From Pelagicoccus sp. SDUM812003 (GTDB taxonomy: Bacteria; Verrucomicrobiota; Verrucomicrobiia; Opitutales; Opitutaceae), in NCBI RefSeq assembly GCF_031127815.1, contig NZ_JARXHY010000011.1:124001-188000 (forward strand): DNA of 64,000 nt. Reading direction: 5' to 3'. Below are positions 1 through 64,000 of the stretch, in pieces (position 1 is the first letter of the stretch; every line of letters begins with the position of its first letter). The notes beneath the pieces are model-generated. The model had not been told where the DNA came from, made no database searches, and saw only the letters and a program-made list of their open reading frames with translations. The position numbers and the translations under genes were made by a program.

Positions 1-746
1 TTCAAAATGGCGATAGCCTCTGGGGCATTTCCAAGCGTTTCAGCGTGACGGTCCCTGAGATCACGGCGGCCAATCCGGGCATCAAGGCCAACGCGATCCG
101 CGTCGGACAGACCATCCAGATCCCGCGGACTAGCTCCAGCTCTTCGTTCGCTTCCACTCCGTCCAGCCCATCGCCGACGCCCTCCAAGCCGGTATCGGGA
201 CAGGTCTATACCGTGAAGAGTGGCGACGTCCTGTCGCGAATCGCCTCGCGACAGGGAGTGACCGTTTCCGAGCTCAAGGCGGCCAACGGCTTGTCGAGCG
301 ATATGATTCGAGTCGGACAGGAACTGATCATCCCTACGCGCCGCGACAGCAGCAAACTCGTTTCGCAGCAGCATCGAGGACCAAAGGTCACGGTCGAAGC
401 CGGTGATACGCTGGATAAGATCGCCGCGGTGCATGGCGTTTCGGTCACGGAACTGATGAAGCTCAACGATATCGAGAATCCGAGACTGATCCGCATCGGC
501 CAGGTTATCCTCATCCCTGAAAGCAGCGGAGCAGCCGCCCCGGCCCCGCGTCGTCAAACCGTGAATACGCCGCCGCAGCGCCAGCCAGCCCAGCAGACGC
601 CTCCCCAGCGGCAGCCGACGCGCAGCCTCGATAGTCTGGAAGTCGAGGAGCCAGCGGGGCAGGATCTGCCGAGTCTGGACTCGTTTGGCGATAGTTTCTC
701 GGAAGAAGATTTGGAAGAGCAACCTCTCATCCCCATTCAGGAATAA
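1..746 (+). CDS. LysM-repeat cell-wall-binding protein (5' end outside window)
   Basis: The reading frame is already open at the window edge, and the in-frame GTG at 45 falls inside a LysM domain, so the gene starts upstream. Three LysM modules are visible: the first is cut by the edge (GDSLWGISKRF), the second covers roughly nt 205-345 (YTVKSGDVLSRIA) and the third nt 385-525 (VTVEAGDTLDKIA). Each ends in the typical IGQ/VGQ...IIP strand. A Pro/Gln/Arg-rich low-complexity tail and an acidic C-terminus follow. LysM modules bind N-acetylglucosamine-containing glycans such as peptidoglycan. The position directly before ftsW in a division cluster fits a wall-binding or division-associated role. 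No catalytic domain is visible in the part present; one could lie upstream. Confidence 0.85.
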   Translation, partial: QNGDSLWGISKRFSVTVPEITAANPGIKANAIRVGQTIQIPRTSSSSSFASTPSSPSPTPSKPVSGQVYTVKSGDVLSRIASRQGVTVSELKAANGLSSDMIRVGQELIIPTRRDSSKLVSQQHRGPKVTVEAGDTLDKIAAVHGVSVTELMKLNDIENPRLIRIGQVILIPESSGAAAPAPRRQTVNTPPQRQPAQQTPPQRQPTRSLDSLEVEEPAGQDLPSLDSFGDSFSEEDLEEQPLIPIQE

Positions 747-785
747 GCGCCTGGCAACCTCCTCAGTTTCCCTCAATCCCGCTAA

Positions 786-1943
786 ATGCCAAAATCGAGC
801 AAAGGACATGTAGGCTATTCTGGTGTACTCAATCCCGCGACTGTCGTCTTCATCTGCGCCGTCGCGCTTTCGATTCTGGGGATCACGGTGCTCTTCAGCG
901 CCAGCCTTCCCTTGGACAAGAGCCAGCCCTACCGTTTCATCGAAAAGCAGGCCCTGTGGATGGGGCTCACATCCATCGTGGGGCTATGCCTGCTGAAGCT
1001 GAACCTGGAGTGGATGCGTCGCTTCATCTGGGTCGGCTACGTCCTTCTCGCGTTCGGCCTGGTGGCGGTGCTCGTCCCGGGCGTCGGTCATTGGGTGAAT
1101 GGCAGTAGAAGCTGGATACGCTTCGGCCCCTTCGGCATTCAGGTCGCGGAGTTCGCCAAGATCGGTCTGATCTTCTTCGTAGCCCATTATTTCAGCTGCA
1201 TCCGAAAGGAGAACGGGACCTTTCTGCGCGGCTTCATCTATCCGTGCTTGGGTATCGGGCTCTACGTGGGCTTGGTCATCCTGCAACCTGATTTGGGCAC
1301 CGCTCTGGTCATGTCGATGGTGGCGATCTGCCTGCTCTATTTAGCCGGAGTGAAGCTCTATTATTTGATTCCATCGGTGACCGCTGGCTTCGCAGGCGTG
1401 GTGGCGCTCATCTACAACGATGCCGAGCGTTGGAGCCGCCTGACCGCATTCTGGAATATGGAAGCGGAAAAGGCGGGCGACGCCTATCAAGGGTGGCAGG
1501 CCCTGCTAGCCTTTGGGGCAGGGGGCATCGATGGGGTGGGCCTAGGAAATGGGCGCCAACAGCTGAGCTTTCTGCCGGAGGCCCACAACGACTTCATTTT
1601 CGCTATCGTGGGCGAGGAGCTGGGCTTGATCGCCACTTTGGCGGTCGTCACCATCTACGCGGTCATGTTCTTCGCTGGAGTGCTGCACATCCGGCGGGCG
1701 CCGAATACCTACCACTTTCTCCTCTCCTCTGGTTGCGTATTGGTTATTTCGGTACAGGCCTTGCTGAACCTAGGCGTGGTGACGGGAGTGCTGCCCACTA
1801 CCGGACTGCCGCTGCCCTTCATCAGCTATGGAGGATCGAACTTTTTGACGATGGGCATCTGCGTGGCGATCCTGCTCAATACAAGCATCGCCTGGCGAAA
1901 CCCGGCTTTGGAGGATTCGAAGCGTAAGCTAAAGGATATCTAG
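786..1943 (+). CDS. ftsW: SEDS-family peptidoglycan glycosyltransferase FtsW
   Basis: A 385-residue polytopic membrane protein of the FtsW/RodA/SpoVE (SEDS) family, which polymerises lipid II into septal glycan strands with a partner class B PBP. Many hydrophobic segments run through the protein. Family signatures include FGPFGIQVAEFAKIGLI, the LQPDLGTALVM stretch, the PEAHNDFIFAIVGEELG segment and the C-terminal PFISYGGSNFL. Length is normal for the family. It is called FtsW rather than RodA because it is followed two bases later by murG and then by ddl, ftsQ, ftsA and ftsZ. It begins 40 nt after the LysM gene and is probably co-transcribed with it. Confidence 0.95.
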   Translation: MPKSSKGHVGYSGVLNPATVVFICAVALSILGITVLFSASLPLDKSQPYRFIEKQALWMGLTSIVGLCLLKLNLEWMRRFIWVGYVLLAFGLVAVLVPGVGHWVNGSRSWIRFGPFGIQVAEFAKIGLIFFVAHYFSCIRKENGTFLRGFIYPCLGIGLYVGLVILQPDLGTALVMSMVAICLLYLAGVKLYYLIPSVTAGFAGVVALIYNDAERWSRLTAFWNMEAEKAGDAYQGWQALLAFGAGGIDGVGLGNGRQQLSFLPEAHNDFIFAIVGEELGLIATLAVVTIYAVMFFAGVLHIRRAPNTYHFLLSSGCVLVISVQALLNLGVVTGVLPTTGLPLPFISYGGSNFLTMGICVAILLNTSIAWRNPALEDSKRKLKDI

Positions 1944-1945
1944 AG

Positions 1946-3076
1946 ATGAAGAAGGTGTTCATCGCATGCGGAGGCACCGGCGGCCATCTTTCTCCTGGGA
2001 TCGCGTTGGCGGAGGAGCTCGTCTCTCGGAACTGGAAATGCACGTTGCTGATCAGCAACAAGCAGGTGGATTCCCGTTTGGTGAGCAAGTATTCGCAATT
2101 TTCCTACGAGACGCTGTCCGGCAGCACCTTCAGCCTTGGGCCCGCTGGCTTTGCCCGCTTCGCGGTGAACCTGCTGAAGGGGACCCTGAGCTGCTACCGG
2201 CGGCTGGAGAAGGAGCGCCCAGATATCGTGATCGGATTTGGCGGATTTCTCACCATGCCCGCGATGCTGGCGGCGTTGTTGCGAGGGATCCCGACCGCGG
2301 TTCATGAAGCCAATCGCGTTCCCGGCAGAGTGACGCGCATCGTGAGTCTCTTCGCCCGGCGCATCTACTTGCCGAAGGGGGTGGGAATCAGGACCAAGCG
2401 GGCCAGCCGTATCCGTCATCTGGGCATGCCGGTTCGGCGTGAGATCCATCAGATCACCAAACTGCACGCCAAGCGGACTCTCGGCTTCGATCCTCAGCAG
2501 AAAACGCTTCTGGTTATGGGCGGCAGTCAAGGGGCGGAATCGCTCAACAATTGGGTGAAGAAAAGCCTCAACTCGTTGGCCGACCGCGAGATTCAGGTGC
2601 TCTGCCTGACTGGGGGCGCTGGCGCCAACAGCTCGCTCACGCTCAAGTCGCCCAAAGGCGCTGCAGTGAAGTTCATATTCCGTCGCTTTTGCGACGACAT
2701 GGCGACTGCGTTGTCAGCTGCCGATCTGGTGGTGTCACGGTCGGGAGCGGGCAGCATTGCGGAAATGGTACGATGCCGAGCGCCGGGGATTCTCATCCCG
2801 TATCCGTTTTCTGCGGACGATCACCAGATCGCGAACGCCAAGAATTTCGAGATGCTTGGCTGTGGACTCTATATGATGCAGGATTACTTGTCCGACTTGC
2901 TCGATGAAGTGAAGGACGTGATGTATAACGATTGGCTGCTCCAGAAGTTTCGCAAGAACCTGGAGCTGGCGGATCGATCGGACGTATTGGCTTTTATGGC
3001 TCGAGATATCGAAGGGATCGTATCTGAAAATCGCACCAGTTTTCTTGGTAGCGCCAAGCCGGAGATGAGCTCATGA
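1946..3076 (+). CDS. murG: UDP-GlcNAc:lipid I N-acetylglucosaminyltransferase MurG
   Basis: A 376-residue GT28 transferase that adds GlcNAc to lipid I to make lipid II at the inner face of the inner membrane. The N-terminal GGTGGHLSPG loop, the HEANRVPG segment, the MGGSQGAESLN motif opening the C-terminal domain and the SRSGAGSIAEM nucleotide-binding motif all match MurG. The start lies 2 nt after the ftsW stop, with AAAGGA about 10 nt upstream. The 3' end overlaps murC-murB by four bases (ATGA), which indicates translational coupling. Confidence 0.95.
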   Translation: MKKVFIACGGTGGHLSPGIALAEELVSRNWKCTLLISNKQVDSRLVSKYSQFSYETLSGSTFSLGPAGFARFAVNLLKGTLSCYRRLEKERPDIVIGFGGFLTMPAMLAALLRGIPTAVHEANRVPGRVTRIVSLFARRIYLPKGVGIRTKRASRIRHLGMPVRREIHQITKLHAKRTLGFDPQQKTLLVMGGSQGAESLNNWVKKSLNSLADREIQVLCLTGGAGANSSLTLKSPKGAAVKFIFRRFCDDMATALSAADLVVSRSGAGSIAEMVRCRAPGILIPYPFSADDHQIANAKNFEMLGCGLYMMQDYLSDLLDEVKDVMYNDWLLQKFRKNLELADRSDVLAFMARDIEGIVSENRTSFLGSAKPEMSS

Positions 3077-5358
3077 TCGAGTCCCTGCCACAGCGTATTC
3101 ATTGTTTGGGCGCGGGCGGAGCGGGCATGCTTCCGCTAGCCCTTTTTCTGGCCGAAGCCGGACACGAGCTGTCGGCCGAAGACGACGCGTTTTCCGATGC
3201 GGCCAAGGCCTTGCTGAGCAAACGAGGCGTTCGGCTGGCCCCGTTCGTGGAGGACGAGACGATGGGGCTCGTTTATTCCTCAGCGATTTCCGCTAACCAC
3301 CCCGCTCGGGTGTTCGCTCGCAGAAAGGGGAGCATCGCATTGCGCCGAGGCGAGTGTCTCGCAGTGATCGCTCGAGAGAAAAGGCTCATCGCCGTCGCCG
3401 GCTCGCACGGAAAGACGACGACCTGCGGCATGTTGATCGATATTTTGGATACCTGCGGATTCGAGTGCGATTTCCTGCTTGGCGCTCAATTCGAGGACGG
3501 CTTGCCGTACCGTTTCGCTGGCAACGATTGGCTGGTGGCGGAAATCGACGAGAGCGATGGCACCATCGACCTGTTTTCGCCGGAAATCTCCGTTATCGTG
3601 AATGTGGACCATGACCACCACGCCCGTTACGAAACGGAGGCTGACTACTTCGCTGCCTTCGAGCGCTTGATCCAGCGGACCAGACGTTCGGTGGTGTTGG
3701 ACGCATCGGTGCGCAAGCGCTTCGAGAAGGTTGTTGCGTTGAGCTCTGCCAGTCTGGTGACTTTCGGGGCGGATGGCGATTACCAGCTGGCCGGTCGTGG
3801 GGCGGGCCCTGGATGGAGTTCGATCGATTTGAAAGGCGACGACGAGCTCTTGAACATGACGATCGATCGACTCGGTGAAATGAACCAGGTCGACGCTGGC
3901 TTCGCTCTGCTGGCGTCGCGGGCCGCAGGAGCCAAGGTGGCGAGCGGCCAGGTGTTCGAGTTTCGTCCCATCAAGCGCCGGCAGCGGTGCCGCTACAACA
4001 GCCCGAGGTCTCAGGTCTTCGAAGACTATGCCCATCATCCGCGCGAGCTCGAAGCGGTGCTGGAGCAGTTTGGAAAGAAGGAAGGCTGGCGAAACGTGGT
4101 GGTTTTTCAGCCGCATCGCTATTCGCGAACTCGGATACTCAAGGAGGCATTCGCTCGCAGTCTAGCGGAATGCGAACGACTTATTCTACTGGACGTTTAT
4201 GCTGCCAGCGAGGAACCGGTAGATGGGGGCAGGGCGGAAGACTTGCTAGCCTGTTGTCGGACCAGACGATCGGAAGTCGTTCTAGCGAAGTCGCCAGAGG
4301 AGCTCTGGACGCTGCTCGATAGCCAGAGCGATGATACTCCGTCGCGTATCATCTTTTTGGGCGCGGGCGCGGGCGATCGGTTGGCTGGGGCGTACGCGTC
4401 GAAGCTGAAGGCCAAGGATGGCGAGTGGGGAGAGGTTTTTGCCGCGTTGGCTGCGCGTTCCAACTTCAGCTCCGAGATCCGGAGTCAGGAGCCATTGGCG
4501 AATAAGACCACCATGCGGGTCGGGGGAGCGGCGGAGCTTTATTTCGAACCGGAAACGCTGAGCCAGCTGCGGGCGGTATTGTCGGCCGCTCACGCTTCTG
4601 GGAAGCAGGTCCGCATGCTTGGTCGCGGATCCAATCTGGTGGTTCCTGACGAAGGTGTCTCCGGTCTGGTGATACGTTTGAGCCATCCCGTTTGGAGTCG
4701 ATTCGAGCCCCTAGGCGATGGGCGAGTACGCGTCGGGGCCGGACTGAGGATCAAGGTGCTCTGCGGGCAAGCGGCGCGTATCGGCTTGCAAGGGTTCGAG
4801 TTTTTGGAAGGCATCCCCGGTTGCGTGGGCGGGGTTTTGCGCATGAACGCTGGAGCCATGGGAGGCTGGGTGTTCGACGTGGTGAGATCGATCCGTTATC
4901 TGACCATGGATGGCGAGGTGGTGGAAGCCACGCGTGAGGAGTTGGAATTTGGATACCGCTACTGTCGAGAGCTGATCGACGCGGTCGCTATCGAAGCGGT
5001 CTTCGAGGCCAAACCGGAAAAGGTCGAACAGGAGAGCATTCGACGGACGATAGACACCTATCAGAGCAAGCGAAAGGAATCCCAGCCGCGCGAGCCGAGC
5101 GCCGGATGCATATTCAAAAATCCGGATGGCGATTCCGCGGGACGCTTGATCGATGAACTCGGTCTAAAGGGAGCTATGGTCGGAGGGGCCGAGGTCAGCG
5201 GCGTGCATGGAAATTTCATTGTCAACCGTGGTGGAGCCACCAGCGCGGATGTTATCGAATTGGTAAAAATGATCCGCAAGGTCGCGAAGGAGCGAAAGGG
5301 CGTTGACCTGCATCCCGAAGCGCAGTTGTTCGGTCGGTCATGGGAGGAGGTCTTGTAA
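3073..5358 (+). CDS. murC-murB: Fused UDP-MurNAc:L-Ala ligase (MurC) and UDP-GlcNAc-enolpyruvate reductase (MurB)
   Basis: A 761-residue two-enzyme fusion. Residues about 1-450 are MurC: Rossmann start HCLGAGGAGM, the ATP-binding GSHGKTTT with Lys114, the EIDESDGTI segment and the PHRYSRT region. Residues about 460-761 are MurB: TTMRVGGAAEL, the FAD-binding GRGSNLVV at about 517, EGIPGCVGG, the GCIFKNP segment and a C-terminal HPEAQLFG. MurB makes UDP-MurNAc and MurC then adds L-alanine, so consecutive cytoplasmic steps are joined on one chain, although in reversed order. The frame is continuous with no sign of sequencing error at the junction. It overlaps murG by 4 nt, and its stop overlaps the ddl start (TAATG). 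Confidence 0.95.
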   Translation: MIESLPQRIHCLGAGGAGMLPLALFLAEAGHELSAEDDAFSDAAKALLSKRGVRLAPFVEDETMGLVYSSAISANHPARVFARRKGSIALRRGECLAVIAREKRLIAVAGSHGKTTTCGMLIDILDTCGFECDFLLGAQFEDGLPYRFAGNDWLVAEIDESDGTIDLFSPEISVIVNVDHDHHARYETEADYFAAFERLIQRTRRSVVLDASVRKRFEKVVALSSASLVTFGADGDYQLAGRGAGPGWSSIDLKGDDELLNMTIDRLGEMNQVDAGFALLASRAAGAKVASGQVFEFRPIKRRQRCRYNSPRSQVFEDYAHHPRELEAVLEQFGKKEGWRNVVVFQPHRYSRTRILKEAFARSLAECERLILLDVYAASEEPVDGGRAEDLLACCRTRRSEVVLAKSPEELWTLLDSQSDDTPSRIIFLGAGAGDRLAGAYASKLKAKDGEWGEVFAALAARSNFSSEIRSQEPLANKTTMRVGGAAELYFEPETLSQLRAVLSAAHASGKQVRMLGRGSNLVVPDEGVSGLVIRLSHPVWSRFEPLGDGRVRVGAGLRIKVLCGQAARIGLQGFEFLEGIPGCVGGVLRMNAGAMGGWVFDVVRSIRYLTMDGEVVEATREELEFGYRYCRELIDAVAIEAVFEAKPEKVEQESIRRTIDTYQSKRKESQPREPSAGCIFKNPDGDSAGRLIDELGLKGAMVGGAEVSGVHGNFIVNRGGATSADVIELVKMIRKVAKERKGVDLHPEAQLFGRSWEEVL

Positions 5359-6293
5359 TGATGGATACGCCACGCATCGCCGTTTTGTACGGCGGCATTT
5401 CGAAGGAACGTGACGTTTCGCTGGGGTCGGGGCTGGCCGCAGCCGCCGCATTGGAGGCGAATTTCGAGGTCGATCGGTTCGACGTCAAGGATCGCGAATC
5501 CCTGCCCGAAGGGCTCGACCCTAAGCGGCATGTGGTCTTCTCCACCTTGCATGGATCCTTCGGCGAAGATGGAAGCATGCAGCAGCTGCTCGAAGATGCC
5601 GGAGTGGTGTATGCCGGCTGCGATGTCGCCTCCAGCGCATTGACCTTCGACAAGGCCGAAACCAAGCGCGTGATGAAGGAAGCGGGAGTGCCGGTTGCGG
5701 ATGAAATCGTTTTCGAGCTGCCGCAGAAACCAACGGTCGAGAGGGTGCTCGGCGAGCTTGGCCCATCCATCGTGCTAAAGCCGGTGGCCCAAGGCAGCAG
5801 CGTGGGATTGGTCTTCGCTCAGGGCGAAACGGAAATCGCGGCCGCTCTGGAAAGTGTGGAGGAAGGCAAATGGCTCATCGAGCCGCGTATTCAAGGACGT
5901 GAGACCACGATCGGCATTTTACACGGAAAGCCCCTGGATATCGTGGAGATCCGTCCCCGCACTGGGCGTTTCGACTACGAGAGTAAGTACACCAAGGGGT
6001 TGACCGAATACATCGCCCCGGCTCCGTTGAACGAGAAGCTCGCCGAGCGCATCCGGAATTTGGCTACAATTGCTTTCGAAGCGTGTGGCTGTCGCGACTA
6101 CGCTCGTATCGACATTATGATCGACGAGCATGAAAACCTCTATTTTCTGGAGATAAATACCCTGCCGGGCTTGAAGGAAACGAGCCTCCTACCGATGTCG
6201 GCAGCAGGATGTGGATACAATTTCGAAGAACTGCTTCAAAAGCTTGTCGAACCGGCAATCTTAAGGTATAAGCTGAAGTATTCAATTTGCTAA
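5358..6293 (+). CDS. ddl: D-alanine--D-alanine ligase
   Basis: A 311-residue ATP-grasp ligase that forms the D-Ala-D-Ala dipeptide for the peptidoglycan stem. Visible signatures are VLYGGISKERDVSL at the N-terminus, STLHGSFGEDG, the KPVAQGSSVG ATP-binding loop and the C-terminal FLEINTLPG metal/substrate motif. The ATG at 5358, overlapping the murC-murB stop, is chosen because AGGAGG at 5345-5350 lies seven bases upstream. An in-frame ATG at 5340 would sit upstream of that ribosome binding site. It is followed one base later by ftsQ. Confidence 0.95.
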   Translation: MMDTPRIAVLYGGISKERDVSLGSGLAAAAALEANFEVDRFDVKDRESLPEGLDPKRHVVFSTLHGSFGEDGSMQQLLEDAGVVYAGCDVASSALTFDKAETKRVMKEAGVPVADEIVFELPQKPTVERVLGELGPSIVLKPVAQGSSVGLVFAQGETEIAAALESVEEGKWLIEPRIQGRETTIGILHGKPLDIVEIRPRTGRFDYESKYTKGLTEYIAPAPLNEKLAERIRNLATIAFEACGCRDYARIDIMIDEHENLYFLEINTLPGLKETSLLPMSAAGCGYNFEELLQKLVEPAILRYKLKYSIC

Positions 6294-6294
6294 T

Positions 6295-7194
6295 ATGGCC
6301 GCCCGCAATCCCACAGCCTCGAGCCGCCGCCAAAAGGGTCACGCTCATTCATGGAAGGACATCAACCAAAGCGTAAAGCCGAAGGCGATGAGTTCCGCGT
6401 CGGAGCGGCGCATTTGGATCGGGCGTCTGAAGACCTTCGGCCTGCTGGTCTCCATCGTAGGCGTAGTGGTAGCGGCGCTACAGCTGGCCTCCTTCGTGGA
6501 AGCCGGTCCGGAATTGCTGACCAAGGCGGGTGAGTCCTTGCCCATCCGTTCCATCGCCATCGAAACCGACGGTTCGCTCGAGCGCGATTGGCTGACCGAA
6601 CGCTTGGAGATTCCGGAAAACGAGAATCTGCTCAGCGTCGATCTGTCGGCTTTGAAGGCGAAGCTGGAGTCGGTCGGTCAGATCGAGAACGCGGAAGTGG
6701 AGCGCTTGTTTCCCGACACCTTGATCGTGACCGTAAAGGAGCGCCAGCCCATCGCCCGGCTGCTGGCCCAGCGGGCGAACGGCGAGCGCATGCTGCTGTT
6801 TGTGGACGAGTCCGGCCATGTTTTCGAAGCCGAGCGCATGGACAAGTCGCTTGTTAACTCGCTGCCGTTTCTGGATGGGGTGGCCTTGCGTCGAGAGGGC
6901 TCGGCCTTTTCGCGCATCGAGAACATCGCTCCGCTGGCGAGCTTGCTGCAGGAGGCCCGGGCCATCGCGCCGCACATCTACAAGCGCTGGCGCATCGTGT
7001 CCTTGGAGAAGCAGGACCGATTGATCGCTCGCGGCAAAGCGGCCAAGGAGGTCGTTTTCGACACGCGGCAGGACTTTCGCGATCAGCTTGGAAAGCTGGA
7101 CTACATTTTGGATCACTATCGAAGCGCTCGGACGGGAATCATCGATCATGTCGATTTGACATTGGGCGACCAAGTCCCAGTTAGATCGTTGTAG
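6295..7194 (+). CDS. ftsQ: Divisome protein FtsQ (POTRA domain)
   Basis: A 299-residue bitopic membrane protein: a basic cytoplasmic head, one transmembrane segment at about residues 38-62, then a periplasmic POTRA domain (IRSIAIETDGSLERDWL through VKERQPIARL) and a beta domain. FtsQ links early and late divisome components and binds FtsB/FtsL. Sequence conservation in this family is low, so the call rests on topology, POTRA pattern and position between ddl and ftsA. No clear Shine-Dalgarno precedes the ATG. An in-frame ATG at 6388 would shorten the head but leave the membrane segment intact. Confidence 0.88.
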   Translation: MAARNPTASSRRQKGHAHSWKDINQSVKPKAMSSASERRIWIGRLKTFGLLVSIVGVVVAALQLASFVEAGPELLTKAGESLPIRSIAIETDGSLERDWLTERLEIPENENLLSVDLSALKAKLESVGQIENAEVERLFPDTLIVTVKERQPIARLLAQRANGERMLLFVDESGHVFEAERMDKSLVNSLPFLDGVALRREGSAFSRIENIAPLASLLQEARAIAPHIYKRWRIVSLEKQDRLIARGKAAKEVVFDTRQDFRDQLGKLDYILDHYRSARTGIIDHVDLTLGDQVPVRSL

Positions 7195-7239
7195 GATTAT
7201 TCCGTCCTGAGCGAACGAAGCGGTACGAGAGCGGGCCAC

Positions 7240-8451
7240 GTGTACAGAACCAAAGTAATTGCAGGCGTAGACATTGGAACGAGCAAGGTGACCGTGCTCC
7301 TGGGCGAGATCGTCGAGGGCAGCAAGCTCAACGTGATCGGTCTTGGACAGTCCTCCAGCAAGGGCTTGGTCAAAGGGGAGATCGTCGATTTCCATGAGGC
7401 GAGCGACTGCGTTCACGCGGCCATTCTCGCGGCCGAACAGCAAGCGGGCGTGCAGATAGACGGAGTCTATCTGGCTCAGACTGGAGGCCACATCGAAGGT
7501 TTTCCCAGCGAGGCCTCGGTCAACATCACCGCCGAGGACGGACGCGTGCGCTCCGAGGATATCGAACGGGCCTCCGCCCTCGCTCAAGGGCGCGAGCTGC
7601 CGGAAAACCGTACTGTGATCCATCATCTGCGCCGTCCGTACAAGCTGGACGGGCGGGCGGTAGCTTCGCCCATTGGCATGGAAGGCGAGCACTTGGAGGT
7701 CAGCTACTGGACCATCCACGGCGACTCGCGCAAGATCAGCGATTCCATCCATATCATCAACGGCTTCAATCTGCATGTGGACGACATCGTGCTTTCCGGG
7801 CTCGCCACCAGCGCCGCGGTGGCTACGGAAGAGCAGAAGAACAACGGGACCTTGATCATCGACATCGGCCGTGGCACCACCGACTACGCCTTGTTCTGGA
7901 ACGGTCGCTGCATGAAGGCGGGGTGTTTGCCGATCGGCGGCGACCACATCTCGAACGACTTGAGCATCGGGCTTCGCATGCGGCTGAAGCAGGCGGAAAG
8001 CCTCAAGCTGCGCTATGGGTCCGCGGTTTTGGAGCATCGCGACAAGAACGAGAAGGTGTGGCTGAACAACGACTTCGAGATTGGCGATCGTCCCATTCCG
8101 ATCTGGAGCATCGAGAAGATCATCGAGCTGCGCGTCACCGAACTCTTCGAGGTGGTTCGCAAGAAGCTGGGCGCTCATTTCGTTCCGGAAAAGCTTAGCG
8201 GCGGCGTCATTCTAGCGGGCGGCACCTCCAAGCTAGCGAAGATCGCGGCTTGCGCCGAAAACGTCTATGGCATCCCGGTCCATATCGGAGACAATGCGTC
8301 CATGGCATCGGGCGAGCTCAAGGAGTCTCAATACAGCACCGCTCTGGGCTTGCTGCGCTACGGATTGCAGTACCAGAGCGAAAAGTCCTACCAGACCCAT
8401 CGGCAGAGCGGAATCTTCAATCGGCTGAAGTCCTTGTTCCAAAAGGCCTAG
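7240..8451 (+). CDS. ftsA: Cell division protein FtsA
   Basis: A 403-residue actin-like ATPase that tethers FtsZ filaments to the membrane. It opens with the phosphate-1 loop AGVDIGTSKVTVLLGE, has GTLIIDIGRGTTDYALF as the phosphate-2 loop and GGVILAGGTSKL as the adenosine motif. The 1C subdomain lies between. The C-terminus (GIFNRLKSLFQKA) is a basic amphipathic helix typical of the FtsA membrane-targeting sequence. The start is GTG at 7240: the N-terminal IAGVDIG motif begins five residues later and no nearer ATG exists. It is followed after 9 nt by ftsZ. Confidence 0.95.
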   Translation: MYRTKVIAGVDIGTSKVTVLLGEIVEGSKLNVIGLGQSSSKGLVKGEIVDFHEASDCVHAAILAAEQQAGVQIDGVYLAQTGGHIEGFPSEASVNITAEDGRVRSEDIERASALAQGRELPENRTVIHHLRRPYKLDGRAVASPIGMEGEHLEVSYWTIHGDSRKISDSIHIINGFNLHVDDIVLSGLATSAAVATEEQKNNGTLIIDIGRGTTDYALFWNGRCMKAGCLPIGGDHISNDLSIGLRMRLKQAESLKLRYGSAVLEHRDKNEKVWLNNDFEIGDRPIPIWSIEKIIELRVTELFEVVRKKLGAHFVPEKLSGGVILAGGTSKLAKIAACAENVYGIPVHIGDNASMASGELKESQYSTALGLLRYGLQYQSEKSYQTHRQSGIFNRLKSLFQKA

Positions 8452-8460
8452 CATAGCATT

Positions 8461-9723
8461 ATGAGCGATCAGGAGAGAATGGAGGATTCGGAGGAGGGAA
8501 CGATTCGCATGAAGGTCATCGGGGTCGGTGGCGCCGGCTCCAACATCGTGGATCGCTTGATGCTCTCGGATTTTCCCGGAGTCGACCTAGCGGTGGTGAA
8601 CACCGATCAGCAGGCCCTTGCGGGATCGCCGGTCGCGGAAAAGCTCTGTATCGGAAAATCGATTACGGGTGGCTTGGGGACTGGGAGCGATGTGGAGGTG
8701 GGCCGCGAGGCCGCGCTCAAGGATATCGATGCCATCGACGATCTGGTGGCAGGCGTGGATCTGCTGTTTCTGGCCGCTGGTCTAGGCGGCGGAACCGGCA
8801 CCGGAGCCGCTCCGGTGATCGCCGAACAGGCGCTGCGACAAGGCGCGGTGGTGATCGCCTTCGTGGCGTTGCCCTTCGCCATCGAGCGCTCCACCCGAGC
8901 GAACGTGGCCCAGGAGGGCTTGATCAAGCTGCGCGACTGCTGCAATGCGGTGGTGCCGCTGCCCAACGACTTGCTGATCCAGGAGTCCGACCAGGACGCT
9001 TCGTTGCTGGACGCCTTCTCCAAGGCCGATGCCTGGATCGAAAAGGCTATCAAATCGGTCTGGTTCATGATCAACCGCACCGGCCTGATCAACATCGACT
9101 TTTCGCAGCTGCGCCAGGCGTTTTCCCGCAAGGCTGGCAAGACGCTGTTTGGGATCGGGCAGGGAAGTGGAGAAAACGCCGCGGAGGACGCGGTGGCGGA
9201 TCTCAAGCTTTGTCCCTTGCTGCACACTCCTGAGTTCTCGAAGCTGGCGGACAATCTCCTGGTAAACATCGTTGGCGGTCCGCGTATGGGAATCGCTGAT
9301 ACGCAAAAGATTCTGGAATCGGTGACGGATGCGTTTGGAGGCGATGCGAATGTGACCTTTGGCGCGGTGGTGGACGAGGATCGGGGCGACTCCTTGGAGA
9401 TTTGCGTGCTGGGAACGAGCGAGGTGTCGAGCATCTCTTTGACCCGGGTCGTGCGGCGCCCTCGCTCCTCGAAGGAGTTCGCCGAGAAGAAGCTGTCTCC
9501 CGCGGCGAGCTCCGCCAAGGAGGACAGCAAGGGCGAATCGGCTTCGGGACGGAAGGGAAAACCGGAAACGCACGCCCGTCCGACCAAGGCGGAGCAGCAC
9601 GAGTTCTCGTTTTCCGAAGGCGATCCAAAGGGGGAGTTCGAAAACACCAGTGGCACGCTTTTCGAAGGGCAGGACTTGGATTCGCCGACCTTTTTGCGCC
9701 GTGGCGTGAAGATCGCCCTATAG
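8461..9723 (+). CDS. ftsZ: Cell division GTPase FtsZ with altered T7 loop
   Basis: A 420-residue tubulin homologue that forms the Z-ring. The GTP-binding GGGTGTG is at residues 109-115 and the VVNTDQQAL segment is present. A Ser/Lys/Glu-rich C-terminal linker ends in PTFLRRGVKI, the conserved tail peptide that binds FtsA. The T7 synergy loop reads N211-I-D213-F-S-Q216. The first catalytic Asp (E. coli D209) is kept, but the second (E. coli D212) is glutamine (codon CAG at 9106-9108). Both are normally needed for GTP hydrolysis across the subunit interface. It is the last gene of the cluster; no terminator was seen in the 166 nt that follow. Confidence 0.95.
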   Translation: MSDQERMEDSEEGTIRMKVIGVGGAGSNIVDRLMLSDFPGVDLAVVNTDQQALAGSPVAEKLCIGKSITGGLGTGSDVEVGREAALKDIDAIDDLVAGVDLLFLAAGLGGGTGTGAAPVIAEQALRQGAVVIAFVALPFAIERSTRANVAQEGLIKLRDCCNAVVPLPNDLLIQESDQDASLLDAFSKADAWIEKAIKSVWFMINRTGLINIDFSQLRQAFSRKAGKTLFGIGQGSGENAAEDAVADLKLCPLLHTPEFSKLADNLLVNIVGGPRMGIADTQKILESVTDAFGGDANVTFGAVVDEDRGDSLEICVLGTSEVSSISLTRVVRRPRSSKEFAEKKLSPAASSAKEDSKGESASGRKGKPETHARPTKAEQHEFSFSEGDPKGEFENTSGTLFEGQDLDSPTFLRRGVKIAL

Positions 9724-9889
9724 GCGTGATCAGTCGTTTTCGGGATCCGCTGGAGGGAGGCCTTTCGACGCGCTTGCCAAAACCTCAATGCCGCTCGCGA
9801 ACCTGATGTTTGCTAAAATCGGGTTCTTAGCTTAGTTCATCCTATCCTGACCCCTTTCGTGTACGCCCTTATTTGCTAGGATTCCTGAA

Positions 9890-12049
9890 ATGACGCCCAC
9901 TTCTTCACGCGTGGCGAAGAGAAGCGTTTTGGATGCGAAGAAATCCAAGATCGTTTTGCTGACGCTTGCAGCGTTTCTGCTGGCGCTTTTCGCTTGGGCG
10001 TATTGGTACCTCGCCGTGGGGCGGGCTCTCGATTTGGCTAGGTCCCAGCCCATTCGCATTGGCTATCAGCAGTCGCCTCCCTATCAGATCATCGCGTCCG
10101 ACGGGTCGCTGGGAGGGGTGGGACTGGACATCGTCGCGGAAGCGGCTCGCCGTCTTGGCATCGAGCTCGAGTGGGTTTACAGCCCGCTAGCTCCCGATGT
10201 GCACTTGCCGAGAGGTGACGTGGACATGTGGCCGATCGTGACCGACCTGCCGCATCGACGGGACGATTTCTACATCACCAAGCCGATCTACGAAAACGCC
10301 CTCGGGCTGCTCTACCTAGGAGAACGCTCCCTGCGGGATCCTCGGGAACTGAAAGGCAAACAGGTCGCGTATTACGATCGCGAGCCAGGCATCACTCTGG
10401 CGGCCAAGCTCCTGCCCGGCGTGGACTTGATGCCGCTGCCGAGTCACGAACAAGCCATCGATGCCGTCTTCAGCGGCGCAAGCTCAGCCGCGTTTCTTTG
10501 GAGCACCAAAACCAACTCCATCGATTTCAAGGCGGCGATCGATGAGTTCGGCAAGGGCGAAGCGTTCCAGTTCTACTATTTCCACGACGAGACCATCACC
10601 TGCGGCATCGCGGCCAGCTACCAGAGCCCAGCTGCCATGGCCGCCGCCGATCTGATCAGAGAGGAGATCGGCGACTTGGTGAAGGAGGGCTTCGTGCACG
10701 AGACCTATTTCAGGTACTTTCTGGATCCGGAAAACGAGATCAGCTCCTACTTCCTGGTGCACCAGCTCGAGCGACGCACCCTTGGTCAGAGCGTCGCGAT
10801 AGGGGTGTTGTTCGTCGCTTTGGCGGCCTTGCTTGTCATGTCGATCAAGCTGAGGCGCTCACGCGAAGCGGCGCGGGCGGCGAGCGCCGCCAAGAGCGAG
10901 TTTCTCGCGGTGATGAGCCACGAGTTTCGCACTCCGCTCAATGGCATCATGGGCATGGCTCAAGTGGCCAAGCTGGGAGAGCTCGACCCGGAGCAGGAGG
11001 AGGTGTTCGACGTGATTCTGCAGTCATCCGAGTCCATGCTCACGCTGGTAAACGACGTGCTCGATCTCTCGAAGATCGAGGCAGGCAAGATTGAGCTGGA
11101 GCCGGTTCCCATGAACCTGCAGAGCTTGTTCAACACGACGGTAGGTTTTTTCGATTTCCTGGCTCGGCGCAAGGGCATCGAATTCAGCGCCGTCATCGAT
11201 CCGAGCTGCCCGATCCACTTCATAGGCGACGAAGCCCGCCTGAGGCAGATCTTGTTCAACCTCGTGGGAAACGCAGTCAAGTTCACTTCGAAAGGCGGGG
11301 TTTATGTCACCGCGAGTTCGATACGAACGGAGAATGGAGAGTTGCTGGTGATCGAGGTGCGCGACACCGGCATCGGCATCGAAAAGACGCGCTACGAGGA
11401 GATCTTCGAAACCTTCACCCAAGGGGATAGTTCGCACTCGCGCAAGTTTGATGGCACTGGGCTTGGGTTGGCGATTTCGCGAAAGCTCGCTCGCTTGATG
11501 AGCGGCGACATTTTCGTGGAAAGCAGCCTTGGGGAAGGCTCCGTATTCAGCGTGGCCCTACCGCTTGCCCTTGATTCGAGGAGAGGTGAGGATAGCGCTC
11601 AGTCGGAATCGGAATCGGCGTTTTCTCGAAACCTCTCTTCGGAGGAGCGTCGCATTCCCTCGGTGCGAAAGGTCTTGGTGGTGGACGATAACCAAATCAA
11701 CTTGAAGACCTGCTGCGCCATTTTGGAAAAGCTCGGCATCGAGACGGAGCGGGCTGCCGACGGGGTGGAAGCGGTGGAGCGCTACGAGGTTGGCCGCTTC
11801 GACGTGGTGCTCATGGATCTGCAAATGCCGCATATGGATGGATGGGAAGCTACCCGAGCGATTCGCCGAAAGGAGGACGGTCTGGGCCGCACGCCTATCA
11901 TCGCCCTCACCGCGCATACTCTGCAGCGGCAGACCATCGACCGCCTAGAGCGGGAGATGGATGGCTACTTGACCAAGCCAATCGAGATCCGCCTCCTAGC
12001 GCGGACCTTGGAGAGCATTCGCTCCACCGAGCGTCTCGAGGAGCGCTAG
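9890..12049 (+). CDS. Hybrid sensor histidine kinase with periplasmic SBP_bac_3 sensor and receiver
   Basis: 719 residues. Membrane segment at about 20-42; periplasmic solute-binding domain of the SBP_bac_3 type at about 50-290 ([29 protein letters not shown]); second membrane segment at about 300-320. HisKA follows with phospho-acceptor His344 ([11 protein letters not shown]). The HATPase_c domain has [17 protein letters not shown] and GTGLGLAI, and a C-terminal receiver has Asp643 ([12 protein letters not shown]). The layout resembles BvgS/EvgS-type kinases, though with one sensor domain and no Hpt domain. It probably senses a small amino-acid-like ligand. No dedicated response regulator is adjacent, so the output partner is unknown. 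It lies 166 nt after ftsZ and is probably a separate unit. Confidence 0.9.
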
Positions 12050-12094
12050 GCCTTCGCTGAAACCGCCCCACGCTTCCGAAGGTGGCCACGGGCG

Positions 12095-12388
12095 TCACTC
12101 GCAATAGAGCTTACGCAAGGTGGCGATGATGGTTTCGATCTCTGGCGAATCGAGGCGATAGTAGATCGTCTGCTGCTCCCGGCGAGTGCTCACCAAAGCC
12201 TGCTCGCGCAGCTTCGCTAAATGTTGAGAGAGGGCGGACTGGCTGAGCTGCACCTCGGTCGCCAGCTCGTTCACGCTGACCTCTCCCTCGCCCAAGCGGC
12301 AAAGGATGGCGAGCCGTTTGGGGTTGGCCATGGCCTTTAGGGTATCTACCGCGGTCATTAGGGCCTCTATCTCTTGTTCCTTGGGCAT
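12095..12388 (-). CDS. ArsR-family repressor, persulfide-sensor (BigR/SqrR/YgaV) type
   Basis: A 97-residue winged-helix protein: DTLKAMANPKRLAILCRL, helix-turn-helix VNELATEVQLSQSALSQHL, then the wing (STRREQQTIYYRL). Two cysteines stand out: one in LAILCRL and one in the C-terminal LYCE. Counted from an alternative upstream ATG (12421) they are Cys41 and Cys107. This cysteine pair and the LYC ending are features of the BigR/SqrR/YgaV group, which release DNA when the pair forms a polysulfide link. No ArsR arsenic/metal CVC motif is present. The 12388 start gives the usual length; 12421 is the alternative. It is divergent from the DUF2892 gene across two operator-like repeats, so autoregulation is likely. 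The substrate class is inferred from the cysteines and context. Confidence 0.85.
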   Translation of the reverse strand: MPKEQEIEALMTAVDTLKAMANPKRLAILCRLGEGEVSVNELATEVQLSQSALSQHLAKLREQALVSTRREQQTIYYRLDSPEIETIIATLRKLYCE

Positions 12389-12440
12389 GATATTTCTCGG
12401 TGTTCGGCTAAGCTTTCTCATTGGCTGTCGTTTGTCAATA

Positions 12441-12485
12441 TTAGAGAAAACTAAAATAAAAACTTGCTAATTTAGAAAACACTAA
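12441..12485. promoter_or_regulatory. Twin TTAG-N6-CTAA inverted repeats, candidate operators
   Basis: Two 14-bp inverted repeats lie in the AT-rich divergent intergenic region: TTAGAGAAAACTAA at 12441-12454 and TTAGAAAACACTAA at 12472-12485. Their starts are 31 bp apart, about three helical turns, so dimers would bind the same DNA face. A TTGACA hexamer on the minus strand at 12432-12437 abuts the first repeat and could be the -35 element of the ArsR gene. TAAGG at 12488-12492 serves as ribosome binding site for the DUF2892 gene. Binding by the adjacent ArsR protein is inferred. Confidence 0.6.
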
Positions 12486-12500
12486 CATAAGGTTGTCGCC

Positions 12501-12704
12501 ATGAACATTGATCGATTCGTATTCGCATTCGCTGGCACCATGATTCTGCTCGGCTTGAGCTTGGGCATTTGGGTGCATCAGTACTGGCTCATTCTCCCCG
12601 CGTTCGTGGGGCTAAACATGTTTCAGGCCGCGTTCACCCGCGTTTGTCCGTTGGCTATGATCCTGAAGCGTTTCGGCATGAAATCGGGCTGCGCTTTCCA
12701 GTGA
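12501..12704 (+). CDS. DUF2892 small membrane protein (YgaP transmembrane-domain-like)
   Basis: 67 residues forming two hydrophobic helices with a short N-terminal NIDRFVFAF start and a cysteine in the RVCPLAMIL segment, the pattern of the DUF2892 family. The same fold forms the membrane anchor of E. coli YgaP, where it is fused to a rhodanese and encoded with the persulfide sensor YgaV. Here the rhodanese is a separate gene at the far end of the module. First gene of a plus-strand run behind the twin operators; TAAGG lies 8 nt before the ATG. Confidence 0.85.
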   Translation: MNIDRFVFAFAGTMILLGLSLGIWVHQYWLILPAFVGLNMFQAAFTRVCPLAMILKRFGMKSGCAFQ

Positions 12705-12744
12705 GCGTTTCGAGGGGCATAGGGAAATAAGGGAGTACGCTCGA

Positions 12745-12918
12745 ATGGCACGCTACTTAATCAGCATCGGCGTCGGGCTTCTTGCGGGAGGCGTCATGGG
12801 ATACTTCGGGCAATGCAGCTCGGGAACCTGTCCGCTCACCTCGACCTGGTGGCGCGGCGCCCTTTACGGAGGCGTGTTAGGCACGCTTTTCGCCTTGAGC
12901 AGCGGCGACCTCGGATAG
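12745..12918 (+). CDS. DUF6132-type mini membrane protein
   Basis: A 57-residue ORF, ATG at 12745 and TAG at 12916-12918, preceded by GGGAG at 12731-12735. It has an N-terminal hydrophobic helix (LISIGVGLLAGGVMGYF), a central CSSGTCPLTSTWWRG loop with two cysteines, and a second helix (ALYGGVLGTLFAL). The C-x4-C-PLTS...WRGALYG pattern matches what I recall of DUF6132, a family of unknown function often found beside rhodanese and DUF2892 genes. The paired cysteines facing a membrane loop suggest a redox or sulfur role, which is inference. It lies 40 nt after the DUF2892 gene and 45 nt before the RND gene. Confidence 0.78.
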   Translation: MARYLISIGVGLLAGGVMGYFGQCSSGTCPLTSTWWRGALYGGVLGTLFALSSGDLG

Positions 12919-12963
12919 CCGTCGTTTCAGTTGAGAATCAATTTAGGGATCAGACTTGGACTT

Positions 12964-15609
12964 ATGAAAAACGCTTTTATCGAAATCGCGCTGAAGCATC
13001 CGAAAGGGGCTTTCGGGGTCTCCATCGCAGTGGCCACGCTCTTGCTCGCTTTGGTGGCCTGGCCGACAGTGTTTCCCGACCGGGCCATGGGACTGAACCC
13101 TGCCACGGTGGACACCGATCCGGAGAATATGCTTTCTGCCGACGAGCCTGCTCGGGTGACGCATAATCAGCTCAAGGCTACCTTTGGCCTGAAGGATATG
13201 CTTGTGGTGGGAGTGACCGCAGACCAGGAGGAAAACGGAGTTTTCAATCCCCGCACGCTAGCGGATGTGCATGCCTTGGTCGAGGCGGCGGAGTCGCTGC
13301 AGTGGGAAACGGATAGCGGCGTGTCGGGCGTAGTGAGGGCGGACATCATCGCTCCTTCGACCGTCGACGCCATCGAGCAGGCTGGGCTGGGTTCGGTGAG
13401 CTTTCGCTGGCTCATGCCGGAACCGCCCCAGAGCGACGAAGAGGCTATCGCCGTGGCCAATGCGGCGGCTCGTCTCCCGATGTACGACGGCTCCATGGTC
13501 TCGGAAGACCGCAAGGCCCTGGCTCTGTATTTTCCGCTCACGGAGAAAAGCGCTAGCTACCGGGTAGCGGAGGAGCTGAAGTCGGTTATCGCCGGCTTCG
13601 GTGGGCAGGACCACTATTACATCGCGGGGCTTCCGGTCGCTCAGGATCAGTTTGGCAAGGAGATGTTCGTTCAGATGGCGATCTCCGCTCCCATGGCCAT
13701 GGCGCTGATATTCGTGCTCATGTGGTTGTTCTTCCGCAACCTCACGCTGATCGTCTCGCCGATGATCGTAGCCATGCTTTCGGTGATCGTGTCGATGGGG
13801 CTGCTGGTGGCTACGGGCAATACCATCCATATCATGAGTTCCATGATCCCCATCTTCATCATGCCCATCGCGGTTTTGGACGCAGTGCACATCCTCTCGG
13901 ACTTTTTCGACAAGTATCCAATTTATAAAGACAGGAGACGGGCGATCAAGGAGACGGTGGGCGAGCTGTGGAGCCCCATGCTTTTCACCTCGATCACTAC
14001 GAGCGTAGGCTTTGCATCCCTCGCTCTGACGCCGATCCCACCGGTGCAAGTGTTTGGCTTGTTCGTAGCAGTCGGCGCCTTTGCCGCTTGGGTGTTCACC
14101 ATCCTGCTGATGCCGGCCTACGTGATGTTGCTTCCCGAAAAAGCGCTGGAAAACTTCGGTTCCGCCGAGGCGGCCAGTGGCGAGGAAAACGGTATCCTTT
14201 CGCGCCTGCTTCGCTTCACCGGCCGTGTTTCCTTCGCCAAGGCGAAGCTGGTGGCGATCGTCGCCGCCGCGTTGGTGGTTTTTTCAGGCTTTGGCATCAG
14301 TCGAATCGTCATCAACGACAACCCGGTCAAGTGGTTCGAGCCGAGCCACGAGATCCGCATCGCGGATACGGTGATGAACGATCGTCTGGCAGGCACTTAC
14401 ATGGCGTATCTCGCTTTCGAAGCTCCGGCCCTTACGAAATCAGGTTTCGCCGAACCGGTACTGGCGGCGGCCACCGGCTTGCAGGATTCCGCCCGCTCCG
14501 CTCTCGAAGTACGGCTCGCTGAGATCGACTACGACAGCTTTGACGACGGAGCCTTCATCGACTTGCAGGACTGGCTTTACGATCAGCAGGATGCTGCCGA
14601 GAGCGATTCGGCCTGGGAGGCATGGGATCGCGTGGCCCAGACCATGGAGGAACGCTGGTCCGCAAGCGCCTATTTCAAGCAGCCGGAGGCTCTGCAAGCC
14701 ATAGAGGCTTTAGAGGCGAACATTTTGAGCAACCCCCATGTGGGCAAGGTGGTTGGTCTTCCGGAAGTGACTAAGACTTTGCATCGCGAGCTCTTTGAAG
14801 GGGACGAGGAGCGTTACCGAATTCCGGATACATCCAATGCGGTCGCTCAAAGCTTGATGACTTACGAGAGCAGCCACCGCCCGCAGGACCTCTGGCATTT
14901 CGTGACACCCGACTATCGCCAGGCGGTCTTGTGGATACAGCTCAACAGCGGAGACAACGTCGACATGAGCGGATTGGTGGATCAGGTAAAAGCGTACCTC
15001 GCTGAAAATCCGCTGCCTGGCGAGGTATCCACGGATTGGTTTGGTCTGACCTACATCAACGTCATTTGGCAGGAGCAGATGGTAGCGGGTATGATGAACG
15101 CTTTCTTGGGAAGCTTTGTGACGGTGCTCATTCTGATGATCATCCTGTTCCGTTCCTTCTGGTGGGGCTTGCTTTCCATGGTGCCTTTAGCCCTGACCAT
15201 TTTGGTCATGTACGGCATCATAGGGTGGATCGGAAAGGACTATGACATGCCGGTCGCGGTGCTTTCATCGCTTTCGCTGGGGCTCGCGGTCGACTATGCC
15301 ATTCACTTCATCGCCCGTTCCCGTGAGGCCTATCGTCAAACGGGAGATTGGAAGGAAGCGATGGATATCGCCTTTGGCGATCCCGCCCGCGCCATCGCTC
15401 GAAATATCATCGTCATCGGCCTTGGCTTCTCGCCTCTGCTGCTGGCTCCGCTGGTGCCGTATCAGACGGTGGGCGTATTGATCTCTTCGATACTCATTCT
15501 CGCTGGCCTGACGACACTTGTCCTGCTGCCGGCCCTGATTCACCTGCTTCCCTTGGATAGAAAAGGATCTCCCAGCAAGCGTGAGGAGCCTGTGAAAGTG
15601 GCATCCTGA
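12964..15609 (+). CDS. MMPL/RND-superfamily exporter
   Basis: 881 residues. Two repeats, each with one membrane helix, a periplasmic domain and a block of five helices, the MMPL/HpnN-like RND plan. Helix 1 is at about residues 18-37. First block: AMALIFVLMWLFFRN through LLMPAYVMLLP, with the sterol-sensing-like segment PIFIMPIAVLDAVHILSDFF. The second half repeats it with SSLSLGLAVDYAIHFIARS; the Asp in the latter is at the proton-relay position typical of the family. Such proteins move lipids or other hydrophobic molecules out of the inner membrane. ATG 12964 is preferred over TTG 12931. A LolA-like protein and a barrel follow directly, suggesting one trans-envelope route. Confidence 0.88.
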   Translation: MKNAFIEIALKHPKGAFGVSIAVATLLLALVAWPTVFPDRAMGLNPATVDTDPENMLSADEPARVTHNQLKATFGLKDMLVVGVTADQEENGVFNPRTLADVHALVEAAESLQWETDSGVSGVVRADIIAPSTVDAIEQAGLGSVSFRWLMPEPPQSDEEAIAVANAAARLPMYDGSMVSEDRKALALYFPLTEKSASYRVAEELKSVIAGFGGQDHYYIAGLPVAQDQFGKEMFVQMAISAPMAMALIFVLMWLFFRNLTLIVSPMIVAMLSVIVSMGLLVATGNTIHIMSSMIPIFIMPIAVLDAVHILSDFFDKYPIYKDRRRAIKETVGELWSPMLFTSITTSVGFASLALTPIPPVQVFGLFVAVGAFAAWVFTILLMPAYVMLLPEKALENFGSAEAASGEENGILSRLLRFTGRVSFAKAKLVAIVAAALVVFSGFGISRIVINDNPVKWFEPSHEIRIADTVMNDRLAGTYMAYLAFEAPALTKSGFAEPVLAAATGLQDSARSALEVRLAEIDYDSFDDGAFIDLQDWLYDQQDAAESDSAWEAWDRVAQTMEERWSASAYFKQPEALQAIEALEANILSNPHVGKVVGLPEVTKTLHRELFEGDEERYRIPDTSNAVAQSLMTYESSHRPQDLWHFVTPDYRQAVLWIQLNSGDNVDMSGLVDQVKAYLAENPLPGEVSTDWFGLTYINVIWQEQMVAGMMNAFLGSFVTVLILMIILFRSFWWGLLSMVPLALTILVMYGIIGWIGKDYDMPVAVLSSLSLGLAVDYAIHFIARSREAYRQTGDWKEAMDIAFGDPARAIARNIIVIGLGFSPLLLAPLVPYQTVGVLISSILILAGLTTLVLLPALIHLLPLDRKGSPSKREEPVKVAS

Positions 15610-15671
15610 CATCTTCGCCCGGCACGAGGCGCTTCGCTTCAACAACTAAATTCTCAAACAAGGAAATCCAC

Positions 15672-16460
15672 ATGAACTACCAAAAACAGATTCTTTCAGC
15701 AATCGCGGTCGTCTTCGCGCTCGCCTCTTCGCAGGCGATGGACGTGTCGGAAATCGTATCCAAAGCGAGTCAATCCGCGTATTACCAAGGCGAGGATGGA
15801 AAGGCGAAGTTGAGCATGACCATCACCGACGCTCAAGGACGTGAGCGGCAGCGAGAGCTGACGATTCTCCGTCGTAATGATGATACGGGAAACGGGGACC
15901 AGAAGTTCTACGTGTATTTCGAGCGTCCATCCGACGTGAAGGGAACCACCTTTCTGGTTTGGAAACAGGCTCAAGGCCCGGACGAGCGCTGGCTCTACCT
16001 GCCGGCTTTGGATTTGGTGAAGCGCATTGCCGCTTCCGACGAACGAACCAGTTTCGTAGGCTCGCACTACTTCTACGAAGACGTGTCCGGCCGATCACCG
16101 GTAGAGGATAATCACGAGCTCGTGGAGGAAACAGATGACTACTATGTAGTGAAAAGCGTTCCCAAAGACCCGAACTCGGTGGAATTCGCGTCCTACACAT
16201 CATGGATACACAAAGGCACTTTTCTGGCGGTGAAGATCGAATACGCGGACAAGTCAGGTTCGGTCTATCGGACTTATGAGGCCTTGGACGTGCAGCAGAT
16301 CGAAGGCTATTACACGGTGATGAAGGGTCGCATGACGGATCAGCGTATTGGAGGATTCACTACGCTGGAAGCGAAAGCGATCGACTACGACCTCGGCTTG
16401 GAGGACAGTTTGTTCCAGGAACGCAGTCTGCGCACACCCCCTCGTCGCGAATTGCGCTAG
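15672..16460 (+). CDS. LolA-like periplasmic outer-membrane lipoprotein-sorting protein
   Basis: 262 residues with a signal peptide (about 1-22, cleavage near SSQAM), followed by a half-barrel domain rich in beta strands. GKAKLSMTITDAQGRER, the FLVWKQAQGPDERWLYLP stretch and LVKRIAASDERTSFVGSHYFYEDVSGR are characteristic of the 'outer membrane lipoprotein-sorting protein' family (LolA_like). Known family members are periplasmic and structurally able to hold acyl chains. In this operon-like position, between an MMPL exporter and an outer-membrane barrel, a shuttle for a lipid or hydrophobic cargo is the simplest inference. It is not the housekeeping LolA, which is smaller. Gap to the upstream gene is 62 nt and to the downstream gene 24 nt. 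Confidence 0.82.
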   Translation: MNYQKQILSAIAVVFALASSQAMDVSEIVSKASQSAYYQGEDGKAKLSMTITDAQGRERQRELTILRRNDDTGNGDQKFYVYFERPSDVKGTTFLVWKQAQGPDERWLYLPALDLVKRIAASDERTSFVGSHYFYEDVSGRSPVEDNHELVEETDDYYVVKSVPKDPNSVEFASYTSWIHKGTFLAVKIEYADKSGSVYRTYEALDVQQIEGYYTVMKGRMTDQRIGGFTTLEAKAIDYDLGLEDSLFQERSLRTPPRRELR

Positions 16461-16484
16461 CTAAAGTGGGGATAGGATTTCGAT

Positions 16485-17879
16485 ATGAGTGAGACTGCGA
16501 AACAGATTGCTGCGGGAAAGTGGTTTCTCGTTCTCGGAACTCTGCTGGTCGCGAGCGGCAGCGTTTCCGCTGCGCCGCCTCCATTGCCGAGCGGTCTCGG
16601 AGGCGATGCGCCTCCTGCCTTGCCGTCAGGTTTGGGTGGGGAGGCCGCCTCCACCGCGGAAGTCGAGGAAAGCGACGACGAGGCGAATAAACTTCTTCCT
16701 TTCGAATTGCATGGTTTCGCGGAGCTTCGCGTTGGGGGGCGATTGCAGAACGCTCCCGGTTTTTCTGATTCGAGCCTTCGAGAGGCCAGACTGCAGCTTC
16801 AGATGGAAGAGTACCTGGGGGCTTCTTCCACTTTCAAGGCCGTGATGGATTTCGTGTATGACGATTTGGATCCGGATCGCGGCTTTGACTGGGAGGATGG
16901 AAGTGGTTGGCTAGATCCGCGAGAGCTGTGGCTAAGCACGAAGCCCGTTGACGCCGTCGACTTGAAGCTCGGTCGGCAAGTGGCGACCTGGGGAGTGGGG
17001 GATCTGCTCTTTATCAACGATCTCTTTCCCAAGGACTGGAACTCCTTTTTTCTCGGACGAGATCTGGAGTATTTGAAAGCGCCGCAGGATTCGCTCCGCG
17101 CCTCGTACTTTTCCGACTGGGTGAATCTCGATCTGGTCTACTCGCCTCGCTTTGAGCCGGACCGCTTCATCGATGGCCAGCGCCTCTCGTTTTGGAGCGA
17201 AGCGTCAGGCTCGCTCACGGAGCAAGCGGTACCGATGGACCCAGTGTATCCGGGAGGAACCTTCGACTCGGACGAGCTGCATCTCAGGCTTTCGCGCATC
17301 CTGGGTCGATTCGAGCTCGCCGCCTACGGCTACTGGGGCTATTGGAAGAGTCCTGCTGGAGTGGATACGGCCACGGGTAGAGCTCTTTTTCCGGAGCTGG
17401 AAGTATTTGGAGCTTCCGCTCGTGGGCCGATCGGCAGTGGTTTGCTGAGCGCGGAAATCGGGGCCTATGAAAGCGTCGATGATCCAGCGGGAGAGGATCC
17501 GTTCACGCGAAACAGCGAGTTGCGATTGCTGCTGGGATACGAGCGGGAATTGGGAAACGAGCTAACTGGCAGTGCGCAATACTATGTCGAACGCACGCGG
17601 GACTACGCCGCTGCGGATTCGGTCGCGGATCGCGATCGAGACCTCGTGACCCTTCGGCTTCGCAAGCAGCTTTGGCAGCAGACGCTCACGTTGAACGCTT
17701 TCGTCTTCTATAGTCCGTCACAAGAAGACCACTACACGCGCCTGTCCGCTAGCTGGAAGGCGAGCGACGAATGGCGTTGGGACGTGGGGGCGAATCTCTT
17801 CGGCGGCGAAGACTGGAGTTTCTTCGGTCAATTTGGACGAAACGAAAACCTGTACCTCGCTGCGCGCCGTTCCTTTTAA
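16485..17879 (+). CDS. DUF1302-like outer-membrane beta-barrel protein
   Basis: 464 residues with a signal peptide ending near SVSAAP, a Pro/Gly-rich tandem repeat, an acidic linker and then alternating beta strands to a terminal phenylalanine (RRSF), the usual barrel-assembly signal. LKLGRQVATWGVGDLLFINDLFPKD and the ELWLSTKP segment resemble DUF1302/alginate-export-like porins. Barrels of this kind commonly neighbour MMPL exporters. As third member after exporter and LolA-like protein it is the likely outer-membrane exit or docking component. The family call is moderate and the barrel call firm. It ends 17 nt before the convergent rhodanese-thioredoxin gene. Confidence 0.75.
   Translation: MSETAKQIAAGKWFLVLGTLLVASGSVSAAPPPLPSGLGGDAPPALPSGLGGEAASTAEVEESDDEANKLLPFELHGFAELRVGGRLQNAPGFSDSSLREARLQLQMEEYLGASSTFKAVMDFVYDDLDPDRGFDWEDGSGWLDPRELWLSTKPVDAVDLKLGRQVATWGVGDLLFINDLFPKDWNSFFLGRDLEYLKAPQDSLRASYFSDWVNLDLVYSPRFEPDRFIDGQRLSFWSEASGSLTEQAVPMDPVYPGGTFDSDELHLRLSRILGRFELAAYGYWGYWKSPAGVDTATGRALFPELEVFGASARGPIGSGLLSAEIGAYESVDDPAGEDPFTRNSELRLLLGYERELGNELTGSAQYYVERTRDYAAADSVADRDRDLVTLRLRKQLWQQTLTLNAFVFYSPSQEDHYTRLSASWKASDEWRWDVGANLFGGEDWSFFGQFGRNENLYLAARRSF
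16575..16646 (+). repeat. Two tandem 36-bp coding repeats (12-residue Pro/Gly unit)
   Basis: Copy 1 is 16575-16610 and copy 2 is 16611-16646. Each encodes PP-x-LPSGLGG-(D/E)-A directly after the signal peptide of the barrel protein. The codons differ at several third positions, so the repeat is conserved as protein rather than freshly duplicated DNA. It forms a flexible periplasmic N-terminal arm, perhaps for binding the partner LolA-like protein (inference). Confidence 0.8.
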
Positions 17880-17896
17880 GGAGCGACAAACGCCCG

Positions 17897-18598
17897 CTAT
17901 TCGATGGCGTCCAAAAAGGCTTGCAGCGGAGTGGCGCCAGTTTTTCTCCAGATCTCTTGGCCCTTATTCAGTATTACGAAAGTGGGTACAGGCGTTACTT
18001 CGTATTGGTCCATCAAGGCTTCGTTCGCGTCCGCGTCGATTTCCAGCACTTTGATTTGATCGGCGTGTTTCTCCTCAAGCTCTTGGATCACCGGTTTCAT
18101 GCGGCGGCAGGGCGAGCACCATTTCGAATTGAAGTTGAGTAGAACGTAGGGGTTCGCTGCGATGGCAGTCTCGAACTCCTCTTGCGAAATGGGTTGAGGA
18201 GCATCCGAAGCGGCGACAGTGTCCGGCACTTCTATCGGCAACTTGGCGCGTTGCCAAGCGGTGATGCCGCCGTTTAGGTTGACGATATTGGCAAAGCCCA
18301 TGCTGTTGAGCTGTTGGGCGGCTTGTGAGCTCCGAGCTCCAGATCTGCAGTAGAGAAGGATCGTTTTATCCTTCTGCAATCGCGATGCTTTGGCTGCGAA
18401 GTTCGGGTCGTAGAAATCGATTTCGCTAGCGTTGGGGACCTTCCCTTGAGCGATTTCCTGCGGGGTGCGCACATCCACCACGATAGCGTTTTCGTCCTGG
18501 GCCAACTCCGAGAAGCGTGGGGCGTCGACATTCTCGACTGCCGAATGGGCAGCGGTGGGGAGAAGGGCAGATAGGAATAATGATAAGCGGCGGAACAT
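17897..18598 (-). CDS. Exported rhodanese-thioredoxin fusion protein
   Basis: 233 residues. Signal peptide at about 1-19 (LFLSALLPTAAHSA). Rhodanese domain at about 25-122 with catalytic Cys84 in YCRSGARS, and VDVRTPQE at its start. Thioredoxin domain at about 135-233 with Cys161 and Cys164 in WCSPC and the cis-Pro loop TPVPTFVI. Rhodaneses carry persulfide sulfur on the active Cys, and thioredoxin can reduce it, so the fusion may relay sulfane sulfur or reduce persulfides in the periplasm. It is convergent with the barrel gene at 17 nt and closes the ArsR-exporter module. Whether the same regulator controls it cannot be seen; no TTAG-N6-CTAA repeat was noticed at its 5' side. Confidence 0.9.
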   Translation of the reverse strand: MFRRLSLFLSALLPTAAHSAVENVDAPRFSELAQDENAIVVDVRTPQEIAQGKVPNASEIDFYDPNFAAKASRLQKDKTILLYCRSGARSSQAAQQLNSMGFANIVNLNGGITAWQRAKLPIEVPDTVAASDAPQPISQEEFETAIAANPYVLLNFNSKWCSPCRRMKPVIQELEEKHADQIKVLEIDADANEALMDQYEVTPVPTFVILNKGQEIWRKTGATPLQAFLDAIE

Positions 18599-18836
18599 AA
18601 GCTGGCGGGCTGGAGCTGGTTTAGTTTGATTCGCGAAACCGACGTTTGGGGGCGATCGGGGCTGCTTTCGGAGACTTCGAAGTCACGGAAACGCGTTTAA
18701 GCCCGGTTTCAAAATGGAAATTGCATCGAAAAATTGCGATTCCGAATTTCCGGTAGAGGGATACGAGCAAGAAAAAGAGCGGAAAGGAGCCCTGGAGCCA
18801 CGATTCGCTCAAGGCCGAGACGCCGCTTAGGTCGGG

Positions 18837-19790
18837 CTATTTTCGATTCTTAAACATGTTCGCCGCCATCTTAAGCTGGTTGAGCTGCAGTTCGCTCATT
18901 GCGGTCAAGCTTTCGACCAGGGCGGCGAGCTGCTCTTCTGTCAGTATGCCGCTGGCTTCCTGTTCAATCAACCGGTTGACGGCTTTTAGATCGTCGGCGT
19001 ATCGGTCTATGTTTTCATCGCTGAAACGCTCCGGTCCCATGTCGTAGTTTTGCTGGTCGGCTAGGTCGCTTTGAAAATCATAGTTCGCTCGCTGGTCCGC
19101 CATGATTTCGATCAAGGCGCGCTCCGCTTCGCGGCTGAGGGAAGCTTCGCGCTGAGCAAGGCTCGCCTTCATGCTGGAGAGGGACATGCGCTCCTGCATG
19201 GTGCGTTCGTAAAACTCCCATTCGGCGAGGTCTTCGTCGTCGTTTAGGAAGTAGCCGATCTCCTCGCCGATGGTTTCGTCGTACTCCTGCATTTCCTCGG
19301 ACAACAGGCGTCGCTCCTCGTCGGATACCCCGCCCATCATTTTCATGCTGGTTTCCACGCGAAACATTTGGCGTGCCATCAGTATATCCATAAAATGACT
19401 ACGTTCCTCCGGAGTGAGGTCCAAGCTATTGAGGTAGTCCTTGTAGAGGACTTCGAGCGTGGCCCGCTGGCTTGCTTGCATGACTTCGTTCATTTGCGGA
19501 TTCTCCATCATTTTGGAGATATCGCGCATCATGCGGGCGTTGCTGGAGTTGTCGTCCTCCTCTGTCTCGGAAACGGATTGCGCGACAGGGGCGGGCGCGT
19601 TCGCGGAACTCGCTTGGGGAGTGGCAGGAGCCGCTTGGGCGTTCGTCTTATTTGCATCGCTCTGCTCGCTGGGAGCTTCGGCCAGAGCGGCGATTTCGGC
19701 TTCGAGGGACGCGATGGTTTGGCGTTGCTTGAGGAGCAGGGCGCCCAGAACGATGGCGATGAGGGAGAGAAGGAAGCAGAGGGATTTCAT
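18837..19790 (-). CDS. Membrane-anchored coiled-coil protein of unknown function
   Basis: 317 residues, not recognised. The start is the ATG whose product begins MKSLCFLLSLIAIVLGALLL, a signal anchor; a longer frame from 19898 would bury this segment behind a basic stretch. After the membrane segment come a short coiled coil (RQTIASLEAEIAALAEA), an Ala/Gln/Pro-rich spacer and a long helical domain rich in Glu, Met, Arg and Gln (many EERR/ALVESLTAM-like heptads) to the end. No catalytic motif or cysteine cluster is visible. It most resembles helical periplasmic stress or chaperone-like proteins in composition only. It is a single gene, downstream of the deaD terminator. Lies between a 238-nt gap with no recognised feature (18599-18836) and deaD. 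Confidence 0.7.
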   Translation of the reverse strand: MKSLCFLLSLIAIVLGALLLKQRQTIASLEAEIAALAEAPSEQSDANKTNAQAAPATPQASSANAPAPVAQSVSETEEDDNSSNARMMRDISKMMENPQMNEVMQASQRATLEVLYKDYLNSLDLTPEERSHFMDILMARQMFRVETSMKMMGGVSDEERRLLSEEMQEYDETIGEEIGYFLNDDEDLAEWEFYERTMQERMSLSSMKASLAQREASLSREAERALIEIMADQRANYDFQSDLADQQNYDMGPERFSDENIDRYADDLKAVNRLIEQEASGILTEEQLAALVESLTAMSELQLNQLKMAANMFKNRK

Positions 19791-19990
19791 GAGAGGCGCT
19801 TGAGTTGGAGTGGATTGATTGTGGGTTCTCTCGTAGAAGAACAGTCGAGTCGCTGGATTATTCAAGGCTTTCCCCTTTTCTGCTACTTTCTTTGCCATGA
19901 GAGGGTTGCGATACGGATTTATAAGCGGGATGGATTGATTGTATTAATAACGGCATGACGCGCCGGAGATATTGATCGATTCCGGATATG

Positions 19991-20026
19991 AAAAACGCTC
20001 GATCCGGCGGGCGGAATCGAGCGTTT
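19991..20026 (-). terminator. Rho-independent terminator of deaD
   Basis: An 11-bp perfect stem (AAACGCTCGAT paired with ATCGAGCGTTT, arms 19993-20003 and 20016-20026) has a GC-rich inner extension. Read on the minus strand it runs into TTTTT just after the 3' arm. It lies 33 nt beyond the deaD stop codon. Confidence 0.85.
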
Positions 20027-20058
20027 GAAAGGGGGTTGGTTAGTCGACCTAGGGTCGT

Positions 20059-21855
20059 TTATCGAGCGAAGCGCGGGCGTTTTTTGATGTCCGGCTTGAC
20101 GCGGCTCATGCGCATTTGCTGCCCGGCGACCCAAGACTTCTTGAGGATCTGGAGCACTTCGCGCGGCATGCCTTTCGGCAGGTCCACGAGGCTGTGATCG
20201 TCGTAGATGTCGATGCGACCGATGTAGCGCGCTTCGAGTCCCGCTTCGTTGGCGATGGCTCCCACGATATTGCCCGGCTTGACCTGATGGTTGTGGCCCA
20301 CCTCGATGCGATAGCGATCGGCGTCGTCGGCGATCGGCTCGGGCTCGCGCGACCGTTCGCGGCGCGGTTCGTCGGAAAAGTCGTTGCGGGTTTCGCGACG
20401 TTCGGGGCGCGCTGGGCGATTTGAGGAAAACCCATCGCGGCTGTCATTGCGTCGATCCGAGCGCGAGTCGCGATCCCGACGCTCGGGCCGTTCGCGGTCG
20501 GAGCGCCCAGCGGGAGCGGCTGGAGGCAGGCTGACCGAGCGGCCGGACTGCATCTTCAACAGAATGGCAGCGAGGGTCTCGATATCGATTTCGAGGGCTT
20601 CCGCCGCGGCGAGAACGGATTCGCGTTCACGCTCGAACTTGCCCTCGGCCAGCGTTTCGGCGATGCGGGACTGAAGTTTCCTTTGTTTCGCTTCGGCCAG
20701 CGCGGCGCGAGTCGGAGGCGGCATGGGCTCCATCTTGTGACGCGTAACGTTCTCGATCTCGCGCAACTTGCGGAAGTCGCGGCGGGTGATGAGCAGAATG
20801 GCGTCGCCACTGCGCCCGGCCCGACCCGCCCGGCCAATGCGGTGGATGTAAGGCTCCACGTCTTCCGGTATGTCGAAATTGAATACATGCGAGATTCGAT
20901 CGACGTCCAGGCCGCGAGCCGCCACGTCGGTGGCGACGAGGACATTGATTTCGCCGGACTTGAGCATGGATACCGAGCGTTCGCGGCGGCCTTGGGAAAT
21001 GTCGCCATGGATGGCCTCAGCGGCGATGCCGTTTGCGATGAGCTCTTCGGCTACCATGCTGGCAGCGCTTTTGGTGCGAGTGAAGACGATCGCCGCGTCG
21101 AGCTCCTCTGTTTCCAGCAGGTTTTGCAGGACCTCCAGCTTCTGGCGCATGCCAGCGCATTGCACGAAGCGCTGGCGAACAGTGTCGACCGTGGCGGTGG
21201 CAGCCTTGATCTTGATGGTGACCGGATCGCGAAGCTGTTTTTCCGCGATGGTCTTGATGCGCGGCGGCATGGTGGCCGAGAAGAGAGCGGTCTGACGCTC
21301 GGCTGGCGTGTGCTCGAGGATCCATTCCACGTCGTCGATGAAGCCCATGCGCAGCATTTCGTCAGCTTCATCGAGGATGAAGTGGCTGATGCGGGAAAGG
21401 TCCAAGGTGCCGCGGCGCATGTGGTCCATGACGCGGCCAGGCGTGCCGACCACGATGGCTGGCTTGCGATCGAGCGCTTTGAACTGCTTGATGAAATCGG
21501 TGCCGCCGTAGATGGCTGCGACGGAAAGGCGACGGATCTTGTTTCCGTATTTCGAAATCGCTTCGGAGACCTGCAGGGCAAGTTCGCGGGTCGGTGCGAG
21601 GATGAGGGCTTGTGGGCCTTCCTTTTCCGGATCGAGAGTCGAGAGGAGCGGCAGGGCGAAGGCAGCGGTCTTGCCGGTGCCGGTCTGCGCCTGACCGATC
21701 ATGTCGCGGCCGGAAAGCATCACTGGGATGGCTTTTGCTTGGATCGGAGAGGGTGTCTCGTATCCGATTTCTTCGAGTGCGGCGTGCACCGGCTCGCTGA
21801 GAGATAGGTCCGCAAAGCGGACAGATTGATTCTGTTCGGTATCTTGTTCAGACAT
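20059..21855 (-). CDS. deaD: DEAD-box RNA helicase, DeaD/CsdA type
   Basis: 598 residues from the ATG at 21855 (a longer frame starts at 21891). Q motif and motif I (AQTGTGKT), Ia PTRELALQ, motif II DEAD in FILDEADEML, motif III SAT, motif V ATDVAARGLDVD and motif VI HRIGRAGRAGR form the helicase core. An Arg/Asp/Ser-rich linker (RSDRERPERRDRD) and a C-terminal DbpA-type RNA-binding domain (RIEVGHNHQVKPGNIVGAI...SLVDLPKGMP) complete it. Homologues unwind rRNA and mRNA structure during ribosome assembly, especially in the cold. The single-gene layout with its own terminator and a roughly 300-nt upstream gap fits post-transcriptional control, which is not visible directly. Confidence 0.93.
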   Translation of the reverse strand: MSEQDTEQNQSVRFADLSLSEPVHAALEEIGYETPSPIQAKAIPVMLSGRDMIGQAQTGTGKTAAFALPLLSTLDPEKEGPQALILAPTRELALQVSEAISKYGNKIRRLSVAAIYGGTDFIKQFKALDRKPAIVVGTPGRVMDHMRRGTLDLSRISHFILDEADEMLRMGFIDDVEWILEHTPAERQTALFSATMPPRIKTIAEKQLRDPVTIKIKAATATVDTVRQRFVQCAGMRQKLEVLQNLLETEELDAAIVFTRTKSAASMVAEELIANGIAAEAIHGDISQGRRERSVSMLKSGEINVLVATDVAARGLDVDRISHVFNFDIPEDVEPYIHRIGRAGRAGRSGDAILLITRRDFRKLREIENVTRHKMEPMPPPTRAALAEAKQRKLQSRIAETLAEGKFERERESVLAAAEALEIDIETLAAILLKMQSGRSVSLPPAAPAGRSDRERPERRDRDSRSDRRNDSRDGFSSNRPARPERRETRNDFSDEPRRERSREPEPIADDADRYRIEVGHNHQVKPGNIVGAIANEAGLEARYIGRIDIYDDHSLVDLPKGMPREVLQILKKSWVAGQQMRMSRVKPDIKKRPRFAR

Positions 21856-22190
21856 GGTCTGCATATTCTGGCTTTGGTGCTCGTTTCCCACTTCGCGCCT
21901 TGCGAGGTGCCCGAAACGAGCGGTTCTAAGCCGGCAGCCTTCAATTGTCCCAACAAGTAGCCCCAGCTCGCGTAAAAAGTAGCGACGGGTGACAGGTTTC
22001 CGTCAGAGAGCAAGTAAAATAGTAGATGAGGACGGCGCCAGCGCCCAAATCCGACTCCGTTTTTCCGCCAATCTGCCGCTCAAGGCTGCGACGTTGTAGG
22101 CTTGCGCCGCAGGGCGGTTTGGGAGGGGCGTTCTAACGGGAAAGCGGAAAGGTTGTTGACCGGCGGACCGGAGAAGAGCGATGTGGGGAA
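21856..22190. other. Divergent intergenic region between deaD and the spermidine-synthase-like gene
   Basis: 335 nt that must hold the promoters of both divergent genes. I see no tRNA, no riboswitch-like fold and no convincing -35/-10 pair. A minus-strand open frame overlapping the deaD 5' end (21720-22013) lacks family resemblance. GGGGA at 22185-22189 is the only ribosome-binding-like element for the plus-strand gene. Confidence 0.5.
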
Positions 22191-22919
22191 ATGCATTTGG
22201 ATTATCAGGAATTGGACTATCGACCGACCCCGATGGGGGATTTGCTGCTCCGCCGACGTCGCATGCCTCAGTTCGGGGACACGGACATCTACGAGGTGAA
22301 GCTCGGCGAGTATTTTCTGATGTCTAGCATGTTCCACGAGGCGGAGTGGCAGCTGAGCAAGCTCGGACTTGGAGCGGTGGAAGGCGAGGGGCTTGACGTG
22401 GTGGTCGGCGGACTCGGTCTAGGCTACACCGCGGTGTCGGCTTTGGAGGACTCGAGGATTGCCTCCCTGGTGGTGGTGGAATATCTGGATGCGGTGATCG
22501 ATTGGCACGAGCGAGAATTGGTGCCGCTGGGTGAAACGATGAACGCCGACCCGCGTTGCCGCTACGCCCACGCGGATTTCTTCGCTCTCTGCGCGGATGT
22601 CCGCAAGAGCCTCGATCCGCTGCAGCCCGATAAACGACACGACGCGATCCTGCTGGATATCGATCACACGCCCACCAACGTGCTGCGCCAGACCAATACG
22701 CGATTTTACACCGAGGAAGGTTTGGCGGAAGCGGGGCAGCATTTGAAAGAAAATGGCGTGTTCGCCCTGTGGTCGGATGGCGAGCCGGAGGACTACTTCA
22801 CCGATCGGCTGGGAAACGTGTTTGGCGAAGCGAAGTCGCATCGGGTGGATTTCGCGAATCCGTTGACTGGGGGAAGCTCCTGCGGGACGGTTTACGTAGC
22901 TCGAAAGCTTCGCTCCTAA
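22191..22919 (+). CDS. Spermidine-synthase-like SAM/aminopropyl transferase-fold protein
   Basis: 242 residues with the Rossmann methyltransferase fold of the spermine/spermidine synthase superfamily. DVVVGGLGLGYTAVSAL is the nucleotide-binding glycine loop, VVVEYLDAVIDWHER the acidic strand 2 end, and DAILLDIDHTPTNVL the strand 4 catalytic-Asp region. Classical spermidine synthase has a conserved YxE at the N-terminus and a Tyr/Asp pair that I cannot confirm, so the substrate is uncertain; it may be a methyltransferase of this superfamily. The ATG at 22191 sits very close to GGGGA, and TTG 22197 is a possible alternative. Adjacent to, and probably co-transcribed with, the Mpv17-like gene 31 nt downstream. 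Confidence 0.75.
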   Translation: MHLDYQELDYRPTPMGDLLLRRRRMPQFGDTDIYEVKLGEYFLMSSMFHEAEWQLSKLGLGAVEGEGLDVVVGGLGLGYTAVSALEDSRIASLVVVEYLDAVIDWHERELVPLGETMNADPRCRYAHADFFALCADVRKSLDPLQPDKRHDAILLDIDHTPTNVLRQTNTRFYTEEGLAEAGQHLKENGVFALWSDGEPEDYFTDRLGNVFGEAKSHRVDFANPLTGGSSCGTVYVARKLRS

Positions 22920-22950
22920 GCGGAGGGAGCGGTGTATTTGGAGATTGAAT

Positions 22951-23640
22951 ATGAAGGAGTTGACGAGAATGTGCGCTCGCGGAGTTCGGGCGAATCTGAT
23001 TCCTGGGGTGGCCCTGCAAGCGATCGGTTTGGTGGTGGTGGGCGCCTATTACTTCGTGCCGGCGACTTCGGGCTTTTTCGAATTCGTGCGCGATGTGAAG
23101 CTGGAGTACGGCTATTGGTACTCGGCGGTTACAACGGCGGTATTCGGAGGGCTGATACCGTTTTTATACATTTACGCCACAGGGCGAGTGAAGAAGGGCT
23201 CAGCGCTCGCCATCGGAGCGTTTTTCGTATTCGCCTGGATGGAAAAGGGAATCGAAGTGGACTTTCTCTATCGCTTTCAGGCGGTGCTCTTCGGCGATGC
23301 GGCAAACGCGGCCACCGTAGCGAAGAAGGTGGCATTCGACCAGTTTGTCTACTGTCCGCTTTGGTCGGCCCCGGTGACGGCTATTCTATATCGCTGGAAG
23401 GACTGCGATTTTTCCTGGGCTCGCTTCAAGCGCTCCTTCGATCGCGAGTTGTTCACCTTGCACATTCCCAGCGTGCTCGTTTCCACTTGGATGGTGTGGA
23501 TCCCCGGAACGGCCTTCGTCTACAGTATGCCCTCGGATCTGCAGCTGCCCTTGTTCACGCTGGTGCTTTGCTTTTTCGTGCTACTGGTCAGCGCCTTGGA
23601 AAAGGACGAGCCGCAGATCGAAGTCGGCAGAAACGCGTGA
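22951..23640 (+). CDS. Polytopic membrane protein, Mpv17/PMP22-like
   Basis: 229 residues with about five hydrophobic segments. The second half shows a DQFVYCPLWSAPVTAILY segment and later STWMVWIPGTAFVY. These resemble the paired DQ...P and W..WP signatures of the Mpv17/PMP22 family of small channel-like proteins known mainly from mitochondria and peroxisomes. The call is tentative. ATG 22951 is chosen over TTG 22945 because GGAG at 22940-22943 lies seven bases upstream. It is followed by the S4 gene after 26 nt. Confidence 0.6.
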   Translation: MKELTRMCARGVRANLIPGVALQAIGLVVVGAYYFVPATSGFFEFVRDVKLEYGYWYSAVTTAVFGGLIPFLYIYATGRVKKGSALAIGAFFVFAWMEKGIEVDFLYRFQAVLFGDAANAATVAKKVAFDQFVYCPLWSAPVTAILYRWKDCDFSWARFKRSFDRELFTLHIPSVLVSTWMVWIPGTAFVYSMPSDLQLPLFTLVLCFFVLLVSALEKDEPQIEVGRNA

Positions 23641-23666
23641 TCAATGAATTTCCAACAATCTATACC

Positions 23667-23909
23667 ATGAGCGAAAAACCAATTTCCGAGAAACGCAGCC
23701 TTACGCTCCGCGGAGAATTCGTGGAGCTAAACAAGCTGTTGAAATACGAAAACCTGGTGGCCAGCGGAGGCGAGGCCAAGGTAGCGATCAAATCCGGCGC
23801 GGTTTTGGTGAATGGGGAGGTGGAGTCGCGGGTTCGTCGCAAGCTCGTTCCAGGAGATAAGGTTTCATTGGGCAACACGGTGGTCGAGGTGGTGTCTTCT
23901 CAATCATGA
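23667..23909 (+). CDS. S4-domain RNA-binding protein (YbcJ/YaaA-like)
   Basis: 80 residues consisting of one S4 domain: FVELNKLLKYENLVASGGEAKVAIKSG followed by AVLVNGEVESRVRRKLVPGDKV. The small stand-alone form resembles YbcJ and the RlbA/YaaA group, which bind structured RNA; some are linked to ribosome assembly. A much longer in-frame ORF begins at 22932 but overlaps the Mpv17-like gene in another frame and lacks family resemblance there, so the ATG at 23667 is used. The stop overlaps the next gene's start by four bases (ATGA). Confidence 0.88.
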   Translation: MSEKPISEKRSLTLRGEFVELNKLLKYENLVASGGEAKVAIKSGAVLVNGEVESRVRRKLVPGDKVSLGNTVVEVVSSQS

Positions 23910-24148
23910 GTTTCGAACCACCAGGCTATTGCCCGAACTGCGGCGAGTACGTGGAGAAGGGTGCCTCTTCCTGCGAGGAATGCGGCAGCTGTCCGGAAAC
24001 CGGATGGAACGACGAGGGCTATCTCGATGGTGTGGAACTGCCGGGCGACGAGACGGAAAAGCCGGACGCTCGCGAAAGCAGCGCGGGCAAGTTCATCCTT
24101 ATCGTCTGCTTGCTCGCCTTGCTTGTTTACGTATTCGTTCTACGGTGA
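23906..24148 (+). CDS. Zinc-ribbon protein with C-terminal membrane anchor
   Basis: 80 residues. An N-terminal zinc ribbon has two CxxC knuckles (CPNC and CEEC, with an extra C in GSCPETGW), then an acidic linker and one C-terminal transmembrane segment (FILIVCLLALLVYVFVL). This tail-anchored, cytoplasm-facing zinc-ribbon layout is common among small bacterial proteins without known function. It overlaps the S4 gene by 4 nt, so the two are translationally coupled. Convergent with the metzincin gene 41 nt downstream. Confidence 0.82.
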   Translation: MSFEPPGYCPNCGEYVEKGASSCEECGSCPETGWNDEGYLDGVELPGDETEKPDARESSAGKFILIVCLLALLVYVFVLR

Positions 24149-24189
24149 CAGGTCGCGTGGGTAAACGGGGTTCCCTCAAGACGAGCTCT

Positions 24190-27100
24190 CTACTGGCTGG
24201 CCCGGATGCGGATGAAAAAGCGATCGTAGTCGGCCCTGAGAGCGGTGGTCGTGAGCTCGAGCAGGTCTTCGCGGTCGATGGTGGCGATCGAGCCCAGTGT
24301 TTGCCAGTTTGAGAGGTCCGTCGAGTATTCCAGACTTAGCGTGACATCGGTCTTCGCCAGGCGGTAGATGTTGACGACGAACGCTCCCGATTCGTTGACC
24401 GAGATCTCAGGGGGCGCGGGCACGGAGCCGGAGTCGGTCGGGTCGCTGCCGAGAGCGTATTCCATGAAGTTTGGCGCCCAGTCGTCGTCAGGATTCGAAT
24501 ACGCGTACTGACTGTTGGAATCGGTCGTGAATCCTGCGATCCAGTTTTGATACTCGCTGTCGCTATAGGTTTCGAAGGTATCCGATTGGTGGATAACGCC
24601 GCCATCCGCGAGGGATATAAACGTATTCTGGAAGAAGATGCGATCGTTGTAGCTTATGCCTCCGGGCGGGGCGATGGATTCGAACCAGATGCGACCATCG
24701 AGCGAGACGAAGTTTTGCGACGCTTGTTCCTCATCGAAACCGTGGGCGTAGAAGAATCCGTTTCCGAAGGCGAAAGTCGTGGCCTCCAGTTCGCCTCGTT
24801 GGCCGAGCGAGTACCAGTTTTCTCCCCGGTCGAAGGAGTGTACGATGCCCAGCTTGAAGCCGCTGGCAACAAGGAGGCCGTCGAGGAGATCGAGTTCGCG
24901 AATCCCGTGCCAGTCTTCGATGCCGCTATTGGGCGCCAAGTCGGTGAAGGCCGCGAGGTCTTCGGTTTCCTTCAGGACCAGACGGCCCTCTTGCAAGTCG
25001 AGATTCACTTCGTAGGCGGCGTAGATGAAGGCGCCGTCCACAAACTCGATGCTCGGTGAGGAGCTCGCGTTCCAGCCTGTTTCGCTGAGATCGACGGAAG
25101 ACCATTGAGCGAGGTCGGAGCTGTAGTAGATCTTGGAGTCGCTGCCCGCCACTGCTACGGTGGAGTCGTCCGGGCGCATCGCTAGCGCTGTGAATCCCCA
25201 GTCTCCCACGGCGCTATCGGTCACCAGAACCTTTTGCCACGAGATGGCGTCGCTGGATGCGAGCACGATGCCGACGCGCGACGAAATGCCGAAATCGTAG
25301 TCGCTGCCTGCCGCAAGGAACTGCTCCCCAGTCCAAATGATCTCTTCGATGCGCACGTTCTGGTTTCCGAATCCCAGCGAACTGGACGACCAGATCTGAC
25401 CGGTGCTGGAGCGGAGAAACTCTCCTCCGACGGCCGCGACCACGGCGAGGCTTCCGTTTGAAGCGCCAGCGGTGAGGTCGGCGCTGGTGGTGGAATCGCG
25501 CAGGTTGATTTCCGTGATCGGGTCGCCGACCGTGATCTCCTGCTGGGCGCTGAAGGTGCCGCCTTTCATATCGCTCACCGTCAAGGTGAGCTGGAAAACG
25601 CCGCCCGTGGCGTAGGTATGATCGACGCTGTCGGAGTTGGTTTCCACGGTGCCGTCTCCAAAGTCCCAATGGAAGGCCAGATCGTCGCCATCGGGATCGG
25701 AGCCGTTGAAGCTGAAGCTAGCGGCGGTGCGCGCCTCCGCGGAGCTAGGGGCGGAAAGCGAGCCGGTCGGATTGAGGTTGTTGGAGAAATCGCCTTGGTT
25801 GATCGCCACTTCGATGTAGCTGCCGATCGAATCGGCGCCGGCGGCGACGGGCGTGATATGCAAGTTGGAGGCGGGATCCGAATAGGTCCTGCCGAGAGCG
25901 ATGGCCGAATCCAGTTTGCCCAGATCGGAATTGGGAGTGGTGTCGACCAGCCAAGACTGGTTGTAGACCGCGCCGCTGCCTGCTCGCTCCCAAATGAGGT
26001 AGGCTCCGCGATCGAGGTAGGAGATGCCTGGATACTTTTTTCGATAGCCGAGCCAGTAGTGATCTCCGCTGGCCTGTTTCTCGAGGCGCAGTCCTTGTAT
26101 CCCTTCGGCTGATACGTCATCGAACTGATAGATGCGATGGACGCCGTTTGGCGTGGCGGTGGTGACATCCAGCCATTGGTCCGGTTCGATCCAGCCCAGC
26201 GACTCCTTTGCCGCCATATGGAAATGACCCGCTTCCAATGGACCGGAACCCATGGTATCGAAAATGTCGCCGTACCCTTCATCCACGCCGTTGGGATCGA
26301 TCGGGTTCTCGGAGCCGCTCGGCGTATCCAGATCTCCAATCTTTTCAAACGCCCAGTAGTTCGCGTGGAGCAAACCGTAGTTGTGTCCGAGCTCATGGAG
26401 AATGGTTTCCGCTCCGCAGCGTCCTTGCAGCCATTGTTCCGGCCCGCCGACAGAGGCCTTGCCCGCCCAGCCGGAAAACAGGATAGGAAAGCTCACGGCG
26501 ACAAAGTCGTATTGAGAGAATGGATTCGGATTTCCGTCGCCCATGTAGGCTGCTACGGCGTCGTCGAGAATGCCGGTTTCGTTCGGGTAGTTGGATGTTT
26601 GCGACAGACGGTAGGAGCTTGGCGTGACCACCACGGAAACGCTGGTCTTGTTGTAGGAGTAGTCGGCCAAGGCGGGAGCGACGGAATGAGTGACCAATTG
26701 GACGAGTTCCTCCTCCGAGTAGGGGGTCCCGATCCGATCCGGAAAGTCGGCTCTAATGATCAGGTAGTCGAGCGTATCCGTGGTAGCTGCGAGGGATTGT
26801 AGATTCTGCTCGTCGGTGAACGCCTGCAAAGGAAAGGCGGTACCGGATTGCTTCGCCTCGATCAAGTCGAGGAACGCGGCGCTGCCAACCTGATCTCCCG
26901 GGCGCTGATCGAGGTCGAAGAGGGCCGCTTCCAGCTCCTGCAGTGAGGCTTCGTGCGCGAAATGAAATCGGAAGCCGCCGGAAATCGCGACGAGGGGAGC
27001 TCCAGAGATGGCCTCTCCCGTCAAGAAATCCGTCTGCGGGCTATGGTTGGCGAGAGGCAGATGGTTTTCCGCCCAAGCGAGATCGGATGTGGAGACTTGC

Positions 27101-27684
27101 TGGAAAACCGTGGTCCGCGCCACGGCGAGTCCATCCAGAGAGATGCCCTGAACCGGGATGTCCTTTTTGCTGTAGCCGACGCGCTCGGTGCCTTCGACCG
27201 AAAGCTGGTATCGCGAACCGTCCGCGAAACGCAGGCTGGCCTGCAGGTCGTTCGCGTGATCGTGGTCCAAGCCGCAGATGGCGATGACGTCGATGTCCGC
27301 GCGCTCGGAAAACGGGCGCTCCACGCGACTTTTCAGTTCGTCGGGCAAGGCGTGGTAGGCGCCATGGGACAGGGCTAGGTCCAAGGCGGCTTGAGGATCG
27401 TTTTCGATGAGGAAACGCATGGCCTCGCGGCGGCGCTCCGCCAGTCCGAAGGCTTTTTCCCAAAGATCTCGATCCTTGGCCTCCTCGAGCTGCGCGACGC
27501 GCCCTTCGGTGGCCCAATCCGCGAATGCGAGGGCCTCCGTCTGAGCGCGATGGAGGGGGTGGAGCGATCCGCTTCGCTCGGCGAAATCGGAATGGGGCGA
27601 GCCTCGGTCCTTGAGCAGCAGCAGGGCGAGGCCGAAGACGAAGAAACCGAAAAGGGCGAAAAGCGTGACGCGACGTTTGAGCAT
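24190..27684 (-). CDS. Large exported metzincin-type metallopeptidase with PKD domain
   Basis: 1164 residues. N-terminal signal or anchor segment (LFALFGFFVFGLALLLL). A propeptide-like region follows to about residue 300, then a zinc protease domain with HELGHNYGLLH, the HExxHxxGxxH signature of metzincins (reprolysin-like), preceded by a Cys and followed by an MGSGPLEAGHF turn that could hold the Met-turn. A PKD domain (FSFNGSDPDGDDLAFHWDFGDGT) comes next, then BNR/photosystem-stability-like repeats (WSSSSLGFG, GEQFLAAGSD). The end (NFMEYALGSDPTD) is a tail seen in many secreted verrucomicrobial proteins. It probably digests extracellular protein. It is a single gene flanked by convergent and divergent neighbours. 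Confidence 0.85.
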   Translation of the reverse strand: MLKRRVTLFALFGFFVFGLALLLLKDRGSPHSDFAERSGSLHPLHRAQTEALAFADWATEGRVAQLEEAKDRDLWEKAFGLAERRREAMRFLIENDPQAALDLALSHGAYHALPDELKSRVERPFSERADIDVIAICGLDHDHANDLQASLRFADGSRYQLSVEGTERVGYSKKDIPVQGISLDGLAVARTTVFQQVSTSDLAWAENHLPLANHSPQTDFLTGEAISGAPLVAISGGFRFHFAHEASLQELEAALFDLDQRPGDQVGSAAFLDLIEAKQSGTAFPLQAFTDEQNLQSLAATTDTLDYLIIRADFPDRIGTPYSEEELVQLVTHSVAPALADYSYNKTSVSVVVTPSSYRLSQTSNYPNETGILDDAVAAYMGDGNPNPFSQYDFVAVSFPILFSGWAGKASVGGPEQWLQGRCGAETILHELGHNYGLLHANYWAFEKIGDLDTPSGSENPIDPNGVDEGYGDIFDTMGSGPLEAGHFHMAAKESLGWIEPDQWLDVTTATPNGVHRIYQFDDVSAEGIQGLRLEKQASGDHYWLGYRKKYPGISYLDRGAYLIWERAGSGAVYNQSWLVDTTPNSDLGKLDSAIALGRTYSDPASNLHITPVAAGADSIGSYIEVAINQGDFSNNLNPTGSLSAPSSAEARTAASFSFNGSDPDGDDLAFHWDFGDGTVETNSDSVDHTYATGGVFQLTLTVSDMKGGTFSAQQEITVGDPITEINLRDSTTSADLTAGASNGSLAVVAAVGGEFLRSSTGQIWSSSSLGFGNQNVRIEEIIWTGEQFLAAGSDYDFGISSRVGIVLASSDAISWQKVLVTDSAVGDWGFTALAMRPDDSTVAVAGSDSKIYYSSDLAQWSSVDLSETGWNASSSPSIEFVDGAFIYAAYEVNLDLQEGRLVLKETEDLAAFTDLAPNSGIEDWHGIRELDLLDGLLVASGFKLGIVHSFDRGENWYSLGQRGELEATTFAFGNGFFYAHGFDEEQASQNFVSLDGRIWFESIAPPGGISYNDRIFFQNTFISLADGGVIHQSDTFETYSDSEYQNWIAGFTTDSNSQYAYSNPDDDWAPNFMEYALGSDPTDSGSVPAPPEISVNESGAFVVNIYRLAKTDVTLSLEYSTDLSNWQTLGSIATIDREDLLELTTTALRADYDRFFIRIRASQ

Positions 27685-27871
27685 GAGAGGGAAGGGGACA
27701 GGCGAGTTTGACGGTACGGCGAAGCAGGCGCCCGAAGGCGTTGGTTTGATAAACGGCGCTCAGCGCCTTGGACTGAGCGGTTTCGCCTGATTTGCGCAAC
27801 TGTTTGGCGTCCGTGAAAGAGGCGGAAAAGAATTAGCTTTTGCGCTAGGCGGCATGGCCTAGGGTGCTTGC

Positions 27872-29074
27872 ATGGAGCCTAATCAGGAGAATGCGAAGCG
27901 GACCTATTTCTGGGATCGGGCGAGGGCAGGCTTCGCAGGGATCGCGGAGACGGGCTACGGCGGATTTGCGTTGATCATCGCTATACAGGTTTACCAGGCG
28001 CCCGACACGGTGAAGGGGCTGATCGCCGCGGCGGGTCCTCTGGGGCTCTTGGTGAACCCTTTGACCTTAAGCCTGTTTTCGCGGATTGGCCAGCCTTCGG
28101 CGCGAATCGCAGCCTGGATCGGGTTCTTGTCGGGCTTGCTAATGCTGGTCGCGGCGTTCTCCAGCAGTTTGTGGGGCTTTCTCGTTCCGGTGTGCCTCGC
28201 ATTCGCTCTGGCTTCTCAGGCGATGCCCATGCTGGTGCATGTGTGGACGGAAAACTATCCTTCGAACAGGCGGGGAGCCTACCTGGCCGGCAGCATGATG
28301 TTTTCCATCGGGGCGACCTTGATCTTCAGCTTGGCGGGCGGGCGACTGCTCGACATCGACCTACGCTGGTATCGGGCGATCCTTCTGGTCCTTTCGTTCG
28401 CCTATTTTGGCACGGCCTGGGTCATGTCGCGCATACCGTCGACGCCGGTTAACAGCCAGGCTTCGCAGAATCCGTTGAGAAACCTCTGGTACGCCATCGA
28501 GGACTGGAAGTTCGGCATCATGCTGCTTGGCTGGATGTTTCTCGGTTTCGGAAATCTCATGGTGCTGCCGCTGCGCTTCGAATACCTGCTGCAGCCTCAA
28601 TACGGAATCGAAGCCAGCAAGACGATGGTGACGCTGATGACCTTCGTGATCCCGGCGCTGTTTCGTCTGGCGACCTCCAAGTTCTGGGGAGCCCTGTTCG
28701 ATCGCATCGACTTCATGCTGCTGCGCATGCTGCTCAACGGCATGATCATGGTTTCCATCATTTTGTTCCTGACCACGAAATCGCTTTGGGTGATCGGGAT
28801 TTCAGCCGCCATACTGGGAACCGCCATGGCTGGAGCGAACATTTCCTGGAGCTTGTGGGTGACGAAATTCGCGGCCCCTCAACGCACTGCGGCCTACATG
28901 AGCGTGCATACCTTTCTGACCGGCATACGCGGCATTCTAGCCCCCTTTCTCGGGTTTTATCTGATCTCGGGCATTGGGGCCAGGGGTACGGCTTGGACAG
29001 GGTCGATCCTGGTCCTCATCTCGATCCTCATGGTGGCCTGCCTCTACGCGTCGCAAACAAAACGCCACGCTTAG
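27872..29074 (+). CDS. Major facilitator superfamily transporter
   Basis: 400 residues with about 12 hydrophobic segments in two halves and an MFS-like glycine/proline pattern (LIAAAGPLGLLVNPLTLSLFSRIGQPSARIAAW as loop 2-3 region, read in parts). The substrate cannot be inferred from sequence or context. The ATG at 27872 is 187 nt from the divergent metzincin start. A bidirectional terminator at 29084-29112 follows the stop. Confidence 0.8.
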   Translation: MEPNQENAKRTYFWDRARAGFAGIAETGYGGFALIIAIQVYQAPDTVKGLIAAAGPLGLLVNPLTLSLFSRIGQPSARIAAWIGFLSGLLMLVAAFSSSLWGFLVPVCLAFALASQAMPMLVHVWTENYPSNRRGAYLAGSMMFSIGATLIFSLAGGRLLDIDLRWYRAILLVLSFAYFGTAWVMSRIPSTPVNSQASQNPLRNLWYAIEDWKFGIMLLGWMFLGFGNLMVLPLRFEYLLQPQYGIEASKTMVTLMTFVIPALFRLATSKFWGALFDRIDFMLLRMLLNGMIMVSIILFLTTKSLWVIGISAAILGTAMAGANISWSLWVTKFAAPQRTAAYMSVHTFLTGIRGILAPFLGFYLISGIGARGTAWTGSILVLISILMVACLYASQTKRHA

Positions 29075-29083
29075 GAACGCGAA

Positions 29084-29112
29084 AAAGCGCCTCTCGCTGG
29101 GAGAGACGCTTT
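29084..29112. terminator. Bidirectional rho-independent terminator between MFS and TonB-like genes
   Basis: Stem AAAGCG-c-CTCTC / GAGAG-a-CGCTTT with a five-base loop (GCTGG) and one C/A mismatch. On the minus strand the 3' arm continues into TTTTTC; on the plus strand into TTTCTT. It lies 10 nt after the MFS stop and 30 nt after the TonB-like stop on the opposite strand. Confidence 0.8.
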
Positions 29113-29141
29113 CTTGAAAGTGTGAAGGTTCGAGAGGCGGC

Positions 29142-29483
29142 TTAGCCCTTGAACTTGAACGGCACGTTGATCTTGCAGGAGATCGCTTCGCCGCCCTTCT
29201 TGGCAGGTGTGAAGATCCACTGCTTGACAGCCGCGATGGTTGGACCGTCGAGATTTCCGTCGGTCGACTTGGCGATGGACGCGTCCGTGACGAAGCCCTT
29301 TTCGTCGATCACGATGGTCGCCATGACCATGCCTGTGAGGCCGTTGGGGTTGTCTGGCGCGACGCTCTTCTTTACGGCGGGCTGCTCGTCCCAGTCATTG
29401 GCTTGAGCTGCGGGAGCGGCTGCGAATGCGAATGCGGCGATCGCGATTAGAACGGTGGTGAATGCTCGGTTTACTGTCTTCAT
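29142..29483 (-). CDS. Exported stand-alone TonB C-terminal domain protein
   Basis: 113 residues with a signal peptide (LIAIAAFAFAAAPAAQA) followed directly by a TonB C-terminal fold: NPNGLTGMVMATIVIDEKGFVTDASI, AAVKQWIFTPAKKGGEAI and a final VPFKFKG strand. Classical TonB has an uncleaved N-terminal membrane helix and a proline-rich spacer. Both are missing, so it cannot by itself couple to ExbBD and may be a soluble periplasmic adaptor. The ATG at 29483 is chosen because the signal peptide starts there; the frame is open to an ATG at 29615 without resemblance. Single gene ending at a terminator. Confidence 0.8.
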   Translation of the reverse strand: MKTVNRAFTTVLIAIAAFAFAAAPAAQANDWDEQPAVKKSVAPDNPNGLTGMVMATIVIDEKGFVTDASIAKSTDGNLDGPTIAAVKQWIFTPAKKGGEAISCKINVPFKFKG

Positions 29484-30076
29484 ATTTCGAGTAGTAAGCG
29501 AAATAGTCGATGTGAATCGGGGTTGATTGATAAAGGTGATGGATGGAATTTGTCTGAGTTCTCCTCTGTCTTCGTCACCTTTGCCAGAAACCGAAGCGTT
29601 ATTAATCTGTTTCATAGATTTTACAAACCGCTGACATTATTGTGATTCGTCGCGAATCCTTGCATCAACTAAATGTAAAACCCAAGGCGGGCGGGGCTTA
29701 TCGAGACTGAGCGCTCGCCGTCATGGCCCCAGAGGAGAAGGCCTCAAGTCGCATAAGGCGCTTGGGGGCGAACTGCTGGGATAGACGTAGTGAGAACCGC
29801 TCAGCGCTACGGGGCGCGGCTTGCGGTTTTAGATGGAAACCCTAGGTCGAGCGGATCGCGGCGATTCGAACGCTCGGTCAAGGGGGTCGCGGAGGGGACG
29901 CGCCGATCGCCGAGGGGAGCCAAACGGGGCTGCGATTGACGCTTTGGAAAGGCGATTTCGATCAAGGAATAAAGGATGGTCGGGCTTGCTGAGAACGGTG
30001 TTCAGGCGTATCTTTGAGCAGCAGCGTCGCGAAGCTGGCGTTCGCTATCGTCGGAGAGGAAAGGAGGAGAATTGCA
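29484..30076. other. 593-nt divergent intergenic region with an inverted repeat
   Basis: No gene is supported here. An inverted repeat GATTCG-TCG-CGAATC lies at 29644-29658 between the divergent TonB-like and PRC-barrel genes and could be an operator. A plus-strand open frame (29833-30087) and the upstream extension of the PRC-barrel frame have no family resemblance. The stretch next to the PRC-barrel gene is G+C-rich and may be a long leader. AAGGAGGAG at 30061-30069 is the ribosome binding site of that gene. Confidence 0.5.
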
Positions 30077-30919
30077 ATGCTACGTAGTTTGAAGGATGTC
30101 ATTGGGTACCCGCTCATGGCCACGGACGGAAAGGCGGGAAAGGTGAAGGACGTTTTATTTGGGGATCGCCATTGGCGAGTGCGCTATCTCGATGTGGATA
30201 CGCGTTCGGGCTTCCATTTGAAGCTGAGGCGAATCTGGGATGACGAGGCGGATTCCGGCGGGACAAGCCGGGTTCTGGTCCCGTCGGAGCGCTTGGGCGA
30301 GCCGACCATGGGGCTGGATAGAAGGCAGTTTCCAGTCAACATGAGCAGCGAGGAGATCTCGTGCTGCCCGCATCATGAGGAGCTGCAGCCTGTCGAGGAG
30401 AAATACCAGTCGGAGTTTCGTCGCTTCTTTCGCAGGAACCTCTATCAGGAGCAGCCGTTCGCCACGCCCTTTACGGCCATGGGGAGCTATTTGCCGATGG
30501 GCTTCGAGTACGAGCCGACGGAAATCGAGTACCTCGAGCACCAGAAGCGTATGAAGGAGATCGCGGGAGAGCACCTGCACTCTGCGAAAGCGATATTTGG
30601 CTATCAGGTGCAGGGACAGGATGAGGAGGCGCTCGGCACGGTGAGCGACCTGATCATGGAAGTGGATCGATGGGTGGTCGCATACGCGGTGGTCACGCTC
30701 ATGCACAGTTTTCCGCATCGCAAGTACCTGGTGAAGCTCTCGGAAGTGAGGGACCTCGATTGGGCCAGCTCCAGCATGAAGCTGGATTTGACGAAGGACC
30801 AGGTGATGGAAGGTCGTCGCTACTGGGCTTATGACTCCGTCAATTGCGATGAGGACGGCCATGAATACGACTATTTCGGCCGCCCCCGTCTGGGCGTGTT
30901 GATGGAGGAAACCTACTGA
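30077..30919 (+). CDS. Two-domain PRC-barrel protein
   Basis: 280 residues with two PRC-barrel modules. The first (LKDVIGYPLMATDGKAGKVKDVLFGD, WRVRYLDVDT) is at about 4-80. The second (AIFGYQVQGQDEEALGTVSDLIMEVD, WVVAYAVV) is at about 175-245. PRC-barrels occur in photosynthetic reaction-centre H subunits, in the 16S rRNA maturation factor RimM and in many stress-associated soluble proteins; duplicated forms like this are usually of unknown function. The start at 30077 is fixed by AAGGAGGAG seven bases upstream. No membrane segment is visible. Ends 18 nt before the convergent mscS-type gene. Confidence 0.85.
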   Translation: MLRSLKDVIGYPLMATDGKAGKVKDVLFGDRHWRVRYLDVDTRSGFHLKLRRIWDDEADSGGTSRVLVPSERLGEPTMGLDRRQFPVNMSSEEISCCPHHEELQPVEEKYQSEFRRFFRRNLYQEQPFATPFTAMGSYLPMGFEYEPTEIEYLEHQKRMKEIAGEHLHSAKAIFGYQVQGQDEEALGTVSDLIMEVDRWVVAYAVVTLMHSFPHRKYLVKLSEVRDLDWASSSMKLDLTKDQVMEGRRYWAYDSVNCDEDGHEYDYFGRPRLGVLMEETY

Positions 30920-30937
30920 GCGAGGCGCTCTCCGCCG

Positions 30938-31765
30938 TCACTTCTCATCTTTGACCAGGCGCACGTCCCGTTGCGGGAATGGAATGGTGATGCCCACCTG
31001 TTTCAGAGATTTGAATACGGCGAGGTTCACCGCGTACTGGATGACGAAGTAGTTGCTGGTGGGTATCCAGTATCGATACGCGATCTCGATGGAGGAGTCG
31101 CCAAAGGCTTGGATCCCGACCTGAGGGGCTCGTTCGGTGGACACTTCGGCAATGCCCTCCACCGCAGTTCGCACCGCAGCGATGGCGCGTTCGGGATCGC
31201 AGGCGTAGTCCACGCCGACCACGCCTTCCACCACCATGAGCTGAAACGAATTGGTCAGGATCTCGCCCAGAACGCTGCGGTTGGGAATGGTGATTTCCTG
31301 ACCGTCTTCGGTCAGGAGCTGAGTGTTTCCGAGATTGATCGTCTGCACGATGCCTGTCAGCCCGTGCAGCGTCAGGGTGTCCTTCACCTTGAACGGACGG
31401 GTGATGATCAGCACGATGCCCGCCCCGTAGTTGGATAGCGGACCTTGAACGGCAAGGCTCAGGCCGAAGGCGGAGGCGCCGAGCAAGGCGATGAATGGGG
31501 TGATCTCGATGCCAATCTTGTTGATGGCGAGAATCAGGAAGATCCCGATGATGATCAGGCGAATGGCGCTGGCGAAAAAGCGGGTGAGCGTGATGTCTAG
31601 GTTGCGCTTGGAACAGGTGCGGTCGACGAATTTGGATACGAGGCGTGCCGCGAGGAAGCCGAAGAAAACGATCGCTGCTGCGGCGATGATCTGTGGACTG
31701 TTGACCTTCAGGTATTCGACAAGGGTTTCGGAAAAGGTCTTCAGTTGCTCGATTTCTTGATCCAT
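30938..31765 (-). CDS. Small-conductance mechanosensitive channel (MscS family)
   Basis: 275 residues, close to E. coli MscS length. Three transmembrane segments (IIAAAAIVFFGFLAARLV, AIRLIIIGIFLILAIN, FIALLGASAFGLSLAVQGPLSN). The third carries the Gly/Ala-rich pore-lining pattern, followed by the beta domain (GIVQTINLGNTQLLTEDGQEITIPN) and an alpha/beta C-terminus. It releases solutes on hypo-osmotic shock. Convergent with the PRC-barrel gene (18 nt) and divergent from the VanZ-like gene. Confidence 0.92.
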   Translation of the reverse strand: MDQEIEQLKTFSETLVEYLKVNSPQIIAAAAIVFFGFLAARLVSKFVDRTCSKRNLDITLTRFFASAIRLIIIGIFLILAINKIGIEITPFIALLGASAFGLSLAVQGPLSNYGAGIVLIITRPFKVKDTLTLHGLTGIVQTINLGNTQLLTEDGQEITIPNRSVLGEILTNSFQLMVVEGVVGVDYACDPERAIAAVRTAVEGIAEVSTERAPQVGIQAFGDSSIEIAYRYWIPTSNYFVIQYAVNLAVFKSLKQVGITIPFPQRDVRLVKDEK

Positions 31766-32023
31766 CGCTGCTAGATCCTGAGTTTCGTGGGCCCTCTGAC
31801 AAGCGCGAAACCTTGCCTAGATGCAGTATTGCGCTGGCGCGTCGGAAGGGTTTGGCTCACTGATCATGAGCCCTCTCGACGCGCGATCAGATCTATCCGA
31901 AACCGTATCCTGCGATGCGGCGCCCGTGGACTGCTTGGCTCGCCCTTCCTCCAAGCTCCATCGCTTGCCAAACGGCTGCGACAGACCGCCGCAGCTTGCG
32001 GATCGCCAGCATTTCGTTCTCTG

Positions 32024-33103
32024 ATGAGCCTGCAGCCGAGTTTTCGACGAGGAGTGTTTCTAGCGTTGCTGACCGCTACGTTGTGCTTTGGCTGGTGGCC
32101 TTTCAACTTCGTCGACAGCAACGATGTCTCGGTCGCTCCGGAAGGCGGCGCGGCGCGGTTCAACGCTGAATACGAGCGAGGCAGCGAGAGTTCGCGCGGC
32201 TTGCTGATGAGTAAGGGAATTCTGGATACTCGGGGCTGGAACGAGTTGAGCGTTCTGGTGGAACTCAAGGGCAGACCGAGAGGTGGGGGGCTAGGCGTCT
32301 TTCTGGAGCTGATCGAGGAGGAAGCGAAGGGAGAGCTCCCTCCCTTGCTACTTGCCCAATGGCAGGAGCATTTGGCGCTGCGAAGTCGGAGGCTAGGCGG
32401 CGCTGATGGAAACGAGTATTCCGAAATCGGATACAAAGGGTGTTTTTCCAGTGGAGAGTTTTTTCAGATCGCGCTTTCTTCCACCCCGGAACGTACCGGT
32501 GTGTATATCGATGGGGAACTGGTCGAAATGCGCCGGGATTTCGTCCTGGTGGACCCTATGAACGCCTTTGTTGGCCGCGTCGTCATTGGAAACAGCGCCG
32601 ATGGCACGCGCCCCTTCACTGGGGAAATTCGTAGAGTAGCGTTCTTCGACGAAGCCTTGCGTTCCATCGGCGGTCGCATCGCGCAGGGCGTTCCGGAGCT
32701 TTCTTTCGACTTTTCGAATCTCGAACCAGGCGAACTCCAAAGCGGCTTGGAGGTTCAAGGGCTGCAGTCGGGCGCTCGGCTTTCCGTGGCCAAGCGCCGT
32801 TTTCTCAATCCCATCCAGACGGATAGATGGGAGCGACATGGCTACCGGCGCGATATCGTAGTCAACAGCCTAGGCTTCATTCCGATCGGGCTTTGTTTCG
32901 CTGCCATGGGGCGTCGTCGGATCAAGTCTTGGATCGGCGTCTTGGTGTTCGTAGGCTTTTGCTCGTTTGCCTTGAGCTTTGCCATCGAGTGGGCTCAGGG
33001 CTATCTGGTGCATCGAGATTCGAGCCAGCTCGATGTGTTGCTGAATACAGTGAGCGGCATGTTGGCGGTTCTTGTGCCCCGTCGCCTTGTTTTATTCCTT
33101 TGA
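32024..33103 (+). CDS. VanZ-like membrane protein with LamG-like insertion
   Basis: 359 residues. An N-terminal membrane segment ending in WWPF (FLALLTATLCFGWWPFNFV) is the first part of a VanZ-like domain. A large extracytoplasmic insertion of about 200 residues resembles a concanavalin/LamG fold (GVYIDGELVEMRRDF, RPFTGEIRRVAFFDEAL). The remaining VanZ helices follow (VVNSLGFIPIGLCFAAMG, ALSFAIEWAQGYLVHRDSSQLDVLLNTVSG). VanZ-like proteins are membrane proteins best known from teicoplanin resistance, but most have no assigned role; the LamG-like part suggests glycan binding. ATG 32024 is chosen for the hydrophobic N-terminus; the frame stays open to 31787. The 3' end overlaps the convergent gene by 12 bp. 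Confidence 0.8.
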   Translation: MSLQPSFRRGVFLALLTATLCFGWWPFNFVDSNDVSVAPEGGAARFNAEYERGSESSRGLLMSKGILDTRGWNELSVLVELKGRPRGGGLGVFLELIEEEAKGELPPLLLAQWQEHLALRSRRLGGADGNEYSEIGYKGCFSSGEFFQIALSSTPERTGVYIDGELVEMRRDFVLVDPMNAFVGRVVIGNSADGTRPFTGEIRRVAFFDEALRSIGGRIAQGVPELSFDFSNLEPGELQSGLEVQGLQSGARLSVAKRRFLNPIQTDRWERHGYRRDIVVNSLGFIPIGLCFAAMGRRRIKSWIGVLVFVGFCSFALSFAIEWAQGYLVHRDSSQLDVLLNTVSGMLAVLVPRRLVLFL

Positions 33104-33712
33104 AGAGCGATGCAAGGGAATTGGCGTGGGGCGAGCCAGACGCGTTTCAACGGTTTCCCCGCCTAGGTAGTAGCCTTCGATTGCCGCCTCGCCATCCAGA
33201 ATACGGATACGCAGATAGTTTTCGAGCATTCGTCGGGCGTTTGCGTCCTCGTCTTGCTGAGGACTCAGTTCCTCCCTCGCGATTTCCTCCACCCGCTTCG
33301 CGTCGCTCTCGTTGAGATAGTAGCGATCGAAGGGAAGCGAAAACGCCCATAGGCCATCCAACCAAGAGTGAACGTTTTCGACGCGCAGGTAGAGTCCATC
33401 GGACGGAGGCGAAGCGGACAGGAAACCCGCGTCGGCGAAACCGTTGTCGTCGATTTGCAAGGAAAGGTAGGCGGCTCCTCGCGCTTCCAGGGGCGGGTCC
33501 TCCTCAGAGGCGGGAGCGCGATTCAAATCGAAGTTGAGCCAGATGTAGCGTCCTCGAAACGGGTCGTAGGGATCGACGGGGCGCAGCGAGAACTTGACGC
33601 TGACGCCGCGCTGCAGGATTTGGGTCTGTTTCCAGATTGTCGATACAGGGAAACCGAAGCATAGCGCGGCTCCTAGGGCGAGAAATAGCCAGGAAAGTCG
33701 GTTGGGCCTCAT
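33092..33712 (-). CDS. GDYXXLXY-family membrane-anchored protein
   Basis: 206 residues. An N-terminal membrane anchor (LSWLFLALGAALCFGFPV) precedes a domain with PVDPYDPFRGRYIWLNFDL, the position of the GDYxxLxY signature (here GRYIWLNF), and later the DGLYLRVENVHSW and PFDRYYLNE strands. The family is encoded beside DUF2157 and DUF4401 membrane proteins and has no known function. Here DUF2157 is directly upstream with a 4-nt ATGA overlap (translational coupling), while DUF4401 is absent. The stop lies inside the 3' end of the convergent VanZ-like gene. Confidence 0.85.
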   Translation of the reverse strand: MRPNRLSWLFLALGAALCFGFPVSTIWKQTQILQRGVSVKFSLRPVDPYDPFRGRYIWLNFDLNRAPASEEDPPLEARGAAYLSLQIDDNGFADAGFLSASPPSDGLYLRVENVHSWLDGLWAFSLPFDRYYLNESDAKRVEEIAREELSPQQDEDANARRMLENYLRIRILDGEAAIEGYYLGGETVETRLARPTPIPLHRSSKE

Positions 33713-35004
33713 GCTTGGGCCTCCTTGCTACGTTTGATGAAATGAATATTCGTCGCCAGAAAGAGGATACCGATCACGATAAAGCCGATTCCTCTGGCGA
33801 GCATTCCCATGTCACCGTCGAAGAACCTCAATATCGCCAAGGTGATGACGATAAGCAATCCGTGGTTTAGCCGTGCGATGCTCGTGTTTCGGTACCCATC
33901 GAAGATGGCGAGGACTCCAAGGGACCCCATGTACGGGGTGAGGAAGAGGGCCGCATGGGAGAAGGAGACGAGCTCCGCGGCGGCGAGGGTCAGTCCGAGC
34001 GCTACGATAAGAGGGATGCTGGCCCACGGAAGATAATACCAATCCTTTTCGCGAATCTGTTTTATCAATACGAAAAGATAGGCGCCGCAGGCGAGGGCCA
34101 CAATGATCCAGGTCAGAGAGCTGGAGGCCTCTCGATAGGTCGTGAGCTCCCAGGCGTCTTCGAAGGAGAGAATGAACCCACAGGCCGTCAGCGCCAGCTT
34201 GCTTAGCACGGCGGTCGGGTTGAGGGCGTCGCTTCGCTTTTCGTCGCTCGAACCAATCAGGTAGAAGAGGGCTAATCCGAGAGTGAGCCAGAGAAACGCG
34301 GTGGAAAAAGGGAACGCTCGGGTGGCTGCCATGGTGAAGGTCCAGCAAGTGGATACGGCGAAAAAGAGCAGAGAGGACTTGGAGAGCAGATGGCGTCTTT
34401 CCTGTGTCAGGTAGACGAGCAGAGCGCCTTGGGCCACCGCGAAATAGATCGGGAGCAAGTCGAATTGGTCGTAGCGAATGCTCGTAGCCCAGCAAAGCGA
34501 AAGGAAGCAGAGCAGGCAGTAGAGGGCGCGCGAGTGAAAGGCCCAGAGCAGTGGGAGGCAGCTAAGTTGCCAGAAAAAGTAGAACTGGCTGAGATTGCTT
34601 TGGACCTGCAGCGTTTGTCCCACCAACCCGATGCACGCGGCGCTGCAGAGACAGGTCGATACGCCTAATGATTCTCGCCAGGCTACGGAGTCGGGTCGCC
34701 GGCGCAGGGCGTAGATGGCGAGGGCGAAGCAAATCGAGAGAGGCGTGAAGGCCAGGCCCAGTTTCACCGTTTTGGCGATATGGTCCCAGTTGTAGGCGAA
34801 GATCAGGATGATGCCGAGCCCGATCAGGAGACTGCCGACGGTCGCCAGCGATCGAATCAAAAGGGTGGACTGGGCGTTTCGTTCCGGATCCTCAAGCGGG
34901 TAGGATGCCCGCAGCCGCTCGGCGGTGGCAGGATCGATGATACCTGCTCTCTGCCATTTGGGGATTTCCTTGTGAAGCCAAAGAGTTGGATCGGATCGAG
35001 ACAT
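33709..35004 (-). CDS. DUF2157 polytopic membrane protein
   Basis: 431 residues. A soluble N-terminal segment (LHKEIPKWQRAGIIDPATAERLRASY) matches the DUF2157 start. About 12 hydrophobic helices follow, opening with LIRSLATVGSLLIGLGIILIFAYNWD. Function unknown. Coupled by ATGA overlap to the GDYXXLXY gene, so the two proteins probably work in one membrane complex. Confidence 0.88.
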   Translation of the reverse strand: MSRSDPTLWLHKEIPKWQRAGIIDPATAERLRASYPLEDPERNAQSTLLIRSLATVGSLLIGLGIILIFAYNWDHIAKTVKLGLAFTPLSICFALAIYALRRRPDSVAWRESLGVSTCLCSAACIGLVGQTLQVQSNLSQFYFFWQLSCLPLLWAFHSRALYCLLCFLSLCWATSIRYDQFDLLPIYFAVAQGALLVYLTQERRHLLSKSSLLFFAVSTCWTFTMAATRAFPFSTAFLWLTLGLALFYLIGSSDEKRSDALNPTAVLSKLALTACGFILSFEDAWELTTYREASSSLTWIIVALACGAYLFVLIKQIREKDWYYLPWASIPLIVALGLTLAAAELVSFSHAALFLTPYMGSLGVLAIFDGYRNTSIARLNHGLLIVITLAILRFFDGDMGMLARGIGFIVIGILFLATNIHFIKRSKEAQA

Positions 35005-35070
35005 GGTTCGCGAATCGGTCAGCTGCTAAAAAGAGCGTTTCACGCTTTTCAGGTCTGTGGGTTTTAGCAT

Positions 35071-35084
35071 AGGAGTTGGGAGTG
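35071..35084 (+). promoter_or_regulatory. Ribosome binding site fixing the GTG start of glpK
   Basis: AGGAG at 35071-35075 is six bases before GTG at 35082. An in-frame TTG at 35076 directly abuts the AGGAG and could not be used with it. Confidence 0.7.
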
Positions 35085-36575
35085 AGCCTTATATTGTCGA
35101 TCGATCAGGGAACTACAAGTTCGCGAGCAATCCTTTTTGATTCCAAGGCCCGGATCGTGGCTTCGGATCAATACGAGTTCGAGCAGATATTTCCCAGAGC
35201 CGGTTGGGTCGAACACGACGCGGAAGCCATTTGGCAATGCCAGTGGCGGGCCATTCAAGGCGCGCTGGACAAGGCGGCCGTGGATTGGACCGACGTGCGA
35301 GCGATCGGCATAACGAACCAGCGCGAGACGGTGGTGGCTTGGCACGCCCGGACGGGAAAGCCGATCGGAAACGCCATCGTCTGGCAGGATCGCCGCACGG
35401 CGGAGTACTGCCAGTCGCTTCGCAGATCGGGTAGGGAAGAATGGATACAGAAACGAACGGGACTGCTTCTCGATCCCTATTTTTCCGCGTCCAAGATGCG
35501 TTGGATCTTGCGAAACCGAGAGGAGGCTCGAGAGCTGGCCGCCCAGGGACAGCTCCGATTTGGCACCATCGATTCCTGGTTGGTCTGGAAGTTGAGCGCG
35601 GGTCGCTCCCACATCACCGACGTCTCCAACGCTAGCCGTACCCAGTTGATGGATATGGAGAAGTGCGATTGGGACGAGACTCTGCTGGAACTCTTCGAGG
35701 TGCCCAGCTCAACCTTGCCCACCATTGTGGATTCCAGTGGCGAACTGGCTCGGACCGATGCGGGGTTGACGAATCGGGAGATACCCATCTCTGGCATCGC
35801 GGGCGATCAGCAAGCGGCCCTTTTCGGGCAATTGTGCTTCCAGCCCGGCATGGTCAAGAGCACCTATGGGACGGGTTGCTTCATATTGATGAATGTGGGC
35901 GAGTCGCCTGCTCGCTCGGAGAACCGGCTGCTGAGCACGGTGGCTTGGAGAGTGAATGGAAAAACTGAATACGCGCTAGAAGGCAGCGTATTCGTGGGCG
36001 GCGCGGCGGTGCAATGGCTGCGCGACCAGCTGAAGGTCATTTCCTCCGCCTCCGAGGTGGAGGATCTGGCTCGGCAGGTCGAGGATTCGGAGGGAGTGGT
36101 GGTGGTGCCAGCGTTTACCGGCTTAGGCGCCCCGTATTGGGACCCGTTTGCTCGCGGCTCCATCATGGGGCTGACTCGAGGCAGCAGCGTGGCCCATATC
36201 GCTCGGGCGACGCTGGACGGCATCGCCAATCAAGTCACCGACGTGATTCTCGCCATGGCTGAGGACAGCGGCCGCGAACTGCGGGAACTGAGGGCGGACG
36301 GCGGAGCGTCAGCCAATGGCCTGTTGATGCAAATACAGGCCGATGTGACGAATGTGGAAGTGAATTGTCCTAAGATTTTGGAGACGACCGCTATGGGCGC
36401 GGCATTTCTCGCTGGATTGGCGGTCGGATTCTGGCCGGACCGTTCAGCCCTTGAGAGTCTGGTGGAGCCGGATCGTGTGTATCATCCGCGCATGGATGCC
36501 CCGGCTCGCAGCGAACGCATGCGGCTTTGGCGGCAGGCGGTGGAGCGCTGCTGCGAGTGGGAAGCGAAGGAGTGA
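35082..36575 (+). CDS. glpK: Glycerol kinase
   Basis: 497 residues of the FGGY kinase family, phosphorylating glycerol to glycerol 3-phosphate with ATP. LSIDQGTTSSRAILFD is the N-terminal phosphate-1 motif; TNQRETVVAW and the PYFSASKMRWIL segment contact glycerol. YGTGCFILMN, AFTGLGAPYWDPFARG and LRADGGASANGLLMQIQAD are FGGY signatures. Length matches other GlpK proteins. No glpF or glpD is adjacent. The product could feed the PlsY route encoded at 54393, but they are not linked. Convergent with ppk2. Confidence 0.95.
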   Translation: MSLILSIDQGTTSSRAILFDSKARIVASDQYEFEQIFPRAGWVEHDAEAIWQCQWRAIQGALDKAAVDWTDVRAIGITNQRETVVAWHARTGKPIGNAIVWQDRRTAEYCQSLRRSGREEWIQKRTGLLLDPYFSASKMRWILRNREEARELAAQGQLRFGTIDSWLVWKLSAGRSHITDVSNASRTQLMDMEKCDWDETLLELFEVPSSTLPTIVDSSGELARTDAGLTNREIPISGIAGDQQAALFGQLCFQPGMVKSTYGTGCFILMNVGESPARSENRLLSTVAWRVNGKTEYALEGSVFVGGAAVQWLRDQLKVISSASEVEDLARQVEDSEGVVVVPAFTGLGAPYWDPFARGSIMGLTRGSSVAHIARATLDGIANQVTDVILAMAEDSGRELRELRADGGASANGLLMQIQADVTNVEVNCPKILETTAMGAAFLAGLAVGFWPDRSALESLVEPDRVYHPRMDAPARSERMRLWRQAVERCCEWEAKE

Positions 36576-36662
36576 GCGGTGGAGTCGGTCAGCTCCTGCC
36601 GAGGGCGAAGCTTGGGGTTGGGAATCGCCGGTGAGGGCAGGTTTCCCGAATCCCGGAATCGG

Positions 36663-36680
36663 TCGGGCTGGCGAGCCCGA
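36663..36680. other. Hairpin in the glpK/ppk2 convergent gap, no U-tract
   Basis: A perfect 7-bp inverted repeat TCGGGCT-GGCG-AGCCCGA sits 2 nt outside the ppk2 stop. No T-run follows on either strand, so it is not a standard intrinsic terminator, but it could stabilise 3' ends. Confidence 0.45.
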
Positions 36681-36682
36681 GG

Positions 36683-37453
36683 CTACTCCTGGTCGTCCAG
36701 AGATTTGGCTCTCACGAGGCTGGAGCGGTAGTGTACGACGATCGACTTGTTCGGCTCCAGGTTGGCGCCGGTGCTGCCTTTGCCTTTGTACTCGCAGCGT
36801 TTGAGCAAATAGCGCATGGCCTCCAGACGGGCGGTTCGCTTGTCGTTTCCGTTTACGATGACCCAGGGGCTTTTTCTGCTGTGGGTGCGCTCGAACATCT
36901 GCTCCTTGTAGTGCGTGAAATCGTCCCATCGCTCCTGAGCCAAGGCGTCCACGGTGCTGAGTTTCCATTGCTTGAGCACGTCCGCCTTGCGGGCTTCGAA
37001 GCGCTCCTTTTGCACCTGCCGCTTGATGGAGAACCAGAATTTCACGATCTCGATGCCATCGTCGATGAGCATCTTCTCGATGAGCGGCGTCTGTTTCATG
37101 AAGGCCTCGTACTGCTGCTTGGAGCAGAAGCCCATCACTGGCTCCACCACGGCTCGATTGTACCAGCTGCGGTCGAAGAAGATGATTTCGCCCGGATTGG
37201 GCAGGCCACGAAAGTAGCGCTGGTAGAACCACTGCCCTTGCTCCATCTCTGTCGGCTTGGGCAGGGCGATGATGCGGTAGCTGCGCGGATTGAGGTGTCG
37301 GGCGAAGCGTCGAATGGCGCCGCCTTTTCCTGCGGCGTCTCGCCCTTCGAAGATCACTAGAAGGCGCCTGCCGGCGCTGTTTATGTCTTGTTGAAGGAGC
37401 ACGAGCTCGCGCTGCAGATTGGACAGTTCCTGGTCGTCGCGGTTGGGAGGCAT
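36683..37453 (-). CDS. ppk2: Polyphosphate kinase 2
   Basis: 256 residues, one PPK2 domain. Walker A is VIFEGRDAAGKGGAIRRF and Walker B is IIFFDRSWYNRAVVEPVMGF; the lid region (KFWFSIKRQVQKERFEARK) follows. PPK2 enzymes use polyphosphate to phosphorylate nucleotides (GDP/ADP, or AMP in other subclasses). The single-domain length fits class I or III; the subclass cannot be settled here. Divergent from slyD across 131 nt. Confidence 0.92.
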   Translation of the reverse strand: MPPNRDDQELSNLQRELVLLQQDINSAGRRLLVIFEGRDAAGKGGAIRRFARHLNPRSYRIIALPKPTEMEQGQWFYQRYFRGLPNPGEIIFFDRSWYNRAVVEPVMGFCSKQQYEAFMKQTPLIEKMLIDDGIEIVKFWFSIKRQVQKERFEARKADVLKQWKLSTVDALAQERWDDFTHYKEQMFERTHSRKSPWVIVNGNDKRTARLEAMRYLLKRCEYKGKGSTGANLEPNKSIVVHYRSSLVRAKSLDDQE

Positions 37454-37584
37454 AGTCGGATTGTTTGGGGGATGAGGACAGTGTTAATTGCGGATTGGTT
37501 CAACACTCTTGCGGCGGCGTTTGAAAAAAAACGGTGGCGGCATTGTGTTTGCAATGCCGGCTCCGGGGCGCATGGTGCGGGGTC

Positions 37585-38091
37585 ATGTCGACACAACAAG
37601 TCATCAGCTTCAACTATACGTTGCGCAACAAAGCGGGCGAAATCCTTGATCAGTCCCCGGATGGGCGCCCTCTCGAGTTTCTCTCCGGAGCGGGCTTTCT
37701 GATCGAAGGCCTTGAGGAGAACCTGCTGGAAATGAACGCGGGGGATAAGGGAGAGGTGCTCGTGCGACCGGAAAAGGGGTATGGTTTTCGAGACGAGGCC
37801 CAGATCGACGTGGTTTCGCTTTCTCAGCTGCCAGTGGACGAGGTCAAGGTAGGCGACTACTTCCAGGCTGGTCCGGATCGCCACGCTCCGGTGGTGCGTG
37901 TGGTGAAGGTCGAAGGGGAGAACGTCACCCTCGACGCCAATCATCCGCTCGCTGGCGAGGATCTGTTTTTCACCGTGGACGTGGTTTCCAAGCGCGAAGC
38001 CAGCGAAGAGGAGCTCGCCCATGGGCATGCCCACAGTTCCGAAGGCTGCTGCGGAGGCGGCGGCGGTGGCGGTTGCGGCTGCAACCACTAG
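37585..38091 (+). CDS. slyD: SlyD-type FKBP peptidyl-prolyl isomerase with metal-binding tail
   Basis: 168 residues. The FKBP core has YTLRNKAGEILDQSPDGRPLEFLSGAGFLIEGLEENLL, split by an IF (insert-in-flap) chaperone domain (PEKGYGFRDEAQIDVV to AGEDLFFTVDVV). The C-terminal tail is rich in His, Cys and Gly (HGHAHSSEGCCGGGGGGGC), as in E. coli SlyD, which binds nickel and other metals for hydrogenase maturation. ATG 37585 is used because the core begins there; the frame is open upstream to 37534. A hairpin GGCATTG-TGTTTG-CAATGCC (37539-37558) lies in the leader. A strong terminator follows. Confidence 0.92.
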   Translation: MSTQQVISFNYTLRNKAGEILDQSPDGRPLEFLSGAGFLIEGLEENLLEMNAGDKGEVLVRPEKGYGFRDEAQIDVVSLSQLPVDEVKVGDYFQAGPDRHAPVVRVVKVEGENVTLDANHPLAGEDLFFTVDVVSKREASEEELAHGHAHSSEGCCGGGGGGGCGCNH

Positions 38092-38110
38092 GAGACACGC
38101 TTTTTCACGA

Positions 38111-38141
38111 AAGGCCGACGCTGCCAGCGTCGGCCTTTTTT
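38111..38141 (+). terminator. Rho-independent terminator of slyD
   Basis: Stem AAGGCCGACGC / GCGTCGGCCTT with loop TGCCA, followed by a T-run to 38141. It lies 19 nt beyond the slyD stop. The opposite strand has only TTT after the stem. Confidence 0.9.
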
Positions 38142-38169
38142 CGTTTGGAATGGCTTCGCCTCGGCTCGT

Positions 38170-38706
38170 CTACTTGAAGTCGAGCAGTTCGACGTCGAAC
38201 ACCAGAACGGAGTTCGATGGAATGGGGCCCATGCTGCGGGCTCCGTAGCCGAGCTTCGAGGGAATGATGAGGGTGCGTTTCTCGCCCTTTTTCATATCAA
38301 GGAAGGCTTCGTCCCATCCTTTGATGACGCGGCCCATGCCCACTTGGAACGAGAAGGGGCTGCCGCGCTCGATGGAGCTGTCGAAGGTCTCGCCGTTGAG
38401 GAGGGTGCCGTGGTAGTGCGCGGTGACCATGTCTCCTTTTTCAGGCGTCTCTTCGCCTTCGCCCTCTTCGGTGACGATGTAGTAGAGGCCGGAATCGGTG
38501 CGCTCGGCCTTCGGGTAGAGCTTGGCGATCTCCTCCTGCTGGTACTGGTCGGCGAATTTTGGATCTTTGCTCTCCAGGTAGCTCAAGCGGCTGTCCAGGT
38601 CGTCCAATCGCTGGTCGACGTCGGAGTCGGTTTTTGAACAAGCGGTAAAAAAGGCGGCCAGTCCGCAGAGGGCGGCTGAAAAAACGTGTTTCACGATAAT
38701 CTGCAT
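38170..38706 (-). CDS. FKBP-type peptidyl-prolyl isomerase lipoprotein
   Basis: 178 residues. The signal peptide ends in a lipobox (AAFFTAC), so the protein is probably lipidated at that cysteine. A coiled-coil linker (DVDQRLDDLDSRLSYLESKD) precedes a C-terminal FKBP domain (GDMVTAHYHGTLLNGETFDSSIERGSPFSF in parts, VIKGWDEAFLDMKKGEKR, IPSKLGYG). Similar to FkpA/Mip-type periplasmic isomerases that help fold envelope proteins. ATG 38706 is chosen for the signal peptide; a longer frame reaches 38784. Convergent with slyD and divergent from the YgjP-like gene at 67 nt. Confidence 0.88.
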   Translation of the reverse strand: MQIIVKHVFSAALCGLAAFFTACSKTDSDVDQRLDDLDSRLSYLESKDPKFADQYQQEEIAKLYPKAERTDSGLYYIVTEEGEGEETPEKGDMVTAHYHGTLLNGETFDSSIERGSPFSFQVGMGRVIKGWDEAFLDMKKGEKRTLIIPSKLGYGARSMGPIPSNSVLVFDVELLDFK

Positions 38707-38773
38707 TTGATTTTGAAAGGTTGAGGGATTGAATGGCGACCGTATCCGAAATCCTCGGACCGTCTCAAGCAAT

Positions 38774-39499
38774 ATGTCACGCACGCCTGCCGCAGAGGCT
38801 TTCTACCAAACGGCTCCCCTGAGGGAGGAAGATGTTGTTTTCAAACGTCATGCTCGGGCGCGTCGCTACCTTGCTCGAATCGATAGTGACGGCGAGATAG
38901 CTCTCACGGTTCCCTCTGGGGGGAATAAACGCTCCGCCTTGGTGTTCGCCAACATGCATCGCGACTGGCTGCGCGAGGAGCAGCGCAAGGCTTTGAGCAC
39001 GCGTGAAGTTACCCAGCGAAAGGCGGGCCTGCGCTTTGGCGACAGCATCATGTGGCGCGGGAAGCTGACTCCGATCGTTCTGGAGAAGGATTTGGGGCGT
39101 CCGGTGCTCTGCCTGGCGAGGGAGCGCGTCTACATCGCTGACGAAGCGATGGACCTGACGAGACCGTTGAAAGAGTACCTGAAGGAGAAGGCCAAGAAGG
39201 AGTTGACGCGACGCGTCGGCGAGCTGGCGGAACGATACGCGGTCAAGGTGGCCAAGGTCTCGATTCGCGATCCCAAGACCCGCTGGGGCTCGTGCTCGAA
39301 CAGTCGCACCATCTCGCTCAGCTGGCGGCTGCTGCTGACGCCTCTGGCGACGCGGGACTACGTGATCATCCACGAGTTGATGCATTTGAAGCGCTTCGAT
39401 CACTCGCCAGCCTTCTGGCGCTTGGTGGAAAAGGCGTGTCCCAATTTCCGAACGCACGAGCGCTGGCTGGACGAGAATCAGTCAGAGCTCACTTGGTGA
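38774..39499 (+). CDS. YgjP-like zinc metallopeptidase (DUF45/SprT-like)
   Basis: 241 residues of the YgjP/DUF45 family. RARRYLARIDSDGEIALTVPSGG is the N-terminal family pattern, IRDPKTRWGSCSNSRTISLSW the mid motif, and VIIHELMHLKRFDHSPAFWRLV carries the HExxH zinc site with the downstream His. Family members are predicted cytoplasmic metal-dependent hydrolases. The ATG at 38774 is preferred to an upstream TTG at 38729. Ends 74 nt before a hairpin that probably terminates the convergent small gene. Confidence 0.88.
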   Translation: MSRTPAAEAFYQTAPLREEDVVFKRHARARRYLARIDSDGEIALTVPSGGNKRSALVFANMHRDWLREEQRKALSTREVTQRKAGLRFGDSIMWRGKLTPIVLEKDLGRPVLCLARERVYIADEAMDLTRPLKEYLKEKAKKELTRRVGELAERYAVKVAKVSIRDPKTRWGSCSNSRTISLSWRLLLTPLATRDYVIIHELMHLKRFDHSPAFWRLVEKACPNFRTHERWLDENQSELTW

Positions 39500-39572
39500 G
39501 CGCTTCTGCAGGAGCAGAGGCCTGATGGCGGATCTGGCGTTTCGGCTGACCTGAAAGAGCGGGCAAAAGGAA

Positions 39573-39615
39573 AGCTCCGCTGCAGGCCTCGTGTTTGGGC
39601 GCCTGCGACGGAGCT
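39573..39615 (-). terminator. Long hairpin with T-rich tail on the minus strand
   Basis: A 15-bp stem (arms 39573-39587 and 39601-39615; AGCTCCGCTGCAGGC with GCCTGCGACGGAGCT) has one mismatch, one wobble pair and a 13-nt loop. On the minus strand the 3' arm is followed by TTTCCTTTT, consistent with termination of the 78-residue gene 53 nt upstream. No T-run on the plus strand. Confidence 0.65.
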
Positions 39616-39667
39616 CGGGTAAGAATTGAGTTCGGATTGACTGTATTCGCTAAGTAATTACGTCCTG

Positions 39668-39904
39668 TTACATAGTGCAGGTTTCACAATCCGACATCAG
39701 TAGCAAATATTCATCTAGGCTAACCATCGCCTCTGAGACTACGCGTGGCATGTAGTCTCCGCGGTGCAGGCGTCGCTTCGCGTGCAGAATGATGTCAAGA
39801 ATTGGATCCATGCTGACGTGCTCGTAGCGAGGATCGTCTAGTTGGACCTTAATGTAGGTCTCTAGATCTCTCAATGTGAGTTGCGTGTCGATGCACAGTG
39901 TCAT
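39668..39904 (-). CDS. 78-residue protein of unknown function, low G+C
   Basis: Not recognised. The start at 39904 is supported by GGAGGA three bases upstream (minus strand), and the frame has its own downstream hairpin, so it looks like a genuine single-gene unit. The product is acidic to neutral and probably soluble: LTLRDLETYIKVQLDD, an internal helix (MDPILDIILHAKRRL), LLLMSDCETCTM at the end with two cysteines spaced CxxC. Visual G+C is near 48%, clearly below the neighbours, which suggests recent acquisition. A longer frame to 40036 lacks support. Confidence 0.6.
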   Translation of the reverse strand: MTLCIDTQLTLRDLETYIKVQLDDPRYEHVSMDPILDIILHAKRRLHRGDYMPRVVSEAMVSLDEYLLLMSDCETCTM

Positions 39905-40235
39905 GGTTCCTCCTATCTTGATTTTGGTGTGGGAAGCCTCTTGCTTCGCTGCCCTTAATATCGTCCAAGAAAACGATCTTGTTAAGGCCTTGGACAGTGA
40001 AAGAAGCGTCAAGTTCTGTTTGTATCCAGATCCCACGACCGCTCTTACAATCCTTTTACGAGAAAACGGCCTGTATTGGTTTCCTCGGCACCTGGATTTG
40101 CGAAAAGTCTGTGAAGAGCCCTGCTCCTAGGCTGCGCCATGGGCGCCGAATCGATCCTGAGGCGTTTTGGAAACGGTCTTTAGGATAAACGTTCGAGGTA
40201 GCCTCAGCGACTGCGCGGAGTAGAGGGCGGATGGA
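39905..40235. other. 331-nt intergenic region of lowered G+C
   Basis: Between the 78-residue gene and the esterase, both on the minus strand. Plus-strand frames (39876-40130, 39979-40188) overlap each other and the small gene's 5' end and show no family resemblance. The region is A+T-richer than the surroundings, like the small gene. No repeat ends, tRNA or integrase remnant was seen. Confidence 0.45.
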
Positions 40236-41009
40236 CTAGTTCAAGAGGCCTTGGGCGTCTAGCCACCTGGCGCAGCGATCGGTCCAGTCGTTTACGGGGC
40301 CTTTGCCGAGTCCGAACGCGAAGCCATGTCCGCCGTTCTGGTAAAGGTGCAGCTCCACTGGCTGGCCTGCCCCAAGCACGCTTTGATAGACGGATATGGC
40401 GTTTCCGGGAGGGGTGCGTTGATCGTCGCTCGCGGCGAAGACGATGGTGGGCGAAGCGTTTTGGGGAAACGCGTTCTGAAGGTCGATGTCATCGATGACT
40501 GGATACAGGACGACGAGAAAGTCCGGACACGTCTTATCGTTCGCGTTCGAGACCGTGTTGAGGAGAAGGTGTCCGCCAGCGGAAAAGCCCATCACGCCGA
40601 ACTGGTCGGGCTGGATGCCAAAATCGTCGCTTCGGTGGCGGATCACTTCGATGGCTCGCGATGCGTCCTGAAGCGCTTCGTCTGGATCGAGCCGATACTT
40701 GAGCACGAAGGCGGTTATCCCGAGAGTGTTGAGCCAACTCGCGATGTGGTGCCCTTCCTTGTAGATGGTCACGTGGTGATAGCCACCGCCAGGGATGACG
40801 AGGACGGCGGTGCCGTTTGAAAGCTCTTGGGGCGGCGCGTGTAGCGTGAGCGAAGGCTGGAAGACGCGCTGGTAGCGCTCGTTGACGAGGAGCTCCTGGT
40901 TGGCTCGGTTCTCTGTCCCGGGCGCTGGGCCATCCCAGATGGGGAACTCGTTTTGAGCTAGGCAGAGGCGAGCGATCGCGAAGAAGGAGAGGAAGAGTAG
41001 GGAGCGCAT
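40236..41009 (-). CDS. Exported alpha/beta hydrolase, acetyl-xylan-esterase/BD-FAE-like
   Basis: 257 residues with a signal peptide (LLFLSFFAIARLCLA). Oxyanion segment PGGGYHHVTIYKEG, nucleophile Ser in GVMGFSAGGHLL, acid region in FAASDDQRTPP and catalytic His in NGGHGFAFG. The layout matches carbohydrate/feruloyl esterases and 'esterase/lipase-like' xylanase-associated hydrolases, which remove acyl groups from polysaccharides. The secreted GH27 alpha-galactosidase lies three genes upstream on the same strand, which fits glycan use. Starts 46 nt after the CPXCG gene. Confidence 0.87.
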   Translation of the reverse strand: MRSLLFLSFFAIARLCLAQNEFPIWDGPAPGTENRANQELLVNERYQRVFQPSLTLHAPPQELSNGTAVLVIPGGGYHHVTIYKEGHHIASWLNTLGITAFVLKYRLDPDEALQDASRAIEVIRHRSDDFGIQPDQFGVMGFSAGGHLLLNTVSNANDKTCPDFLVVLYPVIDDIDLQNAFPQNASPTIVFAASDDQRTPPGNAISVYQSVLGAGQPVELHLYQNGGHGFAFGLGKGPVNDWTDRCARWLDAQGLLN

Positions 41010-41055
41010 TGATGTCGGGAGTAAATGAATACGGATGAGGTCTTCTTTTTCGGGG

Positions 41056-41235
41056 CTATTCCGGGTCGGCCTGCAAGTCGAGCTGATGCTGTTGCCATGT
41101 AGCGATGACGCGGATAGGGCGACAGCAGACCTCGCAATCGGTGACGAACTCGATGGGTTCGTCGCTCTCAGGCGGCTCTTCGATGGTGATGGACTGCCAG
41201 CAATAGGGGCAGGTGATCTGTGGTGGCTCGATCAT
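41056..41235 (-). CDS. CPXCG-motif cysteine-rich small protein
   Basis: A 59-residue ORF: ATG at 41233-41235 (complement), TAG at 41056-41058. The sequence opens MIEPPQITCPYCWQSITI and continues with DCEVCCRPIRV, two CxxC knuckles that should bind zinc, then a short tail. This matches the CPXCG family of proteobacterial and verrucomicrobial small proteins of unknown function (here CPYC...CEVC). It lies 15 nt after the MOSC gene and 46 nt before the esterase gene on the same strand. Confidence 0.85.
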   Translation of the reverse strand: MIEPPQITCPYCWQSITIEEPPESDEPIEFVTDCEVCCRPIRVIATWQQHQLDLQADPE

Positions 41236-41250
41236 TTTCTTGGTGGGGTG

Positions 41251-41817
41251 TTAGCATTTTACGATGGTGTCGGTGAGCGTTGCCGATCCGGCTTCGACAA
41301 CTCGGGCGAGAACGCCCCGGAGGCGGTGCGGCTTGTTGCGTGGGAGGTTGATCCATTTCAGGGAATCGCTTCCGTAGCGTTCGTTCCATTTGGAGCAAGC
41401 GGTGTTGAAGACGTCGGAAACTTCGAGCGCTGCGGTTCCGATGCGGAGCCTCTGCCCGATGGGAAGATTCGTTTCTGAAAAATCGAGATCGGTGATGATG
41501 TTGTCGCCCGGGTAGATCGGATTTTGCGGGTCGCGTTGCACCAGCTGAAGAATCCGAGAGCCCAGCAGGCACACTTGGATGCGCGGATCCGGTTTTCCGT
41601 CGTCGGTATACATCCAAGTCTTGCGTATCCAACGATCGCCTACGACCCCCTGTTCGGGGTCGAACTCCATACGATCCACGTAGCGCCGCTCGCCTTCTGC
41701 TGGACGCACGCAGAGGGTGATGATGGGTGCGTGGTTCTTCGGGGCGTCGAGAACCCATTCGCGACGAGCGTCGAGAAAGTCCAGGCTGGCAAAGGAGGGC
41801 TGGGCGCTTTGCTTCAT
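41251..41817 (-). CDS. MOSC-domain protein
   Basis: 188 residues carrying a MOSC domain (VGDRWIRKTWMYTDDG, LCLLGSRILQLV-like beta strands, YPGDNIITDLDFSETNLPIGQRLRIG, CSKWNERYG region). The Cys in FNTACSKW occupies the conserved MOSC cysteine position, which in MOSC proteins is linked to sulfur or molybdenum-cofactor transfer. Stand-alone MOSC proteins of this length usually have unknown substrates. The ATG at 41817 has AGGAAG nine bases upstream; 41850 is the longer alternative. Confidence 0.85.
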   Translation of the reverse strand: MKQSAQPSFASLDFLDARREWVLDAPKNHAPIITLCVRPAEGERRYVDRMEFDPEQGVVGDRWIRKTWMYTDDGKPDPRIQVCLLGSRILQLVQRDPQNPIYPGDNIITDLDFSETNLPIGQRLRIGTAALEVSDVFNTACSKWNERYGSDSLKWINLPRNKPHRLRGVLARVVEAGSATLTDTIVKC

Positions 41818-41946
41818 TCTGCTTGGCTTCCTAGCAAACTGGAGAGCCAATTGCCAGCGGATAGCACGGCGGTTGCGCTTGTTCGGGTATGGAAAAGGCG
41901 CCGCGGGGGAGCGGCGCCTGATCGCGTGAAACGTTTCGTTGGAAAG

Positions 41947-43179
41947 CTACTTGGTTTTTTCCAGGAAGCTCAAGCGGTAGAGCATGACGGCGTGCGGAGC
42001 GAGCATCTTGGAGACCTCCGCATGCTCGTCGGTGGTTCCGATATTCTGGGCGTCCCAGATGTCGCGAATCTCGTAGTTGGTATTCCAGGTGGAGAAGTGG
42101 TTTTGGAACTGTTCCCACTGCAGGCTGGTTTCGCGTGGTTCGTCGCTGGCGTTGAGCACGCACACCGCGAAGTCGTTGTTCTCGAGGTACTTGATCCAAA
42201 TTTCCTTCTCGTCGTCCTGGTAGATGCGGGTGCCCTGCTTGCCGAGCGGATCCTGATTGATGGCGATGGCTTCGGCGTTGGTGAGGATGGCGGTCACTTC
42301 GGGCGTCATATCGCGCACGTCGTTTCCGGCGATGAGGGGAGCGGCCAGGATGCACCAGAGACTGAAGTGGGAACGGGATTCCTCCAAGCTGATGCCGTGA
42401 TTGCCCACTTCCATCATGTCCGGATCGTTCCAGTGGCCGGGTCCGGCGTATTCCTCCAATCCCTTGAGACCGGGGTTGAGGCTCATCTGCAAATCGAGGA
42501 TTTTCTTCCAGCCCATGGACCATTCCTGGGTGCAATCGTAGCAGGAGATGATGTCGCCAGTCGTGCGCCAGAGGTGCCCCACGTCCTGCGCCCAGAGCCA
42601 GGGTTCGGCGGTGCCCCATTCGCACATGCTGAAGACGACCGGGCGCCCCGCGGCGTAGAGGGCGTCGCGCATGGTGGTGTAGGCCTCCTTGGCGTTGCGT
42701 TCTCCGGTGTAGCACCAGTCGTACTTGAGATAGTCGACGCCCCATTCGGCGTATTTGCGAGCGTCCTGGTACTCGTGTCCCATGTTGCCGGGGTAGCCTG
42801 CGCAGGTCTTGGATCCCGCATCCCCGTAGACGCCGAATTTGAAGCCACGCTCGTGCAGGTAGTCGGCGAGGTGCTTGAGTCCGTTGGGGAACTTTTCGGG
42901 ATCGGGCACGAGGTCGCCGTTTTCGTCGCGTTCCATCATCATCCAGCCATCGTCGAGATTGATGTGAACGTAGCCCGCGTCGCGCATGCCGTTTTCGATC
43001 ATGGCGTCGGCGACTCCGATGATGAGTTCTTCGTTGATATTGGTGGCGAAGGTGTTCCATGAGTTCCAGCCCATGGGTGGAGTGAGGGCGAGGCCTTCGA
43101 ACTTTTGGGCGAAGGAGCTTGAGGCGACGAAGAGCGCGAGCGCTGTCGTGAGCAGAGATTTGAACGACGAGGATTTCAT
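41947..43179 (-). CDS. GH27 alpha-galactosidase, exported
   Basis: 410 residues with a signal peptide (SLLTTALALFVASSSFAQ). GH27 signatures: TPPMGWNSWNTF at the start, INLDDGWM, YLKYDWCY with the catalytic nucleophile Asp, and LWRTTGDI with the acid/base Asp, plus GHWNDPDMM and APLIAGNDVR. A short C-terminal beta domain follows. It removes terminal alpha-galactosyl groups from plant or algal glycans. ATG 43179 is chosen for the signal peptide; the frame is open to 43305. It lies 369 nt downstream of the giant sensor kinase on the same strand, which may control it. Confidence 0.93.
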   Translation of the reverse strand: MKSSSFKSLLTTALALFVASSSFAQKFEGLALTPPMGWNSWNTFATNINEELIIGVADAMIENGMRDAGYVHINLDDGWMMMERDENGDLVPDPEKFPNGLKHLADYLHERGFKFGVYGDAGSKTCAGYPGNMGHEYQDARKYAEWGVDYLKYDWCYTGERNAKEAYTTMRDALYAAGRPVVFSMCEWGTAEPWLWAQDVGHLWRTTGDIISCYDCTQEWSMGWKKILDLQMSLNPGLKGLEEYAGPGHWNDPDMMEVGNHGISLEESRSHFSLWCILAAPLIAGNDVRDMTPEVTAILTNAEAIAINQDPLGKQGTRIYQDDEKEIWIKYLENNDFAVCVLNASDEPRETSLQWEQFQNHFSTWNTNYEIRDIWDAQNIGTTDEHAEVSKMLAPHAVMLYRLSFLEKTK

Positions 43180-43548
43180 AGGTGGTAGTCGGTTAAACGA
43201 GTGAGCTGCAGGGAAAGCGGAGGCCTGACCGGAGCGAACGTCCAACGATGGCAGTCGGCTTTCTGCGCTAGGGTAAATGTGGGCAGGAGCGTTTAAGAAT
43301 CGCATCGCGAGGTCAACCGATAGTGGCGTCAGGCGGGGAAACTCGGTTTGTTTCCTCCCGAATCTAGGCTGTATCTACGCCATCGGTGACAAGGCGATGT
43401 TCGATATGTGATCAAAAGTCGCTTTGCGAGCTGACACGTAGCAGAAAGCGCCGAAAAAACGCATCTTTGGCCCCTGCGGAGGCCGCGAGGGCGCTGCTTG
43501 TAGGCAAATGATTGATACGCCGACCGAGGACCTCGGTTCGAGCTACGT
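43180..43548. other. 369-nt region upstream of the alpha-galactosidase gene
   Basis: No gene is supported. The only clear element is a near-perfect palindrome ACCGAGG-A-CCTCGGT at 43523-43537, just past the sensor kinase stop. It has no T-run beside it and may be an operator. A minus-strand TTGACC (43311-43316) could be a -35 element for the alpha-galactosidase but no matching -10 is convincing. Confidence 0.4.
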
Positions 43549-46500
43549 TCAGCTTTGGCGAGTATAGAGGTAGCTTTTGAGAATTTCGGAGAGAGCGTCG
43601 ACGGTCACCGGTTTGCTCAGGTAGGCGTCAAAGCCGTGGCCCATGATCTCGGCCCGTTCCGTCGTCGTCGCATAGGCGGTGCAGGCCACGATCGGCAGGT
43701 CGGGAAAATCGGCCTTCAAGGTCTGCGTCGCTAGTCGCCCATCCAGTTCCGGCATGCGGATGTCCATGAGGACTAGGGCGATCTCGTCGGGACGCTGGCG
43801 GCAGATATCGATCGCTTCCTGGCCGTTGTTGGCTCGAATGAGGTTGATGGGTTCCTGCTTGAGAAGCCTGGACATCACCAAGTAGTTGGAATCCTCGTCC
43901 TCGGCGATGACGACGGAGGAGCGAGGCGCATCGTCCGAGCGGGTCGGACGTTTGGCCGCAGGCTGGGCGGTGTCGGCGGACGAGGTTGCGGCTTTGTCTG
44001 ACGAGTCAGGCGAAGCGTCGATCCAGGGGATGTGAAAGGTGAAGCGAGTGCCGACGCCGGAGGTGGACTCGGCTTCGATGTCTCCGCCCAGCAGCTGAAC
44101 GAGGTTTTTGGTGATGGAGAGGCCGAGACCCGTGCCTCGGTAGAGCTGCTGCTTTTCGTCCTCGAGCTTGCGGAAGCGGTCCCAGATGACGGAGAGGTTC
44201 TCCACGTCGATGCCGATACCGGTGTCTTCCACCACGAAGTCGATGCGTTTCGCGTCCCTGTCGATCTGATAGTCCAGCGAAACATGGCCTTCGTCGGTGA
44301 ACTTCAGGGCGTTTCCGATCAGATTGATTAGGATCTGCCGCAGGCGCACCGGGTCGGAAACGATGGAGCATGGTCCGTCCAGCTGGTTGGGAGCCACCTT
44401 GAACTGGAACGTTTCGAGGTTCTTCTTCTGTAGTTGAGCGTCGAATACGGTAGAGATTTCCTTGACCAGCTCGTGGAGGTCGAAGGGTTGCTTGTCGATC
44501 TTCATCTCGCCCGCTTCGATGCGGGAGATGTCCAGTATGTCGTCGATCAGGCTGAGCAGCGAGGAGCAGTTGCTCTTGATGAGCTTGGAGTATTCCTTTC
44601 GCTCCTCTTCGGTGACCGGCGTGTCGCAGATCACGGTGGAGAAGCCGATGATGGCGTTCATCGGGGTGCGTATCTCATGCGACATGTTCGCGAGGAAGGA
44701 GGACTTCAACCGGTCCGATTCTTCCGCGCGTCGCTTTTGCTCCTCTAGGGCGGCGGTGCGTTGCTGCACCATTTCCTCCAGATTGTCCCGGTGCGCTTCC
44801 AGTTCCAGATTCTGGGTTTTGATCTTCTCGCTCTGATCCATGAGCGTCTGATTGGCGTCGCGCAGTTCGGAGGTGCTTTGCTTGACGAGCGCCTCCAGTC
44901 GGTTGCGCTGCCAGCGTTGACGCTTGGTGAGGAAGAGGTAGACGCCAGCGAGCGTGAGCAAGGAGGCGAAAGTGGCGAAGACGACGAAGGCTGCGGTCTG
45001 CCAGAAGGGGGGGCGGATGGTGACGCTAAAGATTGCCGGCTGCTCGTTCCACTCCCCTGAGGGAAGGCGTCCTCGGGCGATGAATCGGTAGTTGCCTGGG
45101 TGAAGCGAGGTGTAGGAAGCGTAGTTGCGTCGTCCGCTGTAGATCCAGTCCGGATCGAGGCCTTCGAGCTTGTAGCTGAACTCGTTTTGGCCGGGAAGGC
45201 TATAGTCGGTGAGGGCGAAGGAGAATCCCAGGTAGTTCTGGTTGTGGCTGAGTTCGATGCCGTTCTGGTCGAGCTTGCTTTGGGAGATGTTTTGTCCAAG
45301 CACGCTGATCGACGAGAAGACGATGTCGGCGCTGTGCATCGTTTTTTTGATGGCTTCTGGTCTGAACTTGTTGAAGCCGCCGTCGCCGCCGACGTAGAAG
45401 CTGCCATCGGCGCCGATGCAAAAGGCGTTTGGCTCGAAGATGTTTCCCTGCAGCCCGTACGCTTCGGTGAAGGAGACGGATTCGCCTGTATTTGGAGTCA
45501 GAATACAGATCCCGGAATCGGTGGTGAGCCAGAGCCGGCTAAGCCTGTCTTCGCGTATGCCGAAGACGGTGCTGGAGGGCAAGCCGTTGTTTTCGTCGAA
45601 GGTCTGAATCGATCCGCGCTCGAGATCGAGCAGGTTCAGGCCTTTGAGACGGGTGCCGACCCAGATGCGGCCGCGCACGTCTTCGTAGACGCTGCGCACC
45701 ATGTTTCCACTGAGGGGAAGGGCGTCTGGCGAGCCTGCGGCGTAGTGGGTGAGGGTTTCGCTTTTCGGGTCGAAACGGTACAGGCCGTTGTGGTGGGTGC
45801 CGATGTAGATGTTGTTCGCCGAATCGAGGAACAGGGTTTTGATTTCGATGGTGGACTCGGTGGAGAGGTCGATTCCGTCGATGATGGGGAAGGCCTGGAA
45901 GCGTTTCGTTTGCTTGTCGAAGATCTGCAGGCCGAAGTGGGTGCCGATGTAGAGCTGGCGCTCGTCGACGTCGAGCAGATCTCGAATGATGTAGGTTTCG
46001 AAGTTCTCGAAGCTGCCTGTTCGCTTGTCGAAGCGCGAAAGGCCTTTTTCCGTGCCAAGCCAAAGCACGCCGTCCTCTCCCTCCGCGATCGCTTCCACGC
46101 GGTTGTCGAAGATGGGGTTGGGATCATCGCTTTCCTGGTAGTGGGCTTCGAGGAATGTCTCGTCTCGAGGGTCGAAAGCGTTGATGCCGCCTCGTTTGGT
46201 GCCGATCCAAATGATGCCTTCCTGGTCGGAAACGATGGAGAGCACATGGCTGCCTCGCAGTCCGCTCTCGCTGTGCACACCGCCGGAGAATCGAGTGAAG
46301 GTCTCGACGTCGCTGTTGTAGATTTGGATACCGGCGAACTTGGTGCCGATCCAGATCAGGCCGTTTCGATCCTCGAAGAGCGAGCGGATGCTGCTGCTTT
46401 TCAGCCCTTCCACGTTGAAGGGATCGGGTCGGTAGGTCTTTATTTTTCTCGTATTGGAATCGATGATACGAATCCCGTCGGAGAAGGTGGCGACCCAGAT

Positions 46501-47352
46501 GTTGCCGCGTCGATCGACTAGGATGGAGTTGACGTTGGTTTCCTCGGGGTCCTGTCCTTCTTCCACCAGATGCACCGCCTCGTAGCGTCCGGTCTGAGGA
46601 TCGTAATGGGATAGGCCGGTATTGTGTCCGAACCACAGCGAGCCGTGCCCGTCCTCCTGGATGTCGAAGAACTCCAGCGTCATGTGGTTGAGCTCGGTGA
46701 AGTCGATTTCCGGAGGCGGTTCGAATTGCTCGGTGGCTTTGTTGTAGCGGAAGATGCCCGACCGGGTGGCGACCCAGATGCGATCGTGGGAGTCTCGAAA
46801 AAGGGCGTTGCACAAGGCGGACGAGTCTGTGGGCCGACCTTGGAAGGGGATGCTCGGCTCCACTTCGTAGCTTGCGAGGTCGATTCTCGAGACGCCTCTC
46901 TCCGTGGCCACCCAGAGGTGTTTGCGCTCGTCCTCCAGGATGTCGAAAACGATGCTACCGATCAGACCCTGCTGGCCCCCGATCCGGTCGAAGCTGCTGC
47001 GCGAACTGTCCAACCGGTCCAGTCCGTTCTGGGTGCCTACCCAGATGCTCCCAGCGCTGTCTTGGAACAGCACGTTGACATAGTCGCTGGAAAGGGAGGC
47101 CGGGTCGTCAGGCTCGTTTTGGAAGACCTTGAATTCGTTTCCGTTGTATTTGGAGAGTCCACCGCCTTCCAAGCCGATCCAAATGACCCCCCGATTGTCC
47201 TGGGTGATGGTCTTGACCGTGTTGCCAGGAAGACCGAGATCGCTCGAAAGGTGCTTTAGCGTAAGCTTTTCTTGGAAGCAGTGACCGAGCGGGGGGAAAA
47301 GGGAGGCGAGAAAGGTCGCCAAGAGGAATGCGCTCGAAGGTTTCCAGTTCAT
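43549..47352 (-). CDS. Giant Reg_prop/Y_Y_Y hybrid sensor histidine kinase
   Basis: 1267 residues. Signal peptide at about 1-26; two beta-propellers of Reg_prop repeats (many WIGT..GLSR/WVGTRSGI units) to about residue 690; a Y_Y_Y domain (LPGQNEFSYKLEGLDPDWIYSGRRNYASYTSLHPGNY, in parts); one membrane helix (AAFVVFATFASLLTLAGVYLF); a coiled coil; HisKA with His892 (MSHEIRTPMN); HATPase (NLIGNALKFTDEG, DTGIGID, GTGLGLSI); and a receiver with Asp1197 (LVLMDIRMPELDG). This is the Bacteroidetes HTCS layout for glycan sensing but without the AraC output domain, so a separate DNA-binding partner is needed. The neighbouring GH27 gene suggests a glycan signal. ATG 47352 chosen for the signal peptide. 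Confidence 0.92.
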   Translation of the reverse strand: MNWKPSSAFLLATFLASLFPPLGHCFQEKLTLKHLSSDLGLPGNTVKTITQDNRGVIWIGLEGGGLSKYNGNEFKVFQNEPDDPASLSSDYVNVLFQDSAGSIWVGTQNGLDRLDSSRSSFDRIGGQQGLIGSIVFDILEDERKHLWVATERGVSRIDLASYEVEPSIPFQGRPTDSSALCNALFRDSHDRIWVATRSGIFRYNKATEQFEPPPEIDFTELNHMTLEFFDIQEDGHGSLWFGHNTGLSHYDPQTGRYEAVHLVEEGQDPEETNVNSILVDRRGNIWVATFSDGIRIIDSNTRKIKTYRPDPFNVEGLKSSSIRSLFEDRNGLIWIGTKFAGIQIYNSDVETFTRFSGGVHSESGLRGSHVLSIVSDQEGIIWIGTKRGGINAFDPRDETFLEAHYQESDDPNPIFDNRVEAIAEGEDGVLWLGTEKGLSRFDKRTGSFENFETYIIRDLLDVDERQLYIGTHFGLQIFDKQTKRFQAFPIIDGIDLSTESTIEIKTLFLDSANNIYIGTHHNGLYRFDPKSETLTHYAAGSPDALPLSGNMVRSVYEDVRGRIWVGTRLKGLNLLDLERGSIQTFDENNGLPSSTVFGIREDRLSRLWLTTDSGICILTPNTGESVSFTEAYGLQGNIFEPNAFCIGADGSFYVGGDGGFNKFRPEAIKKTMHSADIVFSSISVLGQNISQSKLDQNGIELSHNQNYLGFSFALTDYSLPGQNEFSYKLEGLDPDWIYSGRRNYASYTSLHPGNYRFIARGRLPSGEWNEQPAIFSVTIRPPFWQTAAFVVFATFASLLTLAGVYLFLTKRQRWQRNRLEALVKQSTSELRDANQTLMDQSEKIKTQNLELEAHRDNLEEMVQQRTAALEEQKRRAEESDRLKSSFLANMSHEIRTPMNAIIGFSTVICDTPVTEEERKEYSKLIKSNCSSLLSLIDDILDISRIEAGEMKIDKQPFDLHELVKEISTVFDAQLQKKNLETFQFKVAPNQLDGPCSIVSDPVRLRQILINLIGNALKFTDEGHVSLDYQIDRDAKRIDFVVEDTGIGIDVENLSVIWDRFRKLEDEKQQLYRGTGLGLSITKNLVQLLGGDIEAESTSGVGTRFTFHIPWIDASPDSSDKAATSSADTAQPAAKRPTRSDDAPRSSVVIAEDEDSNYLVMSRLLKQEPINLIRANNGQEAIDICRQRPDEIALVLMDIRMPELDGRLATQTLKADFPDLPIVACTAYATTTERAEIMGHGFDAYLSKPVTVDALSEILKSYLYTRQS

Positions 47353-47583
47353 GCAATTACGACTTATCGGCTTCTGGGGTGGGAAACTGTCAGGGAAAGG
47401 GGATGTATTTCCTCGGTTAGCGGCCAAGCATCGATCGGTCCCCTCGATTTCGGGTGAACACGTAGGCGCCGCGTATTCGGAAGTGTCTCACGTTTCGCCG
47501 TTTGTGCAATATGAGAATTCGTTTTCGCAGGTTTTCGTAAAAACGACAAGATCGCAGGAATCTGCGAGATTCGACGCCTGTTC

Positions 47584-47607
47584 GCGGGGCGAGATAGCTC
47601 GCCTCGC
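47584..47607. other. Stable hairpin abutting the ubiE stop codon
   Basis: GCGGGGCGAG-ATAG-CTCGCCTCGC forms a 10-bp stem with one G-U pair and touches the last base of the ubiE stop (minus strand). No T-run follows in either direction. It could protect the mRNA 3' end or be a weak terminator. Confidence 0.45.
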
Positions 47608-48299
47608 TAGACGGAGGCGATGTGCAAGGCCACGCTGCCAAAGGTCATGGGGATGGCTGCGACCGTGCGATAGCCGGCCTTTTCCAATTCGTCGCAGACG
47701 CCTTGCCGATCGGGGAAGGCTTCGATGGAGTCGCTCAGGTATTGGTACGCGGGCACGTCACCGGTGAGCAGACCGGCGATGTTTGGCAGCAGCGTTTTCA
47801 GATAGAAATAGTAGAAGGGGCGGACCAGCGGGTGGGGCTGGGAGAACTCCAGGATGAAAAGGTGACCGCCTGGACGCAGGATGCGTTTCATCTCCAGCAG
47901 TCCCGCGTGGCGATCGGCCAGATTTCGATAGCCGAAGGCGATGGTGATGGCGTCGGTGGAGGCGTCCGCCAGTGGCAGTTTCAAGATGTCGCCCACCTCG
48001 AAGCCCATGTTCCGGAACCCTGCTTTGGCCTGCTTGCGTCGAGCTTCGTCCAGCATGGGCTCGCAGAAATCCAATCCTTCCACGCGAACCGATTCGGGGA
48101 ACTCCTTGCGCAGCTCGAAGGCCACGTCTCCGCTGCCGGTGGCCAGGTCGGTGACGTGTTTCGGGTTGCGTATCCAAACTTCGTCTACAAGCCGATCGCG
48201 CCAAAGCGTGTCGATGCCGAAGCTCAGGGCGCGATTTGCGAGGTCGTACTTGGCCGCGATGCGGCTGAACATGGAGTTGACTTTGTCTGGATCTGGCAC
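47607..48299 (-). CDS. menG: Demethylmenaquinone/ubiquinone C-methyltransferase UbiE/MenG
   Basis: 230 residues. VNSMFSRIAAKYDLANRALSFGID is the family N-terminal pattern; LATGSGDVAFEL is SAM motif I; DITIAFGYRNLADR-like (TIAFGYRNL) and RILRPGGHLFILEFSQP are the UbiE signatures. It methylates demethylmenaquinone in menaquinone synthesis (or the ubiquinone precursor in organisms that make it). Menaquinone is the likelier substrate in this group (inference). It follows the ClpX-like gene by 63 nt on the same strand. Confidence 0.93.
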   Translation of the reverse strand: MPDPDKVNSMFSRIAAKYDLANRALSFGIDTLWRDRLVDEVWIRNPKHVTDLATGSGDVAFELRKEFPESVRVEGLDFCEPMLDEARRKQAKAGFRNMGFEVGDILKLPLADASTDAITIAFGYRNLADRHAGLLEMKRILRPGGHLFILEFSQPHPLVRPFYYFYLKTLLPNIAGLLTGDVPAYQYLSDSIEAFPDRQGVCDELEKAGYRTVAAIPMTFGSVALHIASV

Positions 48300-48362
48300 G
48301 GTCGGTTGTCGCTGTGTATCCGCCCACGAATTGCGCGAATGGGCGCGAATGCGAGACTAGAA

Positions 48363-49973
48363 TCAAGAATCCGGAGTTCGGTTGTAGCTGGCTACCACCC
48401 AGGCGGAAAGGGCCTTTTCCGCGTCGGCGATCACTTCGGCGTCGATGGTGAAGGTGGTTTGGCCGGTGTTGCGGCTGATCAGGGTGAGACCGTGGTTGAA
48501 GTCGTGAAACTTGCGCTCGCAAAGGGCCCGGATGGTCTTGTCCTTTTCGAGACTCTCCTCGACCAGGGCGGTGACGGCCTCATCGGTAAACTCCAGGGTG
48601 AAGCCGTACTGCTCGCTGAAACGCTGGCAGAAGGCGTCGATCTCCGCCCTCAAGACCTCGTGCTGATCGGAAAGGTTTTCGCGCAGCAGGACTTTGAGTT
48701 CCGCCTCCGGATTTTCGATGGTGGAGCGTCCCACGCTGAGGGTTTTGATGCTGGTGGAGGGCAGCTCGAACTTGAAGCTGCGGAAGACGCGTTCCAGCAC
48801 GGTCATGAGTCCGCGGGCTCCGGTTTTTTCCTTGTAGGCCCGTTCGGCGACTTCCTCCATGGCCTCGCGGGCCATCTCCAGCGTGATGCCGTAGCCTTCG
48901 AAATCGGAAATGTACTGCCGCAGCACGCTGCCTTCGGAGCTGCTCATGATTTCCAGAAGGTCCTTCGGCTTGAGCGGCTGGCAAGCGACGCGAACGGGCA
49001 GGCGGCCGATGAATTCCGGCTCGAAGCCGTAGTCGATGAAGTCGCGCGTCTCCACCTCGTTGAGGAAGGTGTCTTGCTCCTCCTGGTCCGCGGCAGGCTG
49101 CGAGCCGAAGCCCATCGAGGTGTTGCGAAGGCGTTTTTCGATGGACTTGTCCATCTGGTCGAAGGCGCCGCTGACGATGAAGAGAATGTGTTTGGTGGAG
49201 AGGCTGCGCTTGCGCGGTTTGCCGCCGCGCTGCATCTCCATCATGGCCTGCATCTGACCCATCATGTCGGTCTGGCTCTGCAGAGCGACTTCGGTGTCCT
49301 CCATCAGCTTGAGCAGATTGATCTGCACGCCGCGGCCGGAAACGTCGCGCCCGCCGCTCTCCATCTTGTTGGCTATCTTATCGATCTCATCAATATATAT
49401 AATGCCGTACTGGGCGAGATCGGTGTCGCCATTGGCGTTTTTCACCAGATCGCGCACCAAATCCTCCACATCGCCGCCCACGTAGCCGGTTTCGGAGAAC
49501 TTGGTGGCGTCCGCCTTGACGAACGGCACGCCGATCAGCTTTGCCACGTTGCGCATCAGGTAGGTTTTGCCCACGCCGGTTGGGCCGAGCAGGATGATGT
49601 TTTGCTTGGCGTAGTCCTGTTCCAGCAGTTCCGGACGTTCGATGCAGCGTCGCACGTGGTTGTAGTGGTCGCAGATGGAAACGGAGATGACCTTCTTCGC
49701 CTCGTTCTGCTGGATGACGAAGCGGTCGAGATAGTCGCGGATCTCCCGGGGTTTGAGGTTGAATTCCTGAATGCGTTTGAGGGCTTCGGCCCGCTCTTGA
49801 TCTTCCTCCTCCTGCTTGGGGGAGGTGGGGCCGCTGGAACCGGGACTGGCCACGCCGCTCGCTCCCCCCATGGGGCCGCCGAAGGGCATGAAAGCCTTTC
49901 CCTGCTTGAAGAGATCCTGCAGATTTTTCTGCAGCTCTTCCATCGGATCTTTCGGTTCGTCGTCTTTGCTCAT
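48363..49973 (-). CDS. ClpX-like AAA+ unfoldase lacking the zinc domain, with extended C-terminus
   Basis: 536 residues from the ATG at 49973 (frame open to 50039). The ClpX core is clear: Walker [11 protein letters not shown] (130-137), pore loop GYVG (163-166), Walker B IIYIDEID (191-198), arginine finger region [11 protein letters not shown] and sensor 2 GARG (385-388). Three deviations: no N-terminal C4 zinc domain (a Gly/Pro-rich leader instead); the ClpP-binding IGF loop reads MGF (287-289) and the RKH loop is a Met/Gln-rich insert; and about 120 extra residues follow the small domain. Residues 455-510 resemble a second, degenerate small domain. Role: ATP-driven unfolding, perhaps with ClpP; no clpP is adjacent. 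Confidence 0.85.
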
Positions 49974-50001
49974 TGTTGGCGGATATTTGATGGCTTTGAG
50001 G

Positions 50002-50031
50002 TTGACGCAACCCAAAGCGTGGAAGTAGTTT
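50002..50031 (+). promoter_or_regulatory. Possible sigma-70 promoter for the HU/IHF gene
   Basis: TTGACG (50002-50007) and TAGTTT (50026-50031) are separated by 18 bp, 40 nt before the HU/IHF start codon. The -10 match is weak, so the call is tentative. The same 98-nt gap must hold the promoter of the divergent ClpX-like gene. Confidence 0.3.
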
Positions 50032-50071
50032 ACCCTCAACTATGTAACGAGTTTCCAACTCCAACGCCGCC

Positions 50072-50386
50072 ATGTCTAACAACCTTACCAAACGCGATAT
50101 CGTTCTTCGAATCTTCGAAAAGACGAAGGACATCCCCCAGAGCAAGATCCAAGACACCGTCCAGATGACCTTGGACATTATTTTGGACGCTCTCGCGGAG
50201 GGCCGTAATGTGGAGCTGCGAAACTTCGGAGTTTTCGAGGTGCAGAAGCGCAAAGCTCGCGTGGGCCGCAATCCGAATCGTCCTGAGACCGATGTGGTCA
50301 TCCCGACGCGCGCCGTGGTCAAATTCAAGGCGGGCAAGGTGCTCAAGGCGAAGATCAAGGATATCGACCTGGAGAAGCTCGACTAG
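50072..50386 (+). CDS. HU/IHF-family DNA-bending protein
   Basis: 104 residues. TKRDIVLRIFEKTKDIPQSKIQDTVQMTLD forms the helical dimerisation body, VELRNFGVFEVQKRKARVGRNPNRPET the beta arm with the conserved RxGRNP loop and intercalating proline, and VVKFKAGKVLKAKI the C-terminus. It binds and bends DNA as a dimer. The IHF-like features (GRNP, longer tail) do not decide HU versus IHF. Single gene with its own terminator; divergent from the ClpX-like gene. Confidence 0.93.
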   Translation: MSNNLTKRDIVLRIFEKTKDIPQSKIQDTVQMTLDIILDALAEGRNVELRNFGVFEVQKRKARVGRNPNRPETDVVIPTRAVVKFKAGKVLKAKIKDIDLEKLD

Positions 50387-50410
50387 GAGCTGAGACCTTG
50401 ACCTTTTCCT

Positions 50411-50435
50411 AAGGCGGCGTATGCCGCCTTTTTTT
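50411..50435 (+). terminator. Rho-independent terminator of the HU/IHF gene
   Basis: Perfect 8-bp stem AAGGCGGC-GTAT-GCCGCCTT (50411-50430) followed by five more T residues to 50435, 24 nt after the stop codon. Confidence 0.92.
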
Positions 50436-50448
50436 ATATCTACACGAG

Positions 50449-51771
50449 ATGGCCACTTTTAGCTCACTGCCCGGTTTTCGCGAATTCTACCCTGAGGACT
50501 ACGCTCAGCGTAAGCACATCTTCCAGATCTGGAGGCAGGTGGCGCGTCGTTTCAACTTCGCCGAATACGATGGCCCGGTGCTGGAGTCGCTGGAGCTGTT
50601 CACCACCAAGTCCGGTCCGGAGATCGAGAGCCAGCTCTTCTGTTTCGAGGACAAGGGCGGCCGCCAGGTCTCCCTGCGCCCCGAGCTGACGCCCTCGCTG
50701 GCTCGCATGGTGGCGGCGCGGGCCAACGGTCTGAAGCGACCGATCAAATGGTTCAGCATCGGCGACAACTTCCGTTACGAGCGCATGCAGAAGGGGCGGT
50801 TGCGCTGCTTCACCCAGCTCAACGTGGACATTCTTGGCGAAGCGGGCCCGTCTGCGGAAGTGGAGCTGATCGCCTTGATGATCTTCTCGTTGACCGGTTT
50901 TGGCCTGAATGAAGAGGACTTTTACGTGCGCCTGAGCGATCGCGATCTTTGGATGCTTTATTTGCGAGCGCTCGGCTACGAAGGCGATGCCATCGCGGCG
51001 GTCCTCGGGGTGGTCGACAAATGGGAGCGCATGCCGGAAGAAAAACTCGTGGCCATGCTGCAGGAGATCGCTGGCGACAAGGCGAACGAGCTGAAGGCGC
51101 AGATCGACGCGTTTCTGAAGATCGATTCGGTCGACGCCATTCGGGAGCGTTTCGCTTCTTTGCAGCTTTCGGAGGAAATCCAAGCGACGCTGGACCAGCG
51201 TCTGGCGGATTGGCGTCAGGTGCTCGATGGCTTGGCGGCCATGGGCTTGGGAGGGTTTGTGAAACTCGACCTGAGCATCGTGCGCGGATTGGCGTACTAT
51301 ACCGGTTTCGTCTTCGAGGCCTTCGACAAGAAGGGGGAGTTTCGGGCCCTGGCCGGTGGCGGACGCTACGACGCCTTGGTCAGAAAAATGGGTGGTCCGG
51401 ACATGCCAGCGGTTGGTTTCGGCATGGGCGACGTGGTGCTTGGCGAGCTGTTGAAAGCTCGCGGCAAGATGCCGGATTTCATCGATGCGATCGATTTTTT
51501 CGCGGTGGTCGGAGGCGACGCGGAAATGCAGGCGGCCCTGGCGGATGTGGCCTTGCTGCGCAGCGCTGGCTACAGCGTGGAGTATCAGCTCAAGCCGCAG
51601 GCGTTCGGCAAGCAGTTCAAAGCAGCTGCCAGCGCGGGTGCCCGTTTCGCCCTGATCTACGGTTCGGAGGAGCTGGAAAAGGGCGTGGTCAAGCTGCGAA
51701 ATCTGGCGGATCGCTCCGAAACCGACGTGCCGCACGCCCAGCTGCTCGAGGCGGCTCGGGATCTGATCTAG
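50449..51771 (+). CDS. hisS: Histidine--tRNA ligase, organellar/minor bacterial type
   Basis: 440 residues, class II synthetase. Motif 1 region at the N-terminus, RPELTPSLARM, motif 2 FRYERMQKGRLRCFTQLNVDILG and motif 3 GGGRYDALVRKMGG with PAVGFGMGDV near the end; anticodon-binding domain at about 345-440. The histidine-binding loop reads VRGLAYYTG with Ala282 where most bacterial HisRS have Asp (RGLDYY). The RGLAYYTG form is known to me from plant organellar-type HisRS, so this is probably the lineage's normal enzyme and not a degraded one. It is followed after 7 nt by a hydrolase gene. Confidence 0.92.
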   Translation: MATFSSLPGFREFYPEDYAQRKHIFQIWRQVARRFNFAEYDGPVLESLELFTTKSGPEIESQLFCFEDKGGRQVSLRPELTPSLARMVAARANGLKRPIKWFSIGDNFRYERMQKGRLRCFTQLNVDILGEAGPSAEVELIALMIFSLTGFGLNEEDFYVRLSDRDLWMLYLRALGYEGDAIAAVLGVVDKWERMPEEKLVAMLQEIAGDKANELKAQIDAFLKIDSVDAIRERFASLQLSEEIQATLDQRLADWRQVLDGLAAMGLGGFVKLDLSIVRGLAYYTGFVFEAFDKKGEFRALAGGGRYDALVRKMGGPDMPAVGFGMGDVVLGELLKARGKMPDFIDAIDFFAVVGGDAEMQAALADVALLRSAGYSVEYQLKPQAFGKQFKAAASAGARFALIYGSEELEKGVVKLRNLADRSETDVPHAQLLEAARDLI

Positions 51772-51778
51772 GACGCCC

Positions 51779-52600
51779 ATGAGAGAACGCGAGCAACGCA
51801 ATCCCTTGAACGGCTTGCTCGTGCTGATCGCGGTCAGCGTGCTGTTTTTCTACCTGTTCGCTCACCAGATCACCAACAAAGCGCTCTTCCAGCCGCGACC
51901 GACGAGCTATGAACTTTCCGAGACCGACGACTCGATCCGCCTGATCGAAGCCGAAGATGGCACGCAGCTCGCGGTTTTCTGGGCGCCGTCGCCTGGAGCG
52001 CGACGCACGGTTTTCTATTTCCACGGAAACGCTGAGGATCTGGGCGACATCGCTTTCATCCTCAACAACTACCGCCTGCAAGGGGTGAATGTGCTCGCCT
52101 ACGACTATCGCGACTATGGATTGTCCGAAGGCAAGCCCAGCGAGAAGCTGACCTACCGAGACGCGGAGACGGTGCTGGATTATGCGGTGAGCGCCTTGGG
52201 CGTCGATCCGCAGTCGGTCGTTTTCCACGGCCGGTCGCTGGGCGGAGGGATAGCGATGGAAATGGCGGTCCGGCGCCCAGCAGCGGGCCTGATTCTAGAA
52301 TCCACATTTCTGAGCGCCTACCGTATTTACCTGCCGCTCAAGTGGATGCCGGGAGACAAGTATGTGAACGCCTCCAAGGCGAAGAAGCTCAGCTGTCCCA
52401 CGCTGATCATTCATGGCCGGGAGGATCAAGTGGTACCCTTCGCTCATGGCGAGGAGCTGGCCAGGCTGCTGCCGGACGGACTCGGACGCACGCTTTGGAT
52501 CGAGGAGGCTGGACACAACGATGTCGCGACCCGAAAAGGGGCGACGTTTTGGGCGGGAATCAGAGGGTTTCTGATGTCTCTGAACGAGAGTGAAAAATAG
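51779..52600 (+). CDS. Membrane-anchored alpha/beta hydrolase (BEM46/YqkD-like)
   Basis: 273 residues. N-terminal anchor (LLVLIAVSVLFFYLFAHQI), oxyanion HGNAEDLGD, nucleophile elbow VFHGRSLGGGIAMEMA, Asp in IIHGREDQVVPF and catalytic His in EEAGHNDV. The layout is that of the serine hydrolase group containing BEM46 and YqkD, whose substrates are unknown. It begins 7 nt after hisS and is probably co-transcribed. The 174 nt to serA contain short GC-rich inverted repeats but no T-tailed terminator. Confidence 0.88.
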   Translation: MREREQRNPLNGLLVLIAVSVLFFYLFAHQITNKALFQPRPTSYELSETDDSIRLIEAEDGTQLAVFWAPSPGARRTVFYFHGNAEDLGDIAFILNNYRLQGVNVLAYDYRDYGLSEGKPSEKLTYRDAETVLDYAVSALGVDPQSVVFHGRSLGGGIAMEMAVRRPAAGLILESTFLSAYRIYLPLKWMPGDKYVNASKAKKLSCPTLIIHGREDQVVPFAHGEELARLLPDGLGRTLWIEEAGHNDVATRKGATFWAGIRGFLMSLNESEK

Positions 52601-52774
52601 GTAGCGAGCGTCGTCTCGACGGTCAGTTTTCCGACCGCGAACGCCTGCGCGAGACCGCTGGCGCGCCCTCCCGTATTTGGGAATGACTCGCCTCTGGAAA
52701 ACGAGTCCGCAAGTACCCCATTCTATATTTGCTTTTTGGAAGGCATCACTTTTGATGGGCACTCTTTTTTTCCG

Positions 52775-54373
52775 ATGAAAATCCTAGTAGCAGACAAAAT
52801 ATCGTCCATTGGGGTAGACTTCCTAAAACAGCAGGAAGGATTCGAAGTCGTAGAAGCCTACGGCACCTATAAGGACGATTACTCGAAATTTCTGGAGCTC
52901 GCCAAGGGTGCCGCTGCGATCATCGTTCGTAGCGATTCCAAGGTGACCCGCGAAGTCATCGAGACGGCTGGCTCCTCCCTCAAGGCCATCGGCCGCGCGG
53001 GGGTAGGTGTGGATAACATCGATTCCGAAGCCGCGACCGACTATGGCGTCGTGGTCATGAACACTCCGGGCGGAAACACCATCGCCACCGCGGAGCTCAC
53101 CTTTACGCACATGCTTTGCGGAGCTCGTCCTCTCGCCCAGGCCGCCCAGTCCATGCGCGAAGGGCGTTGGGACCGAAAGATCTACGGCGGTAGCGAGCTT
53201 TTTCGCAAGACCCTCGGCATCTGCGGCATGGGCCGCATCGGGGCCGAAGTGGCCAAGCGGGCCAAGGCCTTTGGCATGACCGTGCTCGGCTACGATCCTT
53301 ATCTGACCGCCGCCAAGGCGGAGGCGCTCGGCGTGAAGCAAGTGGATCTCGAGGAGCTGTTCCGCCAGGCCGACTACATCACCGTGCACATGCCGTTGAC
53401 CGATGCCACCCGCGACATGATCGACGACAAGGCCATCGCGATGATGAAGGACGGAGTGCGTCTCTTCAATTGCGCCCGTGGCGGTATCATCAACGAAGAC
53501 GCCTTGCTCAAGGGACTGGAAAGCGGCAAGGTCGCCGCAGCGGGTCTCGACGTTTATGTCAGCGAACCGCCAGCGGAAGATCATCCGTTTCGCGCTCAGA
53601 AAAATCTCAACCTCACGCCTCACCTCGGAGCTTCGACCGAAGAAGCTCAGGAAAGCGTGGGACTGGAAATCGCGGAGTGCGTGACCAGCGTCCTGACCGG
53701 TGGCGGCATCAGCAACGCTATCAACATGCCCTCGCTCGACGCTCAGACGCTCAAGACCGTCGGACCGTACCTCGAGCTCTGCTCGGCCCTCGGTTCCTTG
53801 GTGCAGCAGCTTGCCCTCGACAAGGTGGAGAAGGTGAAGATCACCTACTCCGGCAAGATCGTCGATCTGGACGCCAACTCGCTAACGCGCGGTATCCTCA
53901 AGGGCTACCTCAAGGAGGTGAGCAGCAATGTGAACTTCGTAAACGCCCTCGTCATCATGGAGCGCCTCGGGCTGCAGGTGGATGTCCTGAAGTCCTCGGA
54001 AGAAGTGGACTACACCGAGCTCATCAAGGTCGAGGCGGTGTGCGGAAATGGAGAGAGCGTATCCGCGGAGGGCACCCTCATCGGCAAGGGCAATTCCCCG
54101 CGAATCGTGTCCGTCAATGGCCGCGAAGTGGAAGTCGAGCCGCATGGCTGCATGCTGGTCATCGCCAATAGCGACGAGCTCGGCATCGTGGGCAAGATCG
54201 GCAGCATCATGGGCAAGGACGGTGTAAACATCGCCGGCATGTCTCTCAGCCGCAACGAAGTGGGCGGAATCGCCCTCAACATCGCCACCTTGGACAGCGA
54301 TCCAAGCGATGCGGCGATGGAGGAGATCCGATCCATCGCTGCGATCAAGCAGGCGAAGATCGTCCACTTGTAG
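52775..54373 (+). CDS. serA: D-3-phosphoglycerate dehydrogenase
   Basis: 532 residues, the long form. Substrate-binding N-terminus (KILVADKISSIGVDFLKQQ); NAD domain with GICGMGRIGAEVAKRAKAFGM; catalytic Arg-Glu-His region VRLFNCARGGIINE and LTPHLGAST; an intervening ASB domain; and a C-terminal ACT domain (DELGIVGKIGSIMGKDGVNIAGMSL), usually the serine-feedback site. It starts serine synthesis from 3-phosphoglycerate. ATG 52775 matches the family N-terminus; 52736 is an alternative. TATATT at 52724-52729 could be a -10 element. Opens the run serA-plsY-hom-lysC-thrC-cimA. Confidence 0.95.
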   Translation: MKILVADKISSIGVDFLKQQEGFEVVEAYGTYKDDYSKFLELAKGAAAIIVRSDSKVTREVIETAGSSLKAIGRAGVGVDNIDSEAATDYGVVVMNTPGGNTIATAELTFTHMLCGARPLAQAAQSMREGRWDRKIYGGSELFRKTLGICGMGRIGAEVAKRAKAFGMTVLGYDPYLTAAKAEALGVKQVDLEELFRQADYITVHMPLTDATRDMIDDKAIAMMKDGVRLFNCARGGIINEDALLKGLESGKVAAAGLDVYVSEPPAEDHPFRAQKNLNLTPHLGASTEEAQESVGLEIAECVTSVLTGGGISNAINMPSLDAQTLKTVGPYLELCSALGSLVQQLALDKVEKVKITYSGKIVDLDANSLTRGILKGYLKEVSSNVNFVNALVIMERLGLQVDVLKSSEEVDYTELIKVEAVCGNGESVSAEGTLIGKGNSPRIVSVNGREVEVEPHGCMLVIANSDELGIVGKIGSIMGKDGVNIAGMSLSRNEVGGIALNIATLDSDPSDAAMEEIRSIAAIKQAKIVHL

Positions 54374-54392
54374 TGGTCGGTTCGATACACGA

Positions 54393-55043
54393 ATGTCCAT
54401 CGACGCGATAGATGCCATTTCGGCCGCAGGAGCAGGGTACCTCATCGGTTCCCTGCCTTTTGGCTTTTGGGTAGCGAAGGCGAACGGGGTCGACATCTTT
54501 TCTGTCGGCAGCCGAAATCCCGGAGCGACCAACGTCAAGCGCTGCGTGGGCAAGCGGGCGGGAAACCTCGTGTTCCTGTTGGATGCGTTGAAGGGCTTTC
54601 TCGCCACCGCATGGCCTATCGTTATCCTGTCTGCCCATTTTGGATACGGACTGGTCGGACTGGTCTTCGCGGTCCTTGGTCATTCCTTTTCCCTCTTTAC
54701 CCGGTTTCGGGGCGGCAAGGGCGTGGCGACCATGCTTGGCGGCGTGGTAGCCTTGATGCCTTGGGCGGCCCTAGTGGGCGTGGCAGTTTGGCTAGCGGTT
54801 TTCTATGGCTCTCGCTACGTCTCGCTGGCCTCGATCTGCTTGGCGATCAGCCTGCCGATTACCAATCTCGTGATGAATGCCCCAGCAACCATCACCTGGG
54901 TGTCGCTCGCGCTCGCGGCGTTGGTGATTGTTCGTCACAAGGAAAACATCGTTCGTCTGATGAAGGGCGAAGAAAATCGATTTGAAAAGAAGTCCTCCAA
55001 GAAGACGGCGACGTCTTCGGTGATTGGAGGCAAGCAAAGCTAA
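54393..55043 (+). CDS. plsY: Acyl-phosphate:glycerol-3-phosphate acyltransferase PlsY
   Basis: 216 residues with about five membrane helices. Family signatures: GYLIGSLPFGFWVAK, SRNPGATNVKR (motif 1), GHSFSLFTRFRGGKGVAT (motif 2) and VIVRHKENIVRLMKGEENRF (motif 3). It transfers the acyl group from acyl phosphate to glycerol 3-phosphate, the first step in phospholipid synthesis. The ATG at 54393 is 19 nt after the serA stop; the frame is open upstream inside serA but unrelated there. Its stop abuts the hom ATG. A phospholipid gene inside an amino-acid run is unusual but shows tight coupling. Confidence 0.94.
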   Translation: MSIDAIDAISAAGAGYLIGSLPFGFWVAKANGVDIFSVGSRNPGATNVKRCVGKRAGNLVFLLDALKGFLATAWPIVILSAHFGYGLVGLVFAVLGHSFSLFTRFRGGKGVATMLGGVVALMPWAALVGVAVWLAVFYGSRYVSLASICLAISLPITNLVMNAPATITWVSLALAALVIVRHKENIVRLMKGEENRFEKKSSKKTATSSVIGGKQS

Positions 55044-56363
55044 ATGAGCGAACGTGTGATAAAAGTAGGACTCTGTGGTTTCGGGGTCGTAGGGCAGGGC
55101 GTTTTCAACTACCTGCGAAGTCGTCAGGACCTATTGTCCGACAGAATTGGTGCTCGCTTGGAGGTTTCTCGTATTGCGGTTCGTGATACGAAGAAGAAGC
55201 GGGACTTCGACTACGACGAGAGCATGCTGACCACCGATCCTCTCTCGATCGCGACGGACCCTGAAGTGGACGTCGTCTGTGAACTGATGGGCGGAACGGG
55301 CGTCGCTCTCGATGTCAGCATCGCTGCTTTGGAAGCTGGCAAAATCCTGGTCACCGCCAACAAAGCTCTCCTGTGCGACCACGGCGAAGCGGTTTTCGCT
55401 GCGGCGAAGCGTGGCGGTGGACAGCTGTTTTTCGAGGCCAGCGTCGCGGGTGGCATCCCGGTGATCAAGGCTCTCAAGGACAGTCTGGTCGTCAACCGTT
55501 TCAGCAGCATATACGGGATTCTCAACGGAACCTCTAACTACATCCTCACTCGCATGACCAACGAGGGCGCCACGTATCAGGAAATCCTGACGGAAGCCAA
55601 GGCCTTAGGCTATGCGGAAGCTGACGAGTCGCTCGATGTCGATGGCATCGACGCCGCTCACAAGGCGGTGGTCCTGGCCTATCTAGCCCACGGTCGCTGG
55701 GTGCCGTTCAAGGATTTGCTGGTGGAAGGCGTCTCCGAGGTGACGCAGGATGATATCCAGTTTGCCAAGGACAACGGCTATGCGGTCAAGCTGCTGGCGG
55801 TGATCGATGTCGCTCACGCTTCCGGCAAACTCTACATTTCCATCCTGCCGACGCTCGTATCCAAAAAGACTTCGCTAGGGTCGGTCGATGGCGTGTTCAA
55901 CGCGGTGTCGATTCATGGCGACGTGGTGGGCGAAACCGTTTACATCGGGCCGGGCGCCGGTCGTGACGCGACCGCAAGCTCCGTGATCGCTGACATCGTC
56001 GATGGGGCCAAGCTGCTGGTCAATGGTGGAGCCGAGACCTTCGTGGATCCGGCGCCTCGGGGCGGCGACGCCATCGAGCTGGCGGAACCGGAGGAAATCG
56101 AATCCCGCTACTATGTCCGCCTGCAGGTTTTGGACAAGCCAGGCGTCATGGCCGAGGTCGCTTCCTTGTTGGCCAGCCACAAGGTCAGTCTCGCCAGCGT
56201 CACGCAAAAGGAGGTCGGAGAAGGGGCGGAGTCCGCGACTTTGATCGTCACCACCCACATGACCAATGAAAAAGCGATTTTGGACTCCGTAAAAAGCTTG
56301 GCCGAAAGTCCGAGCGTGACCGCTAAACCGTTTTGCATGCCGATCAGCGGCATCGAGAAATAG
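55044..56363 (+). CDS. hom: Homoserine dehydrogenase with ACT domain
   Basis: 439 residues. NAD(P) loop LCGFGVVGQGVFNYL; CELMGGTGVALD; the catalytic region GILNGTSNYILTRM and YAEADESLDVDGIDAAHKA; C-terminal ACT domain (YYVRLQVLDKPGVMAEVASLL), which typically gives threonine feedback. It reduces aspartate semialdehyde to homoserine. The ATG directly follows the plsY stop, so translation is coupled. Confidence 0.95.
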   Translation: MSERVIKVGLCGFGVVGQGVFNYLRSRQDLLSDRIGARLEVSRIAVRDTKKKRDFDYDESMLTTDPLSIATDPEVDVVCELMGGTGVALDVSIAALEAGKILVTANKALLCDHGEAVFAAAKRGGGQLFFEASVAGGIPVIKALKDSLVVNRFSSIYGILNGTSNYILTRMTNEGATYQEILTEAKALGYAEADESLDVDGIDAAHKAVVLAYLAHGRWVPFKDLLVEGVSEVTQDDIQFAKDNGYAVKLLAVIDVAHASGKLYISILPTLVSKKTSLGSVDGVFNAVSIHGDVVGETVYIGPGAGRDATASSVIADIVDGAKLLVNGGAETFVDPAPRGGDAIELAEPEEIESRYYVRLQVLDKPGVMAEVASLLASHKVSLASVTQKEVGEGAESATLIVTTHMTNEKAILDSVKSLAESPSVTAKPFCMPISGIEK

Positions 56364-56393
56364 CCCGTATCCAACCGTTAGAGACGCTAGACA

Positions 56394-57614
56394 ATGGCTC
56401 GTATCGTAAAGAAATTTGGTGGCACCTCGGTGGGTGATGTCGATCGCATCAAGAATGTGGCGAACATCATTCGCGAGGATGTCGAACAAGGGCATCAGGT
56501 TGCGGTGGTCGTGTCCGCTCGATCGGGCGTGACCAACGAATTGATCGCTCGCGCGAAAGCGATCAACGAAAACCCGAACGACCGCGAGATGGACGTGCTG
56601 CTAGCGGTGGGCGAGCAGGAGACCATCGCTCTCGCTGCCATGGCCTTGCACGCGTTGGGCATCGAAGCCATCTCCATGACCGGAGCGCAAGCTGGCATCA
56701 AGACCGACCCGTTCCACACTCGGGCTCGCATCGTCAGCATGGATTGCGAGAAGATCGAAGCCCACCTCAACTCCGGGAGCGTGGTCATCGTGGCCGGTTT
56801 CCAAGGGGTGAACGAAGAGGGCACCACCACCACGCTCGGCCGCGGCGGTTCGGACCTTTCGGCGGTGGCGCTCGCCAGTGGCTTGAATGCCGATCTCTGC
56901 CAGATCTACACCGACGTCGATGGCGTCTACACTGCCGATCCGCGCATCGTGCCGCTCGCTAAGAAAATTCCGGAAATCAGCTACGAGGAAATGCTCGAGC
57001 TCGCCAGTCTCGGAACCAAGGTCATGCAGGCCCGTTCCGTAGAGTTCGCAAACAAGTATAACGTCGTATTCGAAGTACGCAGCAGTTTTGACACCTCAAT
57101 CCCAGGGACAATCGTGAAACAAGAAGTAAGCTCAATGGAAGACGTCGTGGTACGCGGCGTGGCGCTCGACCGCAACCAGGCCAAGATCATGGTGACGAAC
57201 ATTCCGGACAAGCCTGGATCGGCAGCCCAGATTTTCGAGGCCTTGGGCAAGGCGAACGTCATCGTCGACATGATCGTGCAGAACTTGGGTAGAAATGGGG
57301 TGGCCAATCTCACCTTCACGGTGCCTCGCGACGATTCGAAACGCTCGCTCGACGCGGTCGAGCACGTGCTCAAGAAGCTGGGTGGCGGCGAAGTCGCGGT
57401 ATTTGGCGACATCGTCAAGCTTTCTGTAGTGGGAATTGGGATGCGCAGCCATTCCGGCGTGGCCAGCAAGCTTTTCTCCGCTCTGGCGGAGGCCAAGGCG
57501 AATATCCAGATTATCAGCACGTCCGAGATCAAGATCTCCGTGGTGATCGATGAAGATGGGGCGGAAGACGCCACGCGAATCGTTCATTCCGCTTTCGGTT
57601 TGGACAAGGAGTAA
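56394..57614 (+). CDS. lysC: Aspartate kinase with possible internal beta-subunit start
   Basis: 406 residues. VKKFGGTSVGDVDRI, the GRGGSDLSAVALAS segment, the DVDGVYTADPRIV region and two ACT domains (LDRNQAKIMVTNIPDKPGSAAQIFEALG; VVGIGMRSHSGVASKLFSALAEAKANIQIISTSE, read in parts). It phosphorylates aspartate at the head of the Lys/Thr/Met pathways. In Bacillus and Corynebacterium enzymes of this size a beta subunit is translated from an internal start. The corresponding Met248 is present here (ATG 57135) after a short A+T-rich codon stretch (57045-57135); no strong Shine-Dalgarno is visible. Follows hom by 30 nt. Confidence 0.94.
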   Translation: MARIVKKFGGTSVGDVDRIKNVANIIREDVEQGHQVAVVVSARSGVTNELIARAKAINENPNDREMDVLLAVGEQETIALAAMALHALGIEAISMTGAQAGIKTDPFHTRARIVSMDCEKIEAHLNSGSVVIVAGFQGVNEEGTTTTLGRGGSDLSAVALASGLNADLCQIYTDVDGVYTADPRIVPLAKKIPEISYEEMLELASLGTKVMQARSVEFANKYNVVFEVRSSFDTSIPGTIVKQEVSSMEDVVVRGVALDRNQAKIMVTNIPDKPGSAAQIFEALGKANVIVDMIVQNLGRNGVANLTFTVPRDDSKRSLDAVEHVLKKLGGGEVAVFGDIVKLSVVGIGMRSHSGVASKLFSALAEAKANIQIISTSEIKISVVIDEDGAEDATRIVHSAFGLDKE

Positions 57615-57663
57615 GATGAACGCTGGGCGCCGGTCGGCGATTTAGCGTCAATGATATCGGAAA

Positions 57664-59025
57664 ATGAAGTTCGTTAGCACACGAGGACAGACGGAGCCGC
57701 ACAGCTTTTCGGAAGCGGTGCGCATCGGCTTGGCGCCGGACAAGGGATTGTTCGTTCCGGAAGAGCTTCCGGATCTGGGTCAGGAAATGCTGAGCTGGCA
57801 AGGAAAGACGTATCCGGAACTTTGCTACGAGTTTTTCAAGCATTTCGCCACCGACATCCCGAGCGACGAGCTCAAAGCCCTCGTCGAAACCGCCTACAGC
57901 CGCTTCGATCATCCGGACCACGCTCCGCTGGTGAAACTTTCCGATAAGCTCTACGTGCTGGAGCTCTTTCATGGGCCAACGCTAGCGTTCAAGGATTTCG
58001 CTTTGCAGCTGCTCGGTTGCCTCTACGAGCGTCAGGTCGCTCAGTCGGGCCAAGGTATCAACGTGCTGGGGGCGACCTCAGGCGACACTGGAGCTGCGGC
58101 GATCAATGGACTGCTCGGCAAGAAAGGCGTGAACATTTTCATCCTGTATCCAGACGGGCGTGTTTCGCCGCTGCAGGAACGGCAGATGACCTGCTTGGAG
58201 GAGGAAAACGTTTTTCCGCTGGCGATCAAAGGGAGTTTCGACGACGCCCAGGCTGCCTTGAAGGAGGTTTTCGGAGACAAGGACTTCAGCCGGGAGGTGC
58301 ATCTGTCGGCCGTGAACTCCATCAACCTCGCCCGCATCCTCGCCCAGTGCGTCTACTACATCTACGCTTGGCTGAAGCTGCCTGCGGAATCCCGCGATCG
58401 AGCGACCTTCGTCGTGCCGACCGGAAACTTCGGAAACGTGCTCGCTGGCTGGCTGGCGTCACGCATGGGTATGGTGGTCGACGGCTTTCGGGTGGCGACC
58501 AACCAGAACGACATTTTGCACCGATTCTTTTCCGCTGGAGACTATTCGCTGGGCGCTGTGCAGCCTAGCCACGCTCCTTCGATGGACATCCAAGTCGCGT
58601 CGAACTTCGAGCGCTTTCTCTACTTTTCGCTGGGCGGCAATGCCGAGATGACTCGTGAGATCATGGAAGGCTTCAAAAAGGATGGCGCCTTTCAGGTCGG
58701 TGGCATGGCCATCACGGAGTTTATGACCAGCTCGCGCATGGACGACGCTGAAATCGCGGAGACCATAACACGCGTGTATAAGGAATTTGGTTACGTTTCC
58801 GATCCTCATACCGCCTGCGGCTTCAAGGACATCGATCATCTGGAGCCGGCGATCGTTCTTTCCACGGCCCACCCGGCCAAGTTTCCCGACGTGGTGGAGG
58901 CATGCACGGGAATCTCTCCCACCCACGCTAGCCTCGAGGCTCTGAAAGCGAAGGACGTGCAGAAGTACTCCGTCGAGCCCACCGAACAGGCGATCAAGGC
59001 GTTCATTCGCAATCACCAAGCTTAG
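57664..59025 (+). CDS. thrC: Threonine synthase
   Basis: 453 residues, PLP-dependent. FVSTRGQTEPHSFSEAVRIGLAPDKGLFVPE is the long-form N-terminus, LFHGPTLAFKDFALQLLG holds the PLP lysine, GATSGDTGAAAINGL binds phosphate, and VPTGNFGNVLAGW completes the fold. It converts O-phosphohomoserine to threonine. With hom and lysC it covers most of the threonine branch; thrB (homoserine kinase) and asd are not in the window. Follows lysC by 49 nt and precedes cimA by 31 nt. Confidence 0.95.
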   Translation: MKFVSTRGQTEPHSFSEAVRIGLAPDKGLFVPEELPDLGQEMLSWQGKTYPELCYEFFKHFATDIPSDELKALVETAYSRFDHPDHAPLVKLSDKLYVLELFHGPTLAFKDFALQLLGCLYERQVAQSGQGINVLGATSGDTGAAAINGLLGKKGVNIFILYPDGRVSPLQERQMTCLEEENVFPLAIKGSFDDAQAALKEVFGDKDFSREVHLSAVNSINLARILAQCVYYIYAWLKLPAESRDRATFVVPTGNFGNVLAGWLASRMGMVVDGFRVATNQNDILHRFFSAGDYSLGAVQPSHAPSMDIQVASNFERFLYFSLGGNAEMTREIMEGFKKDGAFQVGGMAITEFMTSSRMDDAEIAETITRVYKEFGYVSDPHTACGFKDIDHLEPAIVLSTAHPAKFPDVVEACTGISPTHASLEALKAKDVQKYSVEPTEQAIKAFIRNHQA

Positions 59026-59056
59026 CTTTTTACCAAGAAACTCCTCACAGACCATC

Positions 59057-60637
59057 ATGAGCAAACCGACCATCTTAATGTACGATACAACCCTTCGCGA
59101 CGGGACTCAGGGCGAAGGCGTCTCCTTTTCCGTGACGGACAAGCTCCGTATCGCGGAGAAGTTCGATCAGTTCGGTATCGACTACATCGAAGGCGGTTGG
59201 CCGGGGTCGAATCCGCGCGACATGGCGTTCTTCGAGGAAGCGAAGAGGCTCAAGCTCAAGCACTCGAAGATCGCAGCCTTCGGCTCGACTCGACGGGCGA
59301 ATCTGAAGGCCGAAGAGGATCCTCAGCTCAAAACGCTGATCGATGCCGGCACGCCGGTGGTGACGATTTTCGGCAAGACCTGGCTGCTGCATGTGACCGA
59401 AGTCATTCGCGTCGAGCCGGAAGAGAATCTTGCCATGATCGAAGACAGCGTGCGCTTCCTCAAGGGGAACGGGCGCGAGGTTATCTATGACGCGGAGCAC
59501 TTCTACGACGGCTATGTGGATAGTCCTGACTACGCCATGAAGACGTTGGAGGCGGCGGTGCGCGGCGGAGCGGATTGTCTGACTCTCTGCGACACCAACG
59601 GAGGAAAGCTGGTCAAGGAACTCGAAGAAATCACGGCTGCGGTGGTGAAACGCTTCCCGGAAGTCCGAGTCGGTGTGCACTGCCACAACGATTCGGGTCT
59701 GGGCGTAGCAGTGTCGTTGGCCGGTGTGGATGCGGGCGCGACTTTGGTCCAAGGGACCTTCAACGGATACGGCGAGCGTGTGGGTAATGCTAATCTCACT
59801 ACGATCATCCCCAACGTGCGTCTGAAAATGGAGTATCCGGTGAACTGCGAGAAGCACCTTAAACGTTTGCGGGAGCTTTCGATGTTCATCGCGGATCTGG
59901 CTAACTTGCCCCACGACGCGAAAGCGCCTTTCGTCGGACTCTCCGCGTTCACCCACAAGGGCGGAGCGCATGCGGACGCGACCAAGAAGGTGAGCTACAG
60001 CTACGAGCATGTCGATCCGACCGACGTAGGCAACAAGCAGCGTGTGCTTGTATCCGATATGGCAGGACGCAGCAGCTTGCTGATGAAAGCTCAAGAGCTC
60101 GGCTTCGATCTTGATCGCGACTCTCCGGATACGAAGGTTATCATCGAAAAGCTCAAGGAGCTGGAGTACAACGGATACGAGTTTGAATCGGCTGATGGCT
60201 CGCTGCGGCTGCTGCTTGACAAGTTGACCAACAAGTTCACTTCACACTTCGAATTCGAGGGCTACCGCGTCATTGTAGAAAAGCGTTCCAAGGACGAGGA
60301 TCCGGTCTCCGAGGCTACGATTAAGGTCAAGGTGGACGGAGCGCCCCGCTACGTGGTGGCAGAGGATTCGGGGCCGGTCGGCGCCTTGGACAAGGCCCTG
60401 AGAGTCGCCCTCGGCGACGCGTTTCCGAATCTCAAGGAGCTTACGCTCAAGGATTACAAGGTGCGCATTCTCGATTCCAAGCAAGGAGTGGAAGCCAAGA
60501 CGCGCGTGCTCATCGAGTCCTCCGACGGCGAGGAGCTTTGGGGTACGGTAGGGGCCAGCGACAATATCATCGAAGCGAGCTGGCAGGCGATCCGCGATGC
60601 GGTGGACTACAAGATTCTGATCGACGACAGAAAGTAA
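59057..60637 (+). CDS. cimA: Citramalate synthase
   Basis: 526 residues of the HMG-CoA-lyase-like/2-isopropylmalate synthase family. TLRDGTQGEGVSFSVTDKLRIAEKFDQFG opens the TIM barrel; EGGWPGSNPRDM, AFGSTRR, the GVHCHNDSGLGVA metal ligands and the GAHADATKK segment fit CimA (type 2) better than LeuA. A C-terminal LeuA-like regulatory domain begins near residue 390. It condenses pyruvate with acetyl-CoA to citramalate, the threonine-independent entry to isoleucine. Its place directly after thrC joins both routes to 2-oxobutyrate in one run. Confidence 0.93.
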   Translation: MSKPTILMYDTTLRDGTQGEGVSFSVTDKLRIAEKFDQFGIDYIEGGWPGSNPRDMAFFEEAKRLKLKHSKIAAFGSTRRANLKAEEDPQLKTLIDAGTPVVTIFGKTWLLHVTEVIRVEPEENLAMIEDSVRFLKGNGREVIYDAEHFYDGYVDSPDYAMKTLEAAVRGGADCLTLCDTNGGKLVKELEEITAAVVKRFPEVRVGVHCHNDSGLGVAVSLAGVDAGATLVQGTFNGYGERVGNANLTTIIPNVRLKMEYPVNCEKHLKRLRELSMFIADLANLPHDAKAPFVGLSAFTHKGGAHADATKKVSYSYEHVDPTDVGNKQRVLVSDMAGRSSLLMKAQELGFDLDRDSPDTKVIIEKLKELEYNGYEFESADGSLRLLLDKLTNKFTSHFEFEGYRVIVEKRSKDEDPVSEATIKVKVDGAPRYVVAEDSGPVGALDKALRVALGDAFPNLKELTLKDYKVRILDSKQGVEAKTRVLIESSDGEELWGTVGASDNIIEASWQAIRDAVDYKILIDDRK

Positions 60638-60658
60638 CCATCGACTGGGTACGGATAG

Positions 60659-60687
60659 GATCGCCGCGCTACAGAAGCGGGGCGATC
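60659..60687. other. Hairpin at the convergent cimA/cls junction
   Basis: 12-bp stem GATCGCCGCGCT / AGCGGGGCGATC with one G/G mismatch and loop ACAGA (60671-60675). It includes the stop codon of the minus-strand cls gene and lies 21 nt beyond cimA. No T-run follows on either strand, so termination is uncertain. Confidence 0.4.
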
Positions 60688-62060
60688 AATTGAGAAAGGT
60701 CTTCCGCGATCCCTTTGAGCCGCTTCTTGTGAGCGAGTTCGTCAGCCCCGAGGGGTGTGCAGTTTTCTTCGAGGCTTTGTATCCACTCAGCCATGGCGCT
60801 TGTTTCGGGGCGAGAGTAGAGGAAAGCGGCGACCTCGTAGTTCATGAAAAGGCTGCGAAGGTCCATGTTCGCGGATCCTGTCATGGCGATCTTGTCGTCG
60901 ATGAGGAGAGCTTTAGCATGCATCATCACCTCTTCGTAGGCGAGAATCTTGACGCCCGCCTGATAGAGCTCGCGAAGGAAGTGGATTCGAGCCAGGTCGG
61001 CTAGGCGATGGTTCGATTTTCGGGGAACGATGAGCGTCACCTGCTTCCCGGTGCGCGCTTTGACGATGAGCGAGCGCAGCAGCACGTCGTCCAGGATGAA
61101 GTAGGGTGTGACGATCTTGATGCTTTCTTCCGCCTCTTGAATCGATGAAAGGACCTTTTCGTAGAGCGGATCCCCTGTGGTATCGGGGCCGCTGGCCATG
61201 ATTTCGATGGTGCTCTCCGCGTCCTCCAAGGGAGCGATGAAGGTAGGTTCTCGACTTACGTATCCACGTTTTCGCGACGCAAATTTCCAGTCCTGCTCGA
61301 AGATCGCGTTGAGGGCGGTGACTGCTGGACCCTCGATGCTGATTCCTAGGTCTACCCAGCGACCCTTGGAAATGGTTGGCCCCATGTAGTCGCGGCCGAT
61401 ATTTCTTCCGCCCACGATCGCTTTGGACTGGTCGAAGATCGCGATCTTTCGGTGGTTTCTCAAATTGGTGGCGCCGGGAAAGGCAAAGGGAAAGACGGGC
61501 ATGAAACGCTCGATGCGTCCGCCAGCCTTTTCCAGATCGAGCATGTAGAGGGTTTTCTTGCCCCAGGAACCGATGGCATCGATCAGAAGCCTGACTTCAA
61601 CGCCTTCACGGGCCTTATTGGAAAGCTCTTTTACGACGCGTCGTCCAACGGCGTCGTGGCTGAGGATGAAGGTGGTGATGTCTATGGAATGTTTGGCATC
61701 TTTGATCGAATCGATGAGAGCCTCGTAGGCCTCGATGCCGGTAGGAATGAATTGGGTACGGTTCCCTGTCGCGATTAGCCCGAACGGCGAGGGCGTGACA
61801 GCCGAGTTTTGGCTTAGGTTGGATGGGATTCTCAGGGAATCCTTGTCGCGGGAGAGTTTCGCGATCTTGCGGCCACCAAAGAGCAGGAACAACGGTACGC
61901 CTACATAGGGGACTAAAATGATTATGAGCAGCCAGGCGAAGGTGTTGCTCGGCCGCCGTTTTTCCCGCATCAGACGAGCGATCAAGATGAAGCCGAGTCC
62001 GAAGCCGATGATGGCGCCTAGGTGGGGCAGGACGGTATCGATGAGGAGAGTCGGTGACAT
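60669..62060 (-). CDS. cls: Cardiolipin synthase (phospholipase D superfamily)
   Basis: 463 residues. Two N-terminal membrane helices (IIGFGLGFILIARLM; TFAWLLIIILVPYVGVPLFLLFG) and two HKD motifs: LRNHRKIAIFDQSKAIVGG and MHAKALLIDDKIAMTGSANMD. The GGRNIGRDYMG region also fits bacterial Cls. It condenses phospholipids to cardiolipin. ATG 62060 (MSPTLLIDTVLPH) matches the usual N-terminus; the frame is open to 62108. The next minus-strand gene upstream ends 144 nt away; nothing recognisable is in between. Confidence 0.92.
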   Translation of the reverse strand: MSPTLLIDTVLPHLGAIIGFGLGFILIARLMREKRRPSNTFAWLLIIILVPYVGVPLFLLFGGRKIAKLSRDKDSLRIPSNLSQNSAVTPSPFGLIATGNRTQFIPTGIEAYEALIDSIKDAKHSIDITTFILSHDAVGRRVVKELSNKAREGVEVRLLIDAIGSWGKKTLYMLDLEKAGGRIERFMPVFPFAFPGATNLRNHRKIAIFDQSKAIVGGRNIGRDYMGPTISKGRWVDLGISIEGPAVTALNAIFEQDWKFASRKRGYVSREPTFIAPLEDAESTIEIMASGPDTTGDPLYEKVLSSIQEAEESIKIVTPYFILDDVLLRSLIVKARTGKQVTLIVPRKSNHRLADLARIHFLRELYQAGVKILAYEEVMMHAKALLIDDKIAMTGSANMDLRSLFMNYEVAAFLYSRPETSAMAEWIQSLEENCTPLGADELAHKKRLKGIAEDLSQLIAPLL

Positions 62061-62204
62061 CGAGGCAGTGGACGTCAGGATCCTCTGGCTCGGCGGCCGA
62101 TTTTTCAAGCTGCCTTTTCCCGAAACGAAACTGCGCGTTCGAGCTTATTCAGGGTGAAACAGGGTTCACCTCGGGCGGAGCTGTCGCTGCTTGGTCCTGG
62201 CGGT

Positions 62205-63611
62205 CTAGTACGCGCTCTTCGGCGGGAAGACGATCGCTTTCGCCGTGAGCAGCATGATCTTCAGGTCGAGCATGAAGGACCATGTATTGATATACTTGAT
62301 ATCGTACTCGATGCGTCGCTTGAGATGCTCCGGTTCGTTGATCTCGCCGCGCAGGCCCATGGATTGGGCCAGCCCAGTGATGCCCGGTTTCACGAAGTGG
62401 CGGGTATAATAGACGCGCATTTTCTCCGAAAACTCCTTGTCGTGGTCGATCAGGTGAGGTCGGGGACCGGAAACGCTCATTTCACCAAGGAGCACGTTGA
62501 TAAACTGAGGCAGCTCGTCCAGAGAGGTCTTGCGGAGGATCTGACCGAACCGATAGATGCGCGAGTCGCCTTTTGTCGCTTGTTTGGCCACGTTGCGAGC
62601 GTTGTCGTCGGTCGCGTGCATGGTGCGGTACTTTATGATGTGGAAGGTCCGCTTGGTCATGCCGGTTCGCGGTTGAGCGTAGAAGATGGGTCCGGGTGAC
62701 TGCCTGCGCTGCACCGCCCATACGAGAAGGGTGAGCGGAGGAAGGATGAAGGCGACGATGGGCAGGGAGACCGCGACGTCGAACGTTCGTTTGACCATGC
62801 GGTTGATCGGATTCTCTAACGGCTCGTTTTCGTAGGTGAGGAAGGTGTAGTCGCCCTCGTGCTCGATCGCCATGCGTTGCTGAATGTCCTCCTGCCAGTT
62901 GTTGTAGATGCGCAAGCGGCAGCCCGCTCTCTGCGCGATCTCCATGGCCGCCTTGGAGTCCTTTTGAGAAAGGGCGTTGGGCACGATGACCACCTGGGCG
63001 ATGCGGTGCCTCTCGATGGCTTTTCCTAAGTCGTCGACCGAACCGATGCAGGGGATGGGGCGATCTTCGACCGGAGGGCAGCCTTCGCCTGGCACGTAGC
63101 CGATGATCTCAATGCCGTAGTCCGCCTTGTTCGTAATCCAGTCCTGGAGGCTGCTGAGCGATTCGGTGGAGCCTACGATCAGGGTGGGGATGGTCTGGGT
63201 CTTGAAGCTGAGTCGGCAGAGGTGTCGCGGGAGGATCTTGTTCATGGCGAACAAGGTGAGGAAGCTCGCGGTCAGGTAGGTCGTCAGGAAGAGCCGGCTG
63301 ATTTCCGTATCCTTCATAACGAAAACGATCGCGAGCTGGAGCAGCATGATGCGAATGATCTGCTGAAAGCTCAGGCGAAAGGTTCTGTACCAGCCGAGTT
63401 CGTTGAAATCGTTCGCATAGTCGCGAAGCAGCCTGATGTTTACCAACGACCCGAGTGCGACCGCCAGCATGTAAAGGTTGAGGTAGCCGATGCGAAGCGA
63501 GTACCCGAACAGGGTGAAGACCTCTTTCACGAGGAGAAAGAGAAACAGCAAAGCCGCCATGGACCAAAGTCCGTGGAGGTTGAGGATTCCTTCTTGGCGA
63601 TTCTTGAGCAT
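62205..63611 (-). CDS. Polyprenyl glycosylphosphotransferase (WcaJ-like)
   Basis: 468 residues: N-terminal membrane helices (about four, to residue 110), a CoA-binding/Rossmann-like middle domain (LIVGSTESLSSLQDWI, IGSVDDLGKAIERHRI), a further helix (VAVSLPIVAFILPPLTLLVWAV) and the bacterial sugar transferase domain (FDVAVSLP, IIKYRTM, LRKTSLDELPQFINVLLGEMSVSGPRPH in parts, VKPGITGLAQ). It transfers a sugar 1-phosphate, usually glucose, to undecaprenyl phosphate and starts exopolysaccharide units. No glycosyltransferase or wzx/wzy gene lies within the window; they may sit elsewhere. The 279 nt upstream hold nothing recognisable. Confidence 0.92.
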   Translation of the reverse strand: MLKNRQEGILNLHGLWSMAALLFLFLLVKEVFTLFGYSLRIGYLNLYMLAVALGSLVNIRLLRDYANDFNELGWYRTFRLSFQQIIRIMLLQLAIVFVMKDTEISRLFLTTYLTASFLTLFAMNKILPRHLCRLSFKTQTIPTLIVGSTESLSSLQDWITNKADYGIEIIGYVPGEGCPPVEDRPIPCIGSVDDLGKAIERHRIAQVVIVPNALSQKDSKAAMEIAQRAGCRLRIYNNWQEDIQQRMAIEHEGDYTFLTYENEPLENPINRMVKRTFDVAVSLPIVAFILPPLTLLVWAVQRRQSPGPIFYAQPRTGMTKRTFHIIKYRTMHATDDNARNVAKQATKGDSRIYRFGQILRKTSLDELPQFINVLLGEMSVSGPRPHLIDHDKEFSEKMRVYYTRHFVKPGITGLAQSMGLRGEINEPEHLKRRIEYDIKYINTWSFMLDLKIMLLTAKAIVFPPKSAY

Positions 63612-63890
63612 CGAGCGAGCTGGTGATTGGCGTTACCTATGGATCAGCCTTGCTGTATAGAGTCTAAACACAACTTCAAATCGTGACGTTGCCTATACGA
63701 GCGTGGGTAGTCTGACGCCAAGATCAGAGTCGCCCCTATTCGAGCGACCTAGTGGACTACCTAAGGGTGAAAGGTCCCTAGCGAAACCTGCTGCGTTCGC
63801 GTTGGGGTATAGTGGGCAAGGCGCCGGCCGCTCGCTCGCGCCCAGAGCGGAGCGTCGGACGAGCTTGTGAATAGCCGGCGAAGCGACCGT

Positions 63891-64000
63891 CTAGAGCGGC
63901 TTTGCGTAGCGGTTTCCCGCTCGGTCTTCGAAGATGAGGGACGTGTCGTTGAAGCCTCGCAGCACGAGGTCATACTCGATATCCACCACGTCGCCGATTC
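63891..64000 (-). CDS. C-terminal fragment of an unidentified protein (5' end outside window)
   Basis: The last 35 codons read on the minus strand give IGDVVDIEYDLVLRGFNDTS followed by LIFEDRAGNRYAKPL and a stop (CTA at 63891-63893 on the plus strand). The frame is open to the window edge and uses normal codons for this genome; the fragment has beta-strand character. Too short to assign a family. Plausible as a real gene since the frame continues past the window end. Confidence 0.55.
   Translation of the reverse strand, partial: IGDVVDIEYDLVLRGFNDTSLIFEDRAGNRYAKPL

Follow-up and report, generated by a model that had tools for sequence, protein, structure and literature searches.

To our knowledge, the release of persulfide or zero-valent sulfur by bacteria across two membranes is largely open, and we know of few cargos for architectures that combine a pump, a carrier and a barrel. 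According to excerpts of PMC10509353, the persulfide-sensing ArsR repressors of SSN cluster 4 (BigR/SqrR/HlyU) carry a pair of cysteines, one each in helices 2 and 5, and HlyU is unreactive towards H2O2. The published operator formats, likewise taken from excerpted reports, are TTAA-N6-CTAA for HlyU, located within hlyO, and ATTC-N8-GAAT for SqrR. On the export side, excerpts of PMC6394551 report that deletion of the AmeABCD cluster in Castellaniella defragrans lowers monoterpene tolerance.

The window, a 64,000-nucleotide stretch of the Pelagicoccus sp. SDUM812003 genome, harbours on its forward strand a run of genes (12501-17879) coding for a DUF2892 and a DUF6132 protein, an MMPL/HAE3-like pump, a LolA-like carrier and an outer-membrane barrel, with intergenic gaps of 40, 45, 62 and 24 nt (Table 1). 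The arsR gene is divergent from this run, with two predicted operators in between, while a gene for a rhodanese-thioredoxin fusion, whose signal peptide was judged by eye, is convergent to the run and lies outside its predicted transcript. ORF calls and Pfam matches bear out the positions, order and spacing of the genes as originally predicted from the letters, together with the DUF2892, DUF6132, MMPL and LolA-like identities and the convergent fusion. A sigma-70 scan found no site ahead of the run, and promoter and terminator signals in 12000-18800 were no more numerous than in shuffles. The run is well supported as a sulfur-linked trans-envelope export operon, and in our estimate it probably exports a cargo across the envelope under sulfur stress, once repression is lifted.

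Table 1 Positions of the features of the locus in the window
Feature	Position	Strand	Evidence
ArsR/SmtB repressor, HlyU/BigR/SqrR type, C41 and C107	12095..12421	-	HlyU PDB matches, Pfam HTH_5
Operator 1, TTAG-N6-CTAA (predicted)	12441..12454		Exact motif
Operator 2, TTAG-N6-CTAA (predicted)	12472..12485		Exact motif; 31 bp from operator 1
DUF2892 (YgaP-like transmembrane) mini membrane protein, C49	12501..12704	+	PF11127 2.3e-9
DUF6132 mini membrane protein, CSSGTCP motif	12745..12918	+	PF19628 8.6e-24
MMPL/HAE3-like RND pump, 881 aa	12964..15609	+	PF03176 2.8e-35
LolA-like carrier, 262 aa, signal peptide by eye	15672..16460	+	PF17131 5.2e-56
Outer-membrane barrel related to DUF1302, 464 aa	16485..17879	+	AlphaFold2 model; DUF1302 in family members
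Rhodanese-thioredoxin fusion, YCRSGARS and WCSPC sites	17897..18598	-	PF00581 9.5e-20, PF00085 4.4e-23

The window ArsR matches Pfam HTH_5 (6e-14), and HlyU proteins head its PDB matches (E about 2.5e-25). The predicted two-cysteine arrangement is indeed present: C41 and C107 fall in the HlyU-aligned part and correspond to the helix 2 and helix 5 pair of the persulfide-sensing cluster. Against the NCBIfam BigR equivalog NF040642 the protein scores 76.9 bits, below the cut-off of 155. The twin operators also proved real as motifs, with two exact TTAG-N6-CTAA sites at the ArsR promoter compared with 0.15 expected in the window, and 0 of 100 shuffles containing two. They differ from the hlyO stretch by one base in the fixed positions, and no site of the SqrR format ATTC-N8-GAAT occurs at the window promoter. 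These sequence features support the assignment of the window ArsR to the persulfide-sensing type, and we infer that persulfide would induce the operon.

Among 24 upstream regions, TTAG-N6-CTAA is present in 9, twice in 6 of them (resampling means 0.1 and 0, 300 resamplings), and ATTC-N8-GAAT in 5 (0.14 by resampling); of the two operator sites credited to L071, one falls within the ArsR frame of that locus. Operator class tracks the ArsR recognition helix (9:0 and 0:5 loci, p 0.0005) in the 14 of 24 loci compared; the other 10 carry neither motif in exact form, although two show a relaxed TTA version, and were set aside. Both sensor cysteines are kept in 23 of the 36 ArsR genes near related pumps, and the pair is missing in 13. 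We regard it as improbable that ArsR senses another thiol-reactive signal, such as an organotin, an electrophile or a metalloid, and that the operon expels toxicants in general. Such a role would suit the other cysteine sets carried by some relatives' ArsR types and a title in the reference list of PMC10509353 that calls ygaVP tributyltin-inducible; however, C41/C107 and the operator format are those of the persulfide cluster, HlyU does not react with H2O2, and some relatives have sulfide:quinone oxidoreductase (SQR), DUF302 or rhodanese neighbours.

Similarity to the window pump yielded 98 related loci, 80 of them the best of 572 confirmed, in which the pump is accompanied by LolA in 93 cases, the barrel in 82, DUF2892 in 51 (about half) and ArsR in 36; a two-cysteine ArsR is present in 23 of the 98, about a quarter, and 62 cassettes lack an ArsR within 7 kb, in part owing to contig ends. 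The distant paralogs L057 and L058 stand outside this set. In other phyla, 19 genomes gave a strong pump match and 18 were fetched, the remaining one lying on a 3.3-kb contig; in a class sample of 10 genomes, two of the loci duplicate L065 and L116, and three of the contigs break off shortly ahead of the pump gene. As judged by record titles and the phylum search, the hosts include methanotrophs, Desulfobacterales, marine alphaproteobacteria and Verrucomicrobiota. The gene order is common to many phyla, so the neighbourhood comparison proposed with the original prediction rules out that it is unique to Pelagicoccus sp. SDUM812003.

As a control, we used 40 loci of a paralogous MMPL-LolA cassette from 38 genomes of one class, hand-picked mostly from the top of more than 100 places; DUF2892 and ArsR each occur in 1 of 40, and a barrel of the window type in none. 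The 98 and the 40 loci differ in DUF2892 (p 3.8e-9), ArsR (p 1.1e-5) and the barrel (p 4.6e-22); these and all other p values are optimistic, because loci within a clade are not independent. The profiles were derived from the test loci and used on both sets, which favours the test set, and the longer control regions (15.0 versus 12.2 kb on average) favour the control. The MMPL tree implies at least 25 changes for DUF2892 and 12 for the two-cysteine ArsR, without significant co-variation (median p 0.22). That unrelated neighbours were joined by chance and share no function is very hard to believe: the rhodanese-thioredoxin gene is convergent, as such an origin would allow, but the same order recurs in many phyla and the control comparison sets the 98 loci apart. 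Close versions in distant bacteria, combined with a repressor of the sulfur-sensing kind, point to a widespread export route that, as far as sequences can tell, would be tied to sulfide or persulfide stress.

In three gammaproteobacterial loci (L080, L116 and L133), one flank of the operators holds ArsR, an SQR gene that comes after it and DUF2892, and the other flank holds MMPL, LolA and barrel. An SQR of this family, in L083, matches the A. ferrooxidans structure with E 1e-147. In L126, genes for ArsR, a thioredoxin, a CoA-disulfide-reductase relative, DUF6132, MMPL, LolA and barrel all point in one direction. Across the 98 loci (80 being the best of 572), the excess of SQR over the control is non-significant (13/98 versus 1/40, p 0.067), and neither thioredoxin-type neighbours nor CoA-disulfide reductase are in excess (7/98 versus 1/40 and p 0.44 for each). 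The original interpretation is partly supported: a single conserved export route through the envelope, governed by an ArsR of the kind that senses persulfides, is retained, and the operators of relatives follow published formats. The control comparison gives no support to the rhodanese-thioredoxin fusion as a conserved neighbour. SQR was rejected as an obligate partner, being present in just 6 of 28 cassette genomes, which were hand-picked from 25 of the 80 named loci plus three Verrucomicrobiota and of which three had a known pump-adjacent SQR; the Pelagicoccus genome has no SQR of the type found in L080, L116 and L133. This genome contains TTAG-N6-CTAA at 10 places, 2 of them at this locus, and inspection by eye of the frames near the other 8 revealed no sulfur gene of a wider regulon.

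C49 of DUF2892 is conserved in all 52 aligned sequences, the window included. Of 35 DUF6132 matches, the 30 inspected include the window and L039 genes, and in 25 of these 30 loci, again with the window, DUF2892, thioredoxin, rhodanese or DUF302 is located within 1.5 kb. Eight relatives carry the ArsR-DUF2892-DUF6132 head in front of another pump, TolC-MFP-AcrB, with rhodanese behind it in six; the ArsR proteins of these eight are without a C41/C107-type pair and have two cysteines in the last helix.

The best model for the pump is TIGR00921 HAE3 (176 bits, below its cut-off of 352). Asp306 and Asp777, which we take to be the conserved aspartates of TM4 and TM10 in proton-driven RND/MMPL pumps, are found in 97 and 99 of 99 rows of the MMPL alignment, respectively. 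The carrier matches PF17131 with 189.7 bits (cut-off 30) and PF07044 (DUF1329) with 19.9 bits, under the threshold of 23.1; its alignment comprises the window, 34 of 71 full-length frames and one paralog. Its model (pLDDT 88) is nearest to 9tp6 LolA3 (Z 30.0), 4z48 (Z 27.9) and 3bk5 (Z 26.6), which are also sequence-search matches, 4z48 being titled a DUF1329 protein; Z is 12.9 with P. aeruginosa LolA. The model has a LolA fold. For the last gene product, the barrel fold held up in a confident AlphaFold2 model with about 18 long strands (pLDDT 87), nearest to OprD/Occ and AlgE (Z about 22); the DUF1302 label is softened to a relationship with that family, the window protein having no Pfam match at 0.01 and reaching DUF1302 at E 0.053. 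In the family alignment, consisting of the window and 44 of 68 full-length frames, 34 of 45 members match DUF1302 at 0.1 or better (best 3e-7), and neither the single sequence nor the profile retrieved PDB relatives at E 1.

These parts might also form an exporter of the HAE3-LolA-DUF1302 type for hydrophobes or lipids, with a cargo unrelated to sulfur. Persulfide would then only signal anoxic or sulfidic surroundings, and the route would serve to remodel the outer membrane or to clear hydrophobic toxicants. We hold this possible but rather unlikely. AmeABCD, which combines these three kinds of part, confers protection from monoterpenes (PMC6394551, excerpts), T. oleivorans grown on n-C28 alkane produces an MMPL-LolA protein together with a predicted porin (PMC6304351), a second cassette of the Pelagicoccus genome sits under TetR, and the predicted LolA fold would fit. 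Against this, DUF2892 and ArsR are nearly absent from the paralogous cassettes, SQR and pump flank the same operators in three loci, and the DUF2892-DUF6132 head is found on two different pump types.

Returning to sulfur stress as the preferred role, we propose that reduced ArsR would bind both sites and keep transcription off. Persulfides would join C41 and C107 via a polysulfide bridge, upon which ArsR would leave the DNA and the run would be made as a single transcript. The proton-driven MMPL pump may then lift a hydrophobic cargo out of the inner membrane, the LolA-like protein may ferry it through the periplasm and the barrel may release it at the outer membrane, with DUF2892 and DUF6132, each with conserved cysteines, as putative small partners that handle sulfur or thiols. 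Most likely, the cargo is a hydrophobic compound formed or damaged by reactive sulfur, such as zero-valent sulfur, organic polysulfanes or a modified lipid. A more specific version appears doubtful, namely a dedicated exporter of hydrophobic zero-valent sulfur (S8 or organic polysulfanes, formed by SQR where present) that passes from MMPL through the LolA-like pocket to the barrel, is persulfide-switched via a HlyU/SqrR-type repressor and uses DUF2892 and DUF6132 as membrane sulfur-handling subunits. A conserved cassette of testable parts, in a quarter of cases beside a repressor of the sulfur-sensing type, is a concrete export candidate; it places a sensor on the pump-carrier-barrel architecture and provides a setting for two orphan families of mini membrane proteins, whose shared head with ArsR is not confined to one pump type.

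Mycobacterial MmpL-LppX/LprG systems also employ an MMPL pump and a LolA-fold carrier in lipid export, but they serve another envelope, have no known barrel in the unit and their lipid cargo is known. LprG turns up as a weak match in our comparison. In E. coli ygaVP, ArsR adjoins a DUF2892-bearing protein as well, whereas YgaP has its own rhodanese and no exporter is known to follow. With BigR, SqrR, HlyU and YgaV, the window ArsR shares the cysteine pair in helices 2 and 5, the HlyU-like operator and, in its relatives, sulfur-gene neighbours; the targets named in the excerpts of those reports are sulfur oxidation, sulfur transport, toxin and biofilm genes, with no MMPL-LolA-barrel set among them (PMC10509353, PMC9774250, PMC9995734, PMC7315123). 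The full combination, originally thought to be undescribed, was not found in the titles and abstract openings searched, a scope that leaves subscription papers and preprints outside and in which the colon in sulfide:quinone may hide papers; its export half does have a precedent in AmeABCD, where an HAE3 RND pump, a LolA-superfamily periplasmic protein and a DUF1302 outer-membrane protein share one cluster (PMC6394551, excerpts). AmeB is of the longer DUF1329 type, whereas the window carrier matches PF17131; AmeC (COG4447) has no counterpart in the run, whose short gaps leave no space for any further gene; and the excerpts of PMC6394551 name no ArsR, DUF2892 or DUF6132 for AmeABCD. The export half of the window operon would thus resemble AmeABCD in its working, minus AmeC.

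All seven genes were found where the original prediction had placed them, and Pfam supports six of the seven, the barrel being the exception. From DUF2892 to the barrel the plus-strand run has intergenic gaps of 40, 45, 62 and 24 nt.

Genes of the run, in window coordinates
Gene	Position	Strand	Basis
ArsR repressor	12095-12421	minus	Pfam
DUF2892	12501-12704	plus	Pfam
DUF6132	12745-12918	plus	Pfam
MMPL pump	12964-15609	plus	Pfam
LolA-like protein	15672-16460	plus	Pfam
Barrel protein	16485-17879	plus	AlphaFold2 model; DUF1302 match in aligned members
Rhodanese-thioredoxin	17897-18598	minus, convergent	Pfam

The repressor has only two cysteines, as predicted; they are C41 and C107 and occupy the positions that mark the persulfide-sensing ArsR cluster, reported to lie in helices 2 and 5 with one Cys each (PMC10509353, section 4). 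Among solved structures its best matches are three activator sequences of the HlyU type (E about 2.5e-25); since it scores well below the NCBIfam BigR cut-off, it is an ArsR of that type and, by this test, not a BigR ortholog. The predicted twin operators lie in the 79-nt gap between ArsR and DUF2892: two exact copies of the palindrome TTAG-N6-CTAA, spaced 31 bp apart and the only ones in the whole window (0.15 expected; 0/100 shuffles reach two). The hlyO probe is reported to include TTAATTCAGACTAA, nearly the same format (PMC10509353).

Both cysteines are kept in 23 of the 36 ArsR genes at 98 related loci (the best 80 of 572 GTDB places plus 18 of the phylum); the other 13 have different cysteine arrangements, in Verrucomicrobiota mostly a cysteine-rich C-terminus. 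We scanned 24 upstream regions, those of the 23 loci and the window, against 300 Markov resamplings. TTAG-N6-CTAA occurs in nine, twice in six (resampling means 0.1 and 0), ATTC-N8-GAAT, which PMC9774250 gives as the SqrR site, in five (0.14), and either class, relaxed TTA form included, in 16 (1.0). The recognition helix lacks RQ at 9/9 TTAG loci, being mostly SQSALSQHL-like, and reads RQA at 5/5 ATTC loci (Fisher p 0.0005 over these 14 exact-site loci, optimistic as the loci are related). Real repressor-site pairs would show such a match.

The search for relatives of the pump covered 288 phylum genomes and the GTDB contig collection. Such relatives were present at E 1e-20 or better in 26/288, own genome included, and the best 80 of 572 confirmed GTDB places span Alpha- and Gammaproteobacteria, Thermodesulfobacteriota, Planctomycetota, Hydrogenedentota, Myxococcota and others. 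At these best 80 of 572, tblastn with the window proteins found LolA at 76, barrel at 65, DUF2892 at 45 and ArsR at 27. Profile searches of all 98 loci reached from about 7 kb upstream to 6 kb downstream, limits within which many contigs end, so that absences are overcounted; 40 loci from Hahella's class that carry a paralogous pump served as the control. The query for the controls was the pump of a second cassette in the own genome, TetR-MMPL-LolA-barrel (G000:C3, L058:7414-12551). Among the 98 loci (best 80 of 572 plus 18) LolA was found at 93, window-type barrel at 82, DUF2892 at 51 and ArsR at 36, versus 35, 0, 1 and 1 of the 40 controls (Fisher p 0.15, 4.6e-22, 3.8e-9 and 1.1e-5). The pump and LolA-like carrier are therefore a general pair, while DUF2892, ArsR and the window-type barrel mark the clade of the window pump; the gene order is not unique to the own genome and recurs across several phyla. 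In Hahella's class, 10/229 genomes carry the window-type pump, with ArsR at six loci within 7 kb (five with the Cys pair), DUF2892 at four and SQR (sulfide:quinone oxidoreductase) at three, three contigs ending close upstream. MMPL-LolA-barrel was also seen in MAGs labelled archaeal (L135, L139); misbinning is likely, because L139 clusters with a gammaproteobacterial locus at support 100. The pump is also present in L076, from a Bathymodiolus methanotroph symbiont, and in L119, from Candidatus Electrothrix, a cable bacterium.

Sulfur genes accompany some cassettes. In L080, L116 and L133, ArsR followed by SQR and DUF2892 lies on one side of a short TTAG-bearing intergenic region and the MMPL cassette opens on the other; for the L083 relative of this SQR, the match to the A. 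ferrooxidans structure has E about 1e-147. L126 has, in a single direction, ArsR, thioredoxin, a CoA-disulfide-reductase relative, DUF6132, MMPL, LolA and barrel, and the L048 member of that reductase family contains a rhodanese domain. C49 of DUF2892 is invariant (52/52 aligned sequences). Over the 98 loci (best 80 of 572 plus 18) versus the 40 controls, DUF302 is enriched (12 versus 0, p 0.019), the SQR excess alone falls short of significance (13 versus 1, p 0.067), and thioredoxin (7 versus 1) and CoA-disulfide reductase (7, just three full length, versus 1) give p 0.44 each. Several results count against sulfur-linked export. SQR of the L080/L116/L133 type was not found in the own genome and is missing from 22 of 28 cassette genomes examined, and ArsR was not found within reach in 62/98 cassettes (best 80 of 572 plus 18; some contigs end early). 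The MMPL tree requires at least 25 gains or losses of DUF2892, 12 of two-Cys ArsR and 9 of SQR, with no significant co-variation of DUF2892 and two-Cys ArsR, and the eight other operator-like places in the own genome have, by eye, no sulfur gene nearby. The convergent rhodanese-thioredoxin gene, too, is probably transcribed apart from the run.

DUF6132 occurs in 35/194 phylum genomes at E 0.001 (32 above cut-off). DUF2892, thioredoxin, rhodanese or DUF302 lies within 1.5 kb at 25/30 DUF6132 loci read (24/29 without the window), and five of the 30 are DUF6132-thioredoxin fusions (L198-L202), one (L039/L200) directly behind an MMPL-LolA pair. Thioredoxin and DUF6132 are separate adjoining genes in L203; DUF302 adjoins DUF6132 in L195, L208 and L212. 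Eight family or order relatives (L218-L225) carry a similar ArsR-DUF2892-DUF6132 head on another pump type: a divergent ArsR, then DUF2892 and DUF6132, followed by reading frames that encode an outer membrane efflux protein, a membrane fusion protein and an AcrB-type pump; in 6/8 a rhodanese frame comes next (domains confirmed in L218, and one rhodanese in L225). Their ArsR has C-x3-C in the last helix, replacing the C41/C107 pair. Two last-helix cysteines four residues apart, beside envelope pumps, were observed in L235 as well as L218-L225, possibly another dithiol sensor class.

The MMPL pump is absent from all 20 same-family genomes listed, and the own genome has one DUF6132 only. In the FastTree MMPL tree the window pairs with one genome of its order in a 22-row clade (support 100), 14 rows being labelled alphaproteobacterial. 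DUF2892 directly precedes the pump in 20/22 rows, window included, with DUF6132 in between in the window alone. The window DUF2892 shares 49-69% identity with the others of its MMPL clade and about 41-49% with the family type; for the window DUF6132, identity to the family type is 58-75%. The simplest reading of these sequences is that the cassette was gained from an alphaproteobacterium-like donor, with a local DUF6132 inserted.

Two membrane aspartates of the pump are conserved (D306 in 97/99 and D777 in 99/99 rows of the MMPL alignment), so that it is likely to be proton-driven, and it would provide the inner-membrane step. The LolA-like carrier and barrel would complete the route to the outside. 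The carrier model (pLDDT 88) is closest to P. gingivalis LolA3 (Z 30.0, 232 residues, 1.6 A), followed by a DUF1329 protein (Z 27.9) and a LolA-like protein of Vibrio (Z 26.6). For LolA3, binding to LolB is reported as only very weak, and a distinct role has been proposed by its authors (PMC13103446). DUF1302, named in the original prediction, is matched by 34/45 aligned members of the barrel family (best 3e-7), but the window barrel itself reaches just E 0.053 in Pfam. Its AlphaFold2 model from the family alignment (pLDDT 87) is closest to OprD/Occ porins and the alginate exporter AlgE (Z about 22).

We consider it better than a guess that this is a conserved export cassette of the HAE3-LolA-barrel type under a persulfide-type repressor, a combination that our literature search of titles and abstract openings did not find described. 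The original observation is right, and the sequence shows the sensor type, the operators and the gene order; persulfide would lift ArsR repression, by analogy with the named family, in which HlyU reportedly loses DNA binding with GSSH and keeps it with H2O2 (PMC10509353). As cargo, S8 or organic polysulfanes would fit the SQR link and a pocket of the lipid type. AmeABCD and the MMPL-LolA protein of Thalassolituus, reported to be alkane-induced (PMC6304351), would by analogy speak for a lipid or a hydrophobic toxicant. AmeABCD, the monoterpene-tolerance exporter reported from Castellaniella defragrans (PMC6394551), is a precedent for the export half. Each half of the system is thus known from elsewhere, and the novelty lies in their combination and its spread alone.
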